The notes below the pieces were generated by a model. That model worked only from the letters and a program-made list of their open reading frames with translations. It made no database searches and had not been told where the DNA came from. From assembly GCF_024207115.1 (NCBI RefSeq), contig NZ_CP100128.1, positions 1,116,001 through 1,180,000 on the forward strand: a stretch of 64,000 bases of DNA, in the 5' to 3' direction. The translations under genes were made by a program, and so were the position numbers. Source of the stretch: Chromobacterium sp. IIBBL 290-4 (GTDB taxonomy: Bacteria > Pseudomonadota > Gammaproteobacteria > Burkholderiales > Chromobacteriaceae). This document shows positions 1-64,000 of the stretch, one piece after another. Each line of letters opens with the position of its first letter. Positions within the stretch are counted from its first letter, which is position 1.

Positions 1-436
1 CGGTGCGGCTTATCCAGCCGCCTTCCACCAGCTCGCGCCGGATCAACACATGATCGCCAAACGCTTCTTGCGCGCGGATGGCCAGGTTGACGGCGGGCTC
101 GTCCCACTCTTCGCCGCGCGGCAAACCGGACCATAAAGCCCATAAGCAGGCGCGCTGCTCGCTGAACTTCTTCGGCCAGCGCATCAGTCGGCCTGCGGCG
201 TCGAAATGGCGCAGCAAGCGCAAGGTCGCGGCGGAAACCGGCTGGGGCTCGGCAGGCGCAGGCCTGTTGTGCTCGGCGCGCAGATGCTGAAAATTCTGGA
301 AACCGGCGGAACGGGCCAGCATATTGAGGATTTGCAGATGGCCGGGGGCCTCGGTCTGCTCCGCCCATTGCTGTTTCAAGGAGCGGGCCAGCGCGGAGAT
401 GTCGCTGCTGTAAAAAGGATAAAGCGTGCGAGACAT
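1..436 (-). CDS. DUF2087-domain protein, 3' part cut off by window edge
   Basis: Partial gene: the minus strand reads open from an ATG at 436 to the window edge (145 codons), starting MSRTLYPFYSSDIS. The N-terminal ~65 residues look helical. From about residue 75 the text runs LLRHFDAAGRLMRWPKK and then VLIRRELVEGGWISR near the cut. A phenylalanine-rich GRL-x-x-WPxK box followed by an RREL-(V/I)-x-x-G block is the pattern of DUF2087 proteins, some of which carry transcription-factor-like N termini. The biochemical role is unknown. No signal peptide or membrane segment is seen. It points away from the IS element downstream of secA and is probably transcribed alone. The family call rests on the motif only. 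Confidence 0.65.
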   Translation of the reverse strand, partial: MSRTLYPFYSSDISALARSLKQQWAEQTEAPGHLQILNMLARSAGFQNFQHLRAEHNRPAPAEPQPVSAATLRLLRHFDAAGRLMRWPKKFSEQRACLWALWSGLPRGEEWDEPAVNLAIRAQEAFGDHVLIRRELVEGGWISRT

Positions 437-758
437 GGTTCGAATCCTGTCTGCGTGCCAAGGTCGGGGGAGACAGCCGCGGTCGCCGTTGCGGCCTGGC
501 ACGGAGTTCGAGCCAAGCTTAGAGAGGGTATTGCTGCCAAGACAGGTTTAGCGTGGCGAAATCGCCGGCGACGCCTGGGTGAACTGTTGACCCAAGGCCA
601 TGCTATCACCACGTCATGGCCTTGCCAAGCCCATCTCCCGGCATGCCTTCGCGGGCATGGCCAAAAGCCAAGCCGCGCCACGCTGCGGCGCCTTGCAGCT
701 CAACGCCGCGCGCAACGCCCGCGATTCATTCATCGCTCCCGCGCGGCGGCAAAAGAAA
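437..758. other. Non-coding stretch between DUF2087 gene and IS element
   Basis: About 320 bases with no supportable gene. It must hold the promoter of the leftward DUF2087 gene, but no convincing -35/-10 pair was found. A short imperfect hairpin (CATGCC, six-base loop, GGCATG) near 642-659 has no T-run. The right end (751-758) is the left copy of the IS target duplication, so this stretch was originally continuous with the secA terminator. Confidence 0.5.
751..758. repeat. IS target-site duplication, left copy (AAAAGAAA)
   Basis: AAAAGAAA directly abuts the left terminal repeat of the IS and is repeated exactly at 1790-1797. An 8-bp duplication is the usual footprint of IS1595-family transposition. 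Perfect identity suggests the insertion has not been rearranged since. Confidence 0.9.
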
Positions 759-1789
759 GGCTATGTCCCAATAATGTGTTGCAAGGGACGACCCACTGCC
801 TCCTGCAAGCAGTGGCAAGGCTGCATGGTTTGCTGATAGCGCTCCAGCATCCGTCGCCACCCCAGATAGTTTTCAAGGTATTTGGTGGCAACCCCGTGGA
901 ATCGAGCCATCCAAAGCTTCAAGCGGCTATGGTAGGCATTCACATGCTGGATATGGAACGCCCCCTCGCGTACCCGCTGTCCCGTCTTGGCATGCACGAC
1001 TCGATGGGTAATGCCATGCTGCCTGGCAAAGGTCGAGTACACCGCTGCGCCGTCCGAACACAGGATGGCGTCGCTATCCACCAACGGGGCTAAAGCCGCT
1101 TCCACATGAGCGCCATTGAGCTTCTTCAACTTGAAGTCCGCTATATGTCCCTCTCGGTCCTGCACCACCATGATGGGAATCTGATCCGGCCCGGTTCCCC
1201 GTGTTTGGCTGACGCCACCCCGCTGGCGCGGCGCGCGGGGGAGGCACCGCTGCCCTTTGAATGATTCCAGAATGAAGGTTTCATCTACTTCGACGATGCC
1301 TCGGGCTTGCGCCGCCAGATGGTCTGATGCGCGATGCAAGAAGCGATGCCGCCATAGGAAAGCCGTGTTCTTGCTGATGCCGCATGCACGAGCGGCTGCT
1401 CGCACGGTCAAGCCATCCTGCAGTGCTTGGGCGTAGCTCAGCCAGCGATCGGCCTTGCGCAATTTGGCTAATGGACTGCCCGACAAGGCATTGCAGGTCC
1501 GGTGGCACTGTTTGCAGCGATAACGCCGCAGGCCTCGGCTCCAGCCCCATAACGCCAACTGGTTGGCCTCGGCCTGGCAGTGTGGGCAAGCCGTCAGGTC
1601 AGGCAAGGCGTCCTGAATGGCGTCATGGTGAGTGGGATGTTTAAGCGCAGAAGACAGCAAGCTCCTCTGTTTGAGCGTGAGCTGATCCAGTTGGGCAAGA
1701 AAACGCTGAAAACTCTGGGCATCCATGGCGCGACTCCCGGTCTGCTACTGTATTCAGCATAGCTCCCAACACGGAATTGGGACATAGCC
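759..1789 (-). mobile_element. Complete IS1595-family insertion sequence (1031 bp)
   Basis: The element is bounded by 23-bp inverted repeats at 759-781 and 1767-1789. The outer 14 bases (GGCTATGTCCCAAT) are identical, three bases differ, then GTGTTG matches again, giving 20 of 23. It is flanked by the 8-bp direct repeat AAAAGAAA and carries a single intact transposase gene on the minus strand whose stop codon lies inside the 759-781 repeat. No passenger gene is present. The insertion point is the T-tract of the rho-independent terminator that follows secA on the minus strand, so both neighbouring coding sequences were spared. Confidence 0.93.
761..1726 (-). CDS. IS1595-family transposase
   Basis: A 321-residue transposase of the ISXO2-like/IS1595 group. 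An N-terminal zinc ribbon is visible as CPHC (47-50) and CKQC (71-74), followed by a helix-turn-helix-like stretch (about 105-130, ending [11 protein letters not shown]). The catalytic RNase H-fold region has VDET with D148, SDG with D225, and the family block [10 protein letters not shown] near 261-270 followed by [13 protein letters not shown]. The frame is full length and unbroken, so the protein is probably active. The TAG stop is formed by the terminal repeat itself, as is common in compact IS elements. It points the same way as secA, just downstream of it, and could receive read-through from secA if the terminator leaks. Confidence 0.93.
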
Positions 1790-1797
1790 AAAAGAAA
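1790..1797. repeat. IS target-site duplication, right copy (AAAAGAAA)
   Basis: Exact copy of 751-758 on the other side of the IS. On the minus strand it reads TTTCTTTT and is part of the U-tract of the secA terminator, so the duplication rebuilt the tract next to the stem. Confidence 0.9.
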
Positions 1798-1819
1798 AGC
1801 CGACGCAAGCGTCGGCTTT
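1790..1819 (-). terminator. Rho-independent terminator of secA
   Basis: A ten-base stem (AAAGCCGACG at 1796-1805, CGTCGGCTTT at 1810-1819) with a four-base loop. On the minus strand it is followed by TTTTCTTTT. It lies 26 bases past the secA stop. The plus strand also has a T-run after the stem (1817-1823), so the structure could work in both directions. Confidence 0.88.
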
Positions 1820-1844
1820 TTTTCGAACAAACTCAATCAGCGCA

Positions 1845-4556
1845 TCAAGCCAGACGGCCGTGGCACTGCTTGTACTTCATGCCGCTGCCGCAGGGGCAGG
1901 GATCGTTGCGGTTGACGCGCAGTCCTTGCGAGGCCAGCGCTTCCGGCGACAGCGGATTGTCGCTGTCGTCGCCCAGCGCGGAGCCCGGCTCGGCATGCTG
2001 CATTTCGAATTCCGGCAGTTCGTGCTGCTCCACCGCGTCGATATCCTCTTGGCCGCGGATCTGCACCGTCATCAGCACTTGCACCACGCTGCGCTTGATG
2101 CGCTCCAGCATGTCGGCGAACAGTTCGAAAGCCTCGCGTTTGTACTCCTGCTTCGGGTTCTTCTGCGCGTAGCCGCGCAGATGGATGCCCTGACGCAGGT
2201 GATCCATGGCGGCGAGGTGCTCGCGCCAGTGATTGTCCAGCATCTGCAGCACCAGGCTGCGCTCGAACTGGCGCATCACGCCGTCGCCGGCTTGCTCCAC
2301 CTTGGCTTGGTACGCCGCGGCGGCCAGTTCGACGATGCGGATGCGCACTTGTTCGATGTCGAGGTTGGGCTCGGCCTTGACCCACTCGGCCACCGGCGCC
2401 TCCAGCAGGAAGTCGGACGCCAGCGTCTTTTCCAGACCGGCCAGGTCCCACTGCTCTTCCATCGATTCCGGCGGCAGGTGCAGGTCGATCAGGTCGGAGA
2501 TCACGCCTTCGCGCATGTTCACCACCACGTCGGACACGTCCTCTTCCACCAGGATTTCATTGCGCTGCTGGTAGATCACCTTGCGCTGGTCGTTGGCGAC
2601 GTCGTCGTATTCCAGCAATTGCTTGCGGATGTCGAAGTTGCGGCCTTCCACCTTGCGCTGGGCGTTTTCGATGGAGCGGGTCACCCACGGATGCTCAATG
2701 GCCTCGCCTTCCGGCATCTTCAGGCGGTCCATGATGGCGGCGACGCGGTCGGAGGCGAAAATGCGCAGCAGCGGATCTTCCAGGCACAGGTAGAAGCGGG
2801 AGGAGCCCGGGTCGCCCTGGCGGCCGGAACGGCCGCGCAGCTGGTTGTCGATGCGGCGCGATTCATGGCGCTCGGTGCCGACGATGTGCAGGCCGCCGGC
2901 TTCCAGCACCGCGGCGTGCAGTTGTTTCCAATCGGCGCGGATCGCTTCGATCTTGGCCTGCTTGTCGGCGTCGGACAGGCTCTCATCCGTTTCCACCGCC
3001 TTGATTTCCGGCGCCGGGTTGCCGCCCAGCACGATGTCTGTGCCGCGGCCGGCCATATTGGTGGCCACGGTGATCATGCCCGGACGGCCGGCTTGCACCA
3101 CGATGTCCGCTTCGCGGGCATGTTCCTTGGCGTTCAGCACATTGTGCGGCAGCTTGGCTTCGGTCAACAGATGGGACACCAGCTCGGAGTTTTCGATGCT
3201 GGTGGTGCCCACCAGCACCGGCTGGCCGCGCTCCTGGCAATCCTGGATATCGGCCAGGATGGCGGCGTACTTTTCCTTGGCGGAGCGGTAGACCTTGTCC
3301 TGGGCGTCCCTGCGGATCATCGGCTTGTTGGTCGGGATCACCACGGTTTCCAGATTGTAGATGCTCTGGAATTCGTAGGCTTCGGTGTCGGCGGTGCCGG
3401 TCATGCCGGACAGCTTGCCGTACAGGCGGAAGTAATTCTGGAAGGTGATGGAGGCCAGCGTCTGGTTCTCGCGGTTGATCTCCACGCCTTCCTTGGCTTC
3501 CACAGCCTGGTGCAGGCCGTCGGACCAGCGGCGGCCGGACATCAAGCGGCCGGTGAATTCGTCGACGATAATCACCTCGCCGTCCTGCACCACGTAATGC
3601 TGGTCCTTGTGGAACAGCGCGTGGCCGCGCAGCGCGGCCATCAGGTGGTGCATCAGCGTGATGTTGGTGGCCGAGTACAGGCTGTCGCCGTCCTTCAGCA
3701 GGCCCAGCTGGGTGAGGATGTCCTCGCTGTGCTCGTGGCCGGCTTCGGACAACAGCACGGTGTGGGCCTTTTCGTCCACCCAGTAGTCGCCTTCGCCTTC
3801 TTCGGTTTCCTGGCGCTTCAGCAGCGGCGGCACCGCGTTCATGCGCTGGTACAGATCGATATTGTCTTCGGCCGGGCCGGAGATGATCAGCGGGGTGCGG
3901 GCCTCGTCGATCAGGATGGAGTCCACTTCGTCGACCACGGCGTAAGCGAGCTTGCGCTGCACCTTCTCGCCGACGCTGAACACCATATTGTCGCGCAGGT
4001 AGTCGAAGCCGAATTCGTTGTTGGTGCCGTAGGTGATGTCGCAGGCGTAAGCGGCTTGCTTCTCATCGTGCGGCATCTGGCTGAGGTTGGTGCCCACGCT
4101 CAGGCCGAGGAAGTTGTACAGCGGCGCCATGATGCTGGCGTCGCGGCTGACCAGGTAGTCGTTGACGGTCACCACATGCACGCCGTCGCCGGACAGCGCG
4201 TTCAGGTAAACGGCCAGCGTGGCGACCAGGGTCTTGCCCTCGCCCGTTTTCATTTCGGGAATCTTGCCCTGATGCAGCACCATGCCGCCGATCAGCTGCA
4301 CGTCGAAGTGGCGCATGCCCATCACGCGGCGCGAGGCCTCGCGGCAGACGGCGAACGCTTCCGGCAACAGGTCGTCCATCGATTCGCCCTTGCTGAGGCG
4401 ATCGCGGAATTCTTGGGTCTTGGCGGCCAGCGCCTCATCGGACAGAGCCTGCATCGCCGGCTCCAGCGCGTTGATGCTCAGCACCGTTTGGCGATATTGC
4501 TTCAGCAGACGGTCGTTGCGGCTGCCGAACACTTTCTTGAGTAGCGAAGAAATCAT
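1845..4556 (-). CDS. secA: SecA, preprotein translocase ATPase
   Basis: Motor ATPase that drives unfolded preproteins through SecYEG at the inner membrane. At 903 residues it is the usual length. Visible landmarks: Walker [10 protein letters not shown] (102-110), the DEAD-like [17 protein letters not shown] block near 210, [11 protein letters not shown] near 385, the NMAGRGTDI and [17 protein letters not shown] helicase motifs, and a C-terminal zinc-binding tail with C-P-C-x8-C-H spacing that binds SecB and phospholipid. The ATG at 4556 begins [12 protein letters not shown], the normal SecA N terminus; its Shine-Dalgarno is weak. Transcribed alone, with a strong terminator at 1790-1819 and a divergent phosphatase gene upstream. 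No secM-like upstream gene is present, so regulation differs from E. coli. Confidence 0.98.
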
Positions 4557-4642
4557 GTAGTCGAATCCAGAAACCAGCGGGCAGGAACGGTGTCCGCAAA
4601 AAATGCTGAAAAGTGTAGCACATTCCCAGCAAAGGTTATGGG

Positions 4643-4686
4643 GGCATGCATGCCACAGATCAAGGGCAGGCTAACAAAGCTTTGTT
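4643..4686. promoter_or_regulatory. Two perfect palindromes upstream of secA
   Basis: GGCATGCATGCC (4643-4654) and AACAAAGCTTTGTT (4673-4686) are perfect palindromes 18 bases apart in the secA/phoD divergent gap, about 90-130 bases upstream of secA. A TGTGCTACACT extended -10-like element on the minus strand lies closer to secA. They could be protein-binding sites, but no known regulator consensus was recognised. Confidence 0.35.
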
Positions 4687-4737
4687 GGATTTTGACTACG
4701 CCGGCGGCGATAACCATAGAGTAAACGCTCGATTCAA

Positions 4738-4766
4738 TTGACCGACCCATTCATGTTAATTAAATA
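4738..4766 (+). promoter_or_regulatory. Candidate sigma-70 promoter of the PhoD gene
   Basis: TTGACC (4738-4743), a 17-base spacer, then TAAATA (4761-4766). This places the start of transcription near 4773, about 50 bases before the ATG. A direct repeat of TCATTGGT (4768-4775 and 4781-4788, 13-base period) overlaps the predicted start and could be an operator. It does not match the Pho box consensus. Confidence 0.5.
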
Positions 4767-4824
4767 TTCATTGGTAATAATCATTGGTTTTATCACGCAA
4801 TAGTCAAAAAATCCTGGAGAAACG

Positions 4825-6876
4825 ATGGATAGGCGGCATTTTCTGAAGTGGGGCAGTTTCCTGACGGTTTCTGTCGCGACCGGCGGTTTGAGCGCCTGCG
4901 GGGGCGGCGGCGCGGGCGGCATCGCCTCGACCAGCACTGCGGGGCAGTCGCAACTGGAGGCCGGCAAAGTCTTCAATCTGGGCGTGGCGTCGGGCGACCC
5001 GCGTCCGGACAGCATCGTCCTGTGGACCCGCGTCGCCGGCGGCGACGGCGCCAATCCGCTGTCGGTCACCGTGCAGCTATCCGACAAGCCGGACTTCTCC
5101 AACCTGCTGGTCAACCAGACGCTCAGCGCCGATCCTAGCTGGGACTACACCGTGCGCCACAAGGTCACCGGCCTGAACAGCGCCAGCACTTACTACTATC
5201 GCTTCCTCAGCGGCGCAGGCAGCGCCAGCGGCCGCACCAAGACCGCGCCGGCCGCCGGCGCCCCGCTGTCGCAGCTGAAATTCGCCTACATCACCTGCCA
5301 GGACTGGAGCGTCAACCACTGGGGCGCTTTCGACGAAATCGCCCAGCTGGATCTGGACTTCGTGATGCATGTCGGCGATTACATCTATGAAACCGTCGGC
5401 GCCGGCTTCCAGACCGGCGGCAATGAAACCCGCCATCCGCCGCTGACCTTGCCCAACGGCACCAAGCGCGCCGACGGCGCCATCTACGCCACCACGCTGG
5501 CCGACTACCGCTACCTGTACAAGAGCTATCGCGCCGATCCGCGCATCCAGGCGGTGCACGCCAACTTCCCGGTCATTTCGATCTGGGACGACCACGAATT
5601 CTCCGACGACTGCTGGCAGGACCGCCAGGTGTACTACCCCGGCGAGGACGACACCCCCAATACGCCGCGCCGCCGCAGCGCCAGCCAGGCCTGGTTCGAA
5701 TACACGCCGGCCGATGTCCAGCTAGACCTGTCCAACCCCTCATTCCAGAACATCCAGATCTACCGCAGCTTCAGCTTCGGCAATCTGGCCACGCTGGTGA
5801 TGACCGACCAACGGCTGTACCGCGCCGACCACATCATCTCCGAAGACTCCGTGCCCAATACCGGCCTGGCCAATCTGGGCAGCCGCTATTTCGTGCCCAA
5901 GAACGCCCTGGCCACGGTGGAAGCCGCCAAGATCGCGGCCATGAGCGGCGATCTGCAAAATGTTTCCATTCTGGGCGACACCCAGCGCAACTGGTGGCAA
6001 CAGCAGATGCAAAGCGCCAACACTACCTGGAAGCTGTGGGGCAATGAGGTGTCGCTGCTGCGCATGGGCGTGGACGGCACCATGGCGGTGGCCAGCCTGT
6101 TGGCGCAAGGTTTGATCGCCGCCCTGGCGCAACAAGGCAGCAATCTGAGCGCCGCCCAGCAGCAACTGACCGGCACTTTCTACCAGGATCTGAAAGCGGC
6201 CGATGTCAGCGGCGCGACGCCGGTGCTGACTTACGCCAATACCCAAGGCCTGTTGTCCGTTCTGACCGGCGGAGCCATCAGCGCGCCGGTATTCAACGCC
6301 GCCCTGAAACCGACGCTGGACGCCAGCCTGCCGCCGTCCATGCTGCTGAACCAGTACATACTCAACGCCGACCAGTGGGATGGCTACAACGCCGAGCGCA
6401 AGGCGCTGATGGGCTTCCTGAAGAGCAAGCAGATCGGCAATGTGGTGGGCATCACCGGCGACATTCACGCCTTCTTCGCCGGCCCGGTCATGGACGACTT
6501 CGACGCCGCCAGCCCGACGCCGGTGATGGTGGATCTGGTGACCGCCGGCATCTCCAGCAATTCCTTCTTCAGCTACTTCAAGAACGTGGTGGACACCGTG
6601 CCGGCCTTCGCCAAGGCCGCGCCCTTGATCTACCAGACGGTGAATGGCCAGACGGTCAACACCTTCACCTCCACGCTGCAAACCTTCAACCCCTGGCTGC
6701 AATACGCCGATACCGACGCGCAAGGCTATGCGGTGGTGACGCTGACGCCGGGCAAACTCAGCTGCGTCTTCCACAAGGTCGGCAAGCTGGTGAACGGGGT
6801 GGCGCCGTCGCCGGCCACCGCCAGCACGCAGACGGTGGAAGTCGTCTCCGGCGCGCCGGCGGTCAACGTGCTGTAA
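4825..6876 (+). CDS. PhoD-family alkaline phosphatase/phosphodiesterase, Tat-exported
   Basis: A 683-residue metallophosphatase of the PhoD/PhoA-D group that releases phosphate from phosphomono- or diesters outside the cytoplasm. The N terminus has a twin-arginine signal (R3-R4-H-F-L-K) and a lipobox-like LSAC with Cys25 followed by glycines, so it may be a Tat-exported lipoprotein. The PhoD N-terminal beta domain begins NLGVASGDPRPDSIVLWTRV. The metal-site motifs HVGDYIYE (about 180), DDHEFSDD (about 254) and GDIHAF (about 545) follow. Start chosen at 4825 because TGGAGA (4815-4820) sits at good spacing. A GC-rich hairpin follows the stop. Single gene, divergent from secA. The exact substrate is not evident. 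Confidence 0.9.
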   Translation: MDRRHFLKWGSFLTVSVATGGLSACGGGGAGGIASTSTAGQSQLEAGKVFNLGVASGDPRPDSIVLWTRVAGGDGANPLSVTVQLSDKPDFSNLLVNQTLSADPSWDYTVRHKVTGLNSASTYYYRFLSGAGSASGRTKTAPAAGAPLSQLKFAYITCQDWSVNHWGAFDEIAQLDLDFVMHVGDYIYETVGAGFQTGGNETRHPPLTLPNGTKRADGAIYATTLADYRYLYKSYRADPRIQAVHANFPVISIWDDHEFSDDCWQDRQVYYPGEDDTPNTPRRRSASQAWFEYTPADVQLDLSNPSFQNIQIYRSFSFGNLATLVMTDQRLYRADHIISEDSVPNTGLANLGSRYFVPKNALATVEAAKIAAMSGDLQNVSILGDTQRNWWQQQMQSANTTWKLWGNEVSLLRMGVDGTMAVASLLAQGLIAALAQQGSNLSAAQQQLTGTFYQDLKAADVSGATPVLTYANTQGLLSVLTGGAISAPVFNAALKPTLDASLPPSMLLNQYILNADQWDGYNAERKALMGFLKSKQIGNVVGITGDIHAFFAGPVMDDFDAASPTPVMVDLVTAGISSNSFFSYFKNVVDTVPAFAKAAPLIYQTVNGQTVNTFTSTLQTFNPWLQYADTDAQGYAVVTLTPGKLSCVFHKVGKLVNGVAPSPATASTQTVEVVSGAPAVNVL

Positions 6877-6882
6877 GCCAAA

Positions 6883-6920
6883 CGCCCGCGCGCATTCATC
6901 GGGATGGGCGCGGGCGGTTT
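6883..6920 (+). terminator. Probable terminator after the PhoD gene
   Basis: CGCCCGCGC (6883-6891) can pair with GCGCGGGCG (6908-6916) across a 16-base loop, followed by a short GTTT. Stem is strong but the T-run is poor, so efficiency is uncertain. Confidence 0.55.
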
Positions 6921-7316
6921 CCCCGAAAACGGGATTGCGCGCAACGTCCATTGCGGGCCAAGACTCAACCAGTCTCGTTGCGACATTTAATTCCAAGAAT
7001 AAACCGATATTCCGCAGCAAACGCCAATGGTTCCGATTTCATTCCCAATAGTACATTTCGTCACAAAATACCCTTGTTTCCACTGCGTTTTTAATAATCG
7101 TTTTATGCCTTCTCTGGTAGCATCCATCCCCTAAATCGGGGCTCTGCGCCTATGCGCCGGCCTCCAGTTTTAAGCCGCTCGACGCCTCGCGCAGATAGCC
7201 TTTATCGTCTACGCGTCGACCCCGCTGCGGCAGCCTCGGCCTTCCGCGCCATTGTTGTCATAATACAAGCGGGCCCACCCCAGCCCGCATAATCGAATAG
7301 AACACGGAGAGGCCCG
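6921..7316. other. Long leader/intergenic region before the ABC transporter
   Basis: Nearly 400 bases without a supportable gene. The first part (about 6985-7110) is AT-richer than its surroundings. The region just before the permease holds a hairpin of GCGGGC with an eight-base spacer and GCCCGC near 7269-7288, and a clear Shine-Dalgarno (ACGGAGAGG) ahead of the ATG at 7317. It was compared by eye with yybP-ykoY and ykkC riboswitch patterns and no match was found. Confidence 0.4.
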
Positions 7317-9059
7317 ATGAACACCGCCGTCCGCCACTTCATGCCCGCCACCGCCCGGCGGCTGATACCCAACCGCTGGGACATGATCGCGTTTCCGCTG
7401 ATACTCGGCTTTTTGCTGATGGCCACCACCGGCATCCGCGACACCTGGGCGCCCATCACCGCGCTGCAAACCGCGCCGATCACGCTGGACCCCGGCAATC
7501 TGCCCGAATACGCCTTGCGCACCACGCTGCGCATGCTGGCCGCCATGATTGCCGCGCTGGTTTTCACGCTGATTTACGGCACGCTGGCGGCCAAGAGCCG
7601 CCGCGCCGGCCTGCTGCTGGTGCCGATACTGGACATCCTGCAATCGGTGCCGGTGCTGGGCTACATCTCCTTCACCGTCACCTTCTTCCTGGCGCTGTTT
7701 CCCGGCCGGGTGCTGGGCGCGGAATGCGCGGCCATCTTCGCCATCTTCACCAGCCAGGCCTGGAACATGACCTTCAGCTTCTACCAAAGCCTGCGCACCG
7801 TGCCGCGCGACTTGCAGGAAGTGTCGGTCAACCTCAGGCTCAGCGGCTGGCAAAAGTTCTGGAAGCTGGAAGTGCCCTACGCCATGCCCGGCATGATCTG
7901 GAACATGATGATGAGCATGTCCGGCGGCTGGTTCTTCGTGGTGGCGTCGGAAGCCATCACCGTCGGCGACAAGACCGTCACCCTGCCCGGCGTGGGCTCC
8001 TATCTGGCGCTGGCGATCCAGGACAAGAATCTGGCCGCGGTCGGCTGGGTGATCCTGACCATGTCCATCGTCATCCTGATCTACGATCAATTCCTGTTCC
8101 GCCCGCTGGTGGCCTGGGCCGACAAGTTCCGCCTGGAAGACACCATGAGCCAGGCCGCGCCGGAATCGTGGGTGCTGAATTTGATCCAGCGCACCCGCTT
8201 CATCCAGCAGCTGCTCAAGCCTTTCGGCAAGCTGCTGAAAAAAACCGCCCGCCTGAAACTCAATTATTTCAGCCTGCCCAAGGGCATACACTCCGAAGAG
8301 CACACGCCGATGTCGCGCGGCATCGACGTGCTGTGGTGGGCGCTGGTGACGCTGATCGCCATCGCCGCCGCCAGCAAGCTGGTGCACTTCATCGCCACCG
8401 AGGTCGGCGTGTGGGAAGTATTGCGCGTGTTAGGCCTGGGCCTGATCACGCTGGTGCGCGTCAGCCTGTTGATCGCCGTCGCCTCGGTGATCTGGGTGCC
8501 GCTGGGCGTGCTGATCGGCCTGCGCCCGGCGCTGGCTGAAAAAGTGCAGCCGCTGGCGCAGTTCCTGGCCGCCTTTCCGGCCAATCTGCTGTTTCCGGTA
8601 TTCGTGATCTTCATCGTCCACTACAAATTGAACCCGGACATCTGGCTGTCGCCGCTGATCGTCTTGGGCACGCAGTGGTACATCCTGTTCAACGTCATCG
8701 CCGGCGCCACCGCCTTCCCCAACGACTTCAAGGAAGCCGCCGCCAACTTCCGCATCCGCGGCTGGCAATGGTGGCGCAAGGTGATGCTGCCGGGCATCTT
8801 CCCCTACTACGTCACCGGCGCCATCACGGCATCGGGCGGCGCCTGGAACGCCAGCATCGTCTCCGAGTTCGTCTCCTGGGGCAATGACAAGCTGGCCGCC
8901 CACGGCCTGGGCGCCTACATCGCCCAAACCACCGCCGCCGGCGACTATCCCAAGATCCTGCTCGGCATCGCCGTGATGTCGCTGTTCGTCGTCCTGTTCA
9001 ACCGCTTGCTGTGGCGCCCGATGTACGCCATCGCCGAAAACAAACTCCGTCTCAACTAA
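7317..9059 (+). CDS. ABC transporter permease with two fused BPD domains (NitT/TauT-like)
   Basis: A 580-residue inner-membrane permease made of two tandem binding-protein-dependent transport domains (about 1-275 and 300-580), each with several membrane helices. Each half carries the EAA-type loop: LQEVSVNLRLSGWQKFWKLEVPYAMPG in the first (split here as the LRLSGWQKFWKLEVP core) and FKEAAANFRIRGWQWWRKVMLPG in the second. The order resembles nitrate, sulfonate and taurine permeases, but fusing both subunits in one chain is less usual. It is followed 13 bases later by its ATPase. No periplasmic binding protein lies nearby, so the substrate is unknown. Start from the ATG with ACGGAGAGG upstream. 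Confidence 0.88.
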   Translation: MNTAVRHFMPATARRLIPNRWDMIAFPLILGFLLMATTGIRDTWAPITALQTAPITLDPGNLPEYALRTTLRMLAAMIAALVFTLIYGTLAAKSRRAGLLLVPILDILQSVPVLGYISFTVTFFLALFPGRVLGAECAAIFAIFTSQAWNMTFSFYQSLRTVPRDLQEVSVNLRLSGWQKFWKLEVPYAMPGMIWNMMMSMSGGWFFVVASEAITVGDKTVTLPGVGSYLALAIQDKNLAAVGWVILTMSIVILIYDQFLFRPLVAWADKFRLEDTMSQAAPESWVLNLIQRTRFIQQLLKPFGKLLKKTARLKLNYFSLPKGIHSEEHTPMSRGIDVLWWALVTLIAIAAASKLVHFIATEVGVWEVLRVLGLGLITLVRVSLLIAVASVIWVPLGVLIGLRPALAEKVQPLAQFLAAFPANLLFPVFVIFIVHYKLNPDIWLSPLIVLGTQWYILFNVIAGATAFPNDFKEAAANFRIRGWQWWRKVMLPGIFPYYVTGAITASGGAWNASIVSEFVSWGNDKLAAHGLGAYIAQTTAAGDYPKILLGIAVMSLFVVLFNRLLWRPMYAIAENKLRLN

Positions 9060-9072
9060 GGGGGCACCAAGC

Positions 9073-10386
9073 ATGACTACAGAAACCACCACCCTGGGAC
9101 AAGAAATCTTCAAGCTGAAAAACGTCTGCCGCGGCTTTTCCAAGGGCAGCGACGAAATCCAGGTGCTGGACGACGTCAATCTGACGCTGCGCGAAGGCGA
9201 AATCGTCGGCCTCTTGGGCCGCTCCGGCTCCGGCAAGTCCACGCTGCTGCGCATCATCGCCGGCTTGATCCAGCAAAGCAGCGGCGAAGTGAATTATCAG
9301 GGCAAGCCCTTGAAAGGCCCGGCCGACGGCGTGGCCATGGTGTTCCAGACCTTCGCGCTGTTTCCGTGGCTGACCGTGCTGCAAAACGTGGAAGCCGGCC
9401 TGGAAGCGCTGGGCGTGGAAACCAAGGAGCGCCGCAGACGCGCGCTGGCCGCCATCGACCTGATCGGCCTGGACGGCTTTGAAAACGCCTACCCGCGCGA
9501 GCTGTCCGGCGGCATGCGCCAACGCGTCGGCTTCGCCCGCGGCCTGGTGGTCAATCCCACGCTGCTGTTGATGGACGAGCCGTTCTCGGCGCTGGACGTG
9601 CTGACCGCCGAAACGCTGCGCACCGACATGCTGGACCTGTGGAACGACAAGCAGCTGCCGATCAAGTCGGTGCTGATCGTCACCCACAATATCGAAGAAG
9701 CGGTGTTCATGTGCGACCGCATCCTGGTGCTGTCGTCCAACCCCGGCCGCGTGGTGGCCGAGATCAAGGTGCCGTTCCCGCACCGCCGCAACCGGCTGGA
9801 CCCGGCGTTCCGCAAGATGGTGGACGATATCTACGCGCTGATGACCGCGCGCCGCAGCGCCCACACCATGCACAAGCTGCCGCTGGAAATCGGCAGCCAC
9901 CTGATCGAAGTATCCACCAACCTGATGGCCGGCCTGATCGAGGAAGTGGCGCAAGAGCCTTACTTCGGCAAAGCCGACATGCCGGAAATCGCGGAAAAGC
10001 TGCGCCTGGAAGTGGACGATCTGTTCCCGGTGGCGGAAATCCTCGAGCACCTGGGCTTCGTCGAGCTGAAGGACGGCGACATCCTGCTGACCACCGCCGG
10101 CAAGCTGTTCGCCGACTACGGCACCCAGGAGCGCAAGGTGCTGTTCGCCGAACACCTGCTGCGCAATGTGCCGATGGCCGCCCACATCCGCAAGGTGCTG
10201 CAGGAGCGCCCGGGCCAGCGCGCGCCGCGCTTGCGCTTCGCCCAGGAACTGGAAGACTCTCTGTCCGACCAGTCCGCCGAAGAGACGCTGGACACCGTGA
10301 TCAGTTGGGGCCGTTACGCCGAAATTTTCTCCTACAACGACCACACCGAAACCTTCAGCCTGGAAGATGTGGAAGGCGGCCAGTAA
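9073..10386 (+). CDS. ABC transporter ATPase with C-terminal AAA-associated domain
   Basis: A 437-residue ATP-binding subunit. Residues 1-260 form a NitT/TauT-type ABC ATPase: Walker A GRSGSGKST, Q-loop MVFQTFALFPWLTV, signature LSGGMRQRV, Walker B LLLMDEPFSALD and H-loop TH. The remaining ~175 residues (from about HKLPLEIGSHLIEV) are an extra helical domain resembling the AAA-associated C-terminal domain (PF09821 type), containing winged-helix-like GLIEEVAQEPYFGKAD and EILEHLGFVELKDGDILLT stretches. That domain is probably regulatory. Forms a two-gene operon with the fused permease and ends at a strong terminator. The substrate cannot be named. Confidence 0.9.
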   Translation: MTTETTTLGQEIFKLKNVCRGFSKGSDEIQVLDDVNLTLREGEIVGLLGRSGSGKSTLLRIIAGLIQQSSGEVNYQGKPLKGPADGVAMVFQTFALFPWLTVLQNVEAGLEALGVETKERRRRALAAIDLIGLDGFENAYPRELSGGMRQRVGFARGLVVNPTLLLMDEPFSALDVLTAETLRTDMLDLWNDKQLPIKSVLIVTHNIEEAVFMCDRILVLSSNPGRVVAEIKVPFPHRRNRLDPAFRKMVDDIYALMTARRSAHTMHKLPLEIGSHLIEVSTNLMAGLIEEVAQEPYFGKADMPEIAEKLRLEVDDLFPVAEILEHLGFVELKDGDILLTTAGKLFADYGTQERKVLFAEHLLRNVPMAAHIRKVLQERPGQRAPRLRFAQELEDSLSDQSAEETLDTVISWGRYAEIFSYNDHTETFSLEDVEGGQ

Positions 10387-10409
10387 GCCTGCCCCCAGGT
10401 TTTGCCCCG

Positions 10410-10440
10410 CAGGCGCGTCGCCAGACGCGCCTGTTTTATT
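10410..10440 (+). terminator. Rho-independent terminator of the ABC operon
   Basis: Perfect ten-base stem CAGGCGCGTC (10410-10419) / GACGCGCCTG (10424-10433) with a GCCA loop and TTTTATTT behind it. Confidence 0.9.
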
Positions 10441-10483
10441 TCCCCCGGCCGAAAGGCCAGATGCCTCCTGTCCTGTCGTCTGC

Positions 10484-10512
10484 TTGGTGCGTTCGCCGCC
10501 AATCGTTACAAT
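10484..10512 (+). promoter_or_regulatory. Sigma-70 promoter of the DUF721 gene
   Basis: TTGGTG (10484-10489), a 17-base spacer and TACAAT (10507-10512). Transcription would begin near 10519, only about 10 bases before the first ATG (10528) and 24 before the second (10543). Confidence 0.65.
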
Positions 10513-10542
10513 GCGGGCTTAGTTGCAATGGAAACCACCGCC

Positions 10543-10971
10543 ATGTCCGGACGCCCGCTCAACGACATCACCCGCCAGGATCAGACCTTGGCCCGCCTGA
10601 CCGCCGCCGCGCGCGAGCTGATGGCGCTGGACCGCGCCTTCAAGAAACTGATCCCCGCCGCCATGGCCGAGGCCTGCCGCGCCGTGCGCATCCGCGACGA
10701 CGAGCTGGTGCTGCATGCCGACAACGGCATCGTCGCAGCCCGGCTGCGCATGACCGCGCCCGGCCTGCTGCCGCAATTGGCCAAGCAGGGCTATATCGCC
10801 TCCAAGGTGCGGGTCAAGGTGGCGCTGCAAGTCGTCCGCCCCAAGAAGCCCAAGTCTTTGGCCATCAGCGAAGCCGCGCTGGACGGCATGGAACAGGCTG
10901 CCGCCAGCATAGACAACGCCGAAGTCCGCGCCGCGGTGGCGCGGCTGATCGCGCACCAACGACGCGGCTGA
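10543..10971 (+). CDS. DUF721/DciA-like protein
   Basis: A small basic soluble protein of 142 residues (147 if the in-frame ATG at 10528 is used). It matches the DUF721 pattern: an N-terminal helix, ARELMALDRAFKKLIPAAMAE, a central strand region ELVLHADNGIVAARLRMTAPGLL, then QGYIASKVRVKVA. In this family DciA assists loading of the replicative helicase DnaB. Shorter DUF721 members near secA in proteobacteria are less studied. The C terminus after about 105 is an Ala-rich helical tail. ATG 10543 is preferred because GGAAACC lies upstream, while 10528 would have almost no leader. Own promoter (10484-10512). Confidence 0.7.
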   Translation: MSGRPLNDITRQDQTLARLTAAARELMALDRAFKKLIPAAMAEACRAVRIRDDELVLHADNGIVAARLRMTAPGLLPQLAKQGYIASKVRVKVALQVVRPKKPKSLAISEAALDGMEQAAASIDNAEVRAAVARLIAHQRRG

Positions 10972-11070
10972 GCGACATGCCATACGCCTCTCCGCCTTCA
11001 TATCTTCACTGAAGGGGAGTAAAGTGGCGGCACTTTCCCATCCCGCTCCCATTGGATAGAGGACGCCGCC

Positions 11071-12723
11071 ATGTCAGAACAAGATAAGCAACACCCCGCT
11101 CCCGAAACCGCCCCGCAAGATCCGTCGCGCCGCCGCCTGTTCGAAGGCCTGGCCGCCATCGGCGCCGCCAGCGTGCTGCCGGTCGTCGCCAGCGAAAGCG
11201 CCGAAGCCGCGCCGGCCATCCACGGCTCGCTGGACGCCAAGCTGCGCCACAGTGTGAAAAACGTGGTGGTGATCTACCTGGAAAACCGCAGCTTCAACAA
11301 TCTGTACGGCAACTTCCCCGGCGTGAAGCACCCGCTGTCGCAAGCGCCGGCCGAAGCCTGTATCCAGCTGGACCGCGACGGCTCCAGGCTGAAAAACCTG
11401 CCCAAGATCTGGGGCGGCATGGTGCAGCGCGGCCAGACCATCGCCGGCAAGTACTACCTGATTGATGAAAACGCCATCCAGAACCTGCCCAACGGCCCCT
11501 TCCCGCTGAAAGACGCCGAAGGCCAGCTGCTGCCGGAAGCGGTGATCACCCGCGACCTGTGGCATTTGTTCTACCAGAACCAGATGCAGATCAACGGCGG
11601 CAAGAACGACCAGTTCGTCGCCTGGGCCGACTCCGGCGCGCTGGTGATGGGCCATTACAGCGAAACCGCCAAGAATCTCAACCAATGGAAGATCGCCCAG
11701 CACTACACGCTGTGCGACAACTTCTTCATGGCGGCCTTCGGCGGCTCCTACCTCAACCACCAGTTCCTGATCTCGGCCCGCACCCCGGAATACTTCAACG
11801 CCAAGGACACCGCGGCGGCCAAGAAGATCGCCGTGCTGGACGACGGCCCGCAAGGCTACAAGCTGAAGGTGAAGCAGGCCACCTCGGCGATGGACGGCCC
11901 GCCGCAGTTCGTCAACAACGGCGCCATCACGCCGGACGGCTACGCGGTCAATACCATGGCCCCGCCGTTCCAACCGAGCTATATCAAGCCGGCAGAAGGC
12001 GGCGACCCGCGCTACGCCGATCCGGCCGACGCGGGCACCCTGCCGCCGCAAACCTATGACACCATCGGCGATCTGCTGTCGCGCAAGGGCGTCAGTTGGG
12101 CCTGGTACGGCGGCAGCTGGCAGGCGGCGCTGGAAGGCAAGGGCGGCCCGGACACGCCCAACTTCCAGTACCACCACCAGCCGTTCAACTACTTCAAGAG
12201 CTTCGCGCCCGGCACCAAGGCCCGCGAAGAGCACCTGCGCGACGGCGGCCTCGGCGACAGCCCGATCAGCAACCGCTTCATCGCCGACGCGGTGGCCGGC
12301 AAGCTGCCGGCGGTGGCCTTCTACAAGCCGCAGGGCAACCTGAACATGCACGCCGGCTACTCGGACGTGGAAAGCGGCGACCGCCACGTCGCCAACGTGC
12401 TGCAGCACCTGATGAGCGGTCCGCAGTGGAAGAATATGGTGGTGGTCATCACCCATGACGAAAACGGCGGCTGGTGGGACCACGTGGCGCCGCCCAAGGG
12501 CGACCGCTGGGGCCCGGGCAGCCGCATTCCGGCCATCGTGGTATCGCCTTTCGCCAAAAAGGGCCATGTCGACCACACCTTCTACGACACCACCTCCATC
12601 ATCCGCTTCATCAGCCGCCTGCACGGCCTACCGGAGCTGGAGGGCGTCAAGGTGCGCAACCAGGCCTTCCATCAGCGCGGCGCGCAGCCGCCGGGCGACC
12701 TGACCGGCGCGCTGGCGCTGTAA
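11071..12723 (+). CDS. acpA: AcpA-type phosphoesterase (acid phosphatase/phospholipase C superfamily), Tat-exported
   Basis: A 550-residue member of the PF04185 phosphoesterase family, which includes Francisella AcpA and bacterial non-haemolytic phospholipases C. A long N-region is followed by a twin-arginine motif (SRRRLFEG, 19-26), a hydrophobic core and an AEAA cleavage region, so it is Tat-exported. The metal/nucleophile block VVVIYLENRSFNNLYGNFPGV (its ENRSF near 70) and the late THDENGGWWDHVAPP block are diagnostic. Hydrolyses phosphomonoesters or phospholipid head groups in the periplasm or outside; which one cannot be told from sequence. GGATAGAGGA lies upstream of the ATG. Ends at the strong terminator 12772-12805. 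Transcribed alone. Confidence 0.88.
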   Translation: MSEQDKQHPAPETAPQDPSRRRLFEGLAAIGAASVLPVVASESAEAAPAIHGSLDAKLRHSVKNVVVIYLENRSFNNLYGNFPGVKHPLSQAPAEACIQLDRDGSRLKNLPKIWGGMVQRGQTIAGKYYLIDENAIQNLPNGPFPLKDAEGQLLPEAVITRDLWHLFYQNQMQINGGKNDQFVAWADSGALVMGHYSETAKNLNQWKIAQHYTLCDNFFMAAFGGSYLNHQFLISARTPEYFNAKDTAAAKKIAVLDDGPQGYKLKVKQATSAMDGPPQFVNNGAITPDGYAVNTMAPPFQPSYIKPAEGGDPRYADPADAGTLPPQTYDTIGDLLSRKGVSWAWYGGSWQAALEGKGGPDTPNFQYHHQPFNYFKSFAPGTKAREEHLRDGGLGDSPISNRFIADAVAGKLPAVAFYKPQGNLNMHAGYSDVESGDRHVANVLQHLMSGPQWKNMVVVITHDENGGWWDHVAPPKGDRWGPGSRIPAIVVSPFAKKGHVDHTFYDTTSIIRFISRLHGLPELEGVKVRNQAFHQRGAQPPGDLTGALAL

Positions 12724-12771
12724 TTCAGGCTGGGCCGCGCGACACGCCGCCCCAGCGCTCTGCTATAGTGC

Positions 12772-12805
12772 AACCGCCTCCATCCTTGGAGGCGGTTTTC
12801 TTTTC
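12772..12805 (+). terminator. Rho-independent terminator after the AcpA-type gene
   Basis: Stem AACCGCCTCC (12772-12781) / GGAGGCGGTT (12788-12797), six-base loop, then TTCTTTTC. An extended -10-like TGCTATAGT (12761-12769) just upstream may be the promoter of the next small gene and would put the stem-loop in its leader. Confidence 0.87.
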
Positions 12806-12818
12806 ACAGGCCCCAGCC

Positions 12819-13226
12819 ATGATCAATCGCACTTCTTTCGCCGGCGCGCTGCTGCTCGGCCTCTTGTCCGCGCCCGCCTTTTCCTGCGGCGATGAAGCCA
12901 TGCTCTACAGCGCCGATTACGACCAATGCATGAACCAGGCCGCCTCCACCGCCGCCATGCTGGACTGCATCCACACCGAGCATGGCAAGCAGGACAAGCT
13001 GCTGAACGACAACTACAAGAAGCTGATGGCGCAGTTCTCCAGCAAGCGCCAGCCGCGCCTGCTGGCCGCGCAAAGGCTGTGGCTGCAATACCGCGAGGCC
13101 AATTGCCAGGCTTATGTCGATCCGGACGGCGGCACCGCCGAGGCGCTGACCGGCGCCGACTGCATGCTGCGCGCCACTGCCGAACGCGCCGCCGAATTGG
13201 CCAAAATGCAGCCTGAGCAACACTAA
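12819..13226 (+). CDS. Secreted LprI-like (DUF1311) small protein
   Basis: A 135-residue exported protein. Residues 1-20 form a Sec signal peptide ending APAFSCG. The mature part has the LprI/DUF1311 layout: paired cysteines, QDKLLNDNYKKLMAQ, then QRLWLQYREANCQAYVD and a distal ADCMLRATAERAAEL. Members of this family include a mycobacterial lysozyme inhibitor, but most have no assigned role. Six cysteines in the mature protein suggest disulfides in the periplasm. The ATG at 12819 is chosen because the longer upstream frame is a shadow of the preceding gene and because a signal peptide begins exactly here. Confidence 0.75.
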   Translation: MINRTSFAGALLLGLLSAPAFSCGDEAMLYSADYDQCMNQAASTAAMLDCIHTEHGKQDKLLNDNYKKLMAQFSSKRQPRLLAAQRLWLQYREANCQAYVDPDGGTAEALTGADCMLRATAERAAELAKMQPEQH

Positions 13227-13229
13227 AAC

Positions 13230-13262
13230 TATCTTCCAAGGAAATAACTTCCATGGAAGATA
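13230..13262. promoter_or_regulatory. Double palindromic MarR-type operator
   Basis: A near-perfect 33-base inverted repeat: TATCTTCCA (13230-13238) pairs with TGGAAGATA (13254-13262), and GGAA (13240-13243) with TTCC (13249-13252). It can also be read as two adjacent palindromes, TTCCAAGGAA (13234-13243) and CTTCCATGGAAG (13248-13259), with centres 15 bases apart. It ends three bases before the MarR start codon and contains its GGAAGA ribosome site, so bound repressor would shut off its own gene. Confidence 0.75.
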
Positions 13263-13265
13263 AAT

Positions 13266-13781
13266 ATGTGCCATGATGAATTCATGGACAAGCTAGATAG
13301 CATTCTCGAGCAATGGCGGCAGGCCCGCCCGGATGTCGACTGCACCGCCATGGCGGTGGTCGGCCGCCTGGGCCGCCTCGTCATCCATCTGCAAAACCAG
13401 CTGGCCGGCAACTTCGCCGCCTTCGGCCTGAAAGACGGCGAGTTCGACGTGCTGGCCACGCTGCGCCGCGCCGGCGGCGCCGATGGCCTCTGCCCCACCG
13501 ATCTCTACACCAGCCTGATGCTCACCTCCGGCGCCGTCAGCAAGCGGCTGGACCGGCTGGAGGCCGCCGGCTGGGTGTCGCGCCAGCCCAATCCCGACGA
13601 CCGCCGCGCCTTGCGCATCCATCTGACTCCGGCAGGGCTAGCACTGATAGACCGCGCGCTGGAAGGGCATGTGGCCGCCATGGAAGACGCGCTGGCTCCA
13701 TTAGCCCCCGAGCAGCGCGCTCAATTGGCCAGCCTGCTCAAACACTGGCTGCAAGGCTTCCCCGGCGAATCGCAGGGCTAA
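13266..13781 (+). CDS. MarR-family transcriptional regulator
   Basis: A 171-residue winged-helix repressor. The core spans about 30-140: LNQLAGNFAAFGLKDGEFDVLATLRR-type helices, recognition helix SLMLTSGAVSKRLDRLEAAGWV and wing RQPNPDDRRALRIHLTPAG, the classic MarR signature. Start at 13266 is supported by GGAAGA six bases upstream; an in-frame ATG at 13284 (MDKLDSI) is possible. It lies directly behind a double palindrome that overlaps its ribosome site, so autorepression is likely. The next genes on the same strand, a hydrolase and an MFS carrier, are plausible targets. The ligand is unknown; MarR proteins of this type often sense aromatic acids or oxidants. Confidence 0.92.
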   Translation: MCHDEFMDKLDSILEQWRQARPDVDCTAMAVVGRLGRLVIHLQNQLAGNFAAFGLKDGEFDVLATLRRAGGADGLCPTDLYTSLMLTSGAVSKRLDRLEAAGWVSRQPNPDDRRALRIHLTPAGLALIDRALEGHVAAMEDALAPLAPEQRAQLASLLKHWLQGFPGESQG

Positions 13782-13871
13782 GCGCCTCTCTTTTCCCGCT
13801 TTCCCACCCCTGACGCCGCTGGCGCCAGCCGCCCCCGGCTTGCCCGACGCCAGGCAATATTGGAGACCGCG

Positions 13872-14672
13872 ATGGCTTATCACACCCACCAGAATCGACG
13901 GCTTTACTACCTGGATCATGGCAGCGGCCCCGCCGCGCTGCTGCTGCACGGCATCTGCAATAGCGGCCGCGCCTGGCTGCCGCAGCTGCAAGCGCTGAGC
14001 TCGGCCGGCTACCGCGTGATCGCCCCCGACTTCGCCGGCCACGGCGCTTCGTCGCGGCTGGACGCGCCCTACAGCGTGGCCGATCTCGCCGCCGACTGCG
14101 TCGCGCTGCTGGACCACCTGGATCTGCCCCAGGCCCATATCGTCGGCCTGTCCCTGGGCGGCATGGCGGCGCAACAACTGGCGCTGGACGCGCCGTCGCG
14201 GGTGCGCAGCCTGACCGTGGCCTGCAGCTTCCCCTCCACCGCCTCAGACGAAGCCAGGCAGATGCTGGCCACGTGGAAGCAGACCTTGCGCGAACCGGAT
14301 GGTCCTCTTAAGCGGCTGGAGCAAAGCTGGCCGCGCAATCTCAATGCCGCCTTCCGCGCCAGCCCCGCCGGGCAGGCGCTGTACTGGCAATGGCATGCCC
14401 AGGCGGCGCAGGCGGACGGCGAATCGCAAGCCCGCATCTGCGAAGGACTGGCCGACTACCACCTCGCCGACCGTTTGGCCTCCATCGCCGCGCCCGCGCA
14501 GTATCTGGCGGGGGAGTGCGACGAGGTGTCGCCGCCGGCGCTGGGCCAATGGATGGCCTCCCAAGTGCCCGGCGCGCGCTTCGCGATTCTGCCCGGCGCG
14601 GCTCACGTGGCCAATGTGGACAGCGCCGCGGCCTTCAACGACGCCCTGCTCGCCTTTTTGCGCCAACACTGA
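13872..14672 (+). CDS. Alpha/beta hydrolase (enol-lactonase/esterase type)
   Basis: A 266-residue cytosolic alpha/beta hydrolase. Visible features: oxyanion loop LLLHGICNSGRAW, the nucleophile elbow GLSLGG (Ser near 95), acid residue region GECDEVSPPA and catalytic His in GAAHVANVDS near the C terminus. The overall pattern resembles 3-oxoadipate enol-lactonase and related carboxyl esterases, but no beta-ketoadipate genes accompany it. ATG 13872 was chosen because TGGAGA lies six bases upstream; a TTG four codons earlier is unlikely. It lies between marR and an MFS carrier with a 13-base gap to the latter, suggesting a regulated three-gene unit that handles an imported or exported ester or lactone. 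Confidence 0.82.
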   Translation: MAYHTHQNRRLYYLDHGSGPAALLLHGICNSGRAWLPQLQALSSAGYRVIAPDFAGHGASSRLDAPYSVADLAADCVALLDHLDLPQAHIVGLSLGGMAAQQLALDAPSRVRSLTVACSFPSTASDEARQMLATWKQTLREPDGPLKRLEQSWPRNLNAAFRASPAGQALYWQWHAQAAQADGESQARICEGLADYHLADRLASIAAPAQYLAGECDEVSPPALGQWMASQVPGARFAILPGAAHVANVDSAAAFNDALLAFLRQH

Positions 14673-14685
14673 CGCGGAGAACACC

Positions 14686-15873
14686 ATGAATCCCAGCACC
14701 TCCCGCTCCTCTCTCGGCCTGGCCTGCGCCATCATCCTGGCGGGCCTCAACCTGCGCCCCTGCTTGGCCGCCATCGGCCCCTTGCTGGAACCGATACGCC
14801 ACGCCACCGGCATCCGCTTCAGCGACGCCGCCCTGCTCACTACCCTGCCTATCGCCGCCATGGGCGCGGGCGCGTTCGCCGGCAGCCGGCTGGAAGCCTG
14901 GCTGGGCGCGCGCGGCGGCGTGCTGCTGGCGCTGGCGCTGATCCTGCTTTCCTGCGCGCTGCGCCTGTCTCCTCCCGGCTACCCCGCGCTGCTCGCCACC
15001 GCCTTGCTGGCCGGCTGCGGCATCGCGCTGGCCCAGGCCTTGCTGCCCGGTTTGATCAAGCATCACTTCCCCGACAAGGTCTCGCTGCTGATGGGCCTGT
15101 ACGTGACCGCCATCATGGGTGGCGCCTCGCTGGCCGCGGCCGGCGCGCCGTGGCTGGCCCAGGCCAGCGGCCAATGGCAGCTGGGCCTGGCGGTGTGGGC
15201 CTTGCCCGCCGCGCTGGGCTGCTGCTTATGGTGGCGGAATGCGCCCGCTGCGACAGGCGGCTCCGCCCCGGCAAGCGCTGCCGCCTCGCCCTCCCGCCTG
15301 CCGCGCGCCTGGCTGCTGGCCGGCTACTTCGGCCTCGGCACCGCCGTCTATACCTGCTCGCTGGCCTGGCTGCCGCCGTTTTTCGTGCAACTGGGCTGGA
15401 GCGGCCAGCAAGGCGGGCTGATGCTCAGTTATATGACCGGCATGGAAGTGCTGGCCGGACTGACCCTGCCGGCGCTATCGGCGCGCGGCCCTGATCTGCG
15501 CGGCTGGCTGGCGCTGGCCCTGTGCTTCACGCTGGCGGGTTTGCTGGGCATGGTGGCGCTGCCGCAGGATCAACTGATGCTGCTGTGGGTGGGCCTGCTG
15601 GGACTGGGCGTGGGCGGCCTGTTTCCCCTCAGCATGATTCTGACCTTGTCGCATCTGGACGACAGCCGCGCCGCCGGCCAGCTGACGGCCTTCGTGCAGG
15701 GGATAGGCTATCTGATCGCCGCCTGCGCGCCCTTCTTCGCCGGCTGGCTGCGCGACGTCACCGCCAGCTTCTCCTTGGCCTGGCTGGCCTTGGCCGGCGC
15801 GGTGGCCTTGCTGTTGCTGCTGACCGCGCGCTTCGCGCCGCAGCGCTACCGGCTGGCGATGCGGCTGGCCTGA
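14686..15873 (+). CDS. MFS transporter, CynX/NimT type
   Basis: A 395-residue inner-membrane carrier with about twelve hydrophobic segments and a short polar central loop (about 190-205). The opening ILAGLNLRPCLAAIGPLLEPIR matches the CynX/NimT branch (cyanate and nitroimidazole-related carriers), where an N-terminal NLRP motif and a late GLGVGGLFPLSMIL segment are typical. The start at 14686 follows GCGGAGA. It is 13 bases after the hydrolase and in the same orientation, so they are probably co-transcribed under the MarR regulator. Substrate unknown. Confidence 0.87.
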   Translation: MNPSTSRSSLGLACAIILAGLNLRPCLAAIGPLLEPIRHATGIRFSDAALLTTLPIAAMGAGAFAGSRLEAWLGARGGVLLALALILLSCALRLSPPGYPALLATALLAGCGIALAQALLPGLIKHHFPDKVSLLMGLYVTAIMGGASLAAAGAPWLAQASGQWQLGLAVWALPAALGCCLWWRNAPAATGGSAPASAAASPSRLPRAWLLAGYFGLGTAVYTCSLAWLPPFFVQLGWSGQQGGLMLSYMTGMEVLAGLTLPALSARGPDLRGWLALALCFTLAGLLGMVALPQDQLMLLWVGLLGLGVGGLFPLSMILTLSHLDDSRAAGQLTAFVQGIGYLIAACAPFFAGWLRDVTASFSLAWLALAGAVALLLLLTARFAPQRYRLAMRLA

Positions 15874-15936
15874 CGAGGTGCGCGCGGACGGGCGGCTGTG
15901 CGATGATGCAAAAAAGCCGCCCGTCATGGAGACCCT

Positions 15937-17529
15937 ATGGCCCTGCTCCGCCTCTTGCTGCTGCTCTCGCTATGCCTGCCCGCCTGGGCCGCCGAGCCGC
16001 GCGCCAACCCTTCCGCCGCCGACCGCGCCCGCACGCTGGAGCTGGACAACCGCCCCATCTTCCTGTTTCTGGCCAAGCAGGCCAGCCTGAGCCCGGAGCA
16101 ACGGCTGCAGCGCACGGTGGAGCGCATCCAGGAACTGGACGCCAACGACTTGAAGCAGCCGGTCAAGACCGCGCCGCTGGCCGATCCCCGCCTGCGCGGC
16201 ATCGCGCTGAGCATCAACGGCAAGCCGCTGTTCACGCTGCTGGCGGACGATCTCGATCCCGGCGACCAATTGACGCTGGAACAGGCCGCCGCCCGCGCGC
16301 AAGACCGGCTCAACGATTTGCGCCAGGCCGCGCTGGAACAGCGTTCGCCCGAGCAGATGGTCAAGGCCGGCTTGCTGGCCCTGCTCGCCACCGCCGTTTT
16401 CATCGCCCTGCTGTCCTTGATCATGCGCTTGCGCGGCGCCTCGCGCCTCCGCTTGCAGCAACAGCCGCTCGGCAAGCTGCCCTGGCTGGGCGGCCGCTTC
16501 GATTTTCACCATTTCCTGCGCGCCGCCGAGTGCCAGCTGGTGGACATCACCGCCTTGCTGTCGGCGCTGGCCGCCGGCTATGTCTGGCTCAGCTACGCGC
16601 TGGGCCTGTTCCCCTACACCCGGCCGCTGGGCCGCAAGCTGGGCGATTCCTTCTGGCAGCTGGTCGCCACCATCGTCGACGACATCCTGTCGGCGCTGCC
16701 CGGCCTCGCCACCGTGGCGGTGATTTTCCTGCTCACCCGGCTGCTGCACCGGGCGCTGGCCTTGCTGTTCGGCGCGGTGGAACGCGGCCAGCTGGACTTG
16801 CCCGGCCTGCACGCTGAGACGGTAGGAGCGACCCGCCGCCTGGCCGGCGTGGCGCTGTGGCTGTTCGCGCTGATCGTGGCCTACCCTTATCTGCCCGGCG
16901 CCGGCAGCGATGCCTTCAAGGGCGTCAGCGTGTTCTTCGGCCTGATGGTGACGCTAGGCTCGGCCGGCTTGATGAACCACGCCATGAGCGGCCTGGTGCT
17001 GATCTATTCCCGCGCGCTGCGGGCGGGAGACTATGTGCGCGTCGGCGAAGTGGAGGGCACCGTCAGCGAGCTGTCGGCGCTGTCCACCAAGATCGCCACC
17101 TGCCAAGGATTTGAAATCACCATCCCCAACGCTGTGGCGGTGGGCGGACGCATCCACAACTTCAGCCGCCACGACGGCGAAGACGGCGCCTTGATCGCCA
17201 CCCGCCTCACCATAGGCTACGACACGCCCTGGCGGCAGGTGGCCGGGCTGCTGGAATTGGCCGCGCGCCGCTGCGAAGGCGTGGACCCGCAATGGACGCC
17301 GCGCGTGCGCAAGCTGGCGCTGCAGGATTTCTACATAGAATACGAGCTGCAAGTCAAAGTGGCGCAGGGCGCCAACCCGCCGGATGTGCTGGACGCGCTG
17401 CTGGGCCATGCGCTCGATGCTTTCAACGAATTCGGCGTGCAGATTCTGTCGCCACACTTCACCGAACAACCCGCCGCGCCCGCCATCGTCCCGCAGCCGC
17501 GCTGGCGCGAACCGCCTGCCCGACAATAG
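15937..17529 (+). CDS. MscS-family mechanosensitive channel
   Basis: A 530-residue inner-membrane channel that opens under hypo-osmotic stress. A signal peptide (1-18, ending AWAAEP) precedes a ~125-residue periplasmic region rich in charged helices. The first membrane helix is near 147-167, more follow at about 200-320, and the MscS core starts near 325: the pore-lining helix SAGLMNHAMSGLVLIYSRAL, then DYVRVGEVEGTVSELSALSTKI and the ITIPNAV beta-domain block, which are strongly conserved. The periplasmic extension places it with the larger MscS homologues rather than minimal MscS. Appears monocistronic; proA follows after 90 bases. Confidence 0.9.
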   Translation: MALLRLLLLLSLCLPAWAAEPRANPSAADRARTLELDNRPIFLFLAKQASLSPEQRLQRTVERIQELDANDLKQPVKTAPLADPRLRGIALSINGKPLFTLLADDLDPGDQLTLEQAAARAQDRLNDLRQAALEQRSPEQMVKAGLLALLATAVFIALLSLIMRLRGASRLRLQQQPLGKLPWLGGRFDFHHFLRAAECQLVDITALLSALAAGYVWLSYALGLFPYTRPLGRKLGDSFWQLVATIVDDILSALPGLATVAVIFLLTRLLHRALALLFGAVERGQLDLPGLHAETVGATRRLAGVALWLFALIVAYPYLPGAGSDAFKGVSVFFGLMVTLGSAGLMNHAMSGLVLIYSRALRAGDYVRVGEVEGTVSELSALSTKIATCQGFEITIPNAVAVGGRIHNFSRHDGEDGALIATRLTIGYDTPWRQVAGLLELAARRCEGVDPQWTPRVRKLALQDFYIEYELQVKVAQGANPPDVLDALLGHALDAFNEFGVQILSPHFTEQPAAPAIVPQPRWREPPARQ

Positions 17530-17619
17530 CCAATACCCAGTCCCATCCTGTCTGGCCCCAGGCTGCGCTTTGGTTTAAGCTGAAGCCAATCCGTGAAAAC
17601 AAGATGCCAGGGGCCGCAC

Positions 17620-18879
17620 ATGAACGTACAGGAATACATGCAACAGCTGGGCAAAGCCGCGCGCAAGGCGTCGCGCTTTCTCGCCCGCGCCGACACCAGC
17701 CAGAAAAACGCCGCCCTGCAGGCCATCGCCGACGCCATCGTCCGCGACCAAGCCAAACTGCTGGCGGCCAATCAGGCCGATCTGGACGCCGCGCGCAAAT
17801 CCGGCCTGGAAGAAGCCATGCTGGATAGGCTGACGCTGTCGGCCAAGGGCGTGCAAGCGATGGCCGACGGCCTGCGCCAGATCGCCTCGCTGCCGGACCC
17901 GGTGGGCGAGGTCAGCGAGATGAGCTACCGCCCGTCCGGCATCCAGCTGGGCAAGATGCGGGTGCCGCTGGGCGTGGTGGGCATCATCTATGAAGCCCGT
18001 CCCAACGTCACCGCCGACGCCGCCGGCTTGTGCCTGAAATCGGGCAACGCCACCATTTTGCGCGGCGGCTCGGAAGCCTTCCACAGCAACCAGGCCATCG
18101 CCGCCTGCGTGCATGAAGGCCTGCGCCTGGCCGGCCTGCCGCCGGAAGCGGTGCAGGTGCTGGAAACCACCGACCGCGCGGCGGTGGGCGAATTGATCAA
18201 GATGCAGGAATACGTGGACGTGATCGTGCCGCGCGGCGGCAAGGGCCTGATCGCCCGCATCAGCGCCGAAGCGCGGGTGCCGGTGATCAAGCATCTGGAC
18301 GGCAACTGCCACGTCTACATCGACGACACCGCCAATCCGGACAAGGCCTTCCAGATCGCGGTCAATGCCAAGACCCACCGCTACGGCACCTGCAACACCA
18401 TGGAAACGCTGCTGGTGCACCAAGCCTTCGCCGAATTCATCCTGCCGCGGCTGGCGGAAGCCTATTGGGAAAAAGGCGTGGAGCTGCGCGGCTGCGAGCG
18501 CACCCGCGTGATCTTGGGCGACAAGGTCTGGCCGGCCACCGAGGAAGATTGGGCCACGGAATACCTGGCCCCCATCCTGGCCATCCGCGTGGTGAAGGAC
18601 ATGGATGAGGCCATTGAGCACATCAATCAGTGGGGCAGCCACCACACCGACGCCATCGTCACCGAAGACTACGGCCGCGCCCGCCGCTTCCTGCGCGAAG
18701 TGGATTCGTCCAGCGTGATGGTCAACGCCTCCACCCGCTTCGCCGACGGCTTCGAGTATGGCTTAGGCGCGGAAATCGGCATCTCCACCGACAAAATCCA
18801 CGCCCGCGGCCCAGTCGGACTGACCGGCCTCACCAGCCAGAAGTGGATCGTGTTGGGGGATGGGCAGATCAGGCAGTAA
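17620..18879 (+). CDS. proA: Gamma-glutamyl phosphate reductase
   Basis: Cytosolic NADPH-dependent enzyme reducing gamma-glutamyl phosphate to glutamate semialdehyde, the second step of proline synthesis. The 419 residues are the usual length. The aldehyde dehydrogenase fold is clear: [35 protein letters not shown] cofactor region, and the catalytic cysteine in [13 protein letters not shown] near 265. [27 protein letters not shown] text at the end is family specific. ATG 17620 was chosen over a GTG at 17593 because the family N terminus begins MNVQEYM and CAGGGG lies just upstream. proB is not in the window. A hairpin after the stop separates it from the convergent protease gene. Confidence 0.97.
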
Positions 18880-18888
18880 AATTTTGGA

Positions 18889-18916
18889 CGCCCCTCTCCG
18901 AAACAGGTGAGGGGCG
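18889..18916. terminator. Hairpin between convergent proA and protease gene
   Basis: CGCCCCTC (18889-18896) pairs with GAGGGGCG (18909-18916) over a 12-base loop. No clean T-run follows on the plus strand; the minus strand has TTTT a few bases beyond the stem. Probably a weak bidirectional terminator. Confidence 0.45.
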
Positions 18917-19777
18917 CTATATCCGGCCAATGACTGTGCTGAGTATCCCGGTTTCCAGCTTGTCTCGCACCCCGCTCCAGCCATGCAGGGCGGGTGCATC
19001 ATAAACAATGGGCAAATCCGCTTTTTTCTGCTGGTATAGCCGATTAAAAGCCCGGGCCAATCCCCAATCCTGTTCGCCCTCCAGCCCCTTCCAACCATCC
19101 GCCTCCAGCTGCGCGCGGGAGGGAATAAGCATCAAATATACCTTGCCATCATTGCGTCCCTTGTCTGGACGGTTACTCACTTTCAGTATTCCCATGCTTA
19201 TTCCCCGGTTTCGAAAAAAACTGCCTTCCGATAGCTGGAATTTTTTGAACTCTAATATACGGTGCTCAATCAGCGCAGCCGACAGAGGCGCGTCTTTGGA
19301 GTGAGCGACTACAAGATTTGCATCGACATCAAAACAGCTCAGGCATCCATGATAGCCAACCAGACCATGAATAACCTTACGTTGCCCTGCCAACAGCAAG
19401 TAATTCGCACATGAAGAGAAGCATAAACCTCTTACTTCCACATCCACTTTATGCGCAGCCATGACTCGAGCTATTTTCAAAGCCGAGTCGACATCTCCGC
19501 CCATCGAATTAAGACGAACAAGCTTGACTTGATCATCAAAATGGGAAACGAAATCAGCATAGGTGTTCTTCGCGGCAATCACTCCATTGAATGCCAAAAC
19601 TTCAGCACTGACTCTGACCCATCCACAGCCTGCCTGCTTCCAGCAATCCGCCTGACGGGAAGTATCCAACAATTGCTTTTCCTCTTGCCCTTGCCGCCAC
19701 CTTAGGCAAAACAAACAACACACCAGCACGCTTAAAGCAAACACGACCCATGCTGCAATATGGTGATATTTTCTCAT
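18917..19777 (-). CDS. Membrane-anchored ClpP/SppA-like serine protease (COG3904-type)
   Basis: A 286-residue protein with one N-terminal membrane helix (about 6-25, HHIAAWVVFALSVLVCCLFCL) and a predicted periplasmic domain. That domain has a ClpP/crotonase-type protease core: oxyanion strand LNSMGGDVDSALKIARVMA (90-107), the likely nucleophile in RGLCFSSCANYLLLAG (Ser121/122) and a candidate His143 in GYHGC. Mature-region cysteines (45, 51, 119, 123, 145, 148) could form disulfides. It lies 50 bases downstream of a small double-glycine-leader peptide gene in the same orientation, separated by a hairpin. A TTG at 19789 is an alternative start; neither has a good Shine-Dalgarno. Possible roles are peptide processing, quality control or immunity. 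No family function is established. Confidence 0.7.
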   Translation of the reverse strand: MRKYHHIAAWVVFALSVLVCCLFCLRWRQGQEEKQLLDTSRQADCWKQAGCGWVRVSAEVLAFNGVIAAKNTYADFVSHFDDQVKLVRLNSMGGDVDSALKIARVMAAHKVDVEVRGLCFSSCANYLLLAGQRKVIHGLVGYHGCLSCFDVDANLVVAHSKDAPLSAALIEHRILEFKKFQLSEGSFFRNRGISMGILKVSNRPDKGRNDGKVYLMLIPSRAQLEADGWKGLEGEQDWGLARAFNRLYQQKKADLPIVYDAPALHGWSGVRDKLETGILSTVIGRI

Positions 19778-19788
19778 TTCAAGTACCA

Positions 19789-19807
19789 AAGGGGCATATC
19801 GCCCCTT
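19789..19807 (-). promoter_or_regulatory. Intercistronic hairpin between peptide and protease genes
   Basis: AAGGGGC (19789-19795) pairs perfectly with GCCCCTT (19801-19807) over a five-base loop, just upstream of the protease start. There is no U-run long enough for full termination, so it may attenuate, protect the peptide mRNA or mask a G-rich ribosome site. Confidence 0.5.
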
Positions 19808-19827
19808 CGTAAAGTCAAATACAAAAG

Positions 19828-20019
19828 CTATTGAGCCTTGATTCGTCCAGTGGCTGTTCCACTAGCATCTATCTTCCCACCACCATTTCCCCAGCTGATG
19901 CTGAATCCACCACTCACGCTACCGCTGGCATCAATCTTAGTGGGCCTTGGTGTAGGGTATTTTTTCGTTGCAGCTCCGCCGCTCACACACTCTAACTCAG
20001 CCATGGTTAATGTTTGCAT
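19828..20019 (-). CDS. Small double-glycine-leader peptide (bacteriocin-like precursor)
   Basis: A 63-residue peptide. Residues 1-15 (MQTLTMAELECVSGG) form a textbook double-glycine leader: hydrophobic and acidic positions of the E-L-x-x-V-S-G-G type, as in class II bacteriocin and microcin precursors, cut by C39-type exporters. The predicted 48-residue core is Gly/Ser/Thr/Lys-rich and cationic, with a Pro-rich start (KKYPTPRPTK). It holds an internal repeat, KIDASGSVSGG (28-38) and KIDASGTATGR (49-59), around a W-G-N-GGG centre. There is no cysteine in the core. AAAGGA eight bases upstream supports the start. It is first in an apparent operon with a ClpP-like membrane protease. No C39 exporter is in the window. 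Function inferred from the leader only. Confidence 0.75.
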   Translation of the reverse strand: MQTLTMAELECVSGGAATKKYPTPRPTKIDASGSVSGGFSISWGNGGGKIDASGTATGRIKAQ

Positions 20020-20319
20020 TTTGAATATCCTTTTATATTATTGCGAATCAACATCTTGATTGAAAATACTCAGGCCTGAGTAAGAATCAAGCTAATCTTA
20101 AAAACAAAAAATGTCAATGTCATTTATTTTGTTACTTTTTACATTGTCCGACTGCTTATGGCATGTGCGATGCCCGTCAATATCTAGACCGACTTAATTG
20201 TTCTGCCGCGTACGATTACCGATCCACCTTACCTATCAGCAAGCCACTCCACTCCCAGACAGCCCCTCCATTTCACGCCATAATGCTAGGCTTTAGCCTC
20301 ACACGCTCGCCTGCAAAAA
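20020..20319. promoter_or_regulatory. AT-rich divergent control region with a 16-bp perfect palindrome
   Basis: About 300 bases separating the leftward peptide operon from the rightward cupin gene, markedly AT-rich between 20040 and 20150. A perfect palindrome TACTCAGG-CCTGAGTA lies at 20067-20082. On the minus strand it falls between a TTGATT (-35-like, 20083-20088 complement) and TATTTT (-10-like) separated by about 16 bases. An alternative pair, ATGACA / TAAGAT with a 17-base spacer, lies further upstream. The right-hand part contains CATAAT (20279-20284), a possible -10 for the cupin gene. Promoter placement is uncertain; the palindrome itself is certain. Confidence 0.5.
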
Positions 20320-20796
20320 ATGAAAACCCTGACCAATCAAGACCTGGCGGCCATGTCCGCCAAGGCCGCCTGTGCGCCGCGCCAGCGCGCCCACCACAAT
20401 CTGCATGAACAACTGGAAGACGAGATCCAGCGCCTGGCCATCGCCATGGAACCGGACACCTATGTCCGCCCGCACCGCCATCCCGGCAGCCCGGAGCTGT
20501 TGATCATGCTGTCCGGCTCGCTGGACTGGATAGAATTCGACGCCGCCGGCGAAACCGTGGTCGCCCGCCACCGCCTGGGCGCGGACGGCGCGCGCGTGTT
20601 TGAAATGTCGGCCAACACCTGGCATTCGGTGGTGTCGCTGGAGCCGGGCTCGGTGGTGTTCGAAGTGAAGCGCGGCCCTTACCAGCCTATCCCGCCGGCC
20701 GATACCGCCGCCTGGGCGCCGGCAGAGGGCGAAGCGCGCGTGGCCGAGATGCTGGCCTTCCTGCGCCGCTGCCAGCCGGGCGACCGCTTTCTGTAA
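20320..20796 (+). CDS. WbuC-family cupin metalloprotein
   Basis: A 158-residue single-domain cupin resembling WbuC proteins found in O-antigen clusters. The metal-binding cupin motif is visible as YVRPHRHPGSPELLIMLSGSLDWIEFD (His-x-His near 48-50, Glu near 55), followed by the second motif around ANTWHSVVSLEPGSVVFEVKRGPY. The C-terminal ~25 residues (WAPAEGEARVAEMLAFLRR) match WbuC rather than generic cupins. No sugar-synthesis genes surround it, so the link with lipopolysaccharide is only by family. The ATG has a poor Shine-Dalgarno, but no better start exists. Probably acts on a small phosphorylated sugar or amino-acid-like substrate; the reaction is unknown. Confidence 0.75.
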   Translation: MKTLTNQDLAAMSAKAACAPRQRAHHNLHEQLEDEIQRLAIAMEPDTYVRPHRHPGSPELLIMLSGSLDWIEFDAAGETVVARHRLGADGARVFEMSANTWHSVVSLEPGSVVFEVKRGPYQPIPPADTAAWAPAEGEARVAEMLAFLRRCQPGDRFL

Positions 20797-20889
20797 CATC
20801 GCTTAACACTTGGCCGCCCTTCCGCCAGGAACCCATGGCGGCCTCTCCACCACCAACCGGCATCGAACCACCCTTTGCAGAATTCAACG

Positions 20890-21246
20890 ATGCCGCCTCC
20901 CCGCTTGTCCGCGCTGCTGATCGCGCTATTGCCTTTTGCCGCCGTCTCCGCCGAAACCGCCAATCCTCCGCCCGCACTCTCCTCCGCCCACCCGCCTGAA
21001 AAAGTGGCCGAATGCATTCAGCAGGGCTTGCAGAAACTGCACATCCCGCCTGATTTCATCGAGCGGCGCGACGCCTCCGCCGGCAGCAGCCTGACCTTGC
21101 GCAATCCGGTCAACGACGCCTCCGGCACCAGCGTGGACATTCTTAGGCAGGCCGACGGCAGCCAGCTGCAAGTGCAATTGAATGGCCTGCCGCTGAGCCC
21201 GGCCTGGAAGAAACTGATCCAGCGCTGCGCCGGCAAGCCGCTGTGA
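20890..21246 (+). CDS. Small secreted protein of unknown function
   Basis: A 118-residue protein with an N-terminal signal peptide (about 1-21, LSALLIALLPFAAVSAE). The mature part has a Pro/Ala linker (NPPPALSSAHPPEK) and a compact domain with two cysteines: VAECIQQGLQKLHIPPDFIER, a beta-rich centre SLTLRNPVNDASGTSVDILRQ, and a C-terminal LIQRCAGKPL. The two cysteines probably form a disulfide in the periplasm. I do not recognise the family. ATG 20890 is preferred; a TTG at 20875 would add five residues before the signal peptide. Its stop codon overlaps the first DnaA-box-like sequence of the next intergenic region. Confidence 0.6.
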   Translation: MPPPRLSALLIALLPFAAVSAETANPPPALSSAHPPEKVAECIQQGLQKLHIPPDFIERRDASAGSSLTLRNPVNDASGTSVDILRQADGSQLQVQLNGLPLSPAWKKLIQRCAGKPL

Positions 21247-21414
21247 ATAAATTGCAGAAAATGCGCCTGGCTGTGGGCAAGTTGAATAAGTCGGGACAAC
21301 TCTGTGCATAAGCGTCAGCAAATCGCCATGCCCATCGCCCTGGATGTGAACAAGCCAATCCATCCACAGCCTCCTGTGCATAGTGTGGATAATTTTCTAA
21401 CAAACTGTGCATAA
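21242..21414 (-). promoter_or_regulatory. Cluster of DnaA-box-like sites, all in one orientation
   Basis: Four exact matches to TTATNCACA, read on the minus strand, at 21242-21250 (TTATTCACA), 21303-21311 (TTATGCACA), 21384-21392 (TTATCCACA, the consensus) and 21406-21414 (TTATGCACA). One single-mismatch copy sits at 21375-21383 (CTATGCACA), and weaker relatives at 21272-21280 and 21345-21353. All point the same way. No dnaA, dnaN or AT-rich unwinding element is present, so this is not a standard oriC. It could titrate DnaA or control the DUF2252 gene. Confidence 0.6.
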
Positions 21415-21482
21415 AGCCGACCGCCGTCAGTCGGCAAACGGCCGGCTCTGCGGTTACACTGTCATGATCACGCCATAACCGG

Positions 21483-22889
21483 ATGTTGCCGATGTCTGTT
21501 TCCCACCCCAAGTACGAACAACATTACGCCGACGGCAAGGCGCGCCGTCAGGACTGTTCCCGCACCCGCCAGGCGGAATGCTCCCTGGCCAAGGACAGAG
21601 ACGTGCTGGCGCTGGTGGAGTCCACCTCGCAGGGCCGGGTGCCCACGCTGGCGCCGCTGCGCTACGCGCGGATGCGCGTGTCGCCGTTCACCTTTTTCCG
21701 CGGCATGGCGATGATCCAGGCCGCCGACCTGGCCGCCGGCCCGGACAGCGGCATCAGCCTGCAGATCTGCGGCGACGCCCATCTGATGAACTACGGCTTC
21801 TTCGCCTCGCCGGAACGCCATCTGGTGTTCGACATCAATGATTTCGACGAAACCCATCCCGGCCCGTGGGAATGGGACGTCAAACGGCTGGCGGTCAGCC
21901 TGGTGCTGGCGGCGCGCAGCCGCGGTTTCGCGGCGGAAGACGCCCATGCCATGGTGCAACGATTAGCCAGCACCTATCGCCGCCGCACGCAGGTCTTCTC
22001 GCAAATGAGCCAGCTGGAGCTGTGGTACAACAAGGTCGGCTTCGAGCAATTGCTGTCGCACGCCACCGACGAGGCGATGCGCCAGCAGCTGTTGAAAGTG
22101 GCGGATAAGGCGCGCAGCCAAACCCAAGAGCGGCTGCTGCCCAAGATGACCGAAAGCGAAGACGGCGCGCTGCGGCTGCGCGACAACCCTCCGGTGATCT
22201 TCCACCTGGACGAGCCCGGCAGCCCGCTGGCCGCCTGCGACGACTGGCTGGGCGCGGACAGTGTGGCCAAGGTGGGCGGCATGCTGGAGCATTACATCGC
22301 CACCTTGAAGGAAGACCGCCGCGAGCTGCTGCAGCGCTTCCGGCTGGTGGACGCGGCATTCAAAGTTGTGGGCGTGGGCAGCGTCGGCACCCGTTGCCTG
22401 GTTCTGCTGCTGCAGGACGACTACGACCAGCCGCTGTTCCTGCAACTGAAGGAGGCCCGCGCCTCGGTGCTGGAGCCCTTCACCCAGCAGTGCGTGCATG
22501 GCAATCAGGGCAAGCGCGTGGTGTTCGGCCAGCGGCTGATGCAAGCCACCAGCGACCTGTTCCTAGGCTGGACCCGCAGCGACGACGGCCGCCACTTCTA
22601 CATGCGCCAGCTGCGCGACATGAAGGGCGCGCCGGCCCTGGAAACCTTCGCCAGCGCCGAAGAGCTGGCCAGCTACGGCCAAGCTTGCGCCTGGACGCTG
22701 GCGCGCGCCCATGCCAAATCCGGCGGCTGCGCGGCCGAGATCGCCGGCTATCTGGGCCAGTCGGACAAGTTCGACCTCGCCCTGGCCGACTACGCCCAGG
22801 CTTACGCCGATCAGGTGGAGCGCGACTACCAATTGTTCGACGCCGCCGTCGCCAGCGGGCGGTTGCCCTGCGCGGCTCAGGTCAAATAG
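21483..22889 (+). CDS. DUF2252 family protein
   Basis: A 468-residue soluble protein (465 if the ATG at 21492 is used; the N terminus there, MSVSHPKYEQHYADGKARR, looks natural). It matches DUF2252: RVPTLAPLRYARMRVSPFTFFRGMA, then ICGDAHLMNYGFF and FDINDFDETHPGPWEWDVKRLAVSL, later VGVGSVGTRCLVLLL and the C-terminal ARAHAKSG block. The GDAH-x-x-N-x-G and F-D-x-N-D-F-D boxes resemble the catalytic and metal loops of aminoglycoside-phosphotransferase-like kinases, so a kinase-like fold is a reasonable inference, but no substrate is known. It stands alone behind an unusual group of DnaA-box-like sequences that might regulate it. Confidence 0.82.
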   Translation: MLPMSVSHPKYEQHYADGKARRQDCSRTRQAECSLAKDRDVLALVESTSQGRVPTLAPLRYARMRVSPFTFFRGMAMIQAADLAAGPDSGISLQICGDAHLMNYGFFASPERHLVFDINDFDETHPGPWEWDVKRLAVSLVLAARSRGFAAEDAHAMVQRLASTYRRRTQVFSQMSQLELWYNKVGFEQLLSHATDEAMRQQLLKVADKARSQTQERLLPKMTESEDGALRLRDNPPVIFHLDEPGSPLAACDDWLGADSVAKVGGMLEHYIATLKEDRRELLQRFRLVDAAFKVVGVGSVGTRCLVLLLQDDYDQPLFLQLKEARASVLEPFTQQCVHGNQGKRVVFGQRLMQATSDLFLGWTRSDDGRHFYMRQLRDMKGAPALETFASAEELASYGQACAWTLARAHAKSGGCAAEIAGYLGQSDKFDLALADYAQAYADQVERDYQLFDAAVASGRLPCAAQVK

Positions 22890-22891
22890 TG

Positions 22892-22917
22892 AAAAGTTTG
22901 AACGGTGATTTTGATAC
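22892..22917 (+). promoter_or_regulatory. Possible sigma-28 (FliA) promoter of the chemoreceptor
   Basis: AAAAGTTT (22892-22899), ten bases, then TTTGATAC (22910-22917) compares with the flagellar consensus TAAAGTTT-N11-GCCGATAA: seven of eight in the first box and the core GATA in the second, with one base less spacing. It sits ahead of a chemoreceptor gene, where sigma-28 control is expected. Confidence 0.4.
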
Positions 22918-23019
22918 TCTGGACTAGACTGAAACAATAATTCAGCATAATCGACAGACGCCCGCCCCGCCCCGCGGCCGCGGGCGTCGTCGCAAACGTC
23001 CCCGCAACAGAGTGTGAAC

Positions 23020-24630
23020 ATGCAGCTTAATACCCGTCTGATCGTCATCATCGCCGCCAGCCTGCTCGCCTTGCTCGCGTTGTCCACCGTCGCCTTGCTG
23101 TCCACCCGCGCCACCCTGCATCAGGAAAAGCGGGAACAGATCGTGCATCTCCTGAAAATGGCGGAAAACTCGCTCAGCCACTTCCAGCAGCTGGAGCAGC
23201 AAGGCATGCCGCGCGCCGAGGCGCAAAAGCAGGCCATCGCCGCGCTGGCGGCGCTGAAAGTGGACGACATCTATTTCTTCGGCCGCAACCGCGACCACTT
23301 GGTGTTGTTCCACCCCAGCAAGGACCGGGTGGGCAAAGTGGATGAAGGCAGCAAGCTGCCGGACGGCCGCACCACGGTGCAGGCCTACGAGGAAGCGATG
23401 CAGCAGGACCACTACGGCGTCCTGGTGATCCAGACCAAGCGCGCCGGCTCCGGCGCCGAGGAGCTGCCCAAGCTCAACGGCGTGTTCCGCTTCGCTCCCT
23501 GGGACTGGACCGTGGGCACCGGCATCTTCATCGACGACATCGACCAGCTGTTCTGGAGCGAGGCGCGCACGCTGCTGATCGTGGCGGCGGTCTGCGTGGC
23601 CGTGCTGGCGGTGCTGGTCGGCGGCATGGCGCGTTCCATCCTCGGCTCGCTGGGCGGCGAGCCGGCTTATGCCGCGCAGGTGGTCAAGGCCATCGCCAGC
23701 GGCGACCTCAGCCTCGCCATCGCCGCCAAAGGCGGGCCGGACAGCCTGCTGGGCGCGATGGGCGAGATGCAGACCAAGCTGCGGCAGATGATAGAAGAGA
23801 TCAGCCGCGCCACCGCCAGCATCAACCAGTCCTGCCATCAACTGACCGAAGACATGGAAAAAGTGCACGAGGTATCCGGCATCGCCAGCTCGTCCACCAC
23901 CTCCGCGGCGGCGGCGATCGAACAGCTGTCGGTCAGCATCGACCACGTCAGCGCCAGCACCCGCGACACCGAGACTGGCGCGCGCGACACCGCGGTGCTG
24001 GCCGGCCAGGGACAAGGCAAGGCCGGCGAAGCGGCCGACGGCATCCGCCGCATCGCCGACCAGGTCCGCGGCGCCAGCGATATGGTCAGCCAGCTGGCCG
24101 AGCGCAGCCGCAGCATCAGCAGCATCGCCGAAACCATACGCGACATCGCCAACCAGACCAATCTGTTGGCGCTGAACGCCGCCATCGAAGCGGCGCGCGC
24201 CGGCGAGATGGGCCGCGGCTTCGCCGTGGTGGCCGACGAAGTGCGCAAGCTGGCCGAGCGCACCGCCAGCGCCACCGACGAGATCAGCAATATCGTGCAG
24301 GCGGTGATAGACGACACCGGCATGGTGTCCGGCCGCATGGACGAAATCCGCCCGGCGGTGGAATCCGGCGTCGATCAGGTGCAGCAGGCGGCGGAAACGC
24401 TGCAGGCCATCAACCAGCAGGCCAGCGCCGCGCTGGAGCGGGTGCACGGCGTGGTGGTGGCGATGGGCGAGCAAAGCCAGGCCGGCACCAATATCGCCGG
24501 CAATGTCGAACAGGTGGCCGGCGTGGTGGAAGAAACCCAGAACGCGGTCAGCCACGCGGTGGCGGCGGTGCGCGCCATCGACCAGCAGGCGGCCAATCTG
24601 CACCAGACCGTAGGCCGCTTCCGCTTGTAA
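23020..24630 (+). CDS. Methyl-accepting chemotaxis protein with sCache-type sensor
   Basis: A 536-residue transmembrane chemoreceptor. Membrane helix 1 is near 8-28. A periplasmic region of about 155 residues follows with sCache_2 features ([26 protein letters not shown] and [22 protein letters not shown]), the kind of domain that binds small carboxylates or amines. Helix 2 is near 190-208, then a HAMP-like linker and a long coiled-coil signalling domain with the invariant hairpin [24 protein letters not shown] at about 377-400, which docks CheA and CheW. No C-terminal CheR pentapeptide is seen. ATG 23020 preferred over a GTG two codons upstream. Ligand unknown; probably under flagellar sigma control. 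Confidence 0.93.
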
Positions 24631-24754
24631 CACCACTCCCCCCTTGCCGCCGCCGTTGCGGCTGGCATAATGGGGGACGGGCGCACGCTCCATGAAAGCA
24701 AGAAAAAAAACTGAGGACAGACAGGAACCCCAGCACGCTTCAGTGGAGAAACGT

Positions 24755-26104
24755 ATGTCTGATGCCCGCATGCCGGCAGGCCGTATCGAATGGCTGCAAC
24801 AGCGCAAGGTGCGAGACGTGGAGCTCGCCTTCGCCGACGTCCACGGCTTTCCCCGTGGCAAGACCCTCCCCGCCGCCGCCTTCATCCAGGGGCAGGCTTT
24901 GCGCATCGCCCGCGCGGTGCCGCTGCAAAGCTGCGTCGGCGAATTCCCCGATTACAGCTTTTACGGCGAACACGACCCCGATGTGACCCTGGCGCCGGAC
25001 TACGCCACGCTGCGGCCGGTGCCGTGGGCCAAAACGCCGCGCGCCATGGTGATTTGCGACTGCGTGGACCACGACGGCAGCCTGTCGCCGCTGGCGCCGC
25101 GCTCGGTGCTCAAAACCCTGCTGCAGCGTTACGCCGCCCGCGGCTGGACGCCCATCGTCGCGCCGGAGCTGGAGTTTTATCTGTTCGCCGCCCACGGCGA
25201 TCCGGCCGCGCCCTTCCAGGCCCCGCCGCTGGCCGGCGGCCGCCGCGAAGCCGGTTTCGACGCCTTCGGCTTTTCAGCCTTGGGCGAGCTGGAAGCGTTC
25301 TTCGACGACCTTTACCTCGCCTGCGAACAGCTGGAAATCGCCACCGACACCTGCGTGCACGAAATGGGCCCCAGCCAGTTCGAGATCAACCTCAAGCACG
25401 GCGACGCGCTGAAGCTGGCCGACGACACCTTCTTGTTCAAGACCGCACTGAAGCAAACCGCGCTGCGCCACGGCCTCAACGCCGTCTGCATGGCCAAGCC
25501 GCTGCCCGGCCAGCCCGGCAGTTCCATGCACCTCCACCAGAGCATCGTCGACCGCCAGGGCCGCAATGCCTTCAGCCGCGAAGACGGCTCGGAAAGCCCG
25601 GCATTCTTCGGCTTCATCGCCGGCTTGCAACGCTATCTGCCGGAGCTGATGCCGCTGTTCTGTCCCAATCCCAACTCCTACCGCCGCTTCGTCAAGGGCA
25701 TGGCCGCGCCGGTCAACTTGAGCTGGGGCCTGGACAACCGTTCGGTAGGCCTCAGGGTGCCGGTATCCGGCCCGGAAGCGCGCCGCGTGGAAAACCGCCT
25801 GCCCGGCTGCGACGCCAACCCCTACCTGGCGCTGGCCGCCAGCCTGGGCGCGGGCCTGGCCGGCATCGAGCAAGGCTTGACGCCGGATGAAGCCGTGCGC
25901 GGCAATGTGTTCAAGCAGCAATCCGCCAGCCTGCCGTCCACGCTGGACGCGGCCTGCGGCGCGATGCAGGCCGGCGCCGCCGCCGAGTCGCTATTCGGCG
26001 CGGAGTTCAGCCGCGCCTATCTGGCGGTGAAGGAAGTGGAGTTGAACGACTACCATCGCCAGGTCACCACCTGGGAGCGCCAATACCTAGGCCCCTTGGC
26101 CTGA
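24755..26104 (+). CDS. Glutamine synthetase family, gamma-glutamylpolyamine synthetase-like (PuuA/SpuI type)
   Basis: A 449-residue ATP-dependent ligase. It lacks the GlnA adenylylation layout and matches the PuuA-like branch that glutamylates putrescine or related amines: N-terminal RDVELAFADVHGFPRGKTLP, metal-site PELEFYLF, ATP/glutamate region PGSSMHLHQS, PNPNSYRRFVKGM, and DNRSVGLRVP with VENRLPGCDANPYLALAA near the end. The start at 24755 is set by GTGGAGA just upstream; the longer frame from 24692 is not supported. The other puu or spu genes are not nearby, so the amine substrate is not proven and a general amine-detoxifying role is possible. Acts in the cytosol. Appears monocistronic. 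Confidence 0.88.
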   Translation: MSDARMPAGRIEWLQQRKVRDVELAFADVHGFPRGKTLPAAAFIQGQALRIARAVPLQSCVGEFPDYSFYGEHDPDVTLAPDYATLRPVPWAKTPRAMVICDCVDHDGSLSPLAPRSVLKTLLQRYAARGWTPIVAPELEFYLFAAHGDPAAPFQAPPLAGGRREAGFDAFGFSALGELEAFFDDLYLACEQLEIATDTCVHEMGPSQFEINLKHGDALKLADDTFLFKTALKQTALRHGLNAVCMAKPLPGQPGSSMHLHQSIVDRQGRNAFSREDGSESPAFFGFIAGLQRYLPELMPLFCPNPNSYRRFVKGMAAPVNLSWGLDNRSVGLRVPVSGPEARRVENRLPGCDANPYLALAASLGAGLAGIEQGLTPDEAVRGNVFKQQSASLPSTLDAACGAMQAGAAAESLFGAEFSRAYLAVKEVELNDYHRQVTTWERQYLGPLA

Positions 26105-26226
26105 GCCGGCGGCGGCCATGGCCGCCGTTTGCGCTGGATCAAGCGTCCGTTCGGACATCATGACGGCAGCCGCCCGGATGGGTATGCTAAAGGCATCCCC
26201 ACCAGCCGCAATGCAAGGAGCAGCTC

Positions 26227-26703
26227 ATGTATCGACATCTGATAGCCGCGATAGACGGCAGCAACAATTCCGACAAGGCGCTGAACGAGGCCATCCGCGT
26301 GGCCAAGCATACCGACGCCCGCCTGACGCTGGTGCACATCGCCAGCCTGCGCGACTTGGCCGTGGACAGCCTGGGCGTCTACGCCGGCGATCCGGGATAC
26401 GATCTGGCCTTGCAACAAGGCGAAGAGGCGCTGGCCCGGGCGCAGAAGCTGGCGCGCGACGCCGGCCTGATCAATGTGGCCAGCCACCTGGAAAAAAGCT
26501 GGGAAGGCGGCCACGACCTGGCCGACTTGCTGATCGGCTACGCCCAATCGCAACAAGCCGATCTGATCGTGCTGGGCACCCACGGCCGCAAGGGCCTGGC
26601 CCATCTCTTCCTCGGCAGCTTCGCCGAAGACATCCTGCGCCGCAGTCCGATTCCGCTGTTGGTGGTGCGCAGCACCGAGGATGAGGACATCAGCGTAGAG
26701 TAA
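26227..26703 (+). CDS. Universal stress protein (UspA family)
   Basis: A 158-residue cytosolic single-domain Usp. Begins MYRHLIAAIDGSNNSDKAL, the normal first beta strand and phosphate-binding turn. The ATP-binding signature G-T-H-G-R-K-G-L-x9-G-S appears as GTHGRKGLAHLFLGSFAEDILRRSPIPLLVV near 117-147, so it is probably a nucleotide-binding Usp. AGGAGCAGCTC upstream provides a good ribosome site. It stands alone, with a REP-like palindrome after its stop that separates it from convergent tlyA. Expected to be induced in stationary phase or oxygen limitation, although no regulatory motif was identified. Confidence 0.93.
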   Translation: MYRHLIAAIDGSNNSDKALNEAIRVAKHTDARLTLVHIASLRDLAVDSLGVYAGDPGYDLALQQGEEALARAQKLARDAGLINVASHLEKSWEGGHDLADLLIGYAQSQQADLIVLGTHGRKGLAHLFLGSFAEDILRRSPIPLLVVRSTEDEDISVE

Positions 26704-26809
26704 GCATGCGGATGGCCGCATGACCGACCTGCGGGCGATTCGCCAGACGCGAACGGCGCAATGCCGACAATGCCAGAGGTCAGCAAAGAGTCCGGCTTTG
26801 CAGTATGTC

Positions 26810-26842
26810 GGCGGAACGCCCGCTTGCGGGCTTCCGCCCTAC
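26810..26842. repeat. REP-like palindromic repeat (solo copy)
   Basis: GGCGGAA-C-GCCCGC, TT, GCGGGC-TTCCGCC then CTAC: a 13-base stem with one bulged C (26817). The same unit occurs twice, in opposite orientations, at 55142-55233. Lies between convergent uspA and tlyA, where it may also help end transcription. Confidence 0.8.
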
Positions 26843-26905
26843 GGGAATCGAGGGTCTGATGAGATTGCCCAAGCAGCCCATCTCGGCGGACAGCAGGGAT
26901 GCGAC

Positions 26906-27655
26906 TCAGCGCCTCACTGCGTGAACGAAGAATTCGCGATTGCCGTCGCCGCCCTTGATCGGGCTGTCGAACCAGGCCAGCGCGCGCATGTTTTGCTCGG
27001 CCAGCACCTGATTGATCTTGTCCTGCACCCGCGGGTACAGGCTTTCGTCGCGGACGATGCCGCCCTTGGACAGACCCTCGCGCCCCACTTCGAACTGCGG
27101 CTTGACCAGGCTGAGCAAGCGGCCGCCCGGCTTCAGCAACGGCAGGGCCGAGGGCAGCACCAGGCTGAGCGAGATGAAGGACACGTCGCAGACCATCAGA
27201 TCGAAGCCATCGCCGTCATTGGCCGCCAGCAAGGCCGCGTGATCCAGCGCTCGCGCGTTCACGCCCTCGAAAAAGCGCACCCGCGCATCCTCGCGCAGCC
27301 GCGCATGCAACTGGTCGTGGCCGACATCGACGCCCACCACCCGGCGCGCGCCGGCTTGCAATAAACAATCGGTGAAGCCGCCGGTGGACTGGCCCACATC
27401 CAGCGCGTCCCAGCCGCTCGGATCCAGTCCGGCCGCGGCCAGCGCGCCCTGCATCTTCAAACCGCCGCGCGAGACATAACGGTCCGCTTCGTCGGCGACG
27501 ACGACAAATTCGGCATGCTGCGGAAACTTCTGGCTGGCCTTGCCGATCAGCGCGCCGTCGCAGCTGACGCGCCCGGCGGCGATCAGGTTCTGCGCCGCGG
27601 TCCGCGATGCCGCAAGCCCTTGCTCCACCAGCAAAATATCCACTCGAATCATCAT
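26906..27655 (-). CDS. tlyA: TlyA-family rRNA 2'-O-methyltransferase
   Basis: A 249-residue protein. Residues 1-60 form an S4 RNA-binding domain (RVDILLVEQGLAASRTAAQNLIAAGRV). The rest is an FtsJ-like SAM methyltransferase with motif I LDVGQSTGGFTDCLLQAGA, FDLMVCDVSFISL and the KPQFEVGREGLSKGGIV block that defines TlyA. TlyA homologues methylate 16S and 23S rRNA ribose and affect capreomycin sensitivity; they are often annotated as haemolysins. The ATG at 27655 (or the one next to it at 27652) follows GGGAGCGG. The longer frame reaching 27751 is not needed. Transcribed alone, convergent with uspA. Confidence 0.92.
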   Translation of the reverse strand: MMIRVDILLVEQGLAASRTAAQNLIAAGRVSCDGALIGKASQKFPQHAEFVVVADEADRYVSRGGLKMQGALAAAGLDPSGWDALDVGQSTGGFTDCLLQAGARRVVGVDVGHDQLHARLREDARVRFFEGVNARALDHAALLAANDGDGFDLMVCDVSFISLSLVLPSALPLLKPGGRLLSLVKPQFEVGREGLSKGGIVRDESLYPRVQDKINQVLAEQNMRALAWFDSPIKGGDGNREFFVHAVRR

Positions 27656-27786
27656 CCGCTCCCAACTGCGCTCATCCGGCAAACGCGACAGGTTGGCGAA
27701 GGCCGCCGCCGCTGTCAAGCCGCCCCGTCTGCGTAAAAAATACGCCGCCAAGGTTTACAAGAAAATGCTAATAATGTTAACCTAAA

Positions 27787-27802
27787 AATCAAGCAATTGA
27801 TT
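27787..27802. promoter_or_regulatory. Inverted repeat upstream of the BCCT gene
   Basis: AATCAA (27787-27792), GCAA, TTGATT (27797-27802), in an AT-rich patch about 210 bases upstream of the carrier start and shared with divergent tlyA. Possible operator; not a match to the BetI site. Confidence 0.35.
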
Positions 27803-28010
27803 TCATTCAATTATTCATCAGGATAGCCGCCGAACCTTATCGCTGAATCTGCCGACCACAGGCCGATTTATGCGCTCGCGCTGACGCTATCCCTCTCGCG
27901 CCCGCCTTGCCGGGCCGTCCGCGGCGCTCGCCACGAGCCGCCAGTCTTGCCATCCCCAGCAGCGGCCCGCCTCGCGCGAGGCTCGCGCCGCCGCATTCAC
28001 AGGAGTCCCG

Positions 28011-29543
28011 ATGGTCCTGCGCCTATCGTTATTGTTGACCGTTTTATTCGCCTTGTGGGGCGTGATCGCCCCCGAGCACATGACCCAGGCCGCCAGCCAA
28101 TGGCTGAGCTTCACCATTTCCCGCTTCGGCTGGTTCTATCTATTGTCGGTGTTCGGCTTCCTTTTGTTCGCCCTCTACCTGGCCTTCGGCCGCTTCGGCC
28201 ATATCCGCCTGGGCAAAGAAGACGAAGAGCCCGAGTTTTCTCGGATGAGCTGGTTCGCCATGCTGTTTTCCGCCGGCATGGGCATAGGCCTGGTGTTCTG
28301 GGGCGTGGCCGAGCCGATCTCCCATTTCGCCACCCCCGCCAGCAAAGCCACCACGCCGGAATCGGCCGAGGCCGCGCGGCTGGCGATGCGCCATGTGTTC
28401 TTCCACTGGGGCCTTCACCCCTGGGCGGTGTATAGCCTGACCGCGCTGGCGCTGGCCTATTTCAAATTCAATCGCGGCCAGAAAGGCCTGATCAGCGCCG
28501 CCTTCCGCCCATTGCTGGGCGAGCGCGTGGACGGCCCGATCGGCATCGCCATCGACGTGCTGGCGGTGCTGGCCACCGTGTTCGGCGTGGCCACCACGCT
28601 GGGCTTCGGCGCGCTGCAGATCGAAAGCGGCCTGCAGATGCTGTTCGGCGTCCAGCCGTCCGACTGGCTGACCGTGGCCATTGTGGTGATCGCCACCGCC
28701 TTGTTCCTGCTGTCGTCCCTGACCGGCCTGTCGCGCGGCATCAAGTGGCTGTCCAATCTCAATATCGCGCTGGCGCTGCTGTTGTTCCTGGCCGTGGTGC
28801 TGCTCGGCCCCACCGGCTTCATCTTCGACACTTTCACCACCACGCTGGGCGACTACCTGGGCAATCTGACCAGCACCAGCCTGCGGATGAGCCCGTTCAG
28901 CCAGGGCGACTGGATGGCCAGCTGGACGCTGTTCTACTGGGCCTGGTGGGTCACCTGGGCGCCGTTCGTCGGCATGTTCATCGCCCGCGTCTCGCGCGGC
29001 CGCACCATACGCGAATTCATGGTCGGCGTGCTGCTGGTGCCGGCCGTAGCCAGCTTCGTCTGGTTCTCCGCCTTTGGCGGCACCGCGCTGGATCTGCAGC
29101 TATTCGGCGGCGTGGACCTGGTCGGCGCGGTGAAAAGCGATGTTTCCACCGCCTTGTACGTGATGTTCGAACACCTGCCGGGCGGCCATATTCTGTCGCT
29201 GCTGGCCATGCTGCTGGTGATCATTTTCTTCGTCACTTCGGCCGACTCCGCCACCTTCGTGCTGGGCATGTTCACCAGCGGCGGCAGCCTCAACCCCAGC
29301 CACCGGGTCAAGCTGATCTGGGGCGTGCTGCTGGCCGCCGTGGCGCTGGTGCTGCTGCAAAGCGGCGGCTTGAAGGCGCTGCAGGCGGTGCTAATCGTCA
29401 GCGCCCTGCCCTTCATGCTGATCATGATAGGCATGGCGGTCTCGCTGTACCGCGCGCTGGATGAGGAAGAGCGCGACAGCCGCCGCCGCGAGATCCGCCG
29501 GCTGCGCCAGCTAGAAGCGCTGGAAAAACGCGGCGAAAACTAA
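28011..29543 (+). CDS. BCCT-family betaine/choline/carnitine transporter
   Basis: A 510-residue inner-membrane carrier with twelve expected helices. The family signature FYWAWWVTWAPFVGMFIARVSRGRTIREF sits near 300, and MGIGLVFWGVAEPISHF near 90 contains the tryptophan-rich substrate box. BCCT carriers import glycine betaine, choline or related ammonium compounds, usually with sodium or protons, for osmoprotection or carbon. The C-terminal tail is short (LDEEERDSRRREIRRLRQLEALEKRGEN), basic and helical, much shorter than in BetP, so osmosensing by a long tail is unlikely. CAGGAGTCCCG before the ATG gives a good ribosome site. No bet genes adjoin. Confidence 0.94.
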   Translation: MVLRLSLLLTVLFALWGVIAPEHMTQAASQWLSFTISRFGWFYLLSVFGFLLFALYLAFGRFGHIRLGKEDEEPEFSRMSWFAMLFSAGMGIGLVFWGVAEPISHFATPASKATTPESAEAARLAMRHVFFHWGLHPWAVYSLTALALAYFKFNRGQKGLISAAFRPLLGERVDGPIGIAIDVLAVLATVFGVATTLGFGALQIESGLQMLFGVQPSDWLTVAIVVIATALFLLSSLTGLSRGIKWLSNLNIALALLLFLAVVLLGPTGFIFDTFTTTLGDYLGNLTSTSLRMSPFSQGDWMASWTLFYWAWWVTWAPFVGMFIARVSRGRTIREFMVGVLLVPAVASFVWFSAFGGTALDLQLFGGVDLVGAVKSDVSTALYVMFEHLPGGHILSLLAMLLVIIFFVTSADSATFVLGMFTSGGSLNPSHRVKLIWGVLLAAVALVLLQSGGLKALQAVLIVSALPFMLIMIGMAVSLYRALDEEERDSRRREIRRLRQLEALEKRGEN

Positions 29544-29608
29544 GCCGGCGCAGGACTTGGGGCCGATTTGGTGCGATGATGACAGTATTGTCAGTCCGTG
29601 GAGAAAAT

Positions 29609-30244
29609 ATGGAGACGCACCAACTCGACCCGGCCGAAATCCGCGTGCTGGGCGCGCTGGCCGAAAAGCAGGCGCTGACCCCGGATGCCTATCCGATGAC
29701 GCTGAACGGCCTCGCCAGCGCCTGCAATCAACTCACCAGCCGCGAGCCGGTGATGCAGTTGTCCGAGGCGGAAATCAGCGCCGCGCTGGATGCGCTGATC
29801 GCCAAAAAACTGGTGGCCGAACGCCTGCCGGCCGGCAGCCGGGTGGCCAAGTACGAGCACCGACTCAACTACGAGTGGAATATCGACGGCGCGCGGCTGG
29901 CGGCGCTGGCGCTGCTGATGCTGCGCGGCCCGCAAACCTCGGCCGAAATCCGCACCCGCTCCGGCCGCATCTACAGTTTCTCCGGCGTGGAGGAAGTGGA
30001 AACGGCGCTGAACGCGCTGGCCGACAAATACCCGCCGCTGACCTTCAAGCTGGACAAGCAGCCGGGCGAGCGCGAAGCGCGCTGGTGCCATCTGCTGGCC
30101 GGCGAGCCGCAAGCCGTTCCCGTGTCCGCGCCCGTCTGTGAAATGATAGATGTCGGCCTGACCGGCCGCGTGGCCGCGCTGGAAGCGGAAGTATCGGCGC
30201 TGAAAGCGATGGTGCTGTCGCTGGAACAAAGACTGAGCGGTTGA
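29609..30244 (+). CDS. yceH: YceH/DUF480 family protein
   Basis: A 211-residue cytosolic protein of the DUF480 family, made of two winged-helix-like repeats: LDPAEIRVLGALAEKQALTPDAYPMTLNGLASACNQLTSREPVM, then ARLAALALLMLRGPQTSAEIRTRSGRIYSF, with the text broken here only for description. A C-terminal coiled coil (VAALEAEVSALKAMVLSLEQRL) could mediate dimerisation. It looks like a DNA-binding protein but has no established target. ATG 29609 is used because GTGGAGAAAAT lies directly upstream; an ATG at 29576 would add 11 residues not typical of the family. The gene is followed by yfaZ after 52 bases. Confidence 0.88.
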   Translation: METHQLDPAEIRVLGALAEKQALTPDAYPMTLNGLASACNQLTSREPVMQLSEAEISAALDALIAKKLVAERLPAGSRVAKYEHRLNYEWNIDGARLAALALLMLRGPQTSAEIRTRSGRIYSFSGVEEVETALNALADKYPPLTFKLDKQPGEREARWCHLLAGEPQAVPVSAPVCEMIDVGLTGRVAALEAEVSALKAMVLSLEQRLSG

Positions 30245-30258
30245 ACTTTGGCGAAGTA

Positions 30259-30294
30259 GTCACTATCTACCTTACTTTTAAACAGGATAGTGAC
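30259..30294 (+). promoter_or_regulatory. Hairpin covering the yfaZ ribosome-binding site
   Basis: GTCACTATC (30259-30267) and GATAGTGAC (30286-30294) are perfectly complementary, with an 18-base loop. The right arm begins inside the Shine-Dalgarno AGGA (30284-30287) and ends two bases before the ATG, so folding would hide the ribosome site. It could act as an RNA switch or, as DNA, as an operator. Confidence 0.6.
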
Positions 30295-30296
30295 AA

Positions 30297-30827
30297 ATGA
30301 AACAACTCGCTCTCGCCGCGGCGCTGGCCGCGCTGGCCGGCGGCGCCCAAGCCGCCGACTACATCGCCGGCGCCGGCCATGATTTCCAGCAGTTCTCCCG
30401 CACGCCGAACGGCCTGGGCATAGGCATCAACCTCGATTACGTCAACAGCGACCACAAGGGCAGCGCCGGCGGCGCCGGCCTGGAATTCGCGCTGCCGCTG
30501 GGCCCGGTTTCCATCGCCGCCGGCGGCAAGCTGATGGCGCTGTCGCCGGACAGCGGCTCCGCCACCGCCGCGCTGATAGGCGGCCGCGCCAGCCTGGATG
30601 TGATGCCCAAGGTCACCGTCTTCGGCCAGGCCTATTACGCGCCGGAAAGCTTCGCCAGCGGCAGCGTCAACCGCGTGTCCGACTACAGCGCCGGCGTGCG
30701 CTGGAACGTGGTGGGCCCTTTCAGCGTGGAAGCCGGCTACCGCTACTTCGACATCCGCCGCAACGACAGCCAGCGCAGCCGCACCCTGGCCGACGGCGCC
30801 TACCTGGGCGCGGGGCTGAGCTTCTAA
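30297..30827 (+). CDS. yfaZ: YfaZ-family outer membrane protein
   Basis: A 176-residue protein with a signal peptide (about 1-19, ending GGAQAAD) and a mature part rich in alternating amphipathic beta strands: IGINLDYVNSDHKG, AGLEFALPLGPVSIAAGG, FGQAYYAPESFASGSVNRVSDYSAGVRW, and a terminal AYLGAGLSF ending in phenylalanine, as expected for insertion by Bam. This matches YfaZ-type small beta barrels of unknown function. Translation is probably controlled by the hairpin at 30259-30294 that covers its ribosome site. A strong bidirectional terminator lies after the stop. Confidence 0.85.
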   Translation: MKQLALAAALAALAGGAQAADYIAGAGHDFQQFSRTPNGLGIGINLDYVNSDHKGSAGGAGLEFALPLGPVSIAAGGKLMALSPDSGSATAALIGGRASLDVMPKVTVFGQAYYAPESFASGSVNRVSDYSAGVRWNVVGPFSVEAGYRYFDIRRNDSQRSRTLADGAYLGAGLSF

Positions 30828-30843
30828 GCGCCAAGCGGAAACA

Positions 30844-30875
30844 AAAATGGCAGCCAACAGGCTGCCATTTTCTTT
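30844..30875. terminator. Bidirectional terminator between yfaZ and the M13 peptidase gene
   Basis: Twelve-base stem AAAATGGCAGCC (30844-30855) / GGCTGCCATTTT (30860-30871), AACA loop, with TTTTCTTTA on the plus side and TTTTTGTTT on the minus side. Serves both convergent genes. Confidence 0.9.
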
Positions 30876-30884
30876 ACGCCGCGC

Positions 30885-32912
30885 TTACCACCACAGATGG
30901 AAGCGCTGCTCTGGCGGCAAATACATCTTGTCGCCCGGCTTGACGCCGAAGGCCTGGTAGAACGGCTCCAGATTGCTGACCGTGCCGATGGGGCGATACA
31001 GGTCCGGCGTATGCGGGTCCGAAACGATCTGCTTCACCACCGAGGCGTCGCGGCTCTTGCTGCGCCACGATTGGGCGAAGGCCAGGAAAAAGCGCTGGTC
31101 GCCCGACATGCCGTCTATCACCGGCGCTTCTTTGCCGCCCAGGGCGATGTGGTAGGCCTTGTAGGCGATTTCCAGGCCGGCGTTGTCGGCGATGTTCTCG
31201 CCCAGCGTCAGCTCGCCGTTGACATGATGGCCCTTCACCGGCTCGAAGGCGCTGTACTGCTTGACCAGCTTGGCCGTCACCTCCTTGAAGTGCTTCTCGT
31301 CCGCCGGCGTCCACCAGTTGCGCATATTGCCGTCGCCGTCGTACTGATGGCCCTGGTCGTCGAAACCATGGCTGATTTCATGGCCTATGGTGGCGCCGAT
31401 GCTGCCGTAATTGACCGCCAGATCGAACTTGGGATCGAAGTACGGCGATTGCAGGATGGCCGCCGGGAACACGATCTCGTTGTTCGCCGGGTTGTAGTAG
31501 GCGTTCACCGTTTGCGGCGTCATGCCCCACTCGGCGCGGTCCACCGGCTCGCCCAGGCGCTGCACGTCGCGCTTGTAGTTGAATTCGCTGATGCGGGTGA
31601 TGTTGCCGACCAGATCATCGGCCTTGATTTCCAGCGAGCCGTAATCGCGCCATTTGTCCGGATAACCGATCTTGGGCGTGTACTTGGCCAGTTTGGCGTG
31701 CGCCTCGCGCTTGGTGGCGGGCTCCATCCAGGCCAGCGTGTCTATGCTCTGGTCGTAGGCCTTGAGCAGGTTGTGCACCAGCTCATCGGCCTGGCGCTTG
31801 GCCTCCGGCGTGAAGTACTTGGCCACATACAGCTTGCCCACCGCCTCGCCTACGCCTTCATTGACCAGCGATACCGCCTTCTTCCAGCGCGGACGGTCGG
31901 CGCTGCGGCCATCCAGCACTTTGCCGTAGAAGTCGAAGTGCGCGGCGACCCATGCCGGATCCAGGCTGGAGGCGTACGCGTCCAGCGTCCGCAGGGTCAG
32001 GTAATCCTTCAGCACCGCGGCCGGCGTTTTCGCCAGCACGCCGGACAGCTTGGCGAAATAGCTGGGCTGATCCAGATTGATGTCCTTGGCCGCGGACAAC
32101 TGGGCGGCTGCAATCAGCTGCGGCCAGTCATAGCCGGGCAAACGCTTGCCCAGATCGGCGACGGCCACTTTGTTGTAGGTTTTCTGGACATCCCGGTTTT
32201 CGACGTTGCTCCATTGAATCCGGGCCAGCTTGTCTTCCAGGGCGAACACGGCCTTGGCGCGGGCGTCGGCGCGCTTTTCGCCGGCCAGCGTCAGTAACTT
32301 GGCCAGATAACGCTGATAAGCCTGGCGCGCGGCGGCGAAATCCGCCGACTTGGCCAGATAGTAGTCGCGATCCATGCCCAGGCCGGACTGGCTGAGGCCA
32401 GCCAGGTAGACCGATGAATTCTTCGGATCGGATTGAACATAAAAGCGGAACGGCGTGTCCACCGGCTGGCCTTGCAGCTTGCCCATATAGGCCACAGCTT
32501 GCTTGGCGGAAGTCAGCGCGGCGATTTCGTCCAGCCGGCCGCGCAAGGGCTTCAGGCCCAGCTTGGCGATGGCGGCCTCGTCCATGAAGCTCTGATACAG
32601 ATCGGCGATCTTGCGCGCTTCCGGCGAGGAGGCGTCGCCGGACGCGTGTTCGATGATCTCGCGGACGCGCTGCTGGTTCAGGTCGTACAGATATTCCGCG
32701 ATGCCGGTGGACGAGCGCTCCGCCGGAATTTCCACGCGCTTCATCCAGGCGCCGTTGGCATGCAAGGAAATATTGTCCTGGATGCGCACCGAGTGGTCGA
32801 TGCCCTTCAAATCAATGCCGTAAGCGCCGTAATCCAGCTCTTCGGCGGGGCCGGCCCAGGCCGCCTGCAGGCACAGCAGCAGGGTCAGCGGCAGCAGTTT
32901 CTTCATTTGCAT
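30885..32912 (-). CDS. M13-family zinc endopeptidase (neprilysin/PepO-like), exported
   Basis: A 675-residue metallopeptidase. A signal peptide (MKKLLPLTLLLCLQAAWAG) sends it to the periplasm or beyond. The zinc site is GATIGHEISHGFDDQG (HExxH near 514) with the third ligand in GENIADNAGLEIAY. NAYYNPANNEIVFPAAILQSPYFD and the closing C-x-W-like motif region (HLWW end) are family hallmarks. M13 enzymes cut oligopeptides, generally shorter than ~40 residues, on the amino side of hydrophobic residues. ATG 32912 is chosen because AGAGGAAACC lies immediately upstream; a longer frame to 32972 has no signal-like N terminus. Divergent from the S46 peptidase gene. Confidence 0.93.
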   Translation of the reverse strand: MQMKKLLPLTLLLCLQAAWAGPAEELDYGAYGIDLKGIDHSVRIQDNISLHANGAWMKRVEIPAERSSTGIAEYLYDLNQQRVREIIEHASGDASSPEARKIADLYQSFMDEAAIAKLGLKPLRGRLDEIAALTSAKQAVAYMGKLQGQPVDTPFRFYVQSDPKNSSVYLAGLSQSGLGMDRDYYLAKSADFAAARQAYQRYLAKLLTLAGEKRADARAKAVFALEDKLARIQWSNVENRDVQKTYNKVAVADLGKRLPGYDWPQLIAAAQLSAAKDINLDQPSYFAKLSGVLAKTPAAVLKDYLTLRTLDAYASSLDPAWVAAHFDFYGKVLDGRSADRPRWKKAVSLVNEGVGEAVGKLYVAKYFTPEAKRQADELVHNLLKAYDQSIDTLAWMEPATKREAHAKLAKYTPKIGYPDKWRDYGSLEIKADDLVGNITRISEFNYKRDVQRLGEPVDRAEWGMTPQTVNAYYNPANNEIVFPAAILQSPYFDPKFDLAVNYGSIGATIGHEISHGFDDQGHQYDGDGNMRNWWTPADEKHFKEVTAKLVKQYSAFEPVKGHHVNGELTLGENIADNAGLEIAYKAYHIALGGKEAPVIDGMSGDQRFFLAFAQSWRSKSRDASVVKQIVSDPHTPDLYRPIGTVSNLEPFYQAFGVKPGDKMYLPPEQRFHLWW

Positions 32913-33081
32913 GGTTTCCTCTATTTTTCTGGCCATGGAGCCCCTCCGTTTCGACGGCGCCGCGCATGACAATGCAGTGGAGGAATAGTACCTCCCCCTA
33001 GATGCCGCGACAATCCCGCACTATTCAATTGGCATTTTATTCAGCTATGATGACAAGCAACATTTCTTTCATTGCGAAATC

Positions 33082-35121
33082 ATGCGAACGGCAATTTTTC
33101 TTTCCCTGGCCCTGGCCGCCTCCATCCACGCCCGCGCCGATGAGGGCATGTGGACTTTCGATCACCCCCCGCTGGCGCAGATCAAGCAGCGCTACGGCGT
33201 GGAACTGACGCCGGCGTGGCTGGACAATCTGCGCCGATCTGCGGTCAATTTCGGCGCATCGGCCTCCTTCGTCTCGCCGGACGGCTTGATGCTGACCAAC
33301 CATCACGTGGCTCTAGGCTGCCTGAACCAGCTCTCCAGCGCCAAACGCGATCTGGTTTCCAAGGGCTATCTGGCGCGCGACAGGCGGCAGGAGTTGAAAT
33401 GCCCCAACGGCACCGCCCGCGTGCTGGAATCCTGGCAGGATGTGACCGCGTCCATCCAGGCCGCCTCTCCGGCCAGCCTGCCGGCCGAACAACAAGCCAG
33501 CCGCCGCAAGGCCGCCATCGCCGAAACCGAGCAGGCCTGCGACAAGGCATCCGGGCTCAAATGCGAAGTCGTCAGCCTGTATAACGGCGCGGTCTATCAG
33601 CTTTACCGCTACCGGGAATGGAAGGATGTGCGGCTGGTTTTCGCGCCGGAATTCAATGCCGCTTTCTTCGGCGGCGACGACGACAACTTCGTCTATCCGC
33701 GCCACGCGCTGGACATGACGCTGCTGCGCGTTTACCAAAACGGCAAACCCTATCGGCCGCCGCATTACCTCAAGCTATCCCGCCAGGGCGTGAAAGAGGG
33801 CGAAGCGATCTTCGTCGCCGGCCATCCCGGCCGCACCAGCCGGCTGGAAACGCTGGCCCAGCTGCAATTGCGCCGCGACGTGACCTTGCCGCTGCAATTG
33901 GCGGATGCGCGGATGCAGCAGACGCTGTTGCATCGCTATGCGGCAAGCTCGCCCGAAGCGGCGCGCCAGGCCAATGACACGCTGTTCGGCACCGAGAACT
34001 GGCTCAAATCGATGAATGGCGAATACAAAGCCTTGCGCCAGCCGGAACTGGAAGCCGCCAAGCGCAAAGAAGAAACCGAGCTGAAAACCGCTTATCGCCA
34101 GGCAGGCTTGGCCGGCGACCCGTGGCAAGCCGTCGATCAGGCCGTCGATTACCAGCGCAGCCATTTCCTGGAAAGTTATTTCGTCAGCTATGGCCACCAC
34201 ACGCTGCTGTCCCGCGCCGGGGCGCTGGTAGAGCTCGCGTCGGAACGCCAGTTGCCCGAAGGCGAACGGCTGAACGGCTACAGCAATAGCGATCTGCCGG
34301 ATCAGGAGCGCAGAATCCGCGCCGACACTCCGGTCTACCCCGAGCTGGAAATCGCGCGGCTGACCGGACAGCTGGAACAGATGCGCGCCAAGCTGGGCGA
34401 TCAGCATCCCGCCGTGCGCATCCTGCTGGGCCAGGATGAACCGGCGGCGGCAGCTCGCCGCCTGATCAGCGGCAGCAAACTCAATCTGGCGGGCGAACGG
34501 CAAAGGCTGCTGGACGGCGGCGCGGCGGCCATCGCCGCCAGCGCCGACCCGCTCATCGCCGCGGCGCGCCAGCTCTACCCGCTGCGGCGCCAACTGGAAC
34601 GCGGTTTTGAAAACGAGGCATACATGCCGCTGCGGCAGGCCGCCGCCCAGTTGGGCCAGGCCCGCTTCAAACTGTATGGCGACAGCGTGCCGCCGGACGC
34701 CACCGGCACGCTGCGGCTGAGCTACGGCAAAGTGGCCGGCTACGACGCCGACGGCATCGCCACCCCCTGGAAAACGGTGATAGGCGGCGTCTACGCCCGC
34801 GCCAGCGCCTTCGACCAGCGCCCGCCCTTCCAACTGGCCGACGCTTTGGTGAAACAACGCCGCGCCATCAACCCCGACTTGCCGTTCAATTTCGTCAGCA
34901 CCGTCGACATCATCGGCGGCAACAGCGGCTCGCCGGTGGTCAACGCCAAGGGCGAACTGGTCGGCCTGATCTTCGACAGCAATCTGGAAGGACTGGCCGG
35001 CGGCCATGTCTATAGCGACGCCAAAGCCCGCGCCATCGCGGTGGACAGCCGCGCCATCCTGCATCTGCTGGACAAGGCTTATCACGCTCAAGCGTTATTG
35101 AAGGAACTGGACAGCATCTGA
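33082..35121 (+). CDS. S46-family dipeptidyl-peptidase (DPP7/DPP11-like)
   Basis: A 679-residue exported serine exopeptidase that removes dipeptides from oligopeptides in the periplasm. Signal peptide about 1-19 (FLSLALAASIHARADEG). The chymotrypsin-like halves are visible: the catalytic histidine in LMLTNHHVALGCL (about 73), the acid in the central FGGDDDNFVYPRHALDMTLLR block (about 195-210), and the serine in IGGNSGSPVVNAKGELVGLIFD (about 614). EGMWTFDHPP at the mature N terminus is typical of S46. Residue 673-type specificity (Asp/Glu versus hydrophobic) was not resolved. First of two same-strand peptidase genes; the next starts 90 bases later. Confidence 0.92.
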   Translation: MRTAIFLSLALAASIHARADEGMWTFDHPPLAQIKQRYGVELTPAWLDNLRRSAVNFGASASFVSPDGLMLTNHHVALGCLNQLSSAKRDLVSKGYLARDRRQELKCPNGTARVLESWQDVTASIQAASPASLPAEQQASRRKAAIAETEQACDKASGLKCEVVSLYNGAVYQLYRYREWKDVRLVFAPEFNAAFFGGDDDNFVYPRHALDMTLLRVYQNGKPYRPPHYLKLSRQGVKEGEAIFVAGHPGRTSRLETLAQLQLRRDVTLPLQLADARMQQTLLHRYAASSPEAARQANDTLFGTENWLKSMNGEYKALRQPELEAAKRKEETELKTAYRQAGLAGDPWQAVDQAVDYQRSHFLESYFVSYGHHTLLSRAGALVELASERQLPEGERLNGYSNSDLPDQERRIRADTPVYPELEIARLTGQLEQMRAKLGDQHPAVRILLGQDEPAAAARRLISGSKLNLAGERQRLLDGGAAAIAASADPLIAAARQLYPLRRQLERGFENEAYMPLRQAAAQLGQARFKLYGDSVPPDATGTLRLSYGKVAGYDADGIATPWKTVIGGVYARASAFDQRPPFQLADALVKQRRAINPDLPFNFVSTVDIIGGNSGSPVVNAKGELVGLIFDSNLEGLAGGHVYSDAKARAIAVDSRAILHLLDKAYHAQALLKELDSI

Positions 35122-35211
35122 GCCGTTTGGCCGAAGACCGGCGACGAAGGCTCTCCCAGCCTCGTCGCCGGATTGGAGCCCCGATTTGCAAGCACCGCCT
35201 AGAAACTCGAC

Positions 35212-37206
35212 ATGAAACTATCCGCACCACTGATGCTGCTGACCGCAGCAAGCCTGTTGGCGGGCCCGGCTCACGCAGCCCAGTCCGATTCCGATGCCCA
35301 ACTGGCGAAACTGTATTTCCAATCCTCAGCCATGAGCAGCGCCATGCTGTCGCCAGACGGCGCCACGCTAGCCGTGACCATGCGCAATGCTAATGGCCGC
35401 CAGCAGTTGATCACCATGGATCCGGACCAACCGGCCAGCGCCAAAGTGGCCGCCTCATTCGACGATGCCGACATCACCGGCGTAGAGTGGCTGGGCGGAA
35501 GCAAGCTGCTGTTTTCGGTATTCGATTCTCAGCGCGGCTCCGGCGAGCAATTCGGCCACGGCTTATATGTAGTCGACAAGAATGGCGAACATTTCAAGCA
35601 GCTCATCTCTCCGCAATGGAATATTGTCTCCGCCGGCACCCATCTTGCCAATCGCACTCTGACTCCCGCCTTTTTCCTGCTGGGCAGGCTGCCAAACAAC
35701 GATAAGGAAATCCTGCTCGGCGAATACAAAGGCGACAATATCGGTGAGCTGAAAGAAGTGGGCCTGCACCGGCTGAATATCGAAACCCAGCACAAAGTTT
35801 CTCTGACCTTCAAAGCGCCCGACTACACCACCGGCTGGATCACGGACAAAAGCAATGGCGAGCCGCTGATTGCGGTCTCGTCTCGCAACGGGCGCTATAA
35901 AGTGTATCGGCGGGCAGATGCCGATTCCGCCTGGCAGCTGTGGCAAGACGTTGATCACACCAGCGCCGCCGCCTGGACGCCGCAGCTGCTCTTCAACGGT
36001 CAGCTATACGCATCTACCGTGGGGCCATCCGGCTACAGCAGCCTGTATCAGATCGACCCCGCCACCCGTCAGCCAAGCAAATCGCCCATCGTCTCCACGC
36101 CAGGTTTCGATGCACAGGCGAGTCCGCTATTTGACGAGAGCCAGCATCAGTTACTCGGCTGGCGTTTCGAAACCGATGCGCTCGGCACTTACTGGACTCA
36201 GGCTGACATGGCGGCCGCGCAAGCTAAAATCGACGCGCAACTGAGCGATACCGTCAACTTGATTTACTGCCAGAGTTGCCTATCCGCCAAGCGCTGGACC
36301 GTGGTGTCCTTCTCCGACCGCGCGCCCGGCACCTATTGGCTATATGACCGGGCCAGCAACAAGCTGACGCCGATCGGCCACGCCAAACCAAAAATCGATC
36401 CGGCCAAGATGGCCGCCACCGAGTTCGATCACTACACAGCGCGCGACGGCCTGTCGATTCCGGTCTATATCACCCGCCCTCAAGGCAGTGACAAAGCGCC
36501 GCGCCCAGCAGTGCTGATGATACATGGCGGCCCCTATGTCCGCGGCGGCCACTGGGGCTGGGAACCGATGCGCCAATACCTGGCTTCGCTGGGCTACACC
36601 GTGATCGAGCCTGAGTACCGCGGCAGCACCGGCTATGGCGACAAGCTGTTCCGCGCCGGCTGGAAGGAATGGGGCCTGAAGATGCAGGACGATATGCAGG
36701 ACGCGGTGCGTTGGGCGGCCGAGCGCAAGCTGATCGATCCCAAGCGCGTTTGCATCGCCGGCGCCAGCTACGGCGGCTATGCCGCGCTGATGGGGCCGAT
36801 CCGCCACCCCGACACCTATCGCTGCGCCATCAGCTGGGTGGGAGTCACCGACATCGAGCTGATTGAAACCAGCACCTTGTCTGACTCGGATGAACAGTTT
36901 CTGAAATATGGCTTCAAGAAGCTGGTGGCCGATCTGCCTGCCGAGCGCAAAAAGATAGAAGACACCTCGCCGGTCTATCAGGCCGACCGCTTCAAAGTGC
37001 CGCTGCTGATCGCCTACGGCAGCGATGACCGCCGCGTGCCGATCGAACACGGCAACCGCTGGCGCAAGGCGGCGGAAAAAGCCGGCGTCGACATGGACTG
37101 GGTAGTCTACTCCGGCGAAGGACATGGCTGGATGAAGGAGGAAAACAATATCGACTTCGCCCTGCGCATCAAGCGCCTGCTGGACCGCACCCTGGGCGCG
37201 AACTAG
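35212..37206 (+). CDS. S9-family prolyl oligopeptidase-like (acylaminoacyl/dipeptidyl peptidase), exported
   Basis: A 664-residue serine peptidase with a signal peptide (about 1-22, ending GPAHAAQ). The first ~400 residues form a beta-propeller of WD-like blades. The C-terminal alpha/beta hydrolase has SIPVYITRP, MIHGGPYVRGGHWGWEPM, the nucleophile elbow GASYGGYAALMG (Ser about 518), the acid in YGSDDRRVP (about 601) and the histidine in GEGHGW (about 636). It trims short peptides in the periplasm. Slightly AT-richer codon use than its neighbours suggests a separate history, though this was judged only by eye. Probably co-expressed with the S46 gene upstream. A terminator follows. Confidence 0.92.
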   Translation: MKLSAPLMLLTAASLLAGPAHAAQSDSDAQLAKLYFQSSAMSSAMLSPDGATLAVTMRNANGRQQLITMDPDQPASAKVAASFDDADITGVEWLGGSKLLFSVFDSQRGSGEQFGHGLYVVDKNGEHFKQLISPQWNIVSAGTHLANRTLTPAFFLLGRLPNNDKEILLGEYKGDNIGELKEVGLHRLNIETQHKVSLTFKAPDYTTGWITDKSNGEPLIAVSSRNGRYKVYRRADADSAWQLWQDVDHTSAAAWTPQLLFNGQLYASTVGPSGYSSLYQIDPATRQPSKSPIVSTPGFDAQASPLFDESQHQLLGWRFETDALGTYWTQADMAAAQAKIDAQLSDTVNLIYCQSCLSAKRWTVVSFSDRAPGTYWLYDRASNKLTPIGHAKPKIDPAKMAATEFDHYTARDGLSIPVYITRPQGSDKAPRPAVLMIHGGPYVRGGHWGWEPMRQYLASLGYTVIEPEYRGSTGYGDKLFRAGWKEWGLKMQDDMQDAVRWAAERKLIDPKRVCIAGASYGGYAALMGPIRHPDTYRCAISWVGVTDIELIETSTLSDSDEQFLKYGFKKLVADLPAERKKIEDTSPVYQADRFKVPLLIAYGSDDRRVPIEHGNRWRKAAEKAGVDMDWVVYSGEGHGWMKEENNIDFALRIKRLLDRTLGAN

Positions 37207-37229
37207 TCTTCCCCGCCCAGCCACGGCCT

Positions 37230-37254
37230 GCCCGCCCAAGGGGCGGGCCGTTTT
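37230..37254 (+). terminator. Terminator after the S9 peptidase gene
   Basis: Stem GCCCGCCC (37230-37237) / GGGCGGGC (37241-37248) with a three-base loop, then CGTTTT. Lies between two convergent peptidase genes. Confidence 0.8.
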
Positions 37255-39284
37255 CACATCAGCCGCTGATACAGATACACCAGCACGCGCGCCAATTCGC
37301 TGGCGGTTTCCTCTTGTCCGGCGTTGCCGGCGTGGCCGCCGCCGTCCGTTTCGTAGAACAAAGCCTCATGGCCCAGCTCCTGCAGCCGCGCGGCCATCTT
37401 GCGGGCGTGTCCCGGATGCACCCGGTCGTCGCTGCCGCTGGTGGTGAACAAGGCCAGCGGGTAGCGCGCGTCGGCGCGCAGATTGTGATATGGCGAGTAC
37501 GCCGCCAGCGCGGCGCGCTCGGCCTCGTCTTCCGGATCGCCGTATTCGTCTATCCAGCTCGCGCCGGCCAACAGCTCGGTGTAACGCAGCATGTCCAGCA
37601 GCGGCACTTCGCACACCACCGCCTGGAACAATTCCGGCCGCTGCGCCATCGCCGCGCCCACCAGCAGGCCACCGTTGCTGCCGCCCTCTATCGCCAGCTT
37701 GGCCGGCGAGGTCAGCTTGCGGCTGATCAGGTCTTCCGCCACCGCAATGAAGTCATCGAAGCTGACCTGGCGTTTGGGCCCCTGCGCCGCCTGGTGCCAA
37801 TGCGGGCCGAACTCGCCGCCGCCGCGGATGCAGGCCAGCACGAAAGCGCCGCCCTGGCCCAGCCAGTGCGGGCCGAAGTTTTCGATGTAATACGGCAGCA
37901 TCGGCACTTCGAAGCCGCCATAGCCGTACAGCAGCGTCGGCGTGGAGCCGTCGAAGGGCGCGTCGCGCCGCCGCACCACAAAATAAGGAATCTGCTCGCC
38001 GTCCGGCGCGATGGCCTGCCATTGCTCGGCGATATAAGCCGCCGGGTCGAAAGCCTCCGGCTGGCGGCGCAAACACTCCTGCTCGCCGCTGACCGTATCC
38101 AGACGGTACAGACCGCTGGGCGTCAGGAAGTCGCTATAGCTGTAATACAGCGCATCGCTCTGCCAGGGCTGGTCGGCGATCTCGATCACCCCGTCTGCCG
38201 GCAGGCTCAAGGGCTGTTGGGTCCAAACGCCGTCTTGCTTGGCGAAGCACAGCATGCGGCTCTTCACATTGTCCAGCAGATTGACCAGCAGCCGGCTGCG
38301 GGTGGTTTCCACCATCGCCACCGCCAGCCGCGGCTCCGGCGCTTGCAGCAGCTGCGGCGCGGCGCCTTCGCCGAACAAGCCGGCCAAACTCACCGCCAGC
38401 AGGCTGCCGCTGAGATAGCTTTCGCCCTGCCAGGCCCAATCTTCCGCCAGCTTGACGATGAAATCTCCGCCGATATAGGCCTCGATCTCCGCCTTGGCCG
38501 GCAAAGGCAAAGCGTGCAGCTCCTGCCCGCCGTCGATCAGATAATAGGTTTTGCGGTAGAAACCGTCGGACACCTCGGCCAGGTCCAGCGCGCTGCCGTC
38601 GCTGTCGAGGAAGCGCCAGGCCGCCGTCATCATCGCGTCTTCCGGCGCGGCGAACAGCTGGGTCCAGCCATGCTGGCCGTCTTCGCCGCGCTCCACCAGC
38701 CATACCTCGCGCGGATAGCCGGCGCGGGTCAGCGGCGCGCCCTTCCAGCCCGGGCAGACGAAGGCGCTGTCCGGGTCGCGCCAGGCGATGTGGTTCTTGC
38801 CCTCGGGAAAACTGAAACCGCCCTCAACCCAGCGCCGCGCCTCGATATCGTACTCGCGCGCCACGGTGGCGTCGCCGCCGCCATTGGTCAGATGCACCAG
38901 CGCCCGCTCCGGCATCACCGTGCAGTGGGACACGCCGTCCAGATACCAGTCTTTTTCGTCGGCGTCGGCCAGCGCGTCGATATCCAGCACCGTCTGCCAG
39001 TCCTGGCTGCCGGCGCGATAGGCGTCCAAGGTGGTGCGGCGATAGATGCCGCGCGGATGCGCCTCGTCCTGATGGAAGTTGTACAGCCAGCCGGCATGTT
39101 CGGCGAAATAGGGAATCTGCCGGGTGTCGCGCAGATGCTCCAGAATCTCGGCACGCAGCGGCGCGAAGCGCGGGTCGGCGTCCAACGCGCGCTCGGTGCG
39201 GGCGTTCTGCTCGGCCACCCAGGCGGCGGCGCGTTTGGAGTCCAGGCTTTCCAGCCAGGCGTGGGGATCGTGGGACGGTGTCAT
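37254..39284 (-). CDS. Prolyl oligopeptidase family peptidase (S9A)
   Basis: A 676-residue cytosolic peptidase without signal peptide. N-terminal DPHAWLESLDSKRAAAWVAEQNART is the usual S9A opening, followed by a seven-blade propeller (about 70-390). The catalytic domain has TPTLLYGYGGFEVPMLPYY, IRGGGEFGPHWHQAAQ, the serine in IEGGSNGGLLVGA (about 535), the aspartate in SGSDDRVHPGHARKM and the histidine in DGGGHAGN (about 648). Cleaves oligopeptides after proline or, in oligopeptidase B-like members, after basic residues. ATG 39284 is chosen because the family begins here; the longer frame to 39341 has no supporting features. Convergent with the exported S9 gene. Confidence 0.92.
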   Translation of the reverse strand: MTPSHDPHAWLESLDSKRAAAWVAEQNARTERALDADPRFAPLRAEILEHLRDTRQIPYFAEHAGWLYNFHQDEAHPRGIYRRTTLDAYRAGSQDWQTVLDIDALADADEKDWYLDGVSHCTVMPERALVHLTNGGGDATVAREYDIEARRWVEGGFSFPEGKNHIAWRDPDSAFVCPGWKGAPLTRAGYPREVWLVERGEDGQHGWTQLFAAPEDAMMTAAWRFLDSDGSALDLAEVSDGFYRKTYYLIDGGQELHALPLPAKAEIEAYIGGDFIVKLAEDWAWQGESYLSGSLLAVSLAGLFGEGAAPQLLQAPEPRLAVAMVETTRSRLLVNLLDNVKSRMLCFAKQDGVWTQQPLSLPADGVIEIADQPWQSDALYYSYSDFLTPSGLYRLDTVSGEQECLRRQPEAFDPAAYIAEQWQAIAPDGEQIPYFVVRRRDAPFDGSTPTLLYGYGGFEVPMLPYYIENFGPHWLGQGGAFVLACIRGGGEFGPHWHQAAQGPKRQVSFDDFIAVAEDLISRKLTSPAKLAIEGGSNGGLLVGAAMAQRPELFQAVVCEVPLLDMLRYTELLAGASWIDEYGDPEDEAERAALAAYSPYHNLRADARYPLALFTTSGSDDRVHPGHARKMAARLQELGHEALFYETDGGGHAGNAGQEETASELARVLVYLYQRLM

Positions 39285-39347
39285 GGCATTGGAAAATAGA
39301 AGAATGGCGGCGAGGTTAGCATTGACGCGGTCGGCTGCCAAATCGCC

Positions 39348-40121
39348 TCAATGCCGGCTATGCGCCAGCACCCAGCGGCCAGCCAAGCCCAGCACCCGGC
39401 TCTCGATGCCGTTGTAGCCGTGCCAGGCCCAGGGCTGGCACGGGTCGCCCTCGCTCTTGCCGCCGTCCATCAGCATCAGTTCGCGCGGCCGGTCGGCGCG
39501 CAGCCGGTCTATCACCGGCCCCAGATTGTAAGCATGGCTGGCCCGGCAGTCGTCGCGGCGATGCTGGATCATCAGCACCGGCACGCTCAGCCGCTCCAAG
39601 GGCAGGCCGGTCAGACTGCCGCGGCCGCTGTCCAGGCTGGAGGTCAGCACCAGGCCATCCACCTTGTCCGGCCGCAGCAAGGCCGCGGCGGCGGCTGAAG
39701 TGGTGCCGCGGCTGGTGCCCACCAGCCACACCGGCAAGGCCGCGCCCTGTTTCAGGTAGTCGGACACCGCGGCCAGATCGGCGGCATGAGCCTCGCCTTC
39801 GCGGAAGTCGCCCAGCAAGCCGCGCGGCATGTCCGACGGCGCATCCACCACTGCCACGCGGAAACCCATGTCAGCCCAGGCCTGCCGGGTGCGCACCAGG
39901 AAGTTGCCCATGCCAGCGCCCAACTCGCCGGCGGCGGACAGCTTGAGCTGCCCTTCGCCGCCCATCAGCAAAATCAAATTGGCCCGCGCCTCGCCCGGCG
40001 GCTCCAGCAGCAGAAAGCGCAGACTGACGCCCGGCCGGGTGTTCAGCTCCACCAGCTTTTCGGCCCAGGCAGGCCAGGACAGGGCGCCGCACAGCAGCGC
40101 CAACAGGATTCGTCTCATCAT
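39348..40121 (-). CDS. Exported alpha/beta-hydrolase-like protein
   Basis: A 257-residue protein with a signal peptide (MMRRILLALLCGALSWPAWAE). The mature part has an alpha/beta hydrolase layout: LILLMGGEGQLKLS, VAVVDAPSDMPRGLL, the elbow LVGTSRGTTSAAAAALL where Ser sits in G-T-S-R-G, LMIQHRRDDCRASHA for the acid, and a C-terminal DGGKSEGDPCQPWAWHGYNGIE holding the likely histidine. Two cysteines (in DDC and DPC) may pair in the periplasm. The start at 40121 follows CGGGAGC; an ATG at 40139 overlapping the preceding stop as TGATG is an alternative. It forms an operon with the solute-binding-like gene just upstream. Confidence 0.72.
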   Translation of the reverse strand: MMRRILLALLCGALSWPAWAEKLVELNTRPGVSLRFLLLEPPGEARANLILLMGGEGQLKLSAAGELGAGMGNFLVRTRQAWADMGFRVAVVDAPSDMPRGLLGDFREGEAHAADLAAVSDYLKQGAALPVWLVGTSRGTTSAAAAALLRPDKVDGLVLTSSLDSGRGSLTGLPLERLSVPVLMIQHRRDDCRASHAYNLGPVIDRLRADRPRELMLMDGGKSEGDPCQPWAWHGYNGIESRVLGLAGRWVLAHSRH

Positions 40122-40138
40122 CGCGCTCCCGTTTTCCA

Positions 40139-40855
40139 TCAAGGCACTTCGGCCGCCGCCGCCTTGAAGCGGGCGATGACGTCCGGCGGCGTCTCCTTGT
40201 TGAACGCCGCGTACAGCGCGGAGTCGAGCTTGTCCAGCTTGATGCCGCGCGCCACCTTGTCGCGTTCCAGGCCCAACGCTTTGAGCTTGCTCGCCATGCC
40301 GGTCTCGGTGGACGGCAACAGATCGCAGCGGCCGTTGACCAGCTTCTTCACATTCAGCGTCGAGTCCGGCGTCACTTCCAGTTTCTGGAAGCCCTCGCTC
40401 TCCAGATACTCGTGCCGGTAATCGCCAAGCACCACGCAGACGCGGTATTTGCGGGCATCGTCCAGATCGCGGAGGCGGATGTCGGCGCGGCTGGCCAGGT
40501 GGTAGAAATAAACATCGGAATCCAGGATTTTGAAGGTGAAATCCAAAAACTTCTGCCGCTCTTTCGTCTTGGCGATGGGAAACACCATGGCGAAAGGCCG
40601 GGTTTTCGCCTCCTGATAGGCGCGCGCCCACGGCACCGCCTGCATGGCGCTGAACGGCAGGCCCAGCTTGCGCATCACCCGGCTGACCTTCTCCACCGTG
40701 GTGCCGCCCATCACCTGTCCGTCCGGACTCACCATCACATAGGGCGGGTCGTCGTCGGTGTAAATCCGCACCTGATCCAAACCCGCCGCCGCCGCCGGCC
40801 CACAACGGCATAAAGCGGCGAACACCAGCGCGCCGCGCGTCAAGCAATGCCGCAT
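40139..40855 (-). CDS. Periplasmic solute-binding-like protein (SBP_bac_3 family)
   Basis: A 238-residue exported protein of the amino-acid-binding type II periplasmic fold. Signal peptide about 1-24 (ALVFAALCRCGPAAAAG). Then VRIYTDDDPPYVMVSPDGQVMGGTTVEKVSRVMRKLG, PWARAYQEAKTRPFAMVFPIAKTKERQKFLDFT and the hinge VCVVLGDYRHEYLESEGF follow the family order. No ABC permease or ATPase is adjacent, which points to a stand-alone sensor or an orphan binding protein rather than a transporter part. The next gene downstream, a hydrolase, begins at or just after its stop, so the two are translationally linked. Ligand unknown. Confidence 0.8.
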   Translation of the reverse strand: MRHCLTRGALVFAALCRCGPAAAAGLDQVRIYTDDDPPYVMVSPDGQVMGGTTVEKVSRVMRKLGLPFSAMQAVPWARAYQEAKTRPFAMVFPIAKTKERQKFLDFTFKILDSDVYFYHLASRADIRLRDLDDARKYRVCVVLGDYRHEYLESEGFQKLEVTPDSTLNVKKLVNGRCDLLPSTETGMASKLKALGLERDKVARGIKLDKLDSALYAAFNKETPPDVIARFKAAAAEVP

Positions 40856-41025
40856 GCGGCCAGCCCCCGTCTATTCCTTACTGGATTAGTTATAGCTGGC
40901 CGCGGCGGGCTTGAGCGCCGCGAACCCAAGCCAGCCAAACGCCTGAAACAAGTCGCGCCGAACCGGGCGGCGCAAATCGCCCCCCCAGTCGGCGCAATGC
41001 GGCAGCAGGCGTTTGCTGACGGCGC

Positions 41026-42054
41026 TTAATCGCTGAGCACGCGCTCGAACACTTCCAGCAAGCGGTCGATGTCGCCGCGCCCCACCTGCCAGTGCGTCGC
41101 CAGACGCATCGCGCCCTGATGCGGCGGGTTGGCGAGGAAGCCGGCCTGCTTCAGCGCGGACATCAGTTCGGTCGTGTCGATGTCGGCGTTGAAGCGGAAC
41201 CACACCAGATTGATATGCACCGCGGCCACGTCGATATCGATGCAGGGCAGCTTGGCCAGCCGCTCGGCCAAATAGCGGGCATTGGCGTGGTCCTCATCCA
41301 GCCGCGCCGCCATTTCGGTCAGCGCCAGGATGCCCGGCGCGGCGATGACCCCGGCCTGGCGCAGGCCGCCGCCCAGCAGCTTGCGCTTGCGGCGCGCGGC
41401 GGCGATGAAATCGGTGCGGCCGGCCAGCATGGAGCCGATGGGCGCGGCCAGGCCCTTGGACAGGCAGAACATCACGCTGTCGACGTGGCGGACGATCTCG
41501 CTGACCTCGCAACCCAGATGCGCCGCCGCGTTGAACACGCGCGCACCGTCCAGATGCACCGGCACGCCGTATTCGCGCGCCAGCTCGGCGGTGTCGGCCA
41601 TGGCCGACAGCGGCAGCACCCGGCCGTTGCTGTGGGCGTTTTCCAGACAGATCAGGCCGGTGCGCGGCTCGTGGATGTCGTCGCCGACGCGGATGCGCCG
41701 TTCGATCGCCTCCACCGCCATCAGGCCCTTGTCGCCCTCTATGGTGCGCATGTGGGCGCCGGCGATCACCGCCGCCCCGCCGGCCTCGTGCCACACCAGA
41801 TGGCTGTTGTCCTCGGCGATCACCTCATCGCCGCGGCGGCAATGGGTAAACAGCGCCAGCTGGTTGCCGAAGGTGCCGCTGGGCACCAGCAGGGCCGCCT
41901 CCTTGCCCAGCGTTTCCGCCGCCAGCGCTTCCAACTTGAGCACGGTCGGGTCGTCGCCGTAGACATCGTCGCCGACAGGGGCGTCGAACATCGCCAGGCG
42001 CATCGCCGACGTCGGCTGGGTGACGGTATCGCTGCGCAGATCGATCCATTGCAT
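41026..42054 (-). CDS. ltaE: Low-specificity L-threonine aldolase
   Basis: A 342-residue cytosolic PLP enzyme that splits threonine or allo-threonine to glycine and acetaldehyde. It begins IDLRSDTVTQPTSAMR, the hallmark opening, then MFDAPVGDDVYGDDPTV, LVPSGTFGNQLAL, and the cofactor-binding lysine region VDSVMFCLSKGLAAPIGSML (Lys near 200). ENAHSNGRVLP and VHLDGARVFNAAAHLG contain the residues that hold the pyridine ring. Length is standard. It is monocistronic in appearance, with more than 160 bases free on either side. No regulatory motif was identified. Confidence 0.94.
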   Translation of the reverse strand: MQWIDLRSDTVTQPTSAMRLAMFDAPVGDDVYGDDPTVLKLEALAAETLGKEAALLVPSGTFGNQLALFTHCRRGDEVIAEDNSHLVWHEAGGAAVIAGAHMRTIEGDKGLMAVEAIERRIRVGDDIHEPRTGLICLENAHSNGRVLPLSAMADTAELAREYGVPVHLDGARVFNAAAHLGCEVSEIVRHVDSVMFCLSKGLAAPIGSMLAGRTDFIAAARRKRKLLGGGLRQAGVIAAPGILALTEMAARLDEDHANARYLAERLAKLPCIDIDVAAVHINLVWFRFNADIDTTELMSALKQAGFLANPPHQGAMRLATHWQVGRGDIDRLLEVFERVLSD

Positions 42055-42318
42055 AGGGGCTTCTCCTCTTAGGGTGGCGACACGCCGCTGAGCGCGCCGA
42101 AACGGGCAGTCCGTCCCATCCCGCAGTCTGGGCCGGCGTCAAAGACAATCACACGATGCTAAACGTTGGCCATCGCCAACGGCAAGCGCGTCGGACCGCA
42201 AAACCAACGGCGGCCGCAAGGGCCGCCGTATCGGAGATGCATCCAGGAGTCAGGGCATGGCCTGACGCAGGCCGGCGTAGCCGGCGTAAACGATCAACAA
42301 ATTGTCAATGTGGCGGGT

Positions 42319-42543
42319 TTAATGAATCCGATAAGATTGGCGTATGGCGTCAGCCTGGCGTTCGGCTTTCTGGATGTCCGGCGCGGCCAGCGAAATGTCG
42401 GCGCCGCAGCTGCAGCGCAGCTTGTGATCAGGTAGCAAGGATCGCAGATGTTGGCGGGTTTCGCGCCCGCACTCCTCGCAGGCGATGACCACAGTGGCGT
42501 TGTAATGTTTGTCCAGATCGATATCGAATCTTTGCTGCTTCAT
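42319..42543 (-). CDS. 74-residue zinc-ribbon-like protein of unknown function
   Basis: A short basic protein with two cysteine pairs in zinc-ribbon arrangement: IACEECGRETRQH (C22, C25) and LRCSCGADISL (C44, C46), separated by about 18 residues. The N terminus (MKQQRFDIDLDKHYN) and C terminus (QKAERQADAIRQSYRIH) are polar and helical. No membrane segment or signal peptide. Such mini zinc ribbons often bind RNA, DNA or a partner protein, but I do not recognise a named family. ATTCCGATG-type context upstream (GGGGAGATTCCG before the ATG) supports the start. It stands alone between ltaE and the ODP-type gene. Confidence 0.65.
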   Translation of the reverse strand: MKQQRFDIDLDKHYNATVVIACEECGRETRQHLRSLLPDHKLRCSCGADISLAAPDIQKAERQADAIRQSYRIH

Positions 42544-42731
42544 CGGAATCTCCCCAATGCTGAGAGTCGGCCGGCAGAGGAGGCGCGGGCGGCGCCTCTT
42601 GCCAGTCCCGGACCGCGTCCGTCAAATCAGACGCGTAAGGATCAAGATAGGGCAAACCGAAAAAGGTTCCAATCGATCAAGGCCTTGCATTATAAAAAAA
42701 TTTTCACAAGGAGCGGAAACGCCACACCGCC

Positions 42732-43478
42732 TCAGCGGACCAGCTGGCCGTGGCCCACCTCCAGCTCGGAAAACCAATTGATGAAGCGCATCACGTCGTC
42801 GCCTCGGTAAATGGCGCCATGCTGCGGGCACAGCATATCGATCGGCATCTGCGACGCCCGCTCGCACCAGGCCAGGCGCGCTTCGTTCGATCCCATCCAG
42901 CGGCGATGAAAACCCTCGGCGTGGCGGATGTGGCGATCGAACTGGCTGACAAACAATTCGCCTTCATCCGGCGGCGGCAGCGCGGCGCCGACGTCGCCGC
43001 TGAACAGGATGCGCGCCACGGGATCGTATAGATGGAAATTGCCTGGAGAGTGCAGAAAATGCGCCGGCACCGCCTGCAGCGGCCGGCGGCCGAACGGAAT
43101 CGCCATGCCCTCGTCCGGGATGGCGAGCAAAGACTCCGCGTCGCCGCCAAAATGAGGGATGAACCCGCCCCACAGCCAACTGACATAGCACTTGAGCTGG
43201 GGATTGCAGTCCAGCCATAAGCCCAGCGAGGAAATGATGTCCGGGTCCTGATGCGAGGCGAACAGCCACTGGATCCGCATCGGGTCCGTCACCGTGGACA
43301 GGGCGGCGAAGACTGCCGGAAAGATTTCGCTGCCGCCGGGATCCGTCAACAAGAACTCCCCCTCATCGCTCACCAGATATTCATTGGTGTCGATCACATG
43401 CTCGGGCCTGCCTGGATCGCGCGCGATCACCACCCAGCGCCGATTGTCTTGCTGATAGATCACCTGGGCCTTTTTCAT
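42732..43478 (-). CDS. ODP-type diiron beta-lactamase-fold protein (putative oxygen or iron sensor)
   Basis: A 248-residue soluble metallo-beta-lactamase-fold protein resembling the oxygen-binding diiron (ODP) domain related to flavodiiron proteins. The metal ligands line up in flavodiiron spacing: H76-x-D78-x-D80 in FASHQDPDI, H143 in FLHSPGNFHLYD, D162 in LFSGDVG 19 residues later, and H220 in CPQHGAIYR. The usual Glu is replaced by Asp78, and no flavodoxin domain follows, so it is unlikely to be an oxygen reductase. Its ATG overlaps the stop of the MCP-like gene upstream as ATGA, indicating coupled translation. ODP proteins paired with chemoreceptors are known as oxygen or iron sensors in spirochaetes; that role is inferred here. 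Confidence 0.78.
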   Translation of the reverse strand: MKKAQVIYQQDNRRWVVIARDPGRPEHVIDTNEYLVSDEGEFLLTDPGGSEIFPAVFAALSTVTDPMRIQWLFASHQDPDIISSLGLWLDCNPQLKCYVSWLWGGFIPHFGGDAESLLAIPDEGMAIPFGRRPLQAVPAHFLHSPGNFHLYDPVARILFSGDVGAALPPPDEGELFVSQFDRHIRHAEGFHRRWMGSNEARLAWCERASQMPIDMLCPQHGAIYRGDDVMRFINWFSELEVGHGQLVR

Positions 43479-44080
43479 CGATTTTTCATCCCCATGCACA
43501 AGCTGTCGATCGCGGGCAGGATGCATTGCGTCTTGTCGTCGAATTCGCGGCTGACCTCGCCCAGCGCCGCTTGAAAGCTTTGGCCGTATGCGGCTTCGAT
43601 CTTGGCCGAACGCGCCAGCGCGGTGCCGAACTGGCACAACACGCGCGTCTCCTCCAAGGCCTCCAGCATGCTGGCCCTGGCTTCGGCCACCCGGCGCATC
43701 AAACGGTCATGTTCATCTTGATGCTGCCCCAGCACGGCTTCCAATCTGGGCAGCGGCCGCGCCATCCGCTCCTGGGTCAGCCTGAGCAAACGCTGCCGCC
43801 GCTCTTGCGACAGCAGCCGGGAAATCAAGCCGACCATGCCGGCGGCCTCGGTCGACACCCGGTCCATGCGCTTGGTCAGCTCCACCGCCAGCATGCGCAG
43901 CTCTTTGGAGATCACACTGAAACCGCGCGCCAGCTCTCCGGCCCGATGCGCCAGCAAGATGGCGTTGAGCGCCATCAGGTTGATGTGGAAAGCCAGCAGC
44001 ACCACCTCCTTGATGCCTTCGTTCAAGCCGACGAAACGCGCCAGCTCCGCCGCCGCGCCATTGCCGGATGCGTCGCCCAT
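43475..44080 (-). CDS. Cut-down MCP-like signalling protein, coupled to the ODP gene
   Basis: A 201-residue cytosolic protein with no membrane helix. Near its N terminus (about 24-70) it carries INLMALNAILLAHRAGELARGFSVISKELRMLAVELTKRM, clearly related to the chemoreceptor hairpin tip and the helix after it. The incoming signalling helix and the adaptation region that should precede the tip are almost absent, because only about 30 residues come first. The C-terminal half is a charged helical domain (RLTQERMARPLPRLEAVLGQHQ onward) ending LCQFGTALARSAKIEAAYGQSFQ. GGGGAG precedes the ATG. It overlaps the ODP gene by four bases. It may receive a signal from the ODP protein and pass it to CheA/CheW or work as a separate switch. 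Confidence 0.7.
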   Translation of the reverse strand: MGDASGNGAAAELARFVGLNEGIKEVVLLAFHINLMALNAILLAHRAGELARGFSVISKELRMLAVELTKRMDRVSTEAAGMVGLISRLLSQERRQRLLRLTQERMARPLPRLEAVLGQHQDEHDRLMRRVAEARASMLEALEETRVLCQFGTALARSAKIEAAYGQSFQAALGEVSREFDDKTQCILPAIDSLCMGMKNR

Positions 44081-44223
44081 CTCGCTCCCCTCATGCCCAT
44101 GGACTTATCTAGTGTAGACAACGCCACACCGGATGCGGCAAGGCTTGCTTACTATCGCGCGGGGCTGGCCTCGCGCCGCCGCCTTGGTTATCCTTGGCCG
44201 TTTTTCGCGCAACAGGTTAAGCC

Positions 44224-45000
44224 ATGGAACATTCCGCCGATCTCGATCGCCGCTTCGGCGGCATCGCCCGCCTATACGGCGATGAAGCGCTGGCGCGCTT
44301 TCGCCGCTCCCACGTCTGCGTGGTCGGCGTAGGCGGCGTCGGTTCCTGGGTGGTGGAGGCGCTGGCGCGCAGCGCCATCGGCAAACTGACGCTGATCGAT
44401 CTGGACAACGTCGCCGAATCCAACACCAATCGCCAATTGCCGGCGCTGGATCCCCTGTACGGCATGGCCAAAGTCACCGCCTTGGCTGAGCGGGCCAAGG
44501 CCATCAACCCGGCCTGCGAGGTCGCGGAGATTGAAGACTTCGTCACCGAAGAGAATATGGATGCGATGCTGGGCCAGGGCTATGACTACATCGTCGATTG
44601 CATCGACAGCCTGAAGGTGAAGACGGCGATGGCCGCCTGGTGCGCCAGGAAGCGCCAGCGCTTCATCGTGTCCGGCGGCGCCGGCGGCCAGATGGATCCG
44701 AGCAAGATCAAGCTGGCCGACCTGGCCGAGGTGACGCAGGACCCGCTGCTGTCCAAGCTGCGCTACAACCTGCGCCGCCACCACGGCTTCGCCCGCGACG
44801 GCAAGAAAATGGGCGTGCCCTGCGTCTACTCCACCGAACAGCTGGTCTACCCTCAGGCGCAGGCCTGCGATACCGAAGAGGCCCGCGGCCCGCAGGGCCT
44901 GTCCTGCGCCGGCTTCGGCGCCGGCATGGTGGTGACGGCCAGCTTCGGCCTGTTCGCCGCGTCGCGGGTGCTGACCGAGCTGGCCAAGGCCAAAAAGTAG
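44224..45000 (+). CDS. tcdA: tRNA threonylcarbamoyladenosine dehydratase
   Basis: A 258-residue ThiF/MoeB/E1-like enzyme that cyclises t6A at tRNA position 37 to ct6A using ATP. Nucleotide-binding loop VCVVGVGGVGSWVVEALARSAIG (about 32-54), LIDLDNVAESNTNRQLPAL, and the dehydratase-specific DYIVDCIDSLKVKTAMAAWC follow the family order. The CsdL/TcdA branch is supported by ACDTEEARGPQGLSCAGFGAGMVV near the end and by length. No C-terminal ubiquitin-like partner is required. The start at 44224 gives MEHSADLDRRFGGIARLYGDEAL, the usual opening. Transcribed alone, convergent with a VOC gene eight bases away. Confidence 0.93.
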   Translation: MEHSADLDRRFGGIARLYGDEALARFRRSHVCVVGVGGVGSWVVEALARSAIGKLTLIDLDNVAESNTNRQLPALDPLYGMAKVTALAERAKAINPACEVAEIEDFVTEENMDAMLGQGYDYIVDCIDSLKVKTAMAAWCARKRQRFIVSGGAGGQMDPSKIKLADLAEVTQDPLLSKLRYNLRRHHGFARDGKKMGVPCVYSTEQLVYPQAQACDTEEARGPQGLSCAGFGAGMVVTASFGLFAASRVLTELAKAKK

Positions 45001-45007
45001 TCCGGAC

Positions 45008-45400
45008 TCAGCCTTTGCGCTGAATCAGATCCCACTGATTGCCGCACAAGTCGCGGAACACCGCCACCGTGCCGTAGGGCTGCTCCAGCGGCGGACGGGT
45101 GAACTCCACCCCGGCCGCCCGATAGCGCTCGTAATCGCGCCAGAAATCGTCGGTATTGAGGAATAGCCAAACTCGGCCGCCCGCCTGATTGCCGATGGCC
45201 GCGCGCTGCGCGTCGTCGCTGGCCTGGGCCAACAACAGGCTGGCGGCCGAACCCGGCGGCGTCACCACCACCCAGCGCTTGTCCTGTTCCGGCTGATAGC
45301 TGTCTTCGGTCAACTCGAAACCCAGCTTGCCGACAAAAAAGGCTATCGCCTCGTCGTAATCGGCCACCACCAGCGTCACCAACGCCAGACTCTGTTTCAT
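45008..45400 (-). CDS. VOC/glyoxalase-superfamily protein
   Basis: A 130-residue cytosolic single-domain VOC protein with two beta-alpha-beta-beta-beta halves: ALVTLVVADYDEAIAFFVGKLGFELTEDS, then VWLFLNTDDFWRDYERYRAAGVEFTRPPLEQPYGTVAVFRDLCGNQWDLIQ. The pattern G-x-x-A-x-F-x-D-x-x-G-N-x-W near the end is typical of glyoxalase/bleomycin-resistance-like members, where Glu or His ligands hold a metal. The particular substrate is unknown. AAGGAGCGGAT before the ATG at 45400 fixes the start; the long frame upstream (to 45706) is an overlap with the next gene and was rejected. Confidence 0.86.
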   Translation of the reverse strand: MKQSLALVTLVVADYDEAIAFFVGKLGFELTEDSYQPEQDKRWVVVTPPGSAASLLLAQASDDAQRAAIGNQAGGRVWLFLNTDDFWRDYERYRAAGVEFTRPPLEQPYGTVAVFRDLCGNQWDLIQRKG

Positions 45401-45479
45401 ATCCGCTCCTTGTCTATGGCCGCGCCGGCTGCCCGGTCGCGGAACCGCGATGATACCGGAGCTGTCGGCCCGGCAGAAC

Positions 45480-46247
45480 CTAGCGCGGCAACACCTTGCA
45501 ATCGTGGTCCTGCAGCTCTTCCGCCGACGCCCGGTTGCCTCGCAGCAGATTGGCGCGGGTGGCCAGCAGCACGAAACCGTCGCCATCGGCGAACTTGGCC
45601 GGCAGCAAGGCCATGCCGTAGCTGCCCATATCGTCGCGGGCATCCGGCAGTTCATCGGCCAGCAAGCGGAAGGGGTCGCCCTGCGGATCGCCCGCCGCGT
45701 CGGCATCCACCCGCCGCGCCCAGTAGCCGTGCTTCTTCAGCTCCATGGGCAGTTCGCGCCAACTGCGCGGCAAGCTGTCGGCCACATCGTCGATTTGTTG
45801 CCGCACCGTGGGATCGACGCAGGAAATATGGATATGCAGCTGGTTCTGGCTGCGCCCCAGACGGGAGTTGATGGTCAGCGACACCGCCTGCGGCGGCAGC
45901 GCTTGGCCGCGCTTCTGGTCGAGGAAACGCCGCGCTTGCCAGGCCTGCCGCCAATAAGCCGGCGCATCCGGCAGCAGCAGTTGCGGGCTTTCGATGCCCT
46001 CCACCTTGCGCAAAGGCAGCAGCAAATACTGCAGAGCGCCTTCCCGGCTTTTCAACACCGCCGAGTCATGCGCCCTGTCCACTTCGGCGCAGGGCGAGGG
46101 ATTGCCTTGCTGCTGTCCCGGCACGCACTGCTGGCTGATGATGCGCCACAAGGCGTCGCTATCGGCGTCGGCATAGTAAGGCACGCCCCATGCCAGCGCG
46201 CCCAAGACAGCGGCGCCCAGCGCGAGCCTTCTGAATCGTCTGGCCAT
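45480..46247 (-). CDS. cdh: CDP-diacylglycerol pyrophosphatase
   Basis: A 255-residue protein with an N-terminal membrane anchor (LALGAAVLGALAWGVPYYADA) and a periplasmic catalytic domain. It matches the CDP-diglyceride hydrolase family (PF02611): LWRIISQQCVPGQQQ, YLLLPLRKVEGIESPQLL, and the HIT-related HIHISC motif in SQNQLHIHISCVDP (about 143-150), with SWRELPMELKKHGYWARRV after it. The enzyme splits CDP-diacylglycerol to phosphatidate and CMP. ATG 46247 is preferred because it precedes the basic cap and hydrophobic anchor; the TTG six codons earlier is unlikely. Divergent from the MFS gene across an AT-rich control region. Confidence 0.88.
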   Translation of the reverse strand: MARRFRRLALGAAVLGALAWGVPYYADADSDALWRIISQQCVPGQQQGNPSPCAEVDRAHDSAVLKSREGALQYLLLPLRKVEGIESPQLLLPDAPAYWRQAWQARRFLDQKRGQALPPQAVSLTINSRLGRSQNQLHIHISCVDPTVRQQIDDVADSLPRSWRELPMELKKHGYWARRVDADAAGDPQGDPFRLLADELPDARDDMGSYGMALLPAKFADGDGFVLLATRANLLRGNRASAEELQDHDCKVLPR

Positions 46248-46326
46248 ATCGTCCCGTTTTGCCAATGAAAAGACCGCCCATCATACCCGCATGGCGAAAA
46301 TGCGGCTCGCCTCCACATGAAATGAT

Positions 46327-46481
46327 ATTTACATATATTTTTGCGACAATAAATTATATGTAAATGACAATTTGTGCGCTTAGCAATTTCATGCTCAAAG
46401 AAATCATGGACAATTAAGTATATTTAATTGACTTACATACGAAATAATTAAGCATTAAATTTCAAATTAACGTTGAAATTT
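46327..46481. promoter_or_regulatory. AT-rich control region with three inverted repeats
   Basis: Three separate inverted repeats in a strikingly AT-rich 155 bases: ATTTACATATA (46327-46337) with TATATGTAAAT (46355-46365), 11-base perfect arms, 17-base spacer; AATTAA (46412-46417) with TTAATT (46424-46429); and AAATTTCAA (46457-46465) with TTGAAATTT (46473-46481), 9-base perfect arms, 7-base spacer. A TTGACT (46427-46432) lies between the second and third as a possible -35, with no convincing -10. It separates cdh from the MFS-LuxE-LuxC operon and probably controls the latter. Confidence 0.65.
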
Positions 46482-46529
46482 TGTTTTTAATTAAAAATTA
46501 CAAACTAAAACAGTTTTATCTATCCCTTG

Positions 46530-47786
46530 ATGAACAATCCGTCCTATCAGCCGCTCTTGCCGGTTTCCCGCAGCCGCGCGCTGCTTTTTTGCCTGTTGTT
46601 GACCAGCTTTGAGTTGCTGGTTTATCTGGGCAGCGACATGGTGATGCCGGCCATGCTGCAAGTCACCCGCGACATGCACGCCTCCAGCGCCCATGTTCCC
46701 ACCGCCCTCAACGCCTATCTGCTGGGCGGCATCGCGTTCCAATGGCTGATCGGCCCCTTGTCCGATCGCTACGGCCGCCGCCCCTTGCTGTTGATCGGCG
46801 CCGCCGGTTTCGCCGCCGCCTGTCTGGCGGCCGCCGCCTGCGGCGAGATCACGGTCTTCAATCTCTTGCGTTTCTTCCAGGGCATCGCGCTGGGTTTCAT
46901 CGTGGTGGTGAGCTATCCGGCGCTGCAAGAAACCTTCCGCGAACAGGACGCGGTGCGGCTGATGTCGCTGCTCGCCAATATCGCCCTGCTTTCGCCGCTG
47001 GTCGGCCCCCTGCTTGGCAGCCTGCTGCTGGAGTGGATGTCCTGGCGCACCATGTTCGCCGTTCTGGGCGGCCTGGGCTTGCTGGTTGGTTTCGGCCTGT
47101 GGCGCGGCATGCCGGAAACGCTGGGCGTCGTCCGGACCGACGGCAGTGTCCTGTCCTTCACCCCGCTGCATCTGAAACAGAACTGGGCCAACTATCGCGG
47201 CTTGCTGGCCGACTCGACCTTTGTTTGCGGCAGCCTGGCGCTCGGCCTGCTCACCCTGCCCCTGATCGCCTGGATCGGCCTGTCGCCGCTGCTGCTGATC
47301 CGCAACCTGGGCTATAGCGGCCTGGAATATGGTTTATGGCAATTGCCGGTGTTCGGCGGCGTCATCGTCGGCAATCTGCTGCTCAATCGGCTGGCGCTGA
47401 GCCGCTCCTTGCCCGCGCTGCTGCGCCTGTCGCTCGCGCCCATGGTTTGCGGCCTGCTGTTCGCCGGCGCATCCGCCTGGCTGGCCGGCGGCCTGCCGGC
47501 GCTGGTGGCGGGGCTGACGGTTTACGCCGTGGGCCTCGGCCTGGGCAACGCCACGCTGTACCGCCTCACGCTGTTCTCCAGCGAACTGGCCAAGGGCAGC
47601 GTCGCCGCCATGCTGGGCATGCTGTCCACCGCCATGCTCGGCGGCGGCGTCGCCGCCATGTCGCTTGCAGAGGCCGGCGATTCGCCCGCCCGCTTCACGG
47701 CGGCCATCCTGATTTCCTCGCTGTTGGCGCTGCCGCCCCTGTGGCGCCTGCTGCGCCAGCCGCCGCCGCAACAGCAGGCCGCTTGA
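46530..47786 (+). CDS. MdfA-like MFS multidrug exporter
   Basis: A 418-residue DHA1-type drug/proton antiporter with twelve predicted helices. LLLTSFELLVYLGSDMVMPAMLQVTRDM and AYLLGGIAFQWLIGPLSDRYGRRPLLLIG closely follow the MdfA/Cmr pattern, including the membrane-embedded acidic residue in helix 1 (Glu within SFELLVY) and the D-R-x-G-R-R loop. MdfA relatives export lipophilic neutral or cationic compounds. It is the first gene of an apparent operon with LuxE-, LuxC- and PaaK-like genes (32-base gap), so it probably exports their product. ATG 46530 used; TTG 46527 is adjacent and less likely. Shine-Dalgarno is weak. Confidence 0.88.
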   Translation: MNNPSYQPLLPVSRSRALLFCLLLTSFELLVYLGSDMVMPAMLQVTRDMHASSAHVPTALNAYLLGGIAFQWLIGPLSDRYGRRPLLLIGAAGFAAACLAAAACGEITVFNLLRFFQGIALGFIVVVSYPALQETFREQDAVRLMSLLANIALLSPLVGPLLGSLLLEWMSWRTMFAVLGGLGLLVGFGLWRGMPETLGVVRTDGSVLSFTPLHLKQNWANYRGLLADSTFVCGSLALGLLTLPLIAWIGLSPLLLIRNLGYSGLEYGLWQLPVFGGVIVGNLLLNRLALSRSLPALLRLSLAPMVCGLLFAGASAWLAGGLPALVAGLTVYAVGLGLGNATLYRLTLFSSELAKGSVAAMLGMLSTAMLGGGVAAMSLAEAGDSPARFTAAILISSLLALPPLWRLLRQPPPQQQAA

Positions 47787-47818
47787 GCTTGCCTCCTCTC
47801 GTCATACCAGGAATCACC

Positions 47819-48949
47819 ATGAACCCGCTCAATCATGTCGAAACGCTGTGCATGATGGACCAGCCCTATCAAACCGGCCCGGAATGCGACCGCCTGTTCG
47901 ATGCCGCCATGCGCGAATTGACCGAATACCACTGCGAGCACAGCCCCGGCTACCGCTCTTGGCTGGAGCAGAACGGCCTCGACGCCGCCAAGCTGGCGTC
48001 GCTGCGCGACTGGTCGGCGCTGCCGCCCATCTTCGCCAATTACTTCAAGCGCAATCTACTGCTGAGCAAGACCGGCGAGGACGCCCTGGAGCTGACTTCC
48101 TCCGGCACCACCGGCCAGAAAAGCCGGATGCGCTACGACGAGCGCAGCATCCGCGCCGCCCAGCGCATGGTGGACCGCATCTTCGACCACTATGGCTGGA
48201 ACACGCCCGAGCAGCCGTGCAACTACCTGCTGCTGAGCTATGAGCCGGCCGGCGCCATCACGCTGGGCACCGCCTACACCGACCAGTTCCTATGCAAATA
48301 CGCGCCGGTCAACCGCGCCGTCTACGCCTTGCGCCACAACGGCAAGGGCAATGAGTTCGATCCCTTCGGCACCATCCGCGCGCTGCAGGAGTTCGCCGCC
48401 GAAGGTTTGCCGGTGCGCATTTTCGGCTTCCCCGCCTTTTTGTGGTTCACGCTGGAGCGGATGCGGGAGATGGGCGTGCCGCCCCTGCAGCTGCATCCCG
48501 ACTCGCTGGTCTTCCTGGGCGGCGGCTGGAAAACCCATGCCGACCAAGCCATCGCCAAAACCGAGCTGTACCGGCGGCTAGGCGAACAACTCGGCCTGCC
48601 GGACGCGCGTTGCCGCGACGGCTACGGCTCGGTGGAGCACCCGGTGCCCTATGTGGAATGCCCGCATCACCATTTCCATGTGCCGGCCTACGCCCGCGCC
48701 TATGTGCGCCGGACATCCGACCTGGCGGTCCAGCCCTACGGCGAGCCCGGCTTCCTGCACCTGGTTTCGCCCTACATCACCTCCAGTCCGGCCCACAGCA
48801 TGCTGCTGAGCGACCTGGCAGCGCTGCAGCCCGCCGAGCGCTGCGGCTGCGGACTGGCCTCCGACTGGTTCGAGCTACTGGGCCGCGCCGGCACCAGCAA
48901 AAGCCGCAGCTGCGCCATCGCCGCTTCCGAACTGATCAAGGAGTCCTGA
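47819..48949 (+). CDS. LuxE-type acyl-protein synthetase
   Basis: A 376-residue adenylating enzyme of the LuxE/PF04443 family, which activates a fatty or aromatic acid as acyl-AMP and passes it to a cysteine of a partner protein. The AMP-binding P-loop is ELTSSGTTGQKSRMRYD (about 92-108). CNYLLLSYEPAGAITLGTAYTD, FLGGGWKTHADQAIAKTELYRRL and DGYGSVEHPVPYVECPHHHFHVP follow family order. AGGAATCACC precedes the ATG. One base separates its stop from the LuxC-PaaK gene, so coupled translation is likely. In lux operons LuxE and LuxC form fatty-acid reductase; no luciferase genes are present here, so the aldehyde has another use. Confidence 0.85.
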   Translation: MNPLNHVETLCMMDQPYQTGPECDRLFDAAMRELTEYHCEHSPGYRSWLEQNGLDAAKLASLRDWSALPPIFANYFKRNLLLSKTGEDALELTSSGTTGQKSRMRYDERSIRAAQRMVDRIFDHYGWNTPEQPCNYLLLSYEPAGAITLGTAYTDQFLCKYAPVNRAVYALRHNGKGNEFDPFGTIRALQEFAAEGLPVRIFGFPAFLWFTLERMREMGVPPLQLHPDSLVFLGGGWKTHADQAIAKTELYRRLGEQLGLPDARCRDGYGSVEHPVPYVECPHHHFHVPAYARAYVRRTSDLAVQPYGEPGFLHLVSPYITSSPAHSMLLSDLAALQPAERCGCGLASDWFELLGRAGTSKSRSCAIAASELIKES

Positions 48950-48950
48950 C

Positions 48951-51356
48951 ATGTATCTGAGTCAAGGCAAACTGCATGCCGAGGCCGATCTGGCCGAATT
49001 GCTGCCCTTGTTGCGCAGCCGCCTGCCCCGCGCGTTTAGCCAAGCGCTGCCGACAGAAACCGTGCTGGCCTGCGCCCAGCGCTTCGCCGACGGCCTGCTG
49101 AACGCGAAATTCCACCCCTTGCTGGACGAGGACGCTCGCCGGCAACTGGCGGCCTTCTGTCAACGTTCCGCGCTGCAGGCCAAGCTGGACAATGAATTGG
49201 GCGAGCAACCCTTCTCCTTGCGCCGCCTCGATTACCGCGCGGCCCATTTCGAGGCTTGGCGGCCGCTGGGGCTGGTGGTGCACATCACGCCGGCCAATGC
49301 CGCGCTGCTGCCCTTCATGGCTGCGCTGGAAGGCTTGCTGGCCGGCAATGTCAACTGGCTGCGGCCCAGCGCCAGCGATGGCGGGCTGAGCGCGCGCCTG
49401 TTGGCGGAATTCCTGCATCACGATGCCAGCGGCCGGCTGGCCGACTATCTGGCCGTGCTGCCGCTGCCCAGCAGCCAGCTCGCCCCGCTATTGGCCGAGG
49501 CCGACGGCGTCTCGGCCTGGGGCGGCGACGCCGCGCTAGCGGCGATCCGTACTCAATTGCCCGCCGGCTGCCGCTGGATAGACTGGGGCCACAAGATCAG
49601 CTTCGCCTATCTCGACCCGGCCGCGCTGGACGACGCCGGCCTGGACGCCCTGGCCGACGACATCTGCCGCCATGACCAGCAAGCCTGTTCCAGCCCGCAA
49701 TGCCTGCTGGTGGACAGCGGCGATCCCGCCGCGCTGCGCCATGCCGCCCAGCGCGTGGCCGAGGCGCTACGCCGCCGCGCTCCCCTGTGGCCGGCCTTGC
49801 GGCCGGATACCCAGGAGGCCGCGGAAATCACCACCCAGCTGGCCTACCAGAAATTGGACCAGGCCTTCGCCGGCCTGGAAGGCGAAGTGCTGGAGGGCGA
49901 GGGCTGGCGTCTGGCCTGGAATATGCGCCAGGAGTTGGCGGCGTCGCCGCTGTTCCGCACCTTGCAGCTGCGCCCCGCCCCGCGCGCCGCGCTGCCCGCC
50001 CTGCTGCGCCCCTGGCGCACCCATCTGCAAAGCTGCGGCTTGATCGCGCCGCCCTCGCGGCTGGCGGAGTTGAGCCGGCTCTTGCTGCTGTCGGGCGTCG
50101 GCCGCGTCGCTCGCGCCGGCGCCATGCATGACGGTTATGCCGGCGAGCCGCACGACGGCGTGCTGGCCTTGACCCGCCTGGCGCGCCGCGTATCGGTCAG
50201 CCTCGATGAAGCGGCGCTGCCTGGCCGCGCCCATCTGGACGCGCCGCCGGCCGAACCGGCAGGCCTGGCCGAGCTTCCGGTGATGGATAAGCATGGCTTC
50301 CAGCACGGCGCCATGGGCGACAGCGCCCAGCTGTTCTTCCTCAGCGGCGGCAGCAGCGGCGAACCCAAGCTGGCGGGCTTCAGCTATCGCGACTATCACC
50401 GCCAGATGCGCGCCGCGGCGGACGGTTTGTTCGCCGCCGGCCTGGACCCGGCCCGCGACCGGGTGATGAACCTGTTGTACGGCGGCAAGCTGTACGGCGG
50501 CATGCTCAGCTTCTTCACCATCCTGGACCAGCTGGGCGCGCCGCAATATCCGATGGGCGGCCCCTCCGACGACGACTTCAGCGAAATCGCGCAGTTCATC
50601 GTCCGGCAGCGCGTCAACACCTTGATAGGCATGCCTAGCACCCTGCACAGGCTGTTCGAACGCGAAGAAGCCGCGCTGCGCGCCTACGGCGGCGTGAAAA
50701 AGATCTTCTTCGGCGGCGAGCATCTGAACGAAGCGCAGCACGCCTATATCGAGAGCTTCGGCGTGGCGCTGATCCGCTCCGCGATCTACGGCTCGGTGGA
50801 CGCCGGCCCGCTCGGCCATGGCTGCCCGCACAGCGCCAACGGCGAATTCCATCTGCTGGCCGAAACCCAATGGCTGGAGATACTGGACTCGGGCGGCGAT
50901 CACCCCGCCGCGCCCGGCGCCGCCGGCCGTTTGGTGTTCACCTCGCTCGCGCGCGAAGCGCAAAGCGTGGCGCGCTACGACCTGGGCGACCTGGGCCGCT
51001 GGCTGCCCGGCGCCTGCCCCTGCGGGCTCGAAACGCCGCGTTTCCAGCTCGCCGGCCGCCATGGCGCGCTGCTGCGGGTCGGCACCATCTTCATCAATCC
51101 GGCGGAGATGGGCATGAGCCTCCCCCACCCGCAGCAGTGGCTGATCGATCAGGCCGACAGAGGCTGCGACCGCATCCGCCTGCTGGTGGATGGCGATGCC
51201 TCCGGCCTGCGCGAGCAACTGCTGCTCGATCCGATGCTGAACGAGGTGGTGAACGGCGGCCTGCTGCAACTGGAGCTCGTTCCGACCCCGGCAGGCGAAT
51301 TCCGCCGCCAAACGCATAGCGGCAAGACGCCGCTGGTGATGGACCTGAGACGCTAG
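48951..51356 (+). CDS. Fused LuxC acyl-CoA reductase and PaaK-like adenylating enzyme
   Basis: An uninterrupted 801-residue protein with two catalytic parts. Residues about 1-415 resemble LuxC (PF05893) acyl-CoA/acyl-protein reductase: RPLGLVVHITPANAALLPFMAALEGLLAGNVNWL and the catalytic cysteine in HDQQACSSPQCLLV (about 245). Residues about 430-801 resemble PaaK/phenylacetate-CoA ligase-like adenylating enzymes: P-loop FFLSGGSSGEPKLAGFSY (about 461), IYGSVDAGPLGHGCPHS, RYDLGDLGRWLPG. It could activate an acid and reduce the resulting acyl group to an aldehyde in one chain. It is coupled to luxE-like upstream and a second PaaK-like gene downstream. The fusion is unusual; the substrate is unknown. 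Confidence 0.82.
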   Translation: MYLSQGKLHAEADLAELLPLLRSRLPRAFSQALPTETVLACAQRFADGLLNAKFHPLLDEDARRQLAAFCQRSALQAKLDNELGEQPFSLRRLDYRAAHFEAWRPLGLVVHITPANAALLPFMAALEGLLAGNVNWLRPSASDGGLSARLLAEFLHHDASGRLADYLAVLPLPSSQLAPLLAEADGVSAWGGDAALAAIRTQLPAGCRWIDWGHKISFAYLDPAALDDAGLDALADDICRHDQQACSSPQCLLVDSGDPAALRHAAQRVAEALRRRAPLWPALRPDTQEAAEITTQLAYQKLDQAFAGLEGEVLEGEGWRLAWNMRQELAASPLFRTLQLRPAPRAALPALLRPWRTHLQSCGLIAPPSRLAELSRLLLLSGVGRVARAGAMHDGYAGEPHDGVLALTRLARRVSVSLDEAALPGRAHLDAPPAEPAGLAELPVMDKHGFQHGAMGDSAQLFFLSGGSSGEPKLAGFSYRDYHRQMRAAADGLFAAGLDPARDRVMNLLYGGKLYGGMLSFFTILDQLGAPQYPMGGPSDDDFSEIAQFIVRQRVNTLIGMPSTLHRLFEREEAALRAYGGVKKIFFGGEHLNEAQHAYIESFGVALIRSAIYGSVDAGPLGHGCPHSANGEFHLLAETQWLEILDSGGDHPAAPGAAGRLVFTSLAREAQSVARYDLGDLGRWLPGACPCGLETPRFQLAGRHGALLRVGTIFINPAEMGMSLPHPQQWLIDQADRGCDRIRLLVDGDASGLREQLLLDPMLNEVVNGGLLQLELVPTPAGEFRRQTHSGKTPLVMDLRR

Positions 51357-51395
51357 CCCAAAGCGCCGGCCCCGGCCGGCGCATTCGGAACCCAC

Positions 51396-52646
51396 ATGAA
51401 ACTTTCGCTGATTCAACTTGTAGAGCATGCCCGATCCCATTCGGCCTTTTACCGCGACCTGTACCGCGAGCTGCCCGAACAAGGCTGGCGGCTGCGCGAC
51501 CTGCCCGTGACGCCGGCCGCCGCGTACTGGCGCGGCGCGGATTCGCTCCCGGACTGGCCGGTGCTGACCGGGCCGCTGGAAGACGGGCATGTGTTCAAAA
51601 CCGGCGGCTCCACCGGCGACGGCAAGCTGTCGGTGTTCCGCCGCGCCGAATGGCGGGACTTCGTCCAGTCCTTCGGCCAGGGCCTGGCCCATCAATTGCG
51701 CGCCGGCGATCGCGTCGCCAATCTGTTTTTCGCCGGCGACCTCTACACCAGCCTGCTGTTCATCCATGGCGCGCTGTCGAACGCGCCGCTGCCGGTGGTC
51801 GAATACCCGTTCACCTGCACCGTCGAGCACGCGCATCTGGCCGACGCCATCCGCAGCTTGAATATCAACGTGCTGGCCGGCGTGCCGGCTCAACTGATCC
51901 GCTTCGCCCAGTTCCTGCGCGACGCCGGCCAGGCATTGCATGGCGTGGAAACCGTGCTCTACGGCGGCGAAAGCCTGTTCGGCGAACAATTGGCGCTGCT
52001 GGGCCAGGCCTTTCCGCAAGCGCGGCTGGCATCGGTCGGCTGCGCCAGCGTAGACGCGGGCCTGATCGGCTATGCCGCGCCCGATTGCCGCAACGGCGAG
52101 CACCGCGTGTTCGACGGCGACAGCATCGTGGAAATCATCGACGAGGACAGCGGCGAGCCGGTGGAGGACATCGATCAGCCCGGCCTGCTGGTTTTGACCA
52201 ATCTGCAGCGACGGCTGATGCCGGTGATCCGATACCCCACCGGCGACCGCGCCTGCTGGCGCGAGACCGAAGGCCCCAACCGCAAATTTTCCTTGCTGGG
52301 CCGCGCCGGCGCCGGCCATCGCATCCGCATCGGCACCTTGTCGCTGTTCCCTGACGCGCTGGCCGAAACGCTGCAAAGCTGGCCGCAGCTGCTGGCCTGG
52401 CAGCTGCAAATAGACCGGCAGGATGGCCGCGATCTGCTGGGCTTGCAGCTTGCCGCCAACCAGCCCCTGCCCTTGGACGCGATCCGGCGCGAAGTGCTGG
52501 CACGGCACGCTGACATCGCCGCGCGCTGCGACAGCGGCGAGCTGGCCTTTGTCGTGCGGCAATCGCCGCCCGGCGAGCTGCGCACCCATCCCCGCTCCGG
52601 CAAGCTGATGCGGGTGGCGGACCTGCGCGACTATCAGGAGGCCTGA
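51396..52646 (+). CDS. PaaK-like AMP-forming adenylating enzyme
   Basis: A 416-residue stand-alone adenylate-forming enzyme of the PaaK/LuxE-like group. HSAFYRDLYRELPEQGWRLRDLPVTPAAAYWR is the usual N-terminal helix pattern. The P-loop is VFKTGGSTGDGKLSVF (about 66-80), then NLFFAGDLYTSLLFIHGAL, VLYGGESLFGEQLALL and RLMPVIRYPTGDRACW near the C-terminal hinge. HRIRIGTLSLFPDALAETL begins the small mobile domain. It activates a carboxylic acid as acyl-AMP and then probably transfers it to CoA or a partner. It sits 39 bases after the LuxC-PaaK fusion and one base before a GNAT gene, so all belong to one operon. A third adenylating domain in one pathway is notable. Confidence 0.82.
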   Translation: MKLSLIQLVEHARSHSAFYRDLYRELPEQGWRLRDLPVTPAAAYWRGADSLPDWPVLTGPLEDGHVFKTGGSTGDGKLSVFRRAEWRDFVQSFGQGLAHQLRAGDRVANLFFAGDLYTSLLFIHGALSNAPLPVVEYPFTCTVEHAHLADAIRSLNINVLAGVPAQLIRFAQFLRDAGQALHGVETVLYGGESLFGEQLALLGQAFPQARLASVGCASVDAGLIGYAAPDCRNGEHRVFDGDSIVEIIDEDSGEPVEDIDQPGLLVLTNLQRRLMPVIRYPTGDRACWRETEGPNRKFSLLGRAGAGHRIRIGTLSLFPDALAETLQSWPQLLAWQLQIDRQDGRDLLGLQLAANQPLPLDAIRREVLARHADIAARCDSGELAFVVRQSPPGELRTHPRSGKLMRVADLRDYQEA

Positions 52647-52647
52647 C

Positions 52648-53580
52648 ATGAACGCTCGCGTGGAGAAAACCGCTTGGGCGCGCGACTACCAAGCCGGCGA
52701 CGCAGCCGGCGTCAGCGCCTTGTTCCGCGCCGTCTACGGCGATTACTACGTGTACCCGGATGTGTACCTGCCCAGCCAGATCGAACGACGCAACCGCAGC
52801 GGCCAGTGGCTGTCGGCGGTTGCCCTGCGCGGCGATCAATTGGTCGGCCACGCCGCCTTGTGGCGCGATCCGGCCCGCCCCGGCCAGGCGGAGCTGGCGC
52901 TCAATGCGGTCCATCCGGACGCCCGCGGCCTGGGCATCGCCACCCTGCTGGGCCGCCATCTGATCGATGCCGCCAAAGGACTGGGGCTGGCGCTGATCAC
53001 CATCAAGCAGGTGTGCTCCCATCCACAAAGCCAGTATGTCGCCCAATCGCTGGGCTTTCACACCACCGCCCTGCTGCTGGACTACGTCGCCTCGCCCTTC
53101 GGCAAGCCCGAGCCGGAAAGCATCGTGCTGGGCTGCCTGCCGCTGCGCGCCCGCGCCTTGCCCGCATTGGACTGGCCAGCCGCATGGCGGGACTGGCTGC
53201 GCCCCCTGGTTCAAACCTTCGGGGAAAATGCCGCGCCGTCTGCGGCGCAACTGCCGTCGGAACTGAGTTTGGCGCGCCATGGCCAGCGGCTGGAGATCCA
53301 TCTGGATTCGCCCTCCGCCGCCCGCATCGACGAAATCGCCGCGCTGCCGGCCAATCAGCTGCTGTACCTGACCCTGGCGCTGAGCGCGGAAGCGCTGAGC
53401 CTGGCCGATGCGCTGGCCAGCCACGGCTTCCGCTTTTGCGGCTTGCTGCCCGATGCCCGGCTAGGCTGGCGTTTGCTGTGGCTGCGCGGACAGGGCCCCT
53501 CGCCCGAGCATTTCTGCGATGCGCGCGCCGAGCAGTTGTGCGAACTGGGCGAAACCGCGCTTACGGCTGGGAAGGCGTAA
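52648..53580 (+). CDS. GNAT-family N-acyltransferase with extra C-terminal domain
   Basis: A 310-residue protein. Residues about 8-150 form a GNAT domain: RDYQAGDAAGVSALFRAVYGDYYVYPDVYLP, LALNAVHPDARGLGIATLLGRHLIDAA with the R/Q-x-x-G-x-G/A acetyl-CoA loop as R-G-L-G-I-A, and SQYVAQSLGFHTTALLLDYV. The C-terminal half (about 160-310) has no motif I recognise but contains a second GNAT-like DALASHGFRFCGLLPDARLGWRLLWLRG stretch, so it may be a degenerate second GNAT. It starts one base after the PaaK-like gene and ends the operon, with its last 20 bases overlapping the convergent GFA gene. Probably transfers an activated acyl group to an amine made by the pathway. Confidence 0.8.
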   Translation: MNARVEKTAWARDYQAGDAAGVSALFRAVYGDYYVYPDVYLPSQIERRNRSGQWLSAVALRGDQLVGHAALWRDPARPGQAELALNAVHPDARGLGIATLLGRHLIDAAKGLGLALITIKQVCSHPQSQYVAQSLGFHTTALLLDYVASPFGKPEPESIVLGCLPLRARALPALDWPAAWRDWLRPLVQTFGENAAPSAAQLPSELSLARHGQRLEIHLDSPSAARIDEIAALPANQLLYLTLALSAEALSLADALASHGFRFCGLLPDARLGWRLLWLRGQGPSPEHFCDARAEQLCELGETALTAGKA

Positions 53581-54019
53581 GCGCTTTGCGCAAACAGAGA
53601 TCCAGCTCCTCCATTTCCGGCATCGCATCATGGTGGCATGCTCCCTCTGCGATGCGATCCCAACTCGCGCGGGAGGCGACAAATAGGTGCGCCCGCACCT
53701 CGCTGTCGCCGGCCTCGTCCAACAGCCCGGCCGGCACCCAAGCCTGCCGGCCATTGCGCATCCGGTGCGGGACGGTGCTGCCGCAGGTCAGGCAAAAATC
53801 CGAGCGGTAAGCGCTGGCGGTTTGATAGGAGCGGATATTGTCCTCGCCGGCCTCCCAGCGAAATTGCGGCAAATCGACGAAACAAGCCGTATCGCAGGCC
53901 GAGCCGCTCAAACGCCGGCACAAGGAACAATGGCATTGATAAAAATGCGGCAGCGGCGCGGCGATGGAAAAACGCACAGCGCCGCACAAGCAACAGCCTG
54001 GATAACGGGTTTCAGCCAT
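53561..54019 (-). CDS. GFA/CENP-V family zinc protein
   Basis: A 152-residue cytosolic protein with the GFA zinc-cluster pattern: GCCLCGAVRFSIAAP, FYQCHCSLCRRLSGSACDTACF and FCLTCGSTVPHRM. Named for glutathione-dependent formaldehyde activation, but most members have no proved reaction. Its start overlaps the YbjQ gene stop by eight bases, and its end overlaps the convergent GNAT gene by 20 bases. With the SDR and YbjQ genes it forms a three-gene minus-strand unit. Nearness to an aldehyde-forming LuxC operon is suggestive but the orientations oppose. Confidence 0.87.
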   Translation of the reverse strand: MAETRYPGCCLCGAVRFSIAAPLPHFYQCHCSLCRRLSGSACDTACFVDLPQFRWEAGEDNIRSYQTASAYRSDFCLTCGSTVPHRMRNGRQAWVPAGLLDEAGDSEVRAHLFVASRASWDRIAEGACHHDAMPEMEELDLCLRKALTPSQP

Positions 54020-54350
54020 CGATGGGTTCCACCCGCACCGCCGTGCCGTAACACAGCACCTCGGTCAGGCCGGCCATCACGTCGGTGGCGTCGTAGCGCA
54101 TGCCTATCACTGCATTGGCGCCCAAGGCCAGCGCATGCTCGCTCATCAGCGCGTAGGTTTCCGAGCGAGCCTGCTCGCACAAGCTGGTATAGATGGTGAT
54201 GTTGCCGCCGAACAGCGACTGCAAACCACCCAAGATATTGCCGACCACCGAGCGCGAGCGCACGGTGATGCCGCGCACCACGCCCAGATTGGCGGTGATG
54301 CGGTAGCCCGGCAGCTCGAATGCTGTGGTGACCATTTTGGCTGGCAGCAT
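54012..54350 (-). CDS. YbjQ/UPF0145 family protein
   Basis: A 112-residue soluble protein of the YbjQ (PF01906) family, once described as heavy-metal-binding. ITANLGVVRGITVRSRSVVGNILGGLQSLFGGNITIYTSLCEQAR and GANAVIGMRYDATDV are the two conserved blocks. It forms pentameric rings in structural work on homologues; the role is unknown. GAAGGAGAAAACC precedes the ATG at 54350 and fixes the start; an extended frame to 54413 begins in the SDR gene. It lies between the SDR gene (20-base gap) and GFA (eight-base overlap). Confidence 0.88.
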   Translation of the reverse strand: MLPAKMVTTAFELPGYRITANLGVVRGITVRSRSVVGNILGGLQSLFGGNITIYTSLCEQARSETYALMSEHALALGANAVIGMRYDATDVMAGLTEVLCYGTAVRVEPIDG

Positions 54351-54370
54351 GGTTTTCTCCTTCTTCGGTT

Positions 54371-55099
54371 TCAGAATTGCACCAATGGACTGGCCCCGCC
54401 ATCCACATACCAATTAGCGCCGGACACGAAGCTGGCCGCCGGGCTAAGCAGAAAGGCGGCCACCCGCGCCACTTCTTCCGGCGCGGCGAAACGGCCCAGC
54501 GGATACTCCGCCAACTTGCGCCGATACGCTTCCGGATCTTCGCGCCGCAGCTGATCCCACATTCCGCCGGGAAACTCGGTGACGCCGGGCGACACGGTAT
54601 TGACCCGCACCTGCGGCAATAACTGACAGGACAGGCTTTTCATATAGTGGGCCATCGCCGCCTTGGCCGCGCCATAGCCTTCGAACAAGGCGGCGGGCTG
54701 CGAGGCAGACATCGAGCCGATATAGCACAAGGCGCCGGCGGACGATTGCCGCAAATAGGGCGTCGCCGCTTCGACCAAGGCGATGGTGGCCTCCATATCG
54801 GTGCGGATGGATTCGCGCCAACTGCCTTTGAGCGCGCTGACATTGGCCGCCAGGCCGTCGAAGGCGCCGATGTCGGCCAGCCATTCAGCCACTGCCTGAT
54901 CATCCAGTACGTCCAGCGCGCGGCCGCTCACCCGCCACTCGCGTGGCAAGCCGCTCAGAAAAGCATCCAGCCGCGCGGCGTCGCGAGCGCAGCAGAACAC
55001 TTCCGCGCCCTCCGCCGCCAGGGTTTTGACGATGGCCGCGCCGATGCCGGACGAGCCGCCCGTCACCGCCATGCGTTTGCCCCGCAATTGCAAATCCAT
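54371..55099 (-). CDS. Short-chain dehydrogenase/reductase
   Basis: A 242-residue cytosolic classical SDR. Cofactor loop VTGGSSGIGAAIVKTLAAEG (about 12-31), the LAANVSALKG segment in place of the usual NNAG, and the catalytic set in IGSMSASQPAALFEGYGAAKAAM (Ser, Tyr and Lys of Y-x-x-x-K). NTVSPGVTEFPGGMW and VSGANWYVDGGA near the end are typical. Acidic or basic preference for NAD or NADP: CCARDAARLDA after strand 2 suggests NADP(H). Substrate unknown. The ATG at 55099 gives MDLQLRGKRMAVTGG and follows GAGGACAGG. First gene of a minus-strand unit with the YbjQ and GFA genes. Confidence 0.9.
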   Translation of the reverse strand: MDLQLRGKRMAVTGGSSGIGAAIVKTLAAEGAEVFCCARDAARLDAFLSGLPREWRVSGRALDVLDDQAVAEWLADIGAFDGLAANVSALKGSWRESIRTDMEATIALVEAATPYLRQSSAGALCYIGSMSASQPAALFEGYGAAKAAMAHYMKSLSCQLLPQVRVNTVSPGVTEFPGGMWDQLRREDPEAYRRKLAEYPLGRFAAPEEVARVAAFLLSPAASFVSGANWYVDGGASPLVQF

Positions 55100-55141
55100 G
55101 CCTGTCCTCACTGTGATTGGGAAAAATATGCGCCCAATGAC

Positions 55142-55233
55142 GTAGGGCGGAAGCCCAAAGGGCGTTCCGCCGTACCTTTCGCACGAACCATCGATAAGGC
55201 GGAACGCCCGGTCATGCCGGGCTTCCGCCCTAC
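55142..55233. repeat. REPIN-like pair of inverted REP repeats
   Basis: Two palindromic units in opposite orientation: GTAGGGCGGAAGCCC-AAA-GGGC-G-TTCCGCC (55142-55171) and GGCGGAA-C-GCCCGG-(5)-CCGGGC-TTCCGCC-CTAC (55198-55233), 26 bases apart. Each repeats the unit at 26810-26842, including the bulged C or G. The pair as a whole can fold into a long cruciform, as in REPINs mobilised by RAYT transposases. Lies between DUF3224 and SDR genes on the minus strand. No RAYT gene is in the window. Confidence 0.8.
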
Positions 55234-55250
55234 CGCAGCCACGCCAGGCG

Positions 55251-55670
55251 TCAATCCAGCCACAAAGTCAGCAGATACTCGCCGCCATGCGCGCCGGGCT
55301 GGCTGATGATGCGGCCCTCTCCTGACAGGTTCTGAAAATCGCCGCTGCCGCTGCCCGGCAGGATTTTCAAACTACCGCTGACGCCCGCCGTCGCCGAATA
55401 GACGCCGTCGTGCAGCAGCACGAAGCTGCCGCGCTTGTCGCCCCAGCTGGCGACGACCCGCTCATAACCGATGAAGCGCACATCGCCGCCGGCCTCGCGC
55501 GGATACAAAAGCTGATATTCCAGCCAGCCCTCGCCTTGCAGCGAGCCTTCAAAAGCGTTGACGACGCTGGCGCGCTTGAGCTCGCCCGCGCCTTCCTGCT
55601 GTTGCAGCGCCTGCTCCTGCCATTGCTTGGCCTGAAAACGGGTACTGGTCGCCGTCACGATGGAAGCCAT
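55251..55670 (-). CDS. DUF3224 family protein
   Basis: A 139-residue cytosolic protein with the DUF3224 beta-barrel pattern: ASVVNAFEGSLQGEGWLEYQLLYP, FIGYERVVASWGDKRGSFVLLHDGVY and ILPGSGSGDFQNLSGEGRIIS, in which a G-x-F-x-G-x-G repeat builds the barrel. The N-terminal ~25 residues (TRFQAKQWQEQALQQQEG) are a charged helix. Related to allene-oxide-cyclase-like barrels; no reaction is established. A good AGGAGAAAGGC lies before the ATG. It stands alone, separated from the SDR unit by the REPIN-like repeat. Confidence 0.82.
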   Translation of the reverse strand: MASIVTATSTRFQAKQWQEQALQQQEGAGELKRASVVNAFEGSLQGEGWLEYQLLYPREAGGDVRFIGYERVVASWGDKRGSFVLLHDGVYSATAGVSGSLKILPGSGSGDFQNLSGEGRIISQPGAHGGEYLLTLWLD

Positions 55671-55842
55671 GCCTTTCTCCTCGGTTTACGTTGGAAGGCG
55701 CCCGCAGGGCGCCTCGCATTTTGCCGGTGAATCGCTCCTCAGGCGGGGCGTCCACCAGGGACTTAAGCTTGGGATCGGCTTGACGGCTCAAGCATCGCCA
55801 AACAGAAAATAACATTAGCATACCACTGCCTGAACAAGAAAA

Positions 55843-55874
55843 AACCGCCCGCGGCCTTGCGGCGACGGGCGGTT
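55843..55874 (-). terminator. Terminator of the opp operon
   Basis: Stem AACCGCCCG (55843-55851) / CGGGCGGTT (55866-55874) with a 14-base loop, followed on the minus strand by TTTTTTCTTG. Lies 18 bases after the oppF stop. Confidence 0.88.
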
Positions 55875-55891
55875 CCTTCATCCGGCCTGGG

Positions 55892-56881
55892 TCAAGCCAG
55901 CAGGCAGGAGGACTGGGTTTGTTCGCTCAGCTTGCGCAGTTCCGGTTTTTCCTTGCCGCAACGCTCTTCCGCCTGCGGGCAGCGGGTGCGGAACACGCAG
56001 CCGGACGGCGGATTGATCGGGCTGGGCAGATCGCCTTGCAGGATCTGGATCACCTTGTTCTTTTCCTGCTTCGGGTCCGGAATGGGGATGGCCGACAGCA
56101 GCGCGCGGGTGTAGGGGTGCGAAGGCACGTCGTACAGCGCGTGCTTTTGCGCCAGCTCCATCTCGCGGCCCAGGTACATCACCAGGATGCGGTCGGAGAT
56201 GTGCTTCACCACCGCCAGATCGTGGGCGATGAAGATCAGCGCCAGGCCCATCTCGCGCTGCAGCTCCTTCAGCAGATTGATGATCTGCGCCTGGATGGAC
56301 ACGTCCAGCGCCGACACCGGCTCGTCGCAGATGATCAGCTTGGGCTCGAGGATCAACGCGCGGGCGATGCCGATGCGCTGGCACTGCCCGCCGGAGAACT
56401 CGTGCGGGTAGCGGTTTATCATCTGCTCCCTGAGGCCCACCTTCTTCATCATCGCCTTGACGCGCTTGAGCACCTCTTCGGACGACAGTTCCGGCTTATG
56501 CACGCGCAGCGGCTCGCCTATGATCTGGGCGATGGTCATGCGCGGGTTCAGCGAGGCCAGCGGATCCTGGAAGATCATCTGGATGTCTTTGCGCACGTTC
56601 AGCCAATCTTTTGGGCTGCCCTTGCGCAAGTCCTTGCCCATCCAGACGATTTCGCCTTCGGTGGCCGGAATCAGGTTGAGAATGGCACGGCTCAGCGTGG
56701 ACTTGCCGCAGCCGGATTCGCCCACCACGCCCAGCGTTTCGCCGGCGAAGAGGTCGAAGCTGACGCCGTCCACCGCCTTCAGCGTTTTCTTGGGGCTCCA
56801 CGGCCAGGCGTCGCCGCCCTTGACCTGGAAATGCACCTTGACGTTGCGCACCGACAGGATGGCTTGCTTGTTGTCAGCCAT
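55892..56881 (-). CDS. oppF: Oligopeptide ABC transporter ATPase OppF
   Basis: A 329-residue ATPase of the oligopeptide/dipeptide importer. Walker A GESGCGKST, signature FSGGQCQRIGIARAL, Walker B LIICDEPVSALD, H-loop FIAHDL. The C-terminal extension PPSGCVFRTRCPQAEERC (C-x5-C-x-x-x-x-x-x-C) marks Opp/Dpp-type ATPases and may hold an iron-sulfur cluster. It pairs with OppD to power peptide import at the inner membrane. Its start overlaps the oppD stop by eight bases. Last gene of the operon, followed by a strong terminator. Confidence 0.95.
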   Translation of the reverse strand: MADNKQAILSVRNVKVHFQVKGGDAWPWSPKKTLKAVDGVSFDLFAGETLGVVGESGCGKSTLSRAILNLIPATEGEIVWMGKDLRKGSPKDWLNVRKDIQMIFQDPLASLNPRMTIAQIIGEPLRVHKPELSSEEVLKRVKAMMKKVGLREQMINRYPHEFSGGQCQRIGIARALILEPKLIICDEPVSALDVSIQAQIINLLKELQREMGLALIFIAHDLAVVKHISDRILVMYLGREMELAQKHALYDVPSHPYTRALLSAIPIPDPKQEKNKVIQILQGDLPSPINPPSGCVFRTRCPQAEERCGKEKPELRKLSEQTQSSCLLA

Positions 56882-57875
56882 GGGTCACCTCCTCGGCGGC
56901 TTTCACCAGTTCTTCCGCCGGCTTGTGGCAGGCGCGCAGGATTTGCGGATTGAGCGTGCTCGGCGCCAGCGGCGGCAGCTCGGCCGCGCAACGCGAGCCG
57001 GCGTGCGCGCAGCGTTCGCTGAACGGGCAGCCCTTGGGCATGTTCGCCATATTGGGCGGATTGCCCGGAATGCTGATCAGGTCGCTGCCGTCGTGGTCCA
57101 GGCGCGGCAAGGCGCCCAGGAGGCCTATGGTGTAGGGATGGCTGGGGTGATAGAAAATATCGTCGGCCTTGCCGTATTCCATCGCGCGGCCGCCATACAT
57201 CACCAGCACGTTTTCGCACAGGCCCGCCACCACGCCCAGATCGTGGGTGATCATGATGATGGAGGTGCCGAAATCGCGCTGCAGGTCTTTCAGCAGCGCC
57301 AGGATCTGCGCCTGCACCGTCACGTCCAGCGCGGTGGTCGGCTCGTCGGCGATCAGCAGTTCCGGCTCGCACAGCAGCGCCATGGCGATCATCACCCGCT
57401 GGCGCATGCCGCCGGAGAACTCGTGCGGATACATGGCCACGCGGCGCGCCGCCTCGGGGATGCGCACCGCGTCCAAGAGCTCGATCGCCCGCTTCTTGGC
57501 CTCGCGGCGGCTCATGCCCTTGTGCAGCTCCAGCACCTCGGTCATCTGCCGCTCCACCGTCAGGTAGGGGTTCAGCGAGGTCATCGGGTCCTGGAAGATC
57601 ATCGAAATGCGGTCGCCGCGGATCTTGTTCAGCTCGGCCGGGCTCATCGCCAGGATGTTCTGGCCGTGGAACAGCGCTTCGCCGCTGGTTTTGCCGTTCT
57701 TGGCCAGCAGGCCCATCATCGCCAGCACGGTCTGGCTCTTGCCGGAGCCGGATTCGCCGACGATGCCCAGGGTCTGGCCCTTGTTCAGCTCGAAGTTCAC
57801 GCCATTGACGGCGTTGACCACGCCGTCGTTGGTCTGGAACTGAACCCCGAGGTTGTTGACTTTCAAAATGCTCAT
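56874..57875 (-). CDS. oppD: Oligopeptide ABC transporter ATPase OppD
   Basis: A 333-residue ATPase partner of OppF. Walker A GESGSGKSQTVLAMMGL with the Q in place of T that is typical of OppD, signature FSGGMRQRVMIAMAL, Walker B LLIADEPTTALDV, H-loop MITHDLG. The cysteine-rich tail MPKGCPFSERCAHAGSRC is present. Begins 23 bases after oppC and overlaps oppF by eight bases, so all are co-translated. Works in the cytosol on the OppBC pore. Confidence 0.95.
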   Translation of the reverse strand: MSILKVNNLGVQFQTNDGVVNAVNGVNFELNKGQTLGIVGESGSGKSQTVLAMMGLLAKNGKTSGEALFHGQNILAMSPAELNKIRGDRISMIFQDPMTSLNPYLTVERQMTEVLELHKGMSRREAKKRAIELLDAVRIPEAARRVAMYPHEFSGGMRQRVMIAMALLCEPELLIADEPTTALDVTVQAQILALLKDLQRDFGTSIIMITHDLGVVAGLCENVLVMYGGRAMEYGKADDIFYHPSHPYTIGLLGALPRLDHDGSDLISIPGNPPNMANMPKGCPFSERCAHAGSRCAAELPPLAPSTLNPQILRACHKPAEELVKAAEEVTHG

Positions 57876-57898
57876 GACTTGCCTCGTCTATCCTGGGG

Positions 57899-58813
57899 TC
57901 AGCGGTCTTTCGGGTCCAGCGCGTCGCGCAGGCCGTCGCCGATGTAGTTGGCGCAGTAAAGCGTCAACGACAGCATGCCTGCCGGGAACAGCATCATCCA
58001 CGGCTGGTTCTCCATCACCTTGGTGCCGTCGCCGATCAACACGCCCCAGCTGGTCATCGGCTCTTGCACGCCCAGGCCCAGGAAGGACAGCACCGACTCG
58101 GTCAGGATCACGCCCGGCACCGTCACCGTGGTGTAGATCACCACGATGCCCAGCAGATTGGGCACGATGTGGCGGAAGATGATGGTGGTGGTGGACACGC
58201 CGATGGCGTGGGCCGCTTCGATGTATTCCTTGGAGCGGATGGCCAGCGTCTGGCCGCGCACCACGCGCGCCATGTCCATCCAGCCCAGGATGGTGATGGT
58301 CAGCACCACCAGGTAGAACTCGCGGCCCAGCAGCGTCACCATCATGATGGCGATCAACAGATAGGGCACGGCGTACATCATGTCGACCACGCGCATCATC
58401 GCATTGTCCACCACGCCGCCGAGGAAGCCGGCGGTGGCGCCCCACAGCACGCCGATGATCACGGCGGCGATGGTGGCCAGCAGGCCCACCATCAGCGAGA
58501 TGCGGCCGCCGATCAGGGTGCGCACCAACAGGTCGCGGCCCAGATCGTCAGTGCCGAACAAGTGCAGGTTCTGGAAAGTCGGCGCCAGGCTGATCGCGTC
58601 CCAGTCGGTATCGGCATAGCCATGCGGCAGCAGCCACGGACCGACGATACAGGACAGCGTGATCAGGGTCATGATCACCAGGCTCACCACGGCGGCCTTG
58701 TTGCGGAAGAAACGGATGCGGGCGTCGCGCCACGGGCTGCGGCCCTCGGTCGCGGCTTCGGCCAGGCCGGTTTCCAGCGCCGCGACGACCGCGGCTTGTT
58801 TGCTTTTCATCAT
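57899..58813 (-). CDS. oppC: Oligopeptide ABC transporter permease OppC
   Basis: A 304-residue inner-membrane permease with six helices. Residues 1-45 form the OppC-specific cytosolic N terminus (SPWRDARIRFFRNKAAVVSL), followed by a long periplasmic loop containing LFGTDDLGRDLLVRTLIGGRISLMVGL, which is diagnostic, and the EAA loop EYIEAAHAIGVSTTTIIFRHIVPN. ESVLSFLGLGVQEPMTSWGVLI is also typical. The start at 58813 (MMKSKQ) follows GAGGGGG. It lies 13 bases after oppB. Confidence 0.95.
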   Translation of the reverse strand: MMKSKQAAVVAALETGLAEAATEGRSPWRDARIRFFRNKAAVVSLVIMTLITLSCIVGPWLLPHGYADTDWDAISLAPTFQNLHLFGTDDLGRDLLVRTLIGGRISLMVGLLATIAAVIIGVLWGATAGFLGGVVDNAMMRVVDMMYAVPYLLIAIMMVTLLGREFYLVVLTITILGWMDMARVVRGQTLAIRSKEYIEAAHAIGVSTTTIIFRHIVPNLLGIVVIYTTVTVPGVILTESVLSFLGLGVQEPMTSWGVLIGDGTKVMENQPWMMLFPAGMLSLTLYCANYIGDGLRDALDPKDR

Positions 58814-58826
58814 GAAGAAATCCCCC

Positions 58827-59747
58827 TCAGTAGCGGATCTTCGGATCGAGCAAGGCATAGGCCAGGTCGACGAGGAGGTTGAACAACACGGTAATCACCG
58901 TCACCAGCACCACCAGGCCCAACACCAGCGTGTAATCGCGGTTGGAGGCGCCGTTGACGATCAGCTTGCCCAGGCCCGGCAGCGAGAAGATGGACTCGGT
59001 CACCACGGCGGAGGTGATGGACGAGATCGCCAGCGGCCCCAGCAGCGTCACCACCGGCATCAGCGCGGGCTTGAGCGCGTGGCGCAGCACGATGGTGCGC
59101 AAGGGCAGGCCCTTGGCGCGCGCGGTGCGGATGAAGTTGCTGTTCAGCACCTCGATCAGACTGCCGCGCATCACGCGGCCTATGGTGGCCACGTTGATGA
59201 ACACCAGCAGCGCCACCGGCAACACCATGTAGGAGACGGCGAAGTCATCCCAGCCGCCGGACGGCAGCCAGTGCAGCGTCATCGAGAAGATCAGCACCAG
59301 CACCGGGCCGATAATGAAGGATGGGAAGGCGCTGCCCATATTGCCCACCAGCATCACCAGATAGTCGATGATGCTGTTCTGGCGCAAGGCGGCGATGGTG
59401 CCCAGCAGCACGCCTATGAGCAGCGAGATCAGGATGGCGCTGCCGCCGATGGCGGCGGAAACCGGCAGCGCGTGGGCCACCAGGTCGTTGACGCTCCAGT
59501 CGGCGTAACGGAACGACGCGCCCAGGTCGCCGTGCAGCAGGCTGTTCAGGTAATAGAGATATTGCTTCCACAAGGGCAGGTCGAGGTGATACTTGGCCTG
59601 CAGATTGGCCAGCACCTCCGGCGAAACCTTGCGTTCGCCGTCAAACGGGCCGCCCGGCGTCATGTGCAACAGCAGGTAGCAGACCGTCGTCACGATCCAG
59701 ACGGTTGGTATCGTCACCAACACGCGGCGAAGAGTATAAGACCACAT
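58827..59747 (-). CDS. oppB: Oligopeptide ABC transporter permease OppB
   Basis: A 306-residue inner-membrane permease of six helices. MWSYTLRRVLVTIPTVWIVTTVCYLLLHMTPGGPF is the OppB opening, with the EAA loop FIRTARAKGLPLRTIVLRHALKPALMPV and TSAVVTESIFSLPGLGKLIVNGASNRDY later. Forms the peptide channel with OppC. ATG 59747 gives the family N terminus; a longer frame to 59822 was rejected. It follows oppA after a 140-base gap carrying two hairpins that probably lower its expression relative to OppA. Confidence 0.95.
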   Translation of the reverse strand: MWSYTLRRVLVTIPTVWIVTTVCYLLLHMTPGGPFDGERKVSPEVLANLQAKYHLDLPLWKQYLYYLNSLLHGDLGASFRYADWSVNDLVAHALPVSAAIGGSAILISLLIGVLLGTIAALRQNSIIDYLVMLVGNMGSAFPSFIIGPVLVLIFSMTLHWLPSGGWDDFAVSYMVLPVALLVFINVATIGRVMRGSLIEVLNSNFIRTARAKGLPLRTIVLRHALKPALMPVVTLLGPLAISSITSAVVTESIFSLPGLGKLIVNGASNRDYTLVLGLVVLVTVITVLFNLLVDLAYALLDPKIRY

Positions 59748-59827
59748 CGCATGAAACTCCCGTTCGCCCTTCCGCGGCGGCGGGTAGGGGCCGACCGCTC
59801 GCTCGGGGCGAGAACACCACAATCATC

Positions 59828-59878
59828 GGCCGGCTGCCCTTGCGGAGCAACCGGCCTCGTCACGCGGCAAATCCCGCG
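59828..59878 (-). promoter_or_regulatory. Stem-loops in the oppA-oppB gap
   Basis: GGCCGG (59828-59833) with CCGGCC (59851-59856), extended by an inner GC pair, and CGCGG (59863-59867) with CCGCG (59874-59878). No U-run follows either on the minus strand. Such structures after a binding-protein gene commonly protect its mRNA 3' end and reduce downstream levels. Confidence 0.5.
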
Positions 59879-59887
59879 TCGTTCCGC

Positions 59888-61504
59888 TTAGTGCTGAATG
59901 ATGTACAGGTACTTGCTGCGGTAACGGTCAGCCGTATTCTTCAGCGAGTAGCCGCCAACATAAGGCTTCACCAAACGCGGCAGGGTGTATTGCAACACCG
60001 GGATCATCGGGTAGTCGTCCATCACCACCTTGGTGGCCTGGGTCAGCAGCTCGGTGCGCTTGGCCGCGTCGGTGGTGGCGTTGCCCTGGTTGATCAACTC
60101 TTCCGCTTTCTTGTTGCAGTTGAAGTTGTCGTTCTGGGTGTTGCCGCACTGCACCAGGGCCAGGAAGGTGGTGGCGTCGTTGTAGTCGGCCAGCCAGCCG
60201 TTGCGGGCGATCTGATAGTCGCCGTCATGGCGCTTCTTCAGGAATACCTTGAACTCGGTGTTGTCCATGGTGGTATTCAGGCCCAGCTTGGTTTTCCACT
60301 CGGAGGCCACGAAGATGGCCATCTTCTTGTGGTAGTCGCTGGTATTGTAGGAGAGCTTGATGGCGGTGCCCGGCTTCACGCCGGCCTGGGCCAACAGCTT
60401 CTTGGCCTCTTCCACGCGCTTGGCCATCGGCCACTTCGCCCAGTCGTAGGTGGACGGTTTGGCGCCGTGCACGCCGTTGACCATCACGCTATAGGCCGGT
60501 TGCTGGCCGTCGGCGGTGATCTTGCTGGCCAACAGATCGCGGTCCACCACCATGGACAGCGCCTTGCGCACGCGGATGTCCTTCATCAGCGGGTCTTTAT
60601 TGTTCAGACCATAGTAGCGCAAGCCCAGGATGGTGTTGTTCTTCAGGTCCTTCGGCATTTCGCTCTTCAGCTTGGCGAAGGTGCCGGGCGGAATTTCATA
60701 AGTCATGTCGGTCTGGCCCGACAGGTAGAGCTTGTTGTCAGCGTTCTGGTCTTCGATCGGCAGGAAGCTCACCTTGGTCAGCTGGACGTTCTTGGCGTCC
60801 CAGTACTGGGCGTTCTTCTCGATCACGACCTTGCTGTTGACTTGCCAGTCTTTCAGCACGTAGGGGCCGTTGGATACCATCTTGCCCGGCTTCACCCAAT
60901 CCTTGCCGTATTTGTCGATCACGGCCTTGGGGGCGGGGCCGAGCTGGGCGTTGGACATCAGTTCCGGCAGATAGGACACCGGGAAGGCGGTCTTCACTTC
61001 CAGGGTAAACTTGTCCAGCGCCTTCACGCCGATGGCGGAGTTCGGCTTCTTGCCGGCGACGATGTCGGCGCCGTTTTCGAAGAAGATGCCGAAGGTGCCG
61101 GCGTAAGGCGCGGCCAGCTTCGGATCCACCAGGCGGCGGATGCCGTAGACGAAGTCGTCGGCAGTCACGATGTTGCCGTCGGACCATTTGGCGTTCTTGC
61201 GCAGCTTGAACACCCAGGTGGTCGGATTGGTCTGTTTCCAGGACTCCGCCACGCCCGGCTGCACTTTGCCGTCGTTGTCGGTGGCGGTCAGCGCTTCGAA
61301 CAGGTCATGGGTGATGATGTTGGCGGGCACGCCTTCCACCACCATCGGGTCCAGCGACTCCGGCTCGGAGCCGTTGGAGCGCACCAGTTCCTGCTTGGCG
61401 GCCAGCTTGACGCCGGCCGGGATATTGGCGGCGAACACGGAACCCGAGGCCAGGGCCAGCGCGACCGCGCCGGCGATCGCCTTCAGCGATTGCTTGTTAG
61501 TCAT
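59888..61504 (-). CDS. oppA: Periplasmic oligopeptide-binding protein OppA
   Basis: A 538-residue extracytoplasmic binding protein (SBP_bac_5). Signal peptide about 1-25 (AIAGAVALALASGSVFAAN); no lipobox, so it is soluble in the periplasm as in enterobacteria. The family opening LVRSNGSEPESLDPMVVEGVPANIITHDLFEALT is clear, followed by WVFKLRKNAKWSDGNIVTADDFVYGIRRLVDP and SNGPYVLKDW. Captures di- to oligopeptides and delivers them to OppBCDF. First gene of oppABCDF. A hairpin (61528-61550) lies in its leader close to the ribosome site AAGGAGAG. The four peptidases at 31-39 kb could supply its substrates. Confidence 0.96.
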   Translation of the reverse strand: MTNKQSLKAIAGAVALALASGSVFAANIPAGVKLAAKQELVRSNGSEPESLDPMVVEGVPANIITHDLFEALTATDNDGKVQPGVAESWKQTNPTTWVFKLRKNAKWSDGNIVTADDFVYGIRRLVDPKLAAPYAGTFGIFFENGADIVAGKKPNSAIGVKALDKFTLEVKTAFPVSYLPELMSNAQLGPAPKAVIDKYGKDWVKPGKMVSNGPYVLKDWQVNSKVVIEKNAQYWDAKNVQLTKVSFLPIEDQNADNKLYLSGQTDMTYEIPPGTFAKLKSEMPKDLKNNTILGLRYYGLNNKDPLMKDIRVRKALSMVVDRDLLASKITADGQQPAYSVMVNGVHGAKPSTYDWAKWPMAKRVEEAKKLLAQAGVKPGTAIKLSYNTSDYHKKMAIFVASEWKTKLGLNTTMDNTEFKVFLKKRHDGDYQIARNGWLADYNDATTFLALVQCGNTQNDNFNCNKKAEELINQGNATTDAAKRTELLTQATKVVMDDYPMIPVLQYTLPRLVKPYVGGYSLKNTADRYRSKYLYIIQH

Positions 61505-61527
61505 CTTCTACTCTCCTTGTTCTGTCT

Positions 61528-61550
61528 CCGCCTCGTCAGTCGCGAGGCGG
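61528..61550 (-). promoter_or_regulatory. Leader hairpin upstream of oppA
   Basis: CCGCCTCG (61528-61535) pairs with CGAGGCGG (61543-61550), seven-base loop, directly upstream of the AAGGAGAG ribosome site. The plus strand carries TTTTTTT after the stem, so it could also end antisense transcripts. oppA leaders are a frequent small-RNA target in enteric bacteria; nothing here proves that. Confidence 0.45.
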
Positions 61551-61591
61551 GGGATTTTTTTCACTCGATTGTATCCAGAGTGGGTGCGCTG

Positions 61592-61621
61592 ATTATGCGC
61601 TGAGGATTTTGAATACTTCAA
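61592..61621 (-). promoter_or_regulatory. Candidate promoter of oppABCDF
   Basis: On the minus strand TTGAAG (complement of 61616-61621), 18-base spacer, CATAAT (complement of 61592-61597). This gives a leader of about 80 bases that includes the 61528-61550 hairpin. A TACAAT nearer the gene (complement of 61569-61574) is an alternative -10 without a matching -35. Confidence 0.45.
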
Positions 61622-61880
61622 GCCCCTCGAACGACAATATGCCATTCATTTTTCTAAGAAAGAAAAATTTGTCCGACAATGGACTTTTAAGGCAAATCAA
61701 CGGCCTGCGATGCGAGTTTGTTTTATACAAACAGCATTCAGATATGTCGGATACTGATTTGAGCTTTCAGAAAAACTAATGGCTAAAACGCCGACGGGCA
61801 AGCAAAGAAGAGTAAAAACCGCGGTTACACATCAGTGTTTTCTGATATGCAAAAAATGAGGAAAGAAGCGAAAACAAACA
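61622..61880. other. AT-rich stretch between oppA promoter and pyrC terminator
   Basis: About 260 bases, markedly AT-richer than the average, with no supportable gene. Small inverted repeats such as GTTTGT-TTTAT-ACAAAC near 61715-61731 are visible. The oppA promoter may have upstream activator sites here. Confidence 0.4.
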
Positions 61881-61905
61881 GAAAAGCGCGCCAAGCGGCG
61901 CGCCG
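61880..61905 (-). terminator. Terminator of pyrC
   Basis: Stem GCGCGCC (61886-61892) / GGCGCGC (61897-61903), four-base loop, then TTTTCTGTTT on the minus strand. About 50 bases after the pyrC stop. Confidence 0.85.
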
Positions 61906-61952
61906 TGGAAAAACTTTCAACGAAGCCGGGAAAACTCAGCCTCGCACTGGCT

Positions 61953-62987
61953 TCAGCCTTGCAATCGCCACTGCACGGTTTCGCCCGCGCGCAGCGGCAC
62001 CAGGCTGTCGCCCGGATAAGGCAGGCTGGCCGGCACTGTCCAGCTCTCTTTAAGCAATGTGATGCGGTCTGGATTGGCTGGCAAACCATAGAAAGCCGGG
62101 CCGTTCATGCTGGCGAAAGTTTCCAGCTTGTCCAGCGCGCCTGCCGCCTCAAAGGCCTCGGCGTACAGTTCGATCGCCGCGTTGGCGGTATACATGCCGG
62201 CGCAGCCGCAAGCCGCCTCCTTGGCGCCTTTCGCATGCGGCGCGCTGTCGGTGCCGAGGAAGAACTTGGCCGAGCCGGAAGTCGCCGCCTTGAGCAACGC
62301 CTGGCGGTGCAGCTCGCGCTTGAGCACCGGCAGGCAATAGTGGTGCGGGCGGATGCCGCCGACGAACAGCGCGTTGCGGTTCATCAGCAGGTGGTGGGCG
62401 GTGATGGTGGCGGCGATATTGGCCGGCGCGGCGGCGACGAACTCGGCCGCCTCTCGGGTGGTGATGTGCTCGAACACCACCTTCAGCGTCGGCAGCTTGG
62501 CCAGCAGCGGCTTCATCACCCGCTCGATGAACACCGCCTCGCGGTCGAACACGTCGATATCGGCATCGGTGACTTCGCCATGCACCAACAGCGGCATGCC
62601 GACCTCAGCCATCGCCTGCAGCGCCGGCATCGCGTGGGCGATATCGGTGACGCCGTGATCGGAGTTGGTGGTGGCGCCGGCCGGATACAGTTTGACACCA
62701 TGGACGAAGCCACAGGCCTTGGCCTTGCGGATCTCCTCGGCGCTGGTTTTATCGGTGAGGTACAAGGTCATCAGCGGCTCGAAAGCGCTGCCGGCCGGGC
62801 GCGCGGCCAGGATGCGCTCGCGGTAGGCGGCGGCGGCTTCCACCGTGGTGACCGGCGGCTTCAGATTGGGCATCACGATGGCGCGGCCCATCTGGCGGCA
62901 GGTGTCGGGCAGCACCGCTGCCAGCGCGTCGCCATCGCGCAAGTGGAGGTGCCAGTCGTCGGGACGGATCAGGGTGAGAGTCTGCAT
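61953..62987 (-). CDS. pyrC: Dihydroorotase (class II)
   Basis: A 344-residue cytosolic zinc amidohydrolase that closes carbamoyl-aspartate to dihydroorotate in pyrimidine synthesis. Metal site [11 protein letters not shown] (His-x-His near 14-16), [13 protein letters not shown], the carboxylated lysine region [31 protein letters not shown], and [22 protein letters not shown] with the catalytic aspartate. Length and motifs match the short E. coli-like class. Transcribed leftward after the TusA-family gene, but a terminator-like hairpin (63014-63045) separates them. Start [12 protein letters not shown] is the family opening. Confidence 0.97.
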
Positions 62988-63013
62988 GGTGGGTGGCTTT
63001 GCATCGTAAATGG

Positions 63014-63045
63014 ATAAAACAATGGCGACGGAACAACCGTCGCCA
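63014..63045 (-). terminator. Terminator between the TusA-family gene and pyrC
   Basis: Stem TGGCGACGG (63023-63031) / CCGTCGCCA (63037-63045), AACAA loop, followed on the minus strand by TTGTTTTA. Lies just after the tusA-like stop. Confidence 0.75.
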
Positions 63046-63052
63046 ATCGCGC

Positions 63053-63283
63053 TTATTTTCGCTTGAGCACCATCCGGAACTTGCCCTCGCCGGTGGTGGT
63101 CGATTCCAGCAGGCCGTTGCCGGTCTGGCGGCAGAAGGCCTCGAAATCCTTGGGCGCGCCCGGATCGGTGGCGATCACCTCCAGCACGGCGCCGCTGGCC
63201 ATGTCGGCTAGCGCCTTCTTGGCGCGCAAAATCGGCAGCGGGCAGTTCAGGCCGGAAAGATCAATCTGTTTATCGGGTGTCAT
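63053..63283 (-). CDS. TusA-family sulfurtransferase
   Basis: A 76-residue cytosolic protein of the TusA/SirA/YedF fold. The active cysteine is in the C-P-x-P motif [17 protein letters not shown] (Cys14). The rest follows as [28 protein letters not shown]. It carries persulfide sulfur to acceptors such as tRNA thiolation, molybdenum cofactor or other pathways; the branch is not resolved by sequence alone. It is divergent from the NRDE gene and upstream of pyrC, with a hairpin between them. Confidence 0.9.
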
Positions 63284-63398
63284 GGGCCGGTGTCCTTCCC
63301 CGGATCGGGTTACAATTGAGTCAGGCGCAGCCGCTCGATGCCGGCCGCAGCCCGATAGTTTACGCCTTCGTCACGCCATACCCAAATCGGTCCGCAAT

Positions 63399-64000
63399 AT
63401 GTGCATTATCGCTTTCGCCTATAAAATGCCGGGCATGGGCCAACTGGTCCTGCTGGGCAACCGCGATGAATACTATGCCCGCCCCGCCGCGCCGCTGGAC
63501 TGGTGGCCGGAATATCCCCACACCCTGGGCGGCCGCGACCTGCAGTCCGGCGGCAGCTGGCTGATGGTGGACGGCCGCAACCGCATCGCCGCCATCACCA
63601 ATTTCCGCGACGGCTTCCCGCCCAAGGCGGAGCGCTCCCGCGGCGAACTGGTGCAGCGCTTTGTCACCGGCGACGAAGACCCGTTCGCCTTCGCCGACTG
63701 GCTGCGCGCCGAATGTCATCATTACGGGCCGTTCAATCTGCTGTTCGGCACCACCTCGGACTTGTTCTTCTTCCACAGCCCCGGCCGCCAGATCGCCCGC
63801 GTCACGCCCGGCATCCACACCCTGTCCAACGCCACGCTGGACACTCAGTGGTTCAAGAGCAAGCGGCTGGCGGAATACCTGGCCGAATTCGGCCGTCCGC
63901 CGACCGAAGACCAAGCTTATGCGGCGCTGACGGACTCGACGCCGGCCGGTCCTGGCGAATTGCCGAATACCCGCATCGGCCTCGCACTGGAGAAAATCCT
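63399..64000 (+). CDS. NRDE/TANGO2 family protein, cut off by the window edge
   Basis: Partial gene: 200 residues are visible. It begins MCIIAFAYKMPGMGQLVLLGNRDEYYARPAAPLDWWPEYP with the text divided only for description; the N-R-D-E box and the invariant Cys2 mark the TANGO2/NRDE family, an N-terminal-nucleophile-like fold possibly linked to haem handling in homologues. GGRDLQSGGSWLMVDGRNRIAAITNFRDG and THTLSNATLD-type text (IHTLSNATLDTQWFKSKRL) follow as expected. A TACAAT at 63311-63316 may be part of its promoter. The 3' end lies beyond the window, so length and neighbours cannot be judged. Confidence 0.88.
   Translation, partial: MCIIAFAYKMPGMGQLVLLGNRDEYYARPAAPLDWWPEYPHTLGGRDLQSGGSWLMVDGRNRIAAITNFRDGFPPKAERSRGELVQRFVTGDEDPFAFADWLRAECHHYGPFNLLFGTTSDLFFFHSPGRQIARVTPGIHTLSNATLDTQWFKSKRLAEYLAEFGRPPTEDQAYAALTDSTPAGPGELPNTRIGLALEKI

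What the first reader, a model, noticed from the sequence alone, without database searches (positions are those of the whole stretch)
18917..20019. Double-glycine-leader peptide paired with a membrane-anchored ClpP-like serine protease
Seen: a 63-residue peptide with a textbook MQTLTMAELECVSGG leader is followed on the same strand, 50 bases later, by a 286-residue protein with one membrane helix and a ClpP/SppA-type core (LNSMGGDV, SSCA). The locus is AT-rich and lies between housekeeping genes. Known: such leaders are normally cut by C39 exporters. Inference: this could be a self-contained secreted-peptide system in which the anchored protease matures, clears or gives immunity to the peptide. 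I know of no described pair of this kind.
Basis: partly seen in the sequence, partly recalled or inferred. Interest (0 to 1): 0.8.

Follow-up and report, generated by a model that had tools for sequence, protein, structure and literature searches.

The report
Secreted-peptide gene with paired immunity-like protease
A short bacterial gene pair encodes a small peptide carrying an export-type leader and, beside it, a predicted membrane-anchored ClpP-type protease; the same pairing recurs in several distant groups of bacteria, often beside a peptide exporter, so the protease likely protects the producer from its own secreted peptide, a kind of self-protection that size-limited microcin searches would often overlook.

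Summary
Peptide 19828-20019(-), with a 15-residue double-glycine leader, and protease 18917-19777(-), 50 nt apart, sit in a 1.4-kb AT-rich insert between proA and a cupin gene. That interval is 116-148 bp in 8 of 17 congener loci; the protease has no match in 18 congeners. The pairing recurs: 22 of 169 COG3904-like protease ORFs against 9 of 645 control genes have an adjacent leader-bearing ORF, 19 of the 22 genuine by eye (window included), in Beta-, Gamma- and Alphaproteobacteria. Eight operons checked join peptide(s), protease, HlyD and C39 exporter, with no other small membrane ORF between them; one Pantoea operon has one after the exporter. One origin of the pairing is rejected. Relatives' peptides evolve as coding genes. 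Ser121 and His143 are invariant in 44 of 44; the predicted fold is ClpP-like. I read it as a microcin-like peptide with a proteolytic immunity protein, exported in trans by a C39 system elsewhere in the genome. Export, cleavage, immunity and antibacterial action are inferred. Ten paper searches showed no description. 'Self-contained' is not supported; immunity or clearing is the best-supported option.

The parts
19828..20019 (-). 63-aa double-glycine-leader peptide gene
   Evidence: open frame with ATG and AAGGA 8 nt upstream; the Pseudogulbenkiania relative shares leader residues and the IDASGT[VA]T motif
19975..20019 (-). 15-residue leader MQTLTMAELECVSGG
   Evidence: sequence; M1, L4, E8, G14, G15 invariant in 10 aligned paired peptides
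19828..19974 (-). 48-residue core plus stop, with two KIDASG[ST] repeats, Gly/Ser/Thr-rich
   Evidence: sequence; the predicted structure has no confident fold (pLDDT 48)
19787..19809 (-). intercistronic hairpin AAGGGGC-GATAT-GCCCCTT just after the peptide stop
   Evidence: z -3.27; a hairpin with z of -2 or lower follows the last peptide gene at 8 of 15 boundaries folded
18917..19777 (-). 286-aa predicted membrane-anchored ClpP-like (COG3904-type by recall) serine protease
19697..19753 (-). predicted N-terminal membrane helix (about residues 9-27)
   Evidence: hydropathy, helix 3-37 in the model
19496..19501 (-). Gly93-Gly94, ClpP-type oxyanion-region glycines (role by analogy)
   Evidence: invariant in 44 of 44
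19415..19417 (-). Ser121, predicted nucleophile in the C-x-S-x-C-x-N-Y motif
   Evidence: invariant in 44 of 44
19349..19351 (-). His143, predicted general base
   Evidence: invariant in 44 of 44
18880..20319 (.). insert between proA and the cupin gene, holding both genes
   Evidence: 1.4 kb here; 116-148 bp in 8 of 17 congener loci; low GC

Best explanation
This AT-rich two-gene cassette encodes a 63-residue peptide with a double-glycine leader and, 50 bases downstream, a predicted membrane-anchored ClpP-fold serine protease that likely acts as the peptide's immunity protein by cutting it at the periplasmic face. Proposed steps, all inferred: the precursor is made in excess of the protease (a hairpin after the peptide stop would protect or terminate the short message); a C39 exporter encoded elsewhere in the genome removes the leader after Gly-Gly and secretes the 48-residue core; peptide that re-enters or stalls in the periplasm is cleaved by the anchored Ser121/His143 protease; the peptide acts on competing cells that lack the protease. 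In many relatives the same two genes sit in one operon with their own HlyD/C39 exporter, so the window copy looks like a mobile peptide-immunity cassette that relies on an exporter in trans.
Against: No activity of peptide or protease is shown by any search. One Pantoea operon (L176) has, right after the exporter gene, an annotated 61-aa ORF with two hydrophobic stretches that would do as a conventional immunity protein; its counterpart in L075 is broken while peptide, protease and exporter genes are present there. The decay pattern is biased, because loci were found through the protease, and L148's peptide may be a short variant; Vibrio plantisponsor L165 shows the reverse (exporter whole, protease cut to 71 aa). 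The second Asaia protease is short (187 against 257 aa). Most proteases of the family stand alone, so the family has another role too. No acid is invariant at the ClpP Asp position; Glu184 is acidic in 89% of rows but may be structural. The window peptide has no close homologue and lacks the Cys pair of several relatives. Massilia has three alike peptides for one protease, which also suits maturation. A CAAX protease in a bacteriocin cluster was found not to give immunity (PMC9298176).
Confidence: 0.47

Rival explanations
1. The protease is a maturation enzyme: after C39 has removed the leader, it would trim or cut the exported core into the active product; immunity lies elsewhere.
For: Protease and peptide share operons across distant bacteria; one protease serves three peptides in Massilia; one Pantoea operon has a separate small membrane ORF after the exporter; a bacteriocin-cluster protease, SilX, is needed for production and not for immunity (PMC9298176).
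Against: The C39 exporter would already do leader removal in these operons. No separate immunity-like ORF is seen between the genes of the 8 operons checked. The protease stays open where the peptide is degenerate in 5 loci (biased sample).
Confidence: 0.24
2. The peptide is not a bacteriocin but a secreted signal or surface peptide, and the protease clears or terminates it.
For: Cores are Gly/Ser/Thr-rich; no family in Pfam (window peptide) or NCBIfam (window and five relatives' peptides) reaches its cut-off; no antibacterial evidence.
Against: The gene set is that of class II microcins (peptide, MFP, C39 PCAT, one adjacent envelope protein). Regulator or receptor genes were not searched for with models, so they are not excluded.
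Confidence: 0.15
3. The window copy is a decaying remnant of a larger operon that has lost its exporter; it is kept, if at all, only as an orphan immunity gene.
For: No exporter beside it, unlike its relative in the same family; matched in one of 19 genomes of the genus; low GC and a variable slot.
Against: Both frames are intact, with a ribosome-binding site and hairpin; two C39 exporters are available in trans.
Confidence: 0.2
4. The adjacency is coincidental: a stand-alone envelope protease next to a spurious small ORF.
For: Most proteases of the family are solo in the loci examined; the window peptide has no close homologue.
Against: as above; all 7 plasmid records that match the Pantoea or Klebsiella peptide hold it beside the protease.
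Confidence: 0.03

Closest known systems
Class II microcins (microcin V type; gene names CvaC, Cvi, CvaA, CvaB recalled)
   Same: double-glycine leader, HlyD-type MFP and C39 PCAT in relatives' operons, one adjacent gene expected to protect the producer (definition read in PMC9746304 passages)
   Different: the adjacent gene is a predicted ClpP-fold protease instead of a small membrane protein of 51-216 aa; no library match over cut-off for the peptides scanned; exporter not local in the window
COG3904-type ClpP-like proteins
   Same: C-x-S-x-C-x-N-Y and HG motifs, exported or anchored, ClpP fold
   Different: most members seen are solo genes; here coupled to a leader peptide
SppA of Bacillus subtilis
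   Same: membrane protease of the ClpP/SppA fold class; its loss raises sensitivity to nisin, subtilin and LP9 (PMC7568657 passages)
   Different: stress-regulon protease in an operon with its inhibitor SppI, not with a peptide gene; SppA's Ser/Lys mechanism is recalled, here Ser and His are invariant and no Lys is
Nisin resistance protein NSR
   Same: N-terminal membrane helix plus protease that inactivates a peptide antibiotic by cutting it (PMC4828448 passages)
   Different: carried by non-producers and specific for nisin; another protease family (S41 is a term in that paper; that passage was not shown to me)
CAAX/Abi bacteriocin-immunity proteases
   Same: proteases found in bacteriocin clusters and linked to immunity (PMC9298176 abstract and passages)
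   Different: multi-pass membrane proteases with EExxxR and FxxxH motifs; not ClpP fold

Membership tests
Class II microcin system | small precursor with a leader ending in GG or GA | tested here: met
   sequence; leader pattern shared with the peptides beside 18 other protease ORFs
Class II microcin system | C39 PCAT and MFP for export | tested here: inconclusive
   not at the window locus; two C39 exporters with catalytic-Cys motif and HlyD-like ORF (by eye) elsewhere in the genome; local in the 8 operons checked; no link to this peptide shown
Class II microcin system | adjacent small (51-216 aa) membrane immunity protein | tested here: not met
   no such ORF in the 1.4-kb insert by eye; the adjacent gene is a 286-aa predicted protease. 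Among relatives' operons one Pantoea operon has a candidate after the exporter
Class II microcin system | antibacterial activity | not testable with these tools
   needs bench work
ClpP family (S14) | ClpP fold | tested here: met
ClpP family (S14) | Ser-His-Asp triad | tested here: inconclusive
   Ser121 and His143 invariant in 44 of 44; no invariant acid, Glu184 acidic in 89%
ClpP family (S14) | score over Pfam PF00574 cut-off | tested here: not met
   18.5 bits against 20.2; of three relatives scanned only Pseudogulbenkiania passes, 21.0
SppA (S49) | Ser/Lys catalytic pair (recalled) | tested here: not met
   no Lys among the invariant columns of 44 rows; His143 invariant instead
CAAX/Abi immunity protease | multi-pass membrane protein with EExxxR and FxxxH motifs | tested here: not met
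   one N-terminal helix and a ClpP-like domain; motifs as given in PMC9298176
Known anti-phage defence proteins (PADLOC) | match to a PADLOC model | tested here: not met
   no match at E 0.01 for either protein

The most novel reading that the evidence does not exclude
A widespread class of Gram-negative secreted-peptide weapons whose self-protection is proteolytic: each peptide is paired with an exported ClpP-fold protease that destroys it at the producer's own envelope. The pairing arose or was reshuffled several times, moves as a two-gene cassette, and can outlive its peptide as a free resistance gene.
Probability: 0.38. Interest if true: 0.87.

Novelty: new variant of a known kind. Interest (0 to 1): 0.72.

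Why it matters
Verified class II microcin immunity proteins are described as 51-216 aa, usually inner-membrane proteins, and the cinful pipeline screens candidates up to 250 aa while its authors say larger ones may exist (PMC9746304 passages). Of the 19 paired proteases, 12 are longer than 250 aa, so such a filter would drop most of them. If true, it gives a function to part of a large uncharacterised ClpP-like family, offers a search handle for a set of microcin-like peptides, and shows an enzymatic route to self-protection that could spread as resistance.

Tried and rejected
The single-sequence scan of genome contigs found nothing; the profile scan A4 worked. Viral contigs: 16 relatives, none with an adjacent leader peptide (the one pattern match, in L089, lies far from the protease), so phage carriage was dropped. 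E. coli: no DNA match to the Klebsiella pair in 20,395 records. Window cassette in plasmids by DNA: none. The peptide's beta-hairpin look (Thr/Ser strands around a KDG turn, Cys at the ends in several relatives) was not supported by prediction (pLDDT 48) and I do not claim it. Peptide hits in six genomes of the family at E 0.03-0.1 look like chance and were not used; a peptide hit in G928 had no protease or exporter in the 3.2 kb held and no leader. tRNA-guided insertion and flanking repeats: none found. Promoter-like sites are no more than suggestive.

Rows dropped and caveats: the 169 protease ORFs include some places fetched twice by different searches and close kin (L075/L176). Three of the 22 leader hits (L141, L169 twice) and L131 were judged chance by eye. 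Of the 19 kept, L106, L127 and L148 have a leader but a broken, fused or short peptide. The first pattern (17 of 169 against 6 of 645) missed L046, L048, L070 and the second L122 peptide, found. HlyD and C39 profiles were seeded with L038 (same place as L095), L074, L075, L039 and L040, so L095's match is by construction; L074 and L075 are annotated so in their records; the other operons' matches are independent. Tree rows: 150 (at least 4 changes forced) and 60; truncated or redundant proteases were left out, several paired rows have long branches, the program warned of two joins of long branches, the bootstrap had not settled, and three rows joined the group after the first tree was seen. 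AlphaFold used 44 (protease) and 10 (peptide) sequences. L070 is outside the 44-row alignment; by eye it keeps Ser and His with Leu for Tyr126. Literature lists were capped (for example 15 of 187 papers listed, 12 of 1,332, 10 of 664, 12 of 29).

Full report
WHAT IS THERE. On the minus strand, a 63-codon gene (19828-20019) encodes MQTLTMAELECVSGG followed by a 48-residue Gly/Ser/Thr-rich core that holds two KIDASG[ST] repeats. Fifty nt downstream lies a 286-codon gene (18917-19777) with one N-terminal hydrophobic helix and a ClpP-like core. An AAGGA lies 8 nt before the peptide ATG (read by eye). A stable hairpin (19787-19809, z -3.27) sits between the genes. GC falls to 0.42-0.49 in windows over the pair, against mostly 0.64-0.70 around it.

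ACQUISITION. The genome is one contig of 5.12 Mb. The protease search matched the window genome only, 0 of 18 congeners at E 0.001. The cupin gene was found in 18 of 19 genomes of the genus, own included. Of the 17 relatives' loci, 8 have 116-148 bp between proA and the cupin gene against about 1.44 kb here, three have 492-1231 bp, and in six proA is not within the 1.5 kb held. The longer intervals hold other ORFs, not this pair. The cassette therefore sits in a variable slot and was most likely gained by this lineage.

THE PAIR ELSEWHERE. A relative with the same gene order in the same family, Pseudogulbenkiania (L007/L095), has peptide, protease, HlyD, C39 exporter; its peptide carries IDASGTVT near its end, like the window's IDASGTAT. 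A profile scan returned 80 loci, the best of 141 confirmed. With plasmid, viral and whole-genome loci added, 169 protease ORFs were examined: 22 have a leader-bearing ORF within 400 nt on the same strand, against 9 of 645 other genes of at least 200 codons in the same loci (Fisher p 1e-9). By eye 19 of the 22 are genuine, the window's own among them; 3 of the 9 controls are pair peptides themselves. Eight operons (L074, L075, L095, L100, L103, L106, L109, L115) hold peptide(s), protease, HlyD and C39, and no ORF between these genes looks like a small membrane immunity protein; in L106 the peptide frame itself is broken. After the exporter gene the Pantoea operon L176 (kin of L075) has an annotated 61-aa ORF with two hydrophobic stretches, broken in L075: a possible conventional immunity gene that I count against my reading. 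Enterobacteria have protease then peptide; Pseudogulbenkiania, Massilia, Dyella, Stenotrophomonas and the window have peptide then protease. A hairpin with z of -2 or lower follows the last peptide gene at 8 of 15 boundaries folded: window, L095, L115, L122, L047, L100 (z -3.2 to -5.0), L103 and L075 (-2.3, -2.5); weak in L074 and L109; not in L164 (two), L046, L048, L070. It would favour peptide over downstream product (inferred).

RECURRENCE AND SELECTION. On a 60-row tree the 17 paired rows need 8 changes, at least 5 forced by supported branches; holding them as one clade costs 235 log-likelihood units, p-AU 9e-40. Long branches and a group completed after the first tree weaken the exact figures. 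Peptides in relatives are coding: Klebsiella-Enterobacter dN 0.062, dS 1.73, more constrained than their protease (0.137, 0.833); Pantoea-Erwinia 0.151, 0.848 over 57 codons; Massilia copies 0.156, 0.366 and 0.009, 0.102; L047-L048 0.573, 1.22. Asaia carries two pairs in tandem; the peptide C-termini have diverged (dN 0.245, dS 0.276), and the proteases are 61% identical over 181 residues, the second one shorter (187 aa).

DECAY. In L106 (frame-broken), L127 (tail replaced), L147 (only the first residues alike), L148 (short) and L178 (cut to 46 codons beside an IS3-family transposase) the peptide is degenerate or short while the protease stays open; in L127, L147, L148 and L178 no exporter is in view. 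This fits an immunity gene that keeps its use without the peptide. The sample was gathered by protease, so the count is biased; Vibrio plantisponsor L165 shows the reverse. Seven of seven plasmid records that match the Pantoea or Klebsiella peptide, one of them over half its length only, have it beside the protease.

EXPORT. The window locus has no exporter. The genome has five C39-domain hits; two (L001, L002) carry the catalytic-Cys motif and an HlyD-like partner, and sit next to MvdD-type ATP-grasp genes, as in graspetide clusters. Nine of nine genomes with pair loci have a C39 hit, though 8 of 14 control genomes do as well, so this is a weak test.

MECHANISM. Shown: gene pair, recurrence, coding selection in relatives, invariant Ser/His, predicted fold, operon content. 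Inferred: C39 export in trans, periplasmic cleavage, immunity, antibacterial action. Immunity is preferred over maturation because C39 would already remove the leader, because the protease is the only extra gene between the others in the 8 operons, because of the tandem pairs, and because of the decay pattern. SppA and NSR show that membrane proteases can protect against peptide antibiotics (PMC7568657 and PMC4828448, passages). SilX shows that a bacteriocin-cluster protease may serve production instead (PMC9298176, abstract and passages). After checking, the Pantoea ORF moved my odds from 0.50 to 0.47 (novel case 0.40 to 0.38, maturation 0.22 to 0.24).

PRIOR ART. Searches showed no description of the pairing in the listings; several lists were capped, and subscription papers and preprints are not held. 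Passages of four microcin papers (PMC9746304, PMC13174018, PMC13101503, PMC11494933) speak of immunity proteins, described in three of them as small or as membrane proteins; in the last three papers the word protease does not occur, and in the first the passage shown with it concerns the C39 domain (not all its passages were shown).

Noticed in passing
L039 (G000:C1:1433000-1450000) and L040 (G000:C1:512000-529000): Two graspetide-like clusters in the window genome: MvdD-domain ATP-grasp genes, double-glycine precursors with TTLAVGEEG-type repeats, HlyD-like and C39 exporter genes. L040 also has a FISGG-leader peptide (10663-11043, minus strand).
   Followed up: partly
window 18880-20319 and congener loci L191, L192, L195-L201, L208: The proA-cupin interval is a variable slot: 116-148 bp in 8 of 17 congener loci, longer in others, with unrelated ORFs such as a retropepsin-like protein or an NAD-dependent reductase-like protein (names by eye).
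   Followed up: partly
L176 (Pantoea dispersa plasmid pJL.02bL) 9330-9515: An annotated 61-aa ORF with two hydrophobic stretches follows the C39 exporter gene; its counterpart in L075 is broken.
   Followed up: partly
L164 (Asaia bogorensis MAG) 5418-7409: Tandem peptide-protease-peptide-protease; leaders and first part of the core nearly identical, peptide C-termini diverged; second protease short.
   Followed up: partly
L165 (Vibrio plantisponsor) 2468-6270: HlyD and C39 exporter followed by a protease cut to 71 codons; other double-glycine peptides lie upstream of the exporter.
   Followed up: no
L047 (G128) 663-929 and 2493-2756, minus strand: Near-identical HlyD-like N-terminal fragments (by eye) flank the peptide-protease pair on both sides, as if the pair had been copied into an exporter operon by recombination.
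   Followed up: no
L178 (Klebsiella pneumoniae plasmid p298-2) 5013-7083: Protease open; peptide cut to 46 codons beside an IS3-family transposase; no exporter annotated in the stretch. Described only.
   Followed up: no
L077-L092 (viral contigs): Related ClpP-like proteases occur on phage-like contigs without adjacent leader peptides; role unknown.
   Followed up: no
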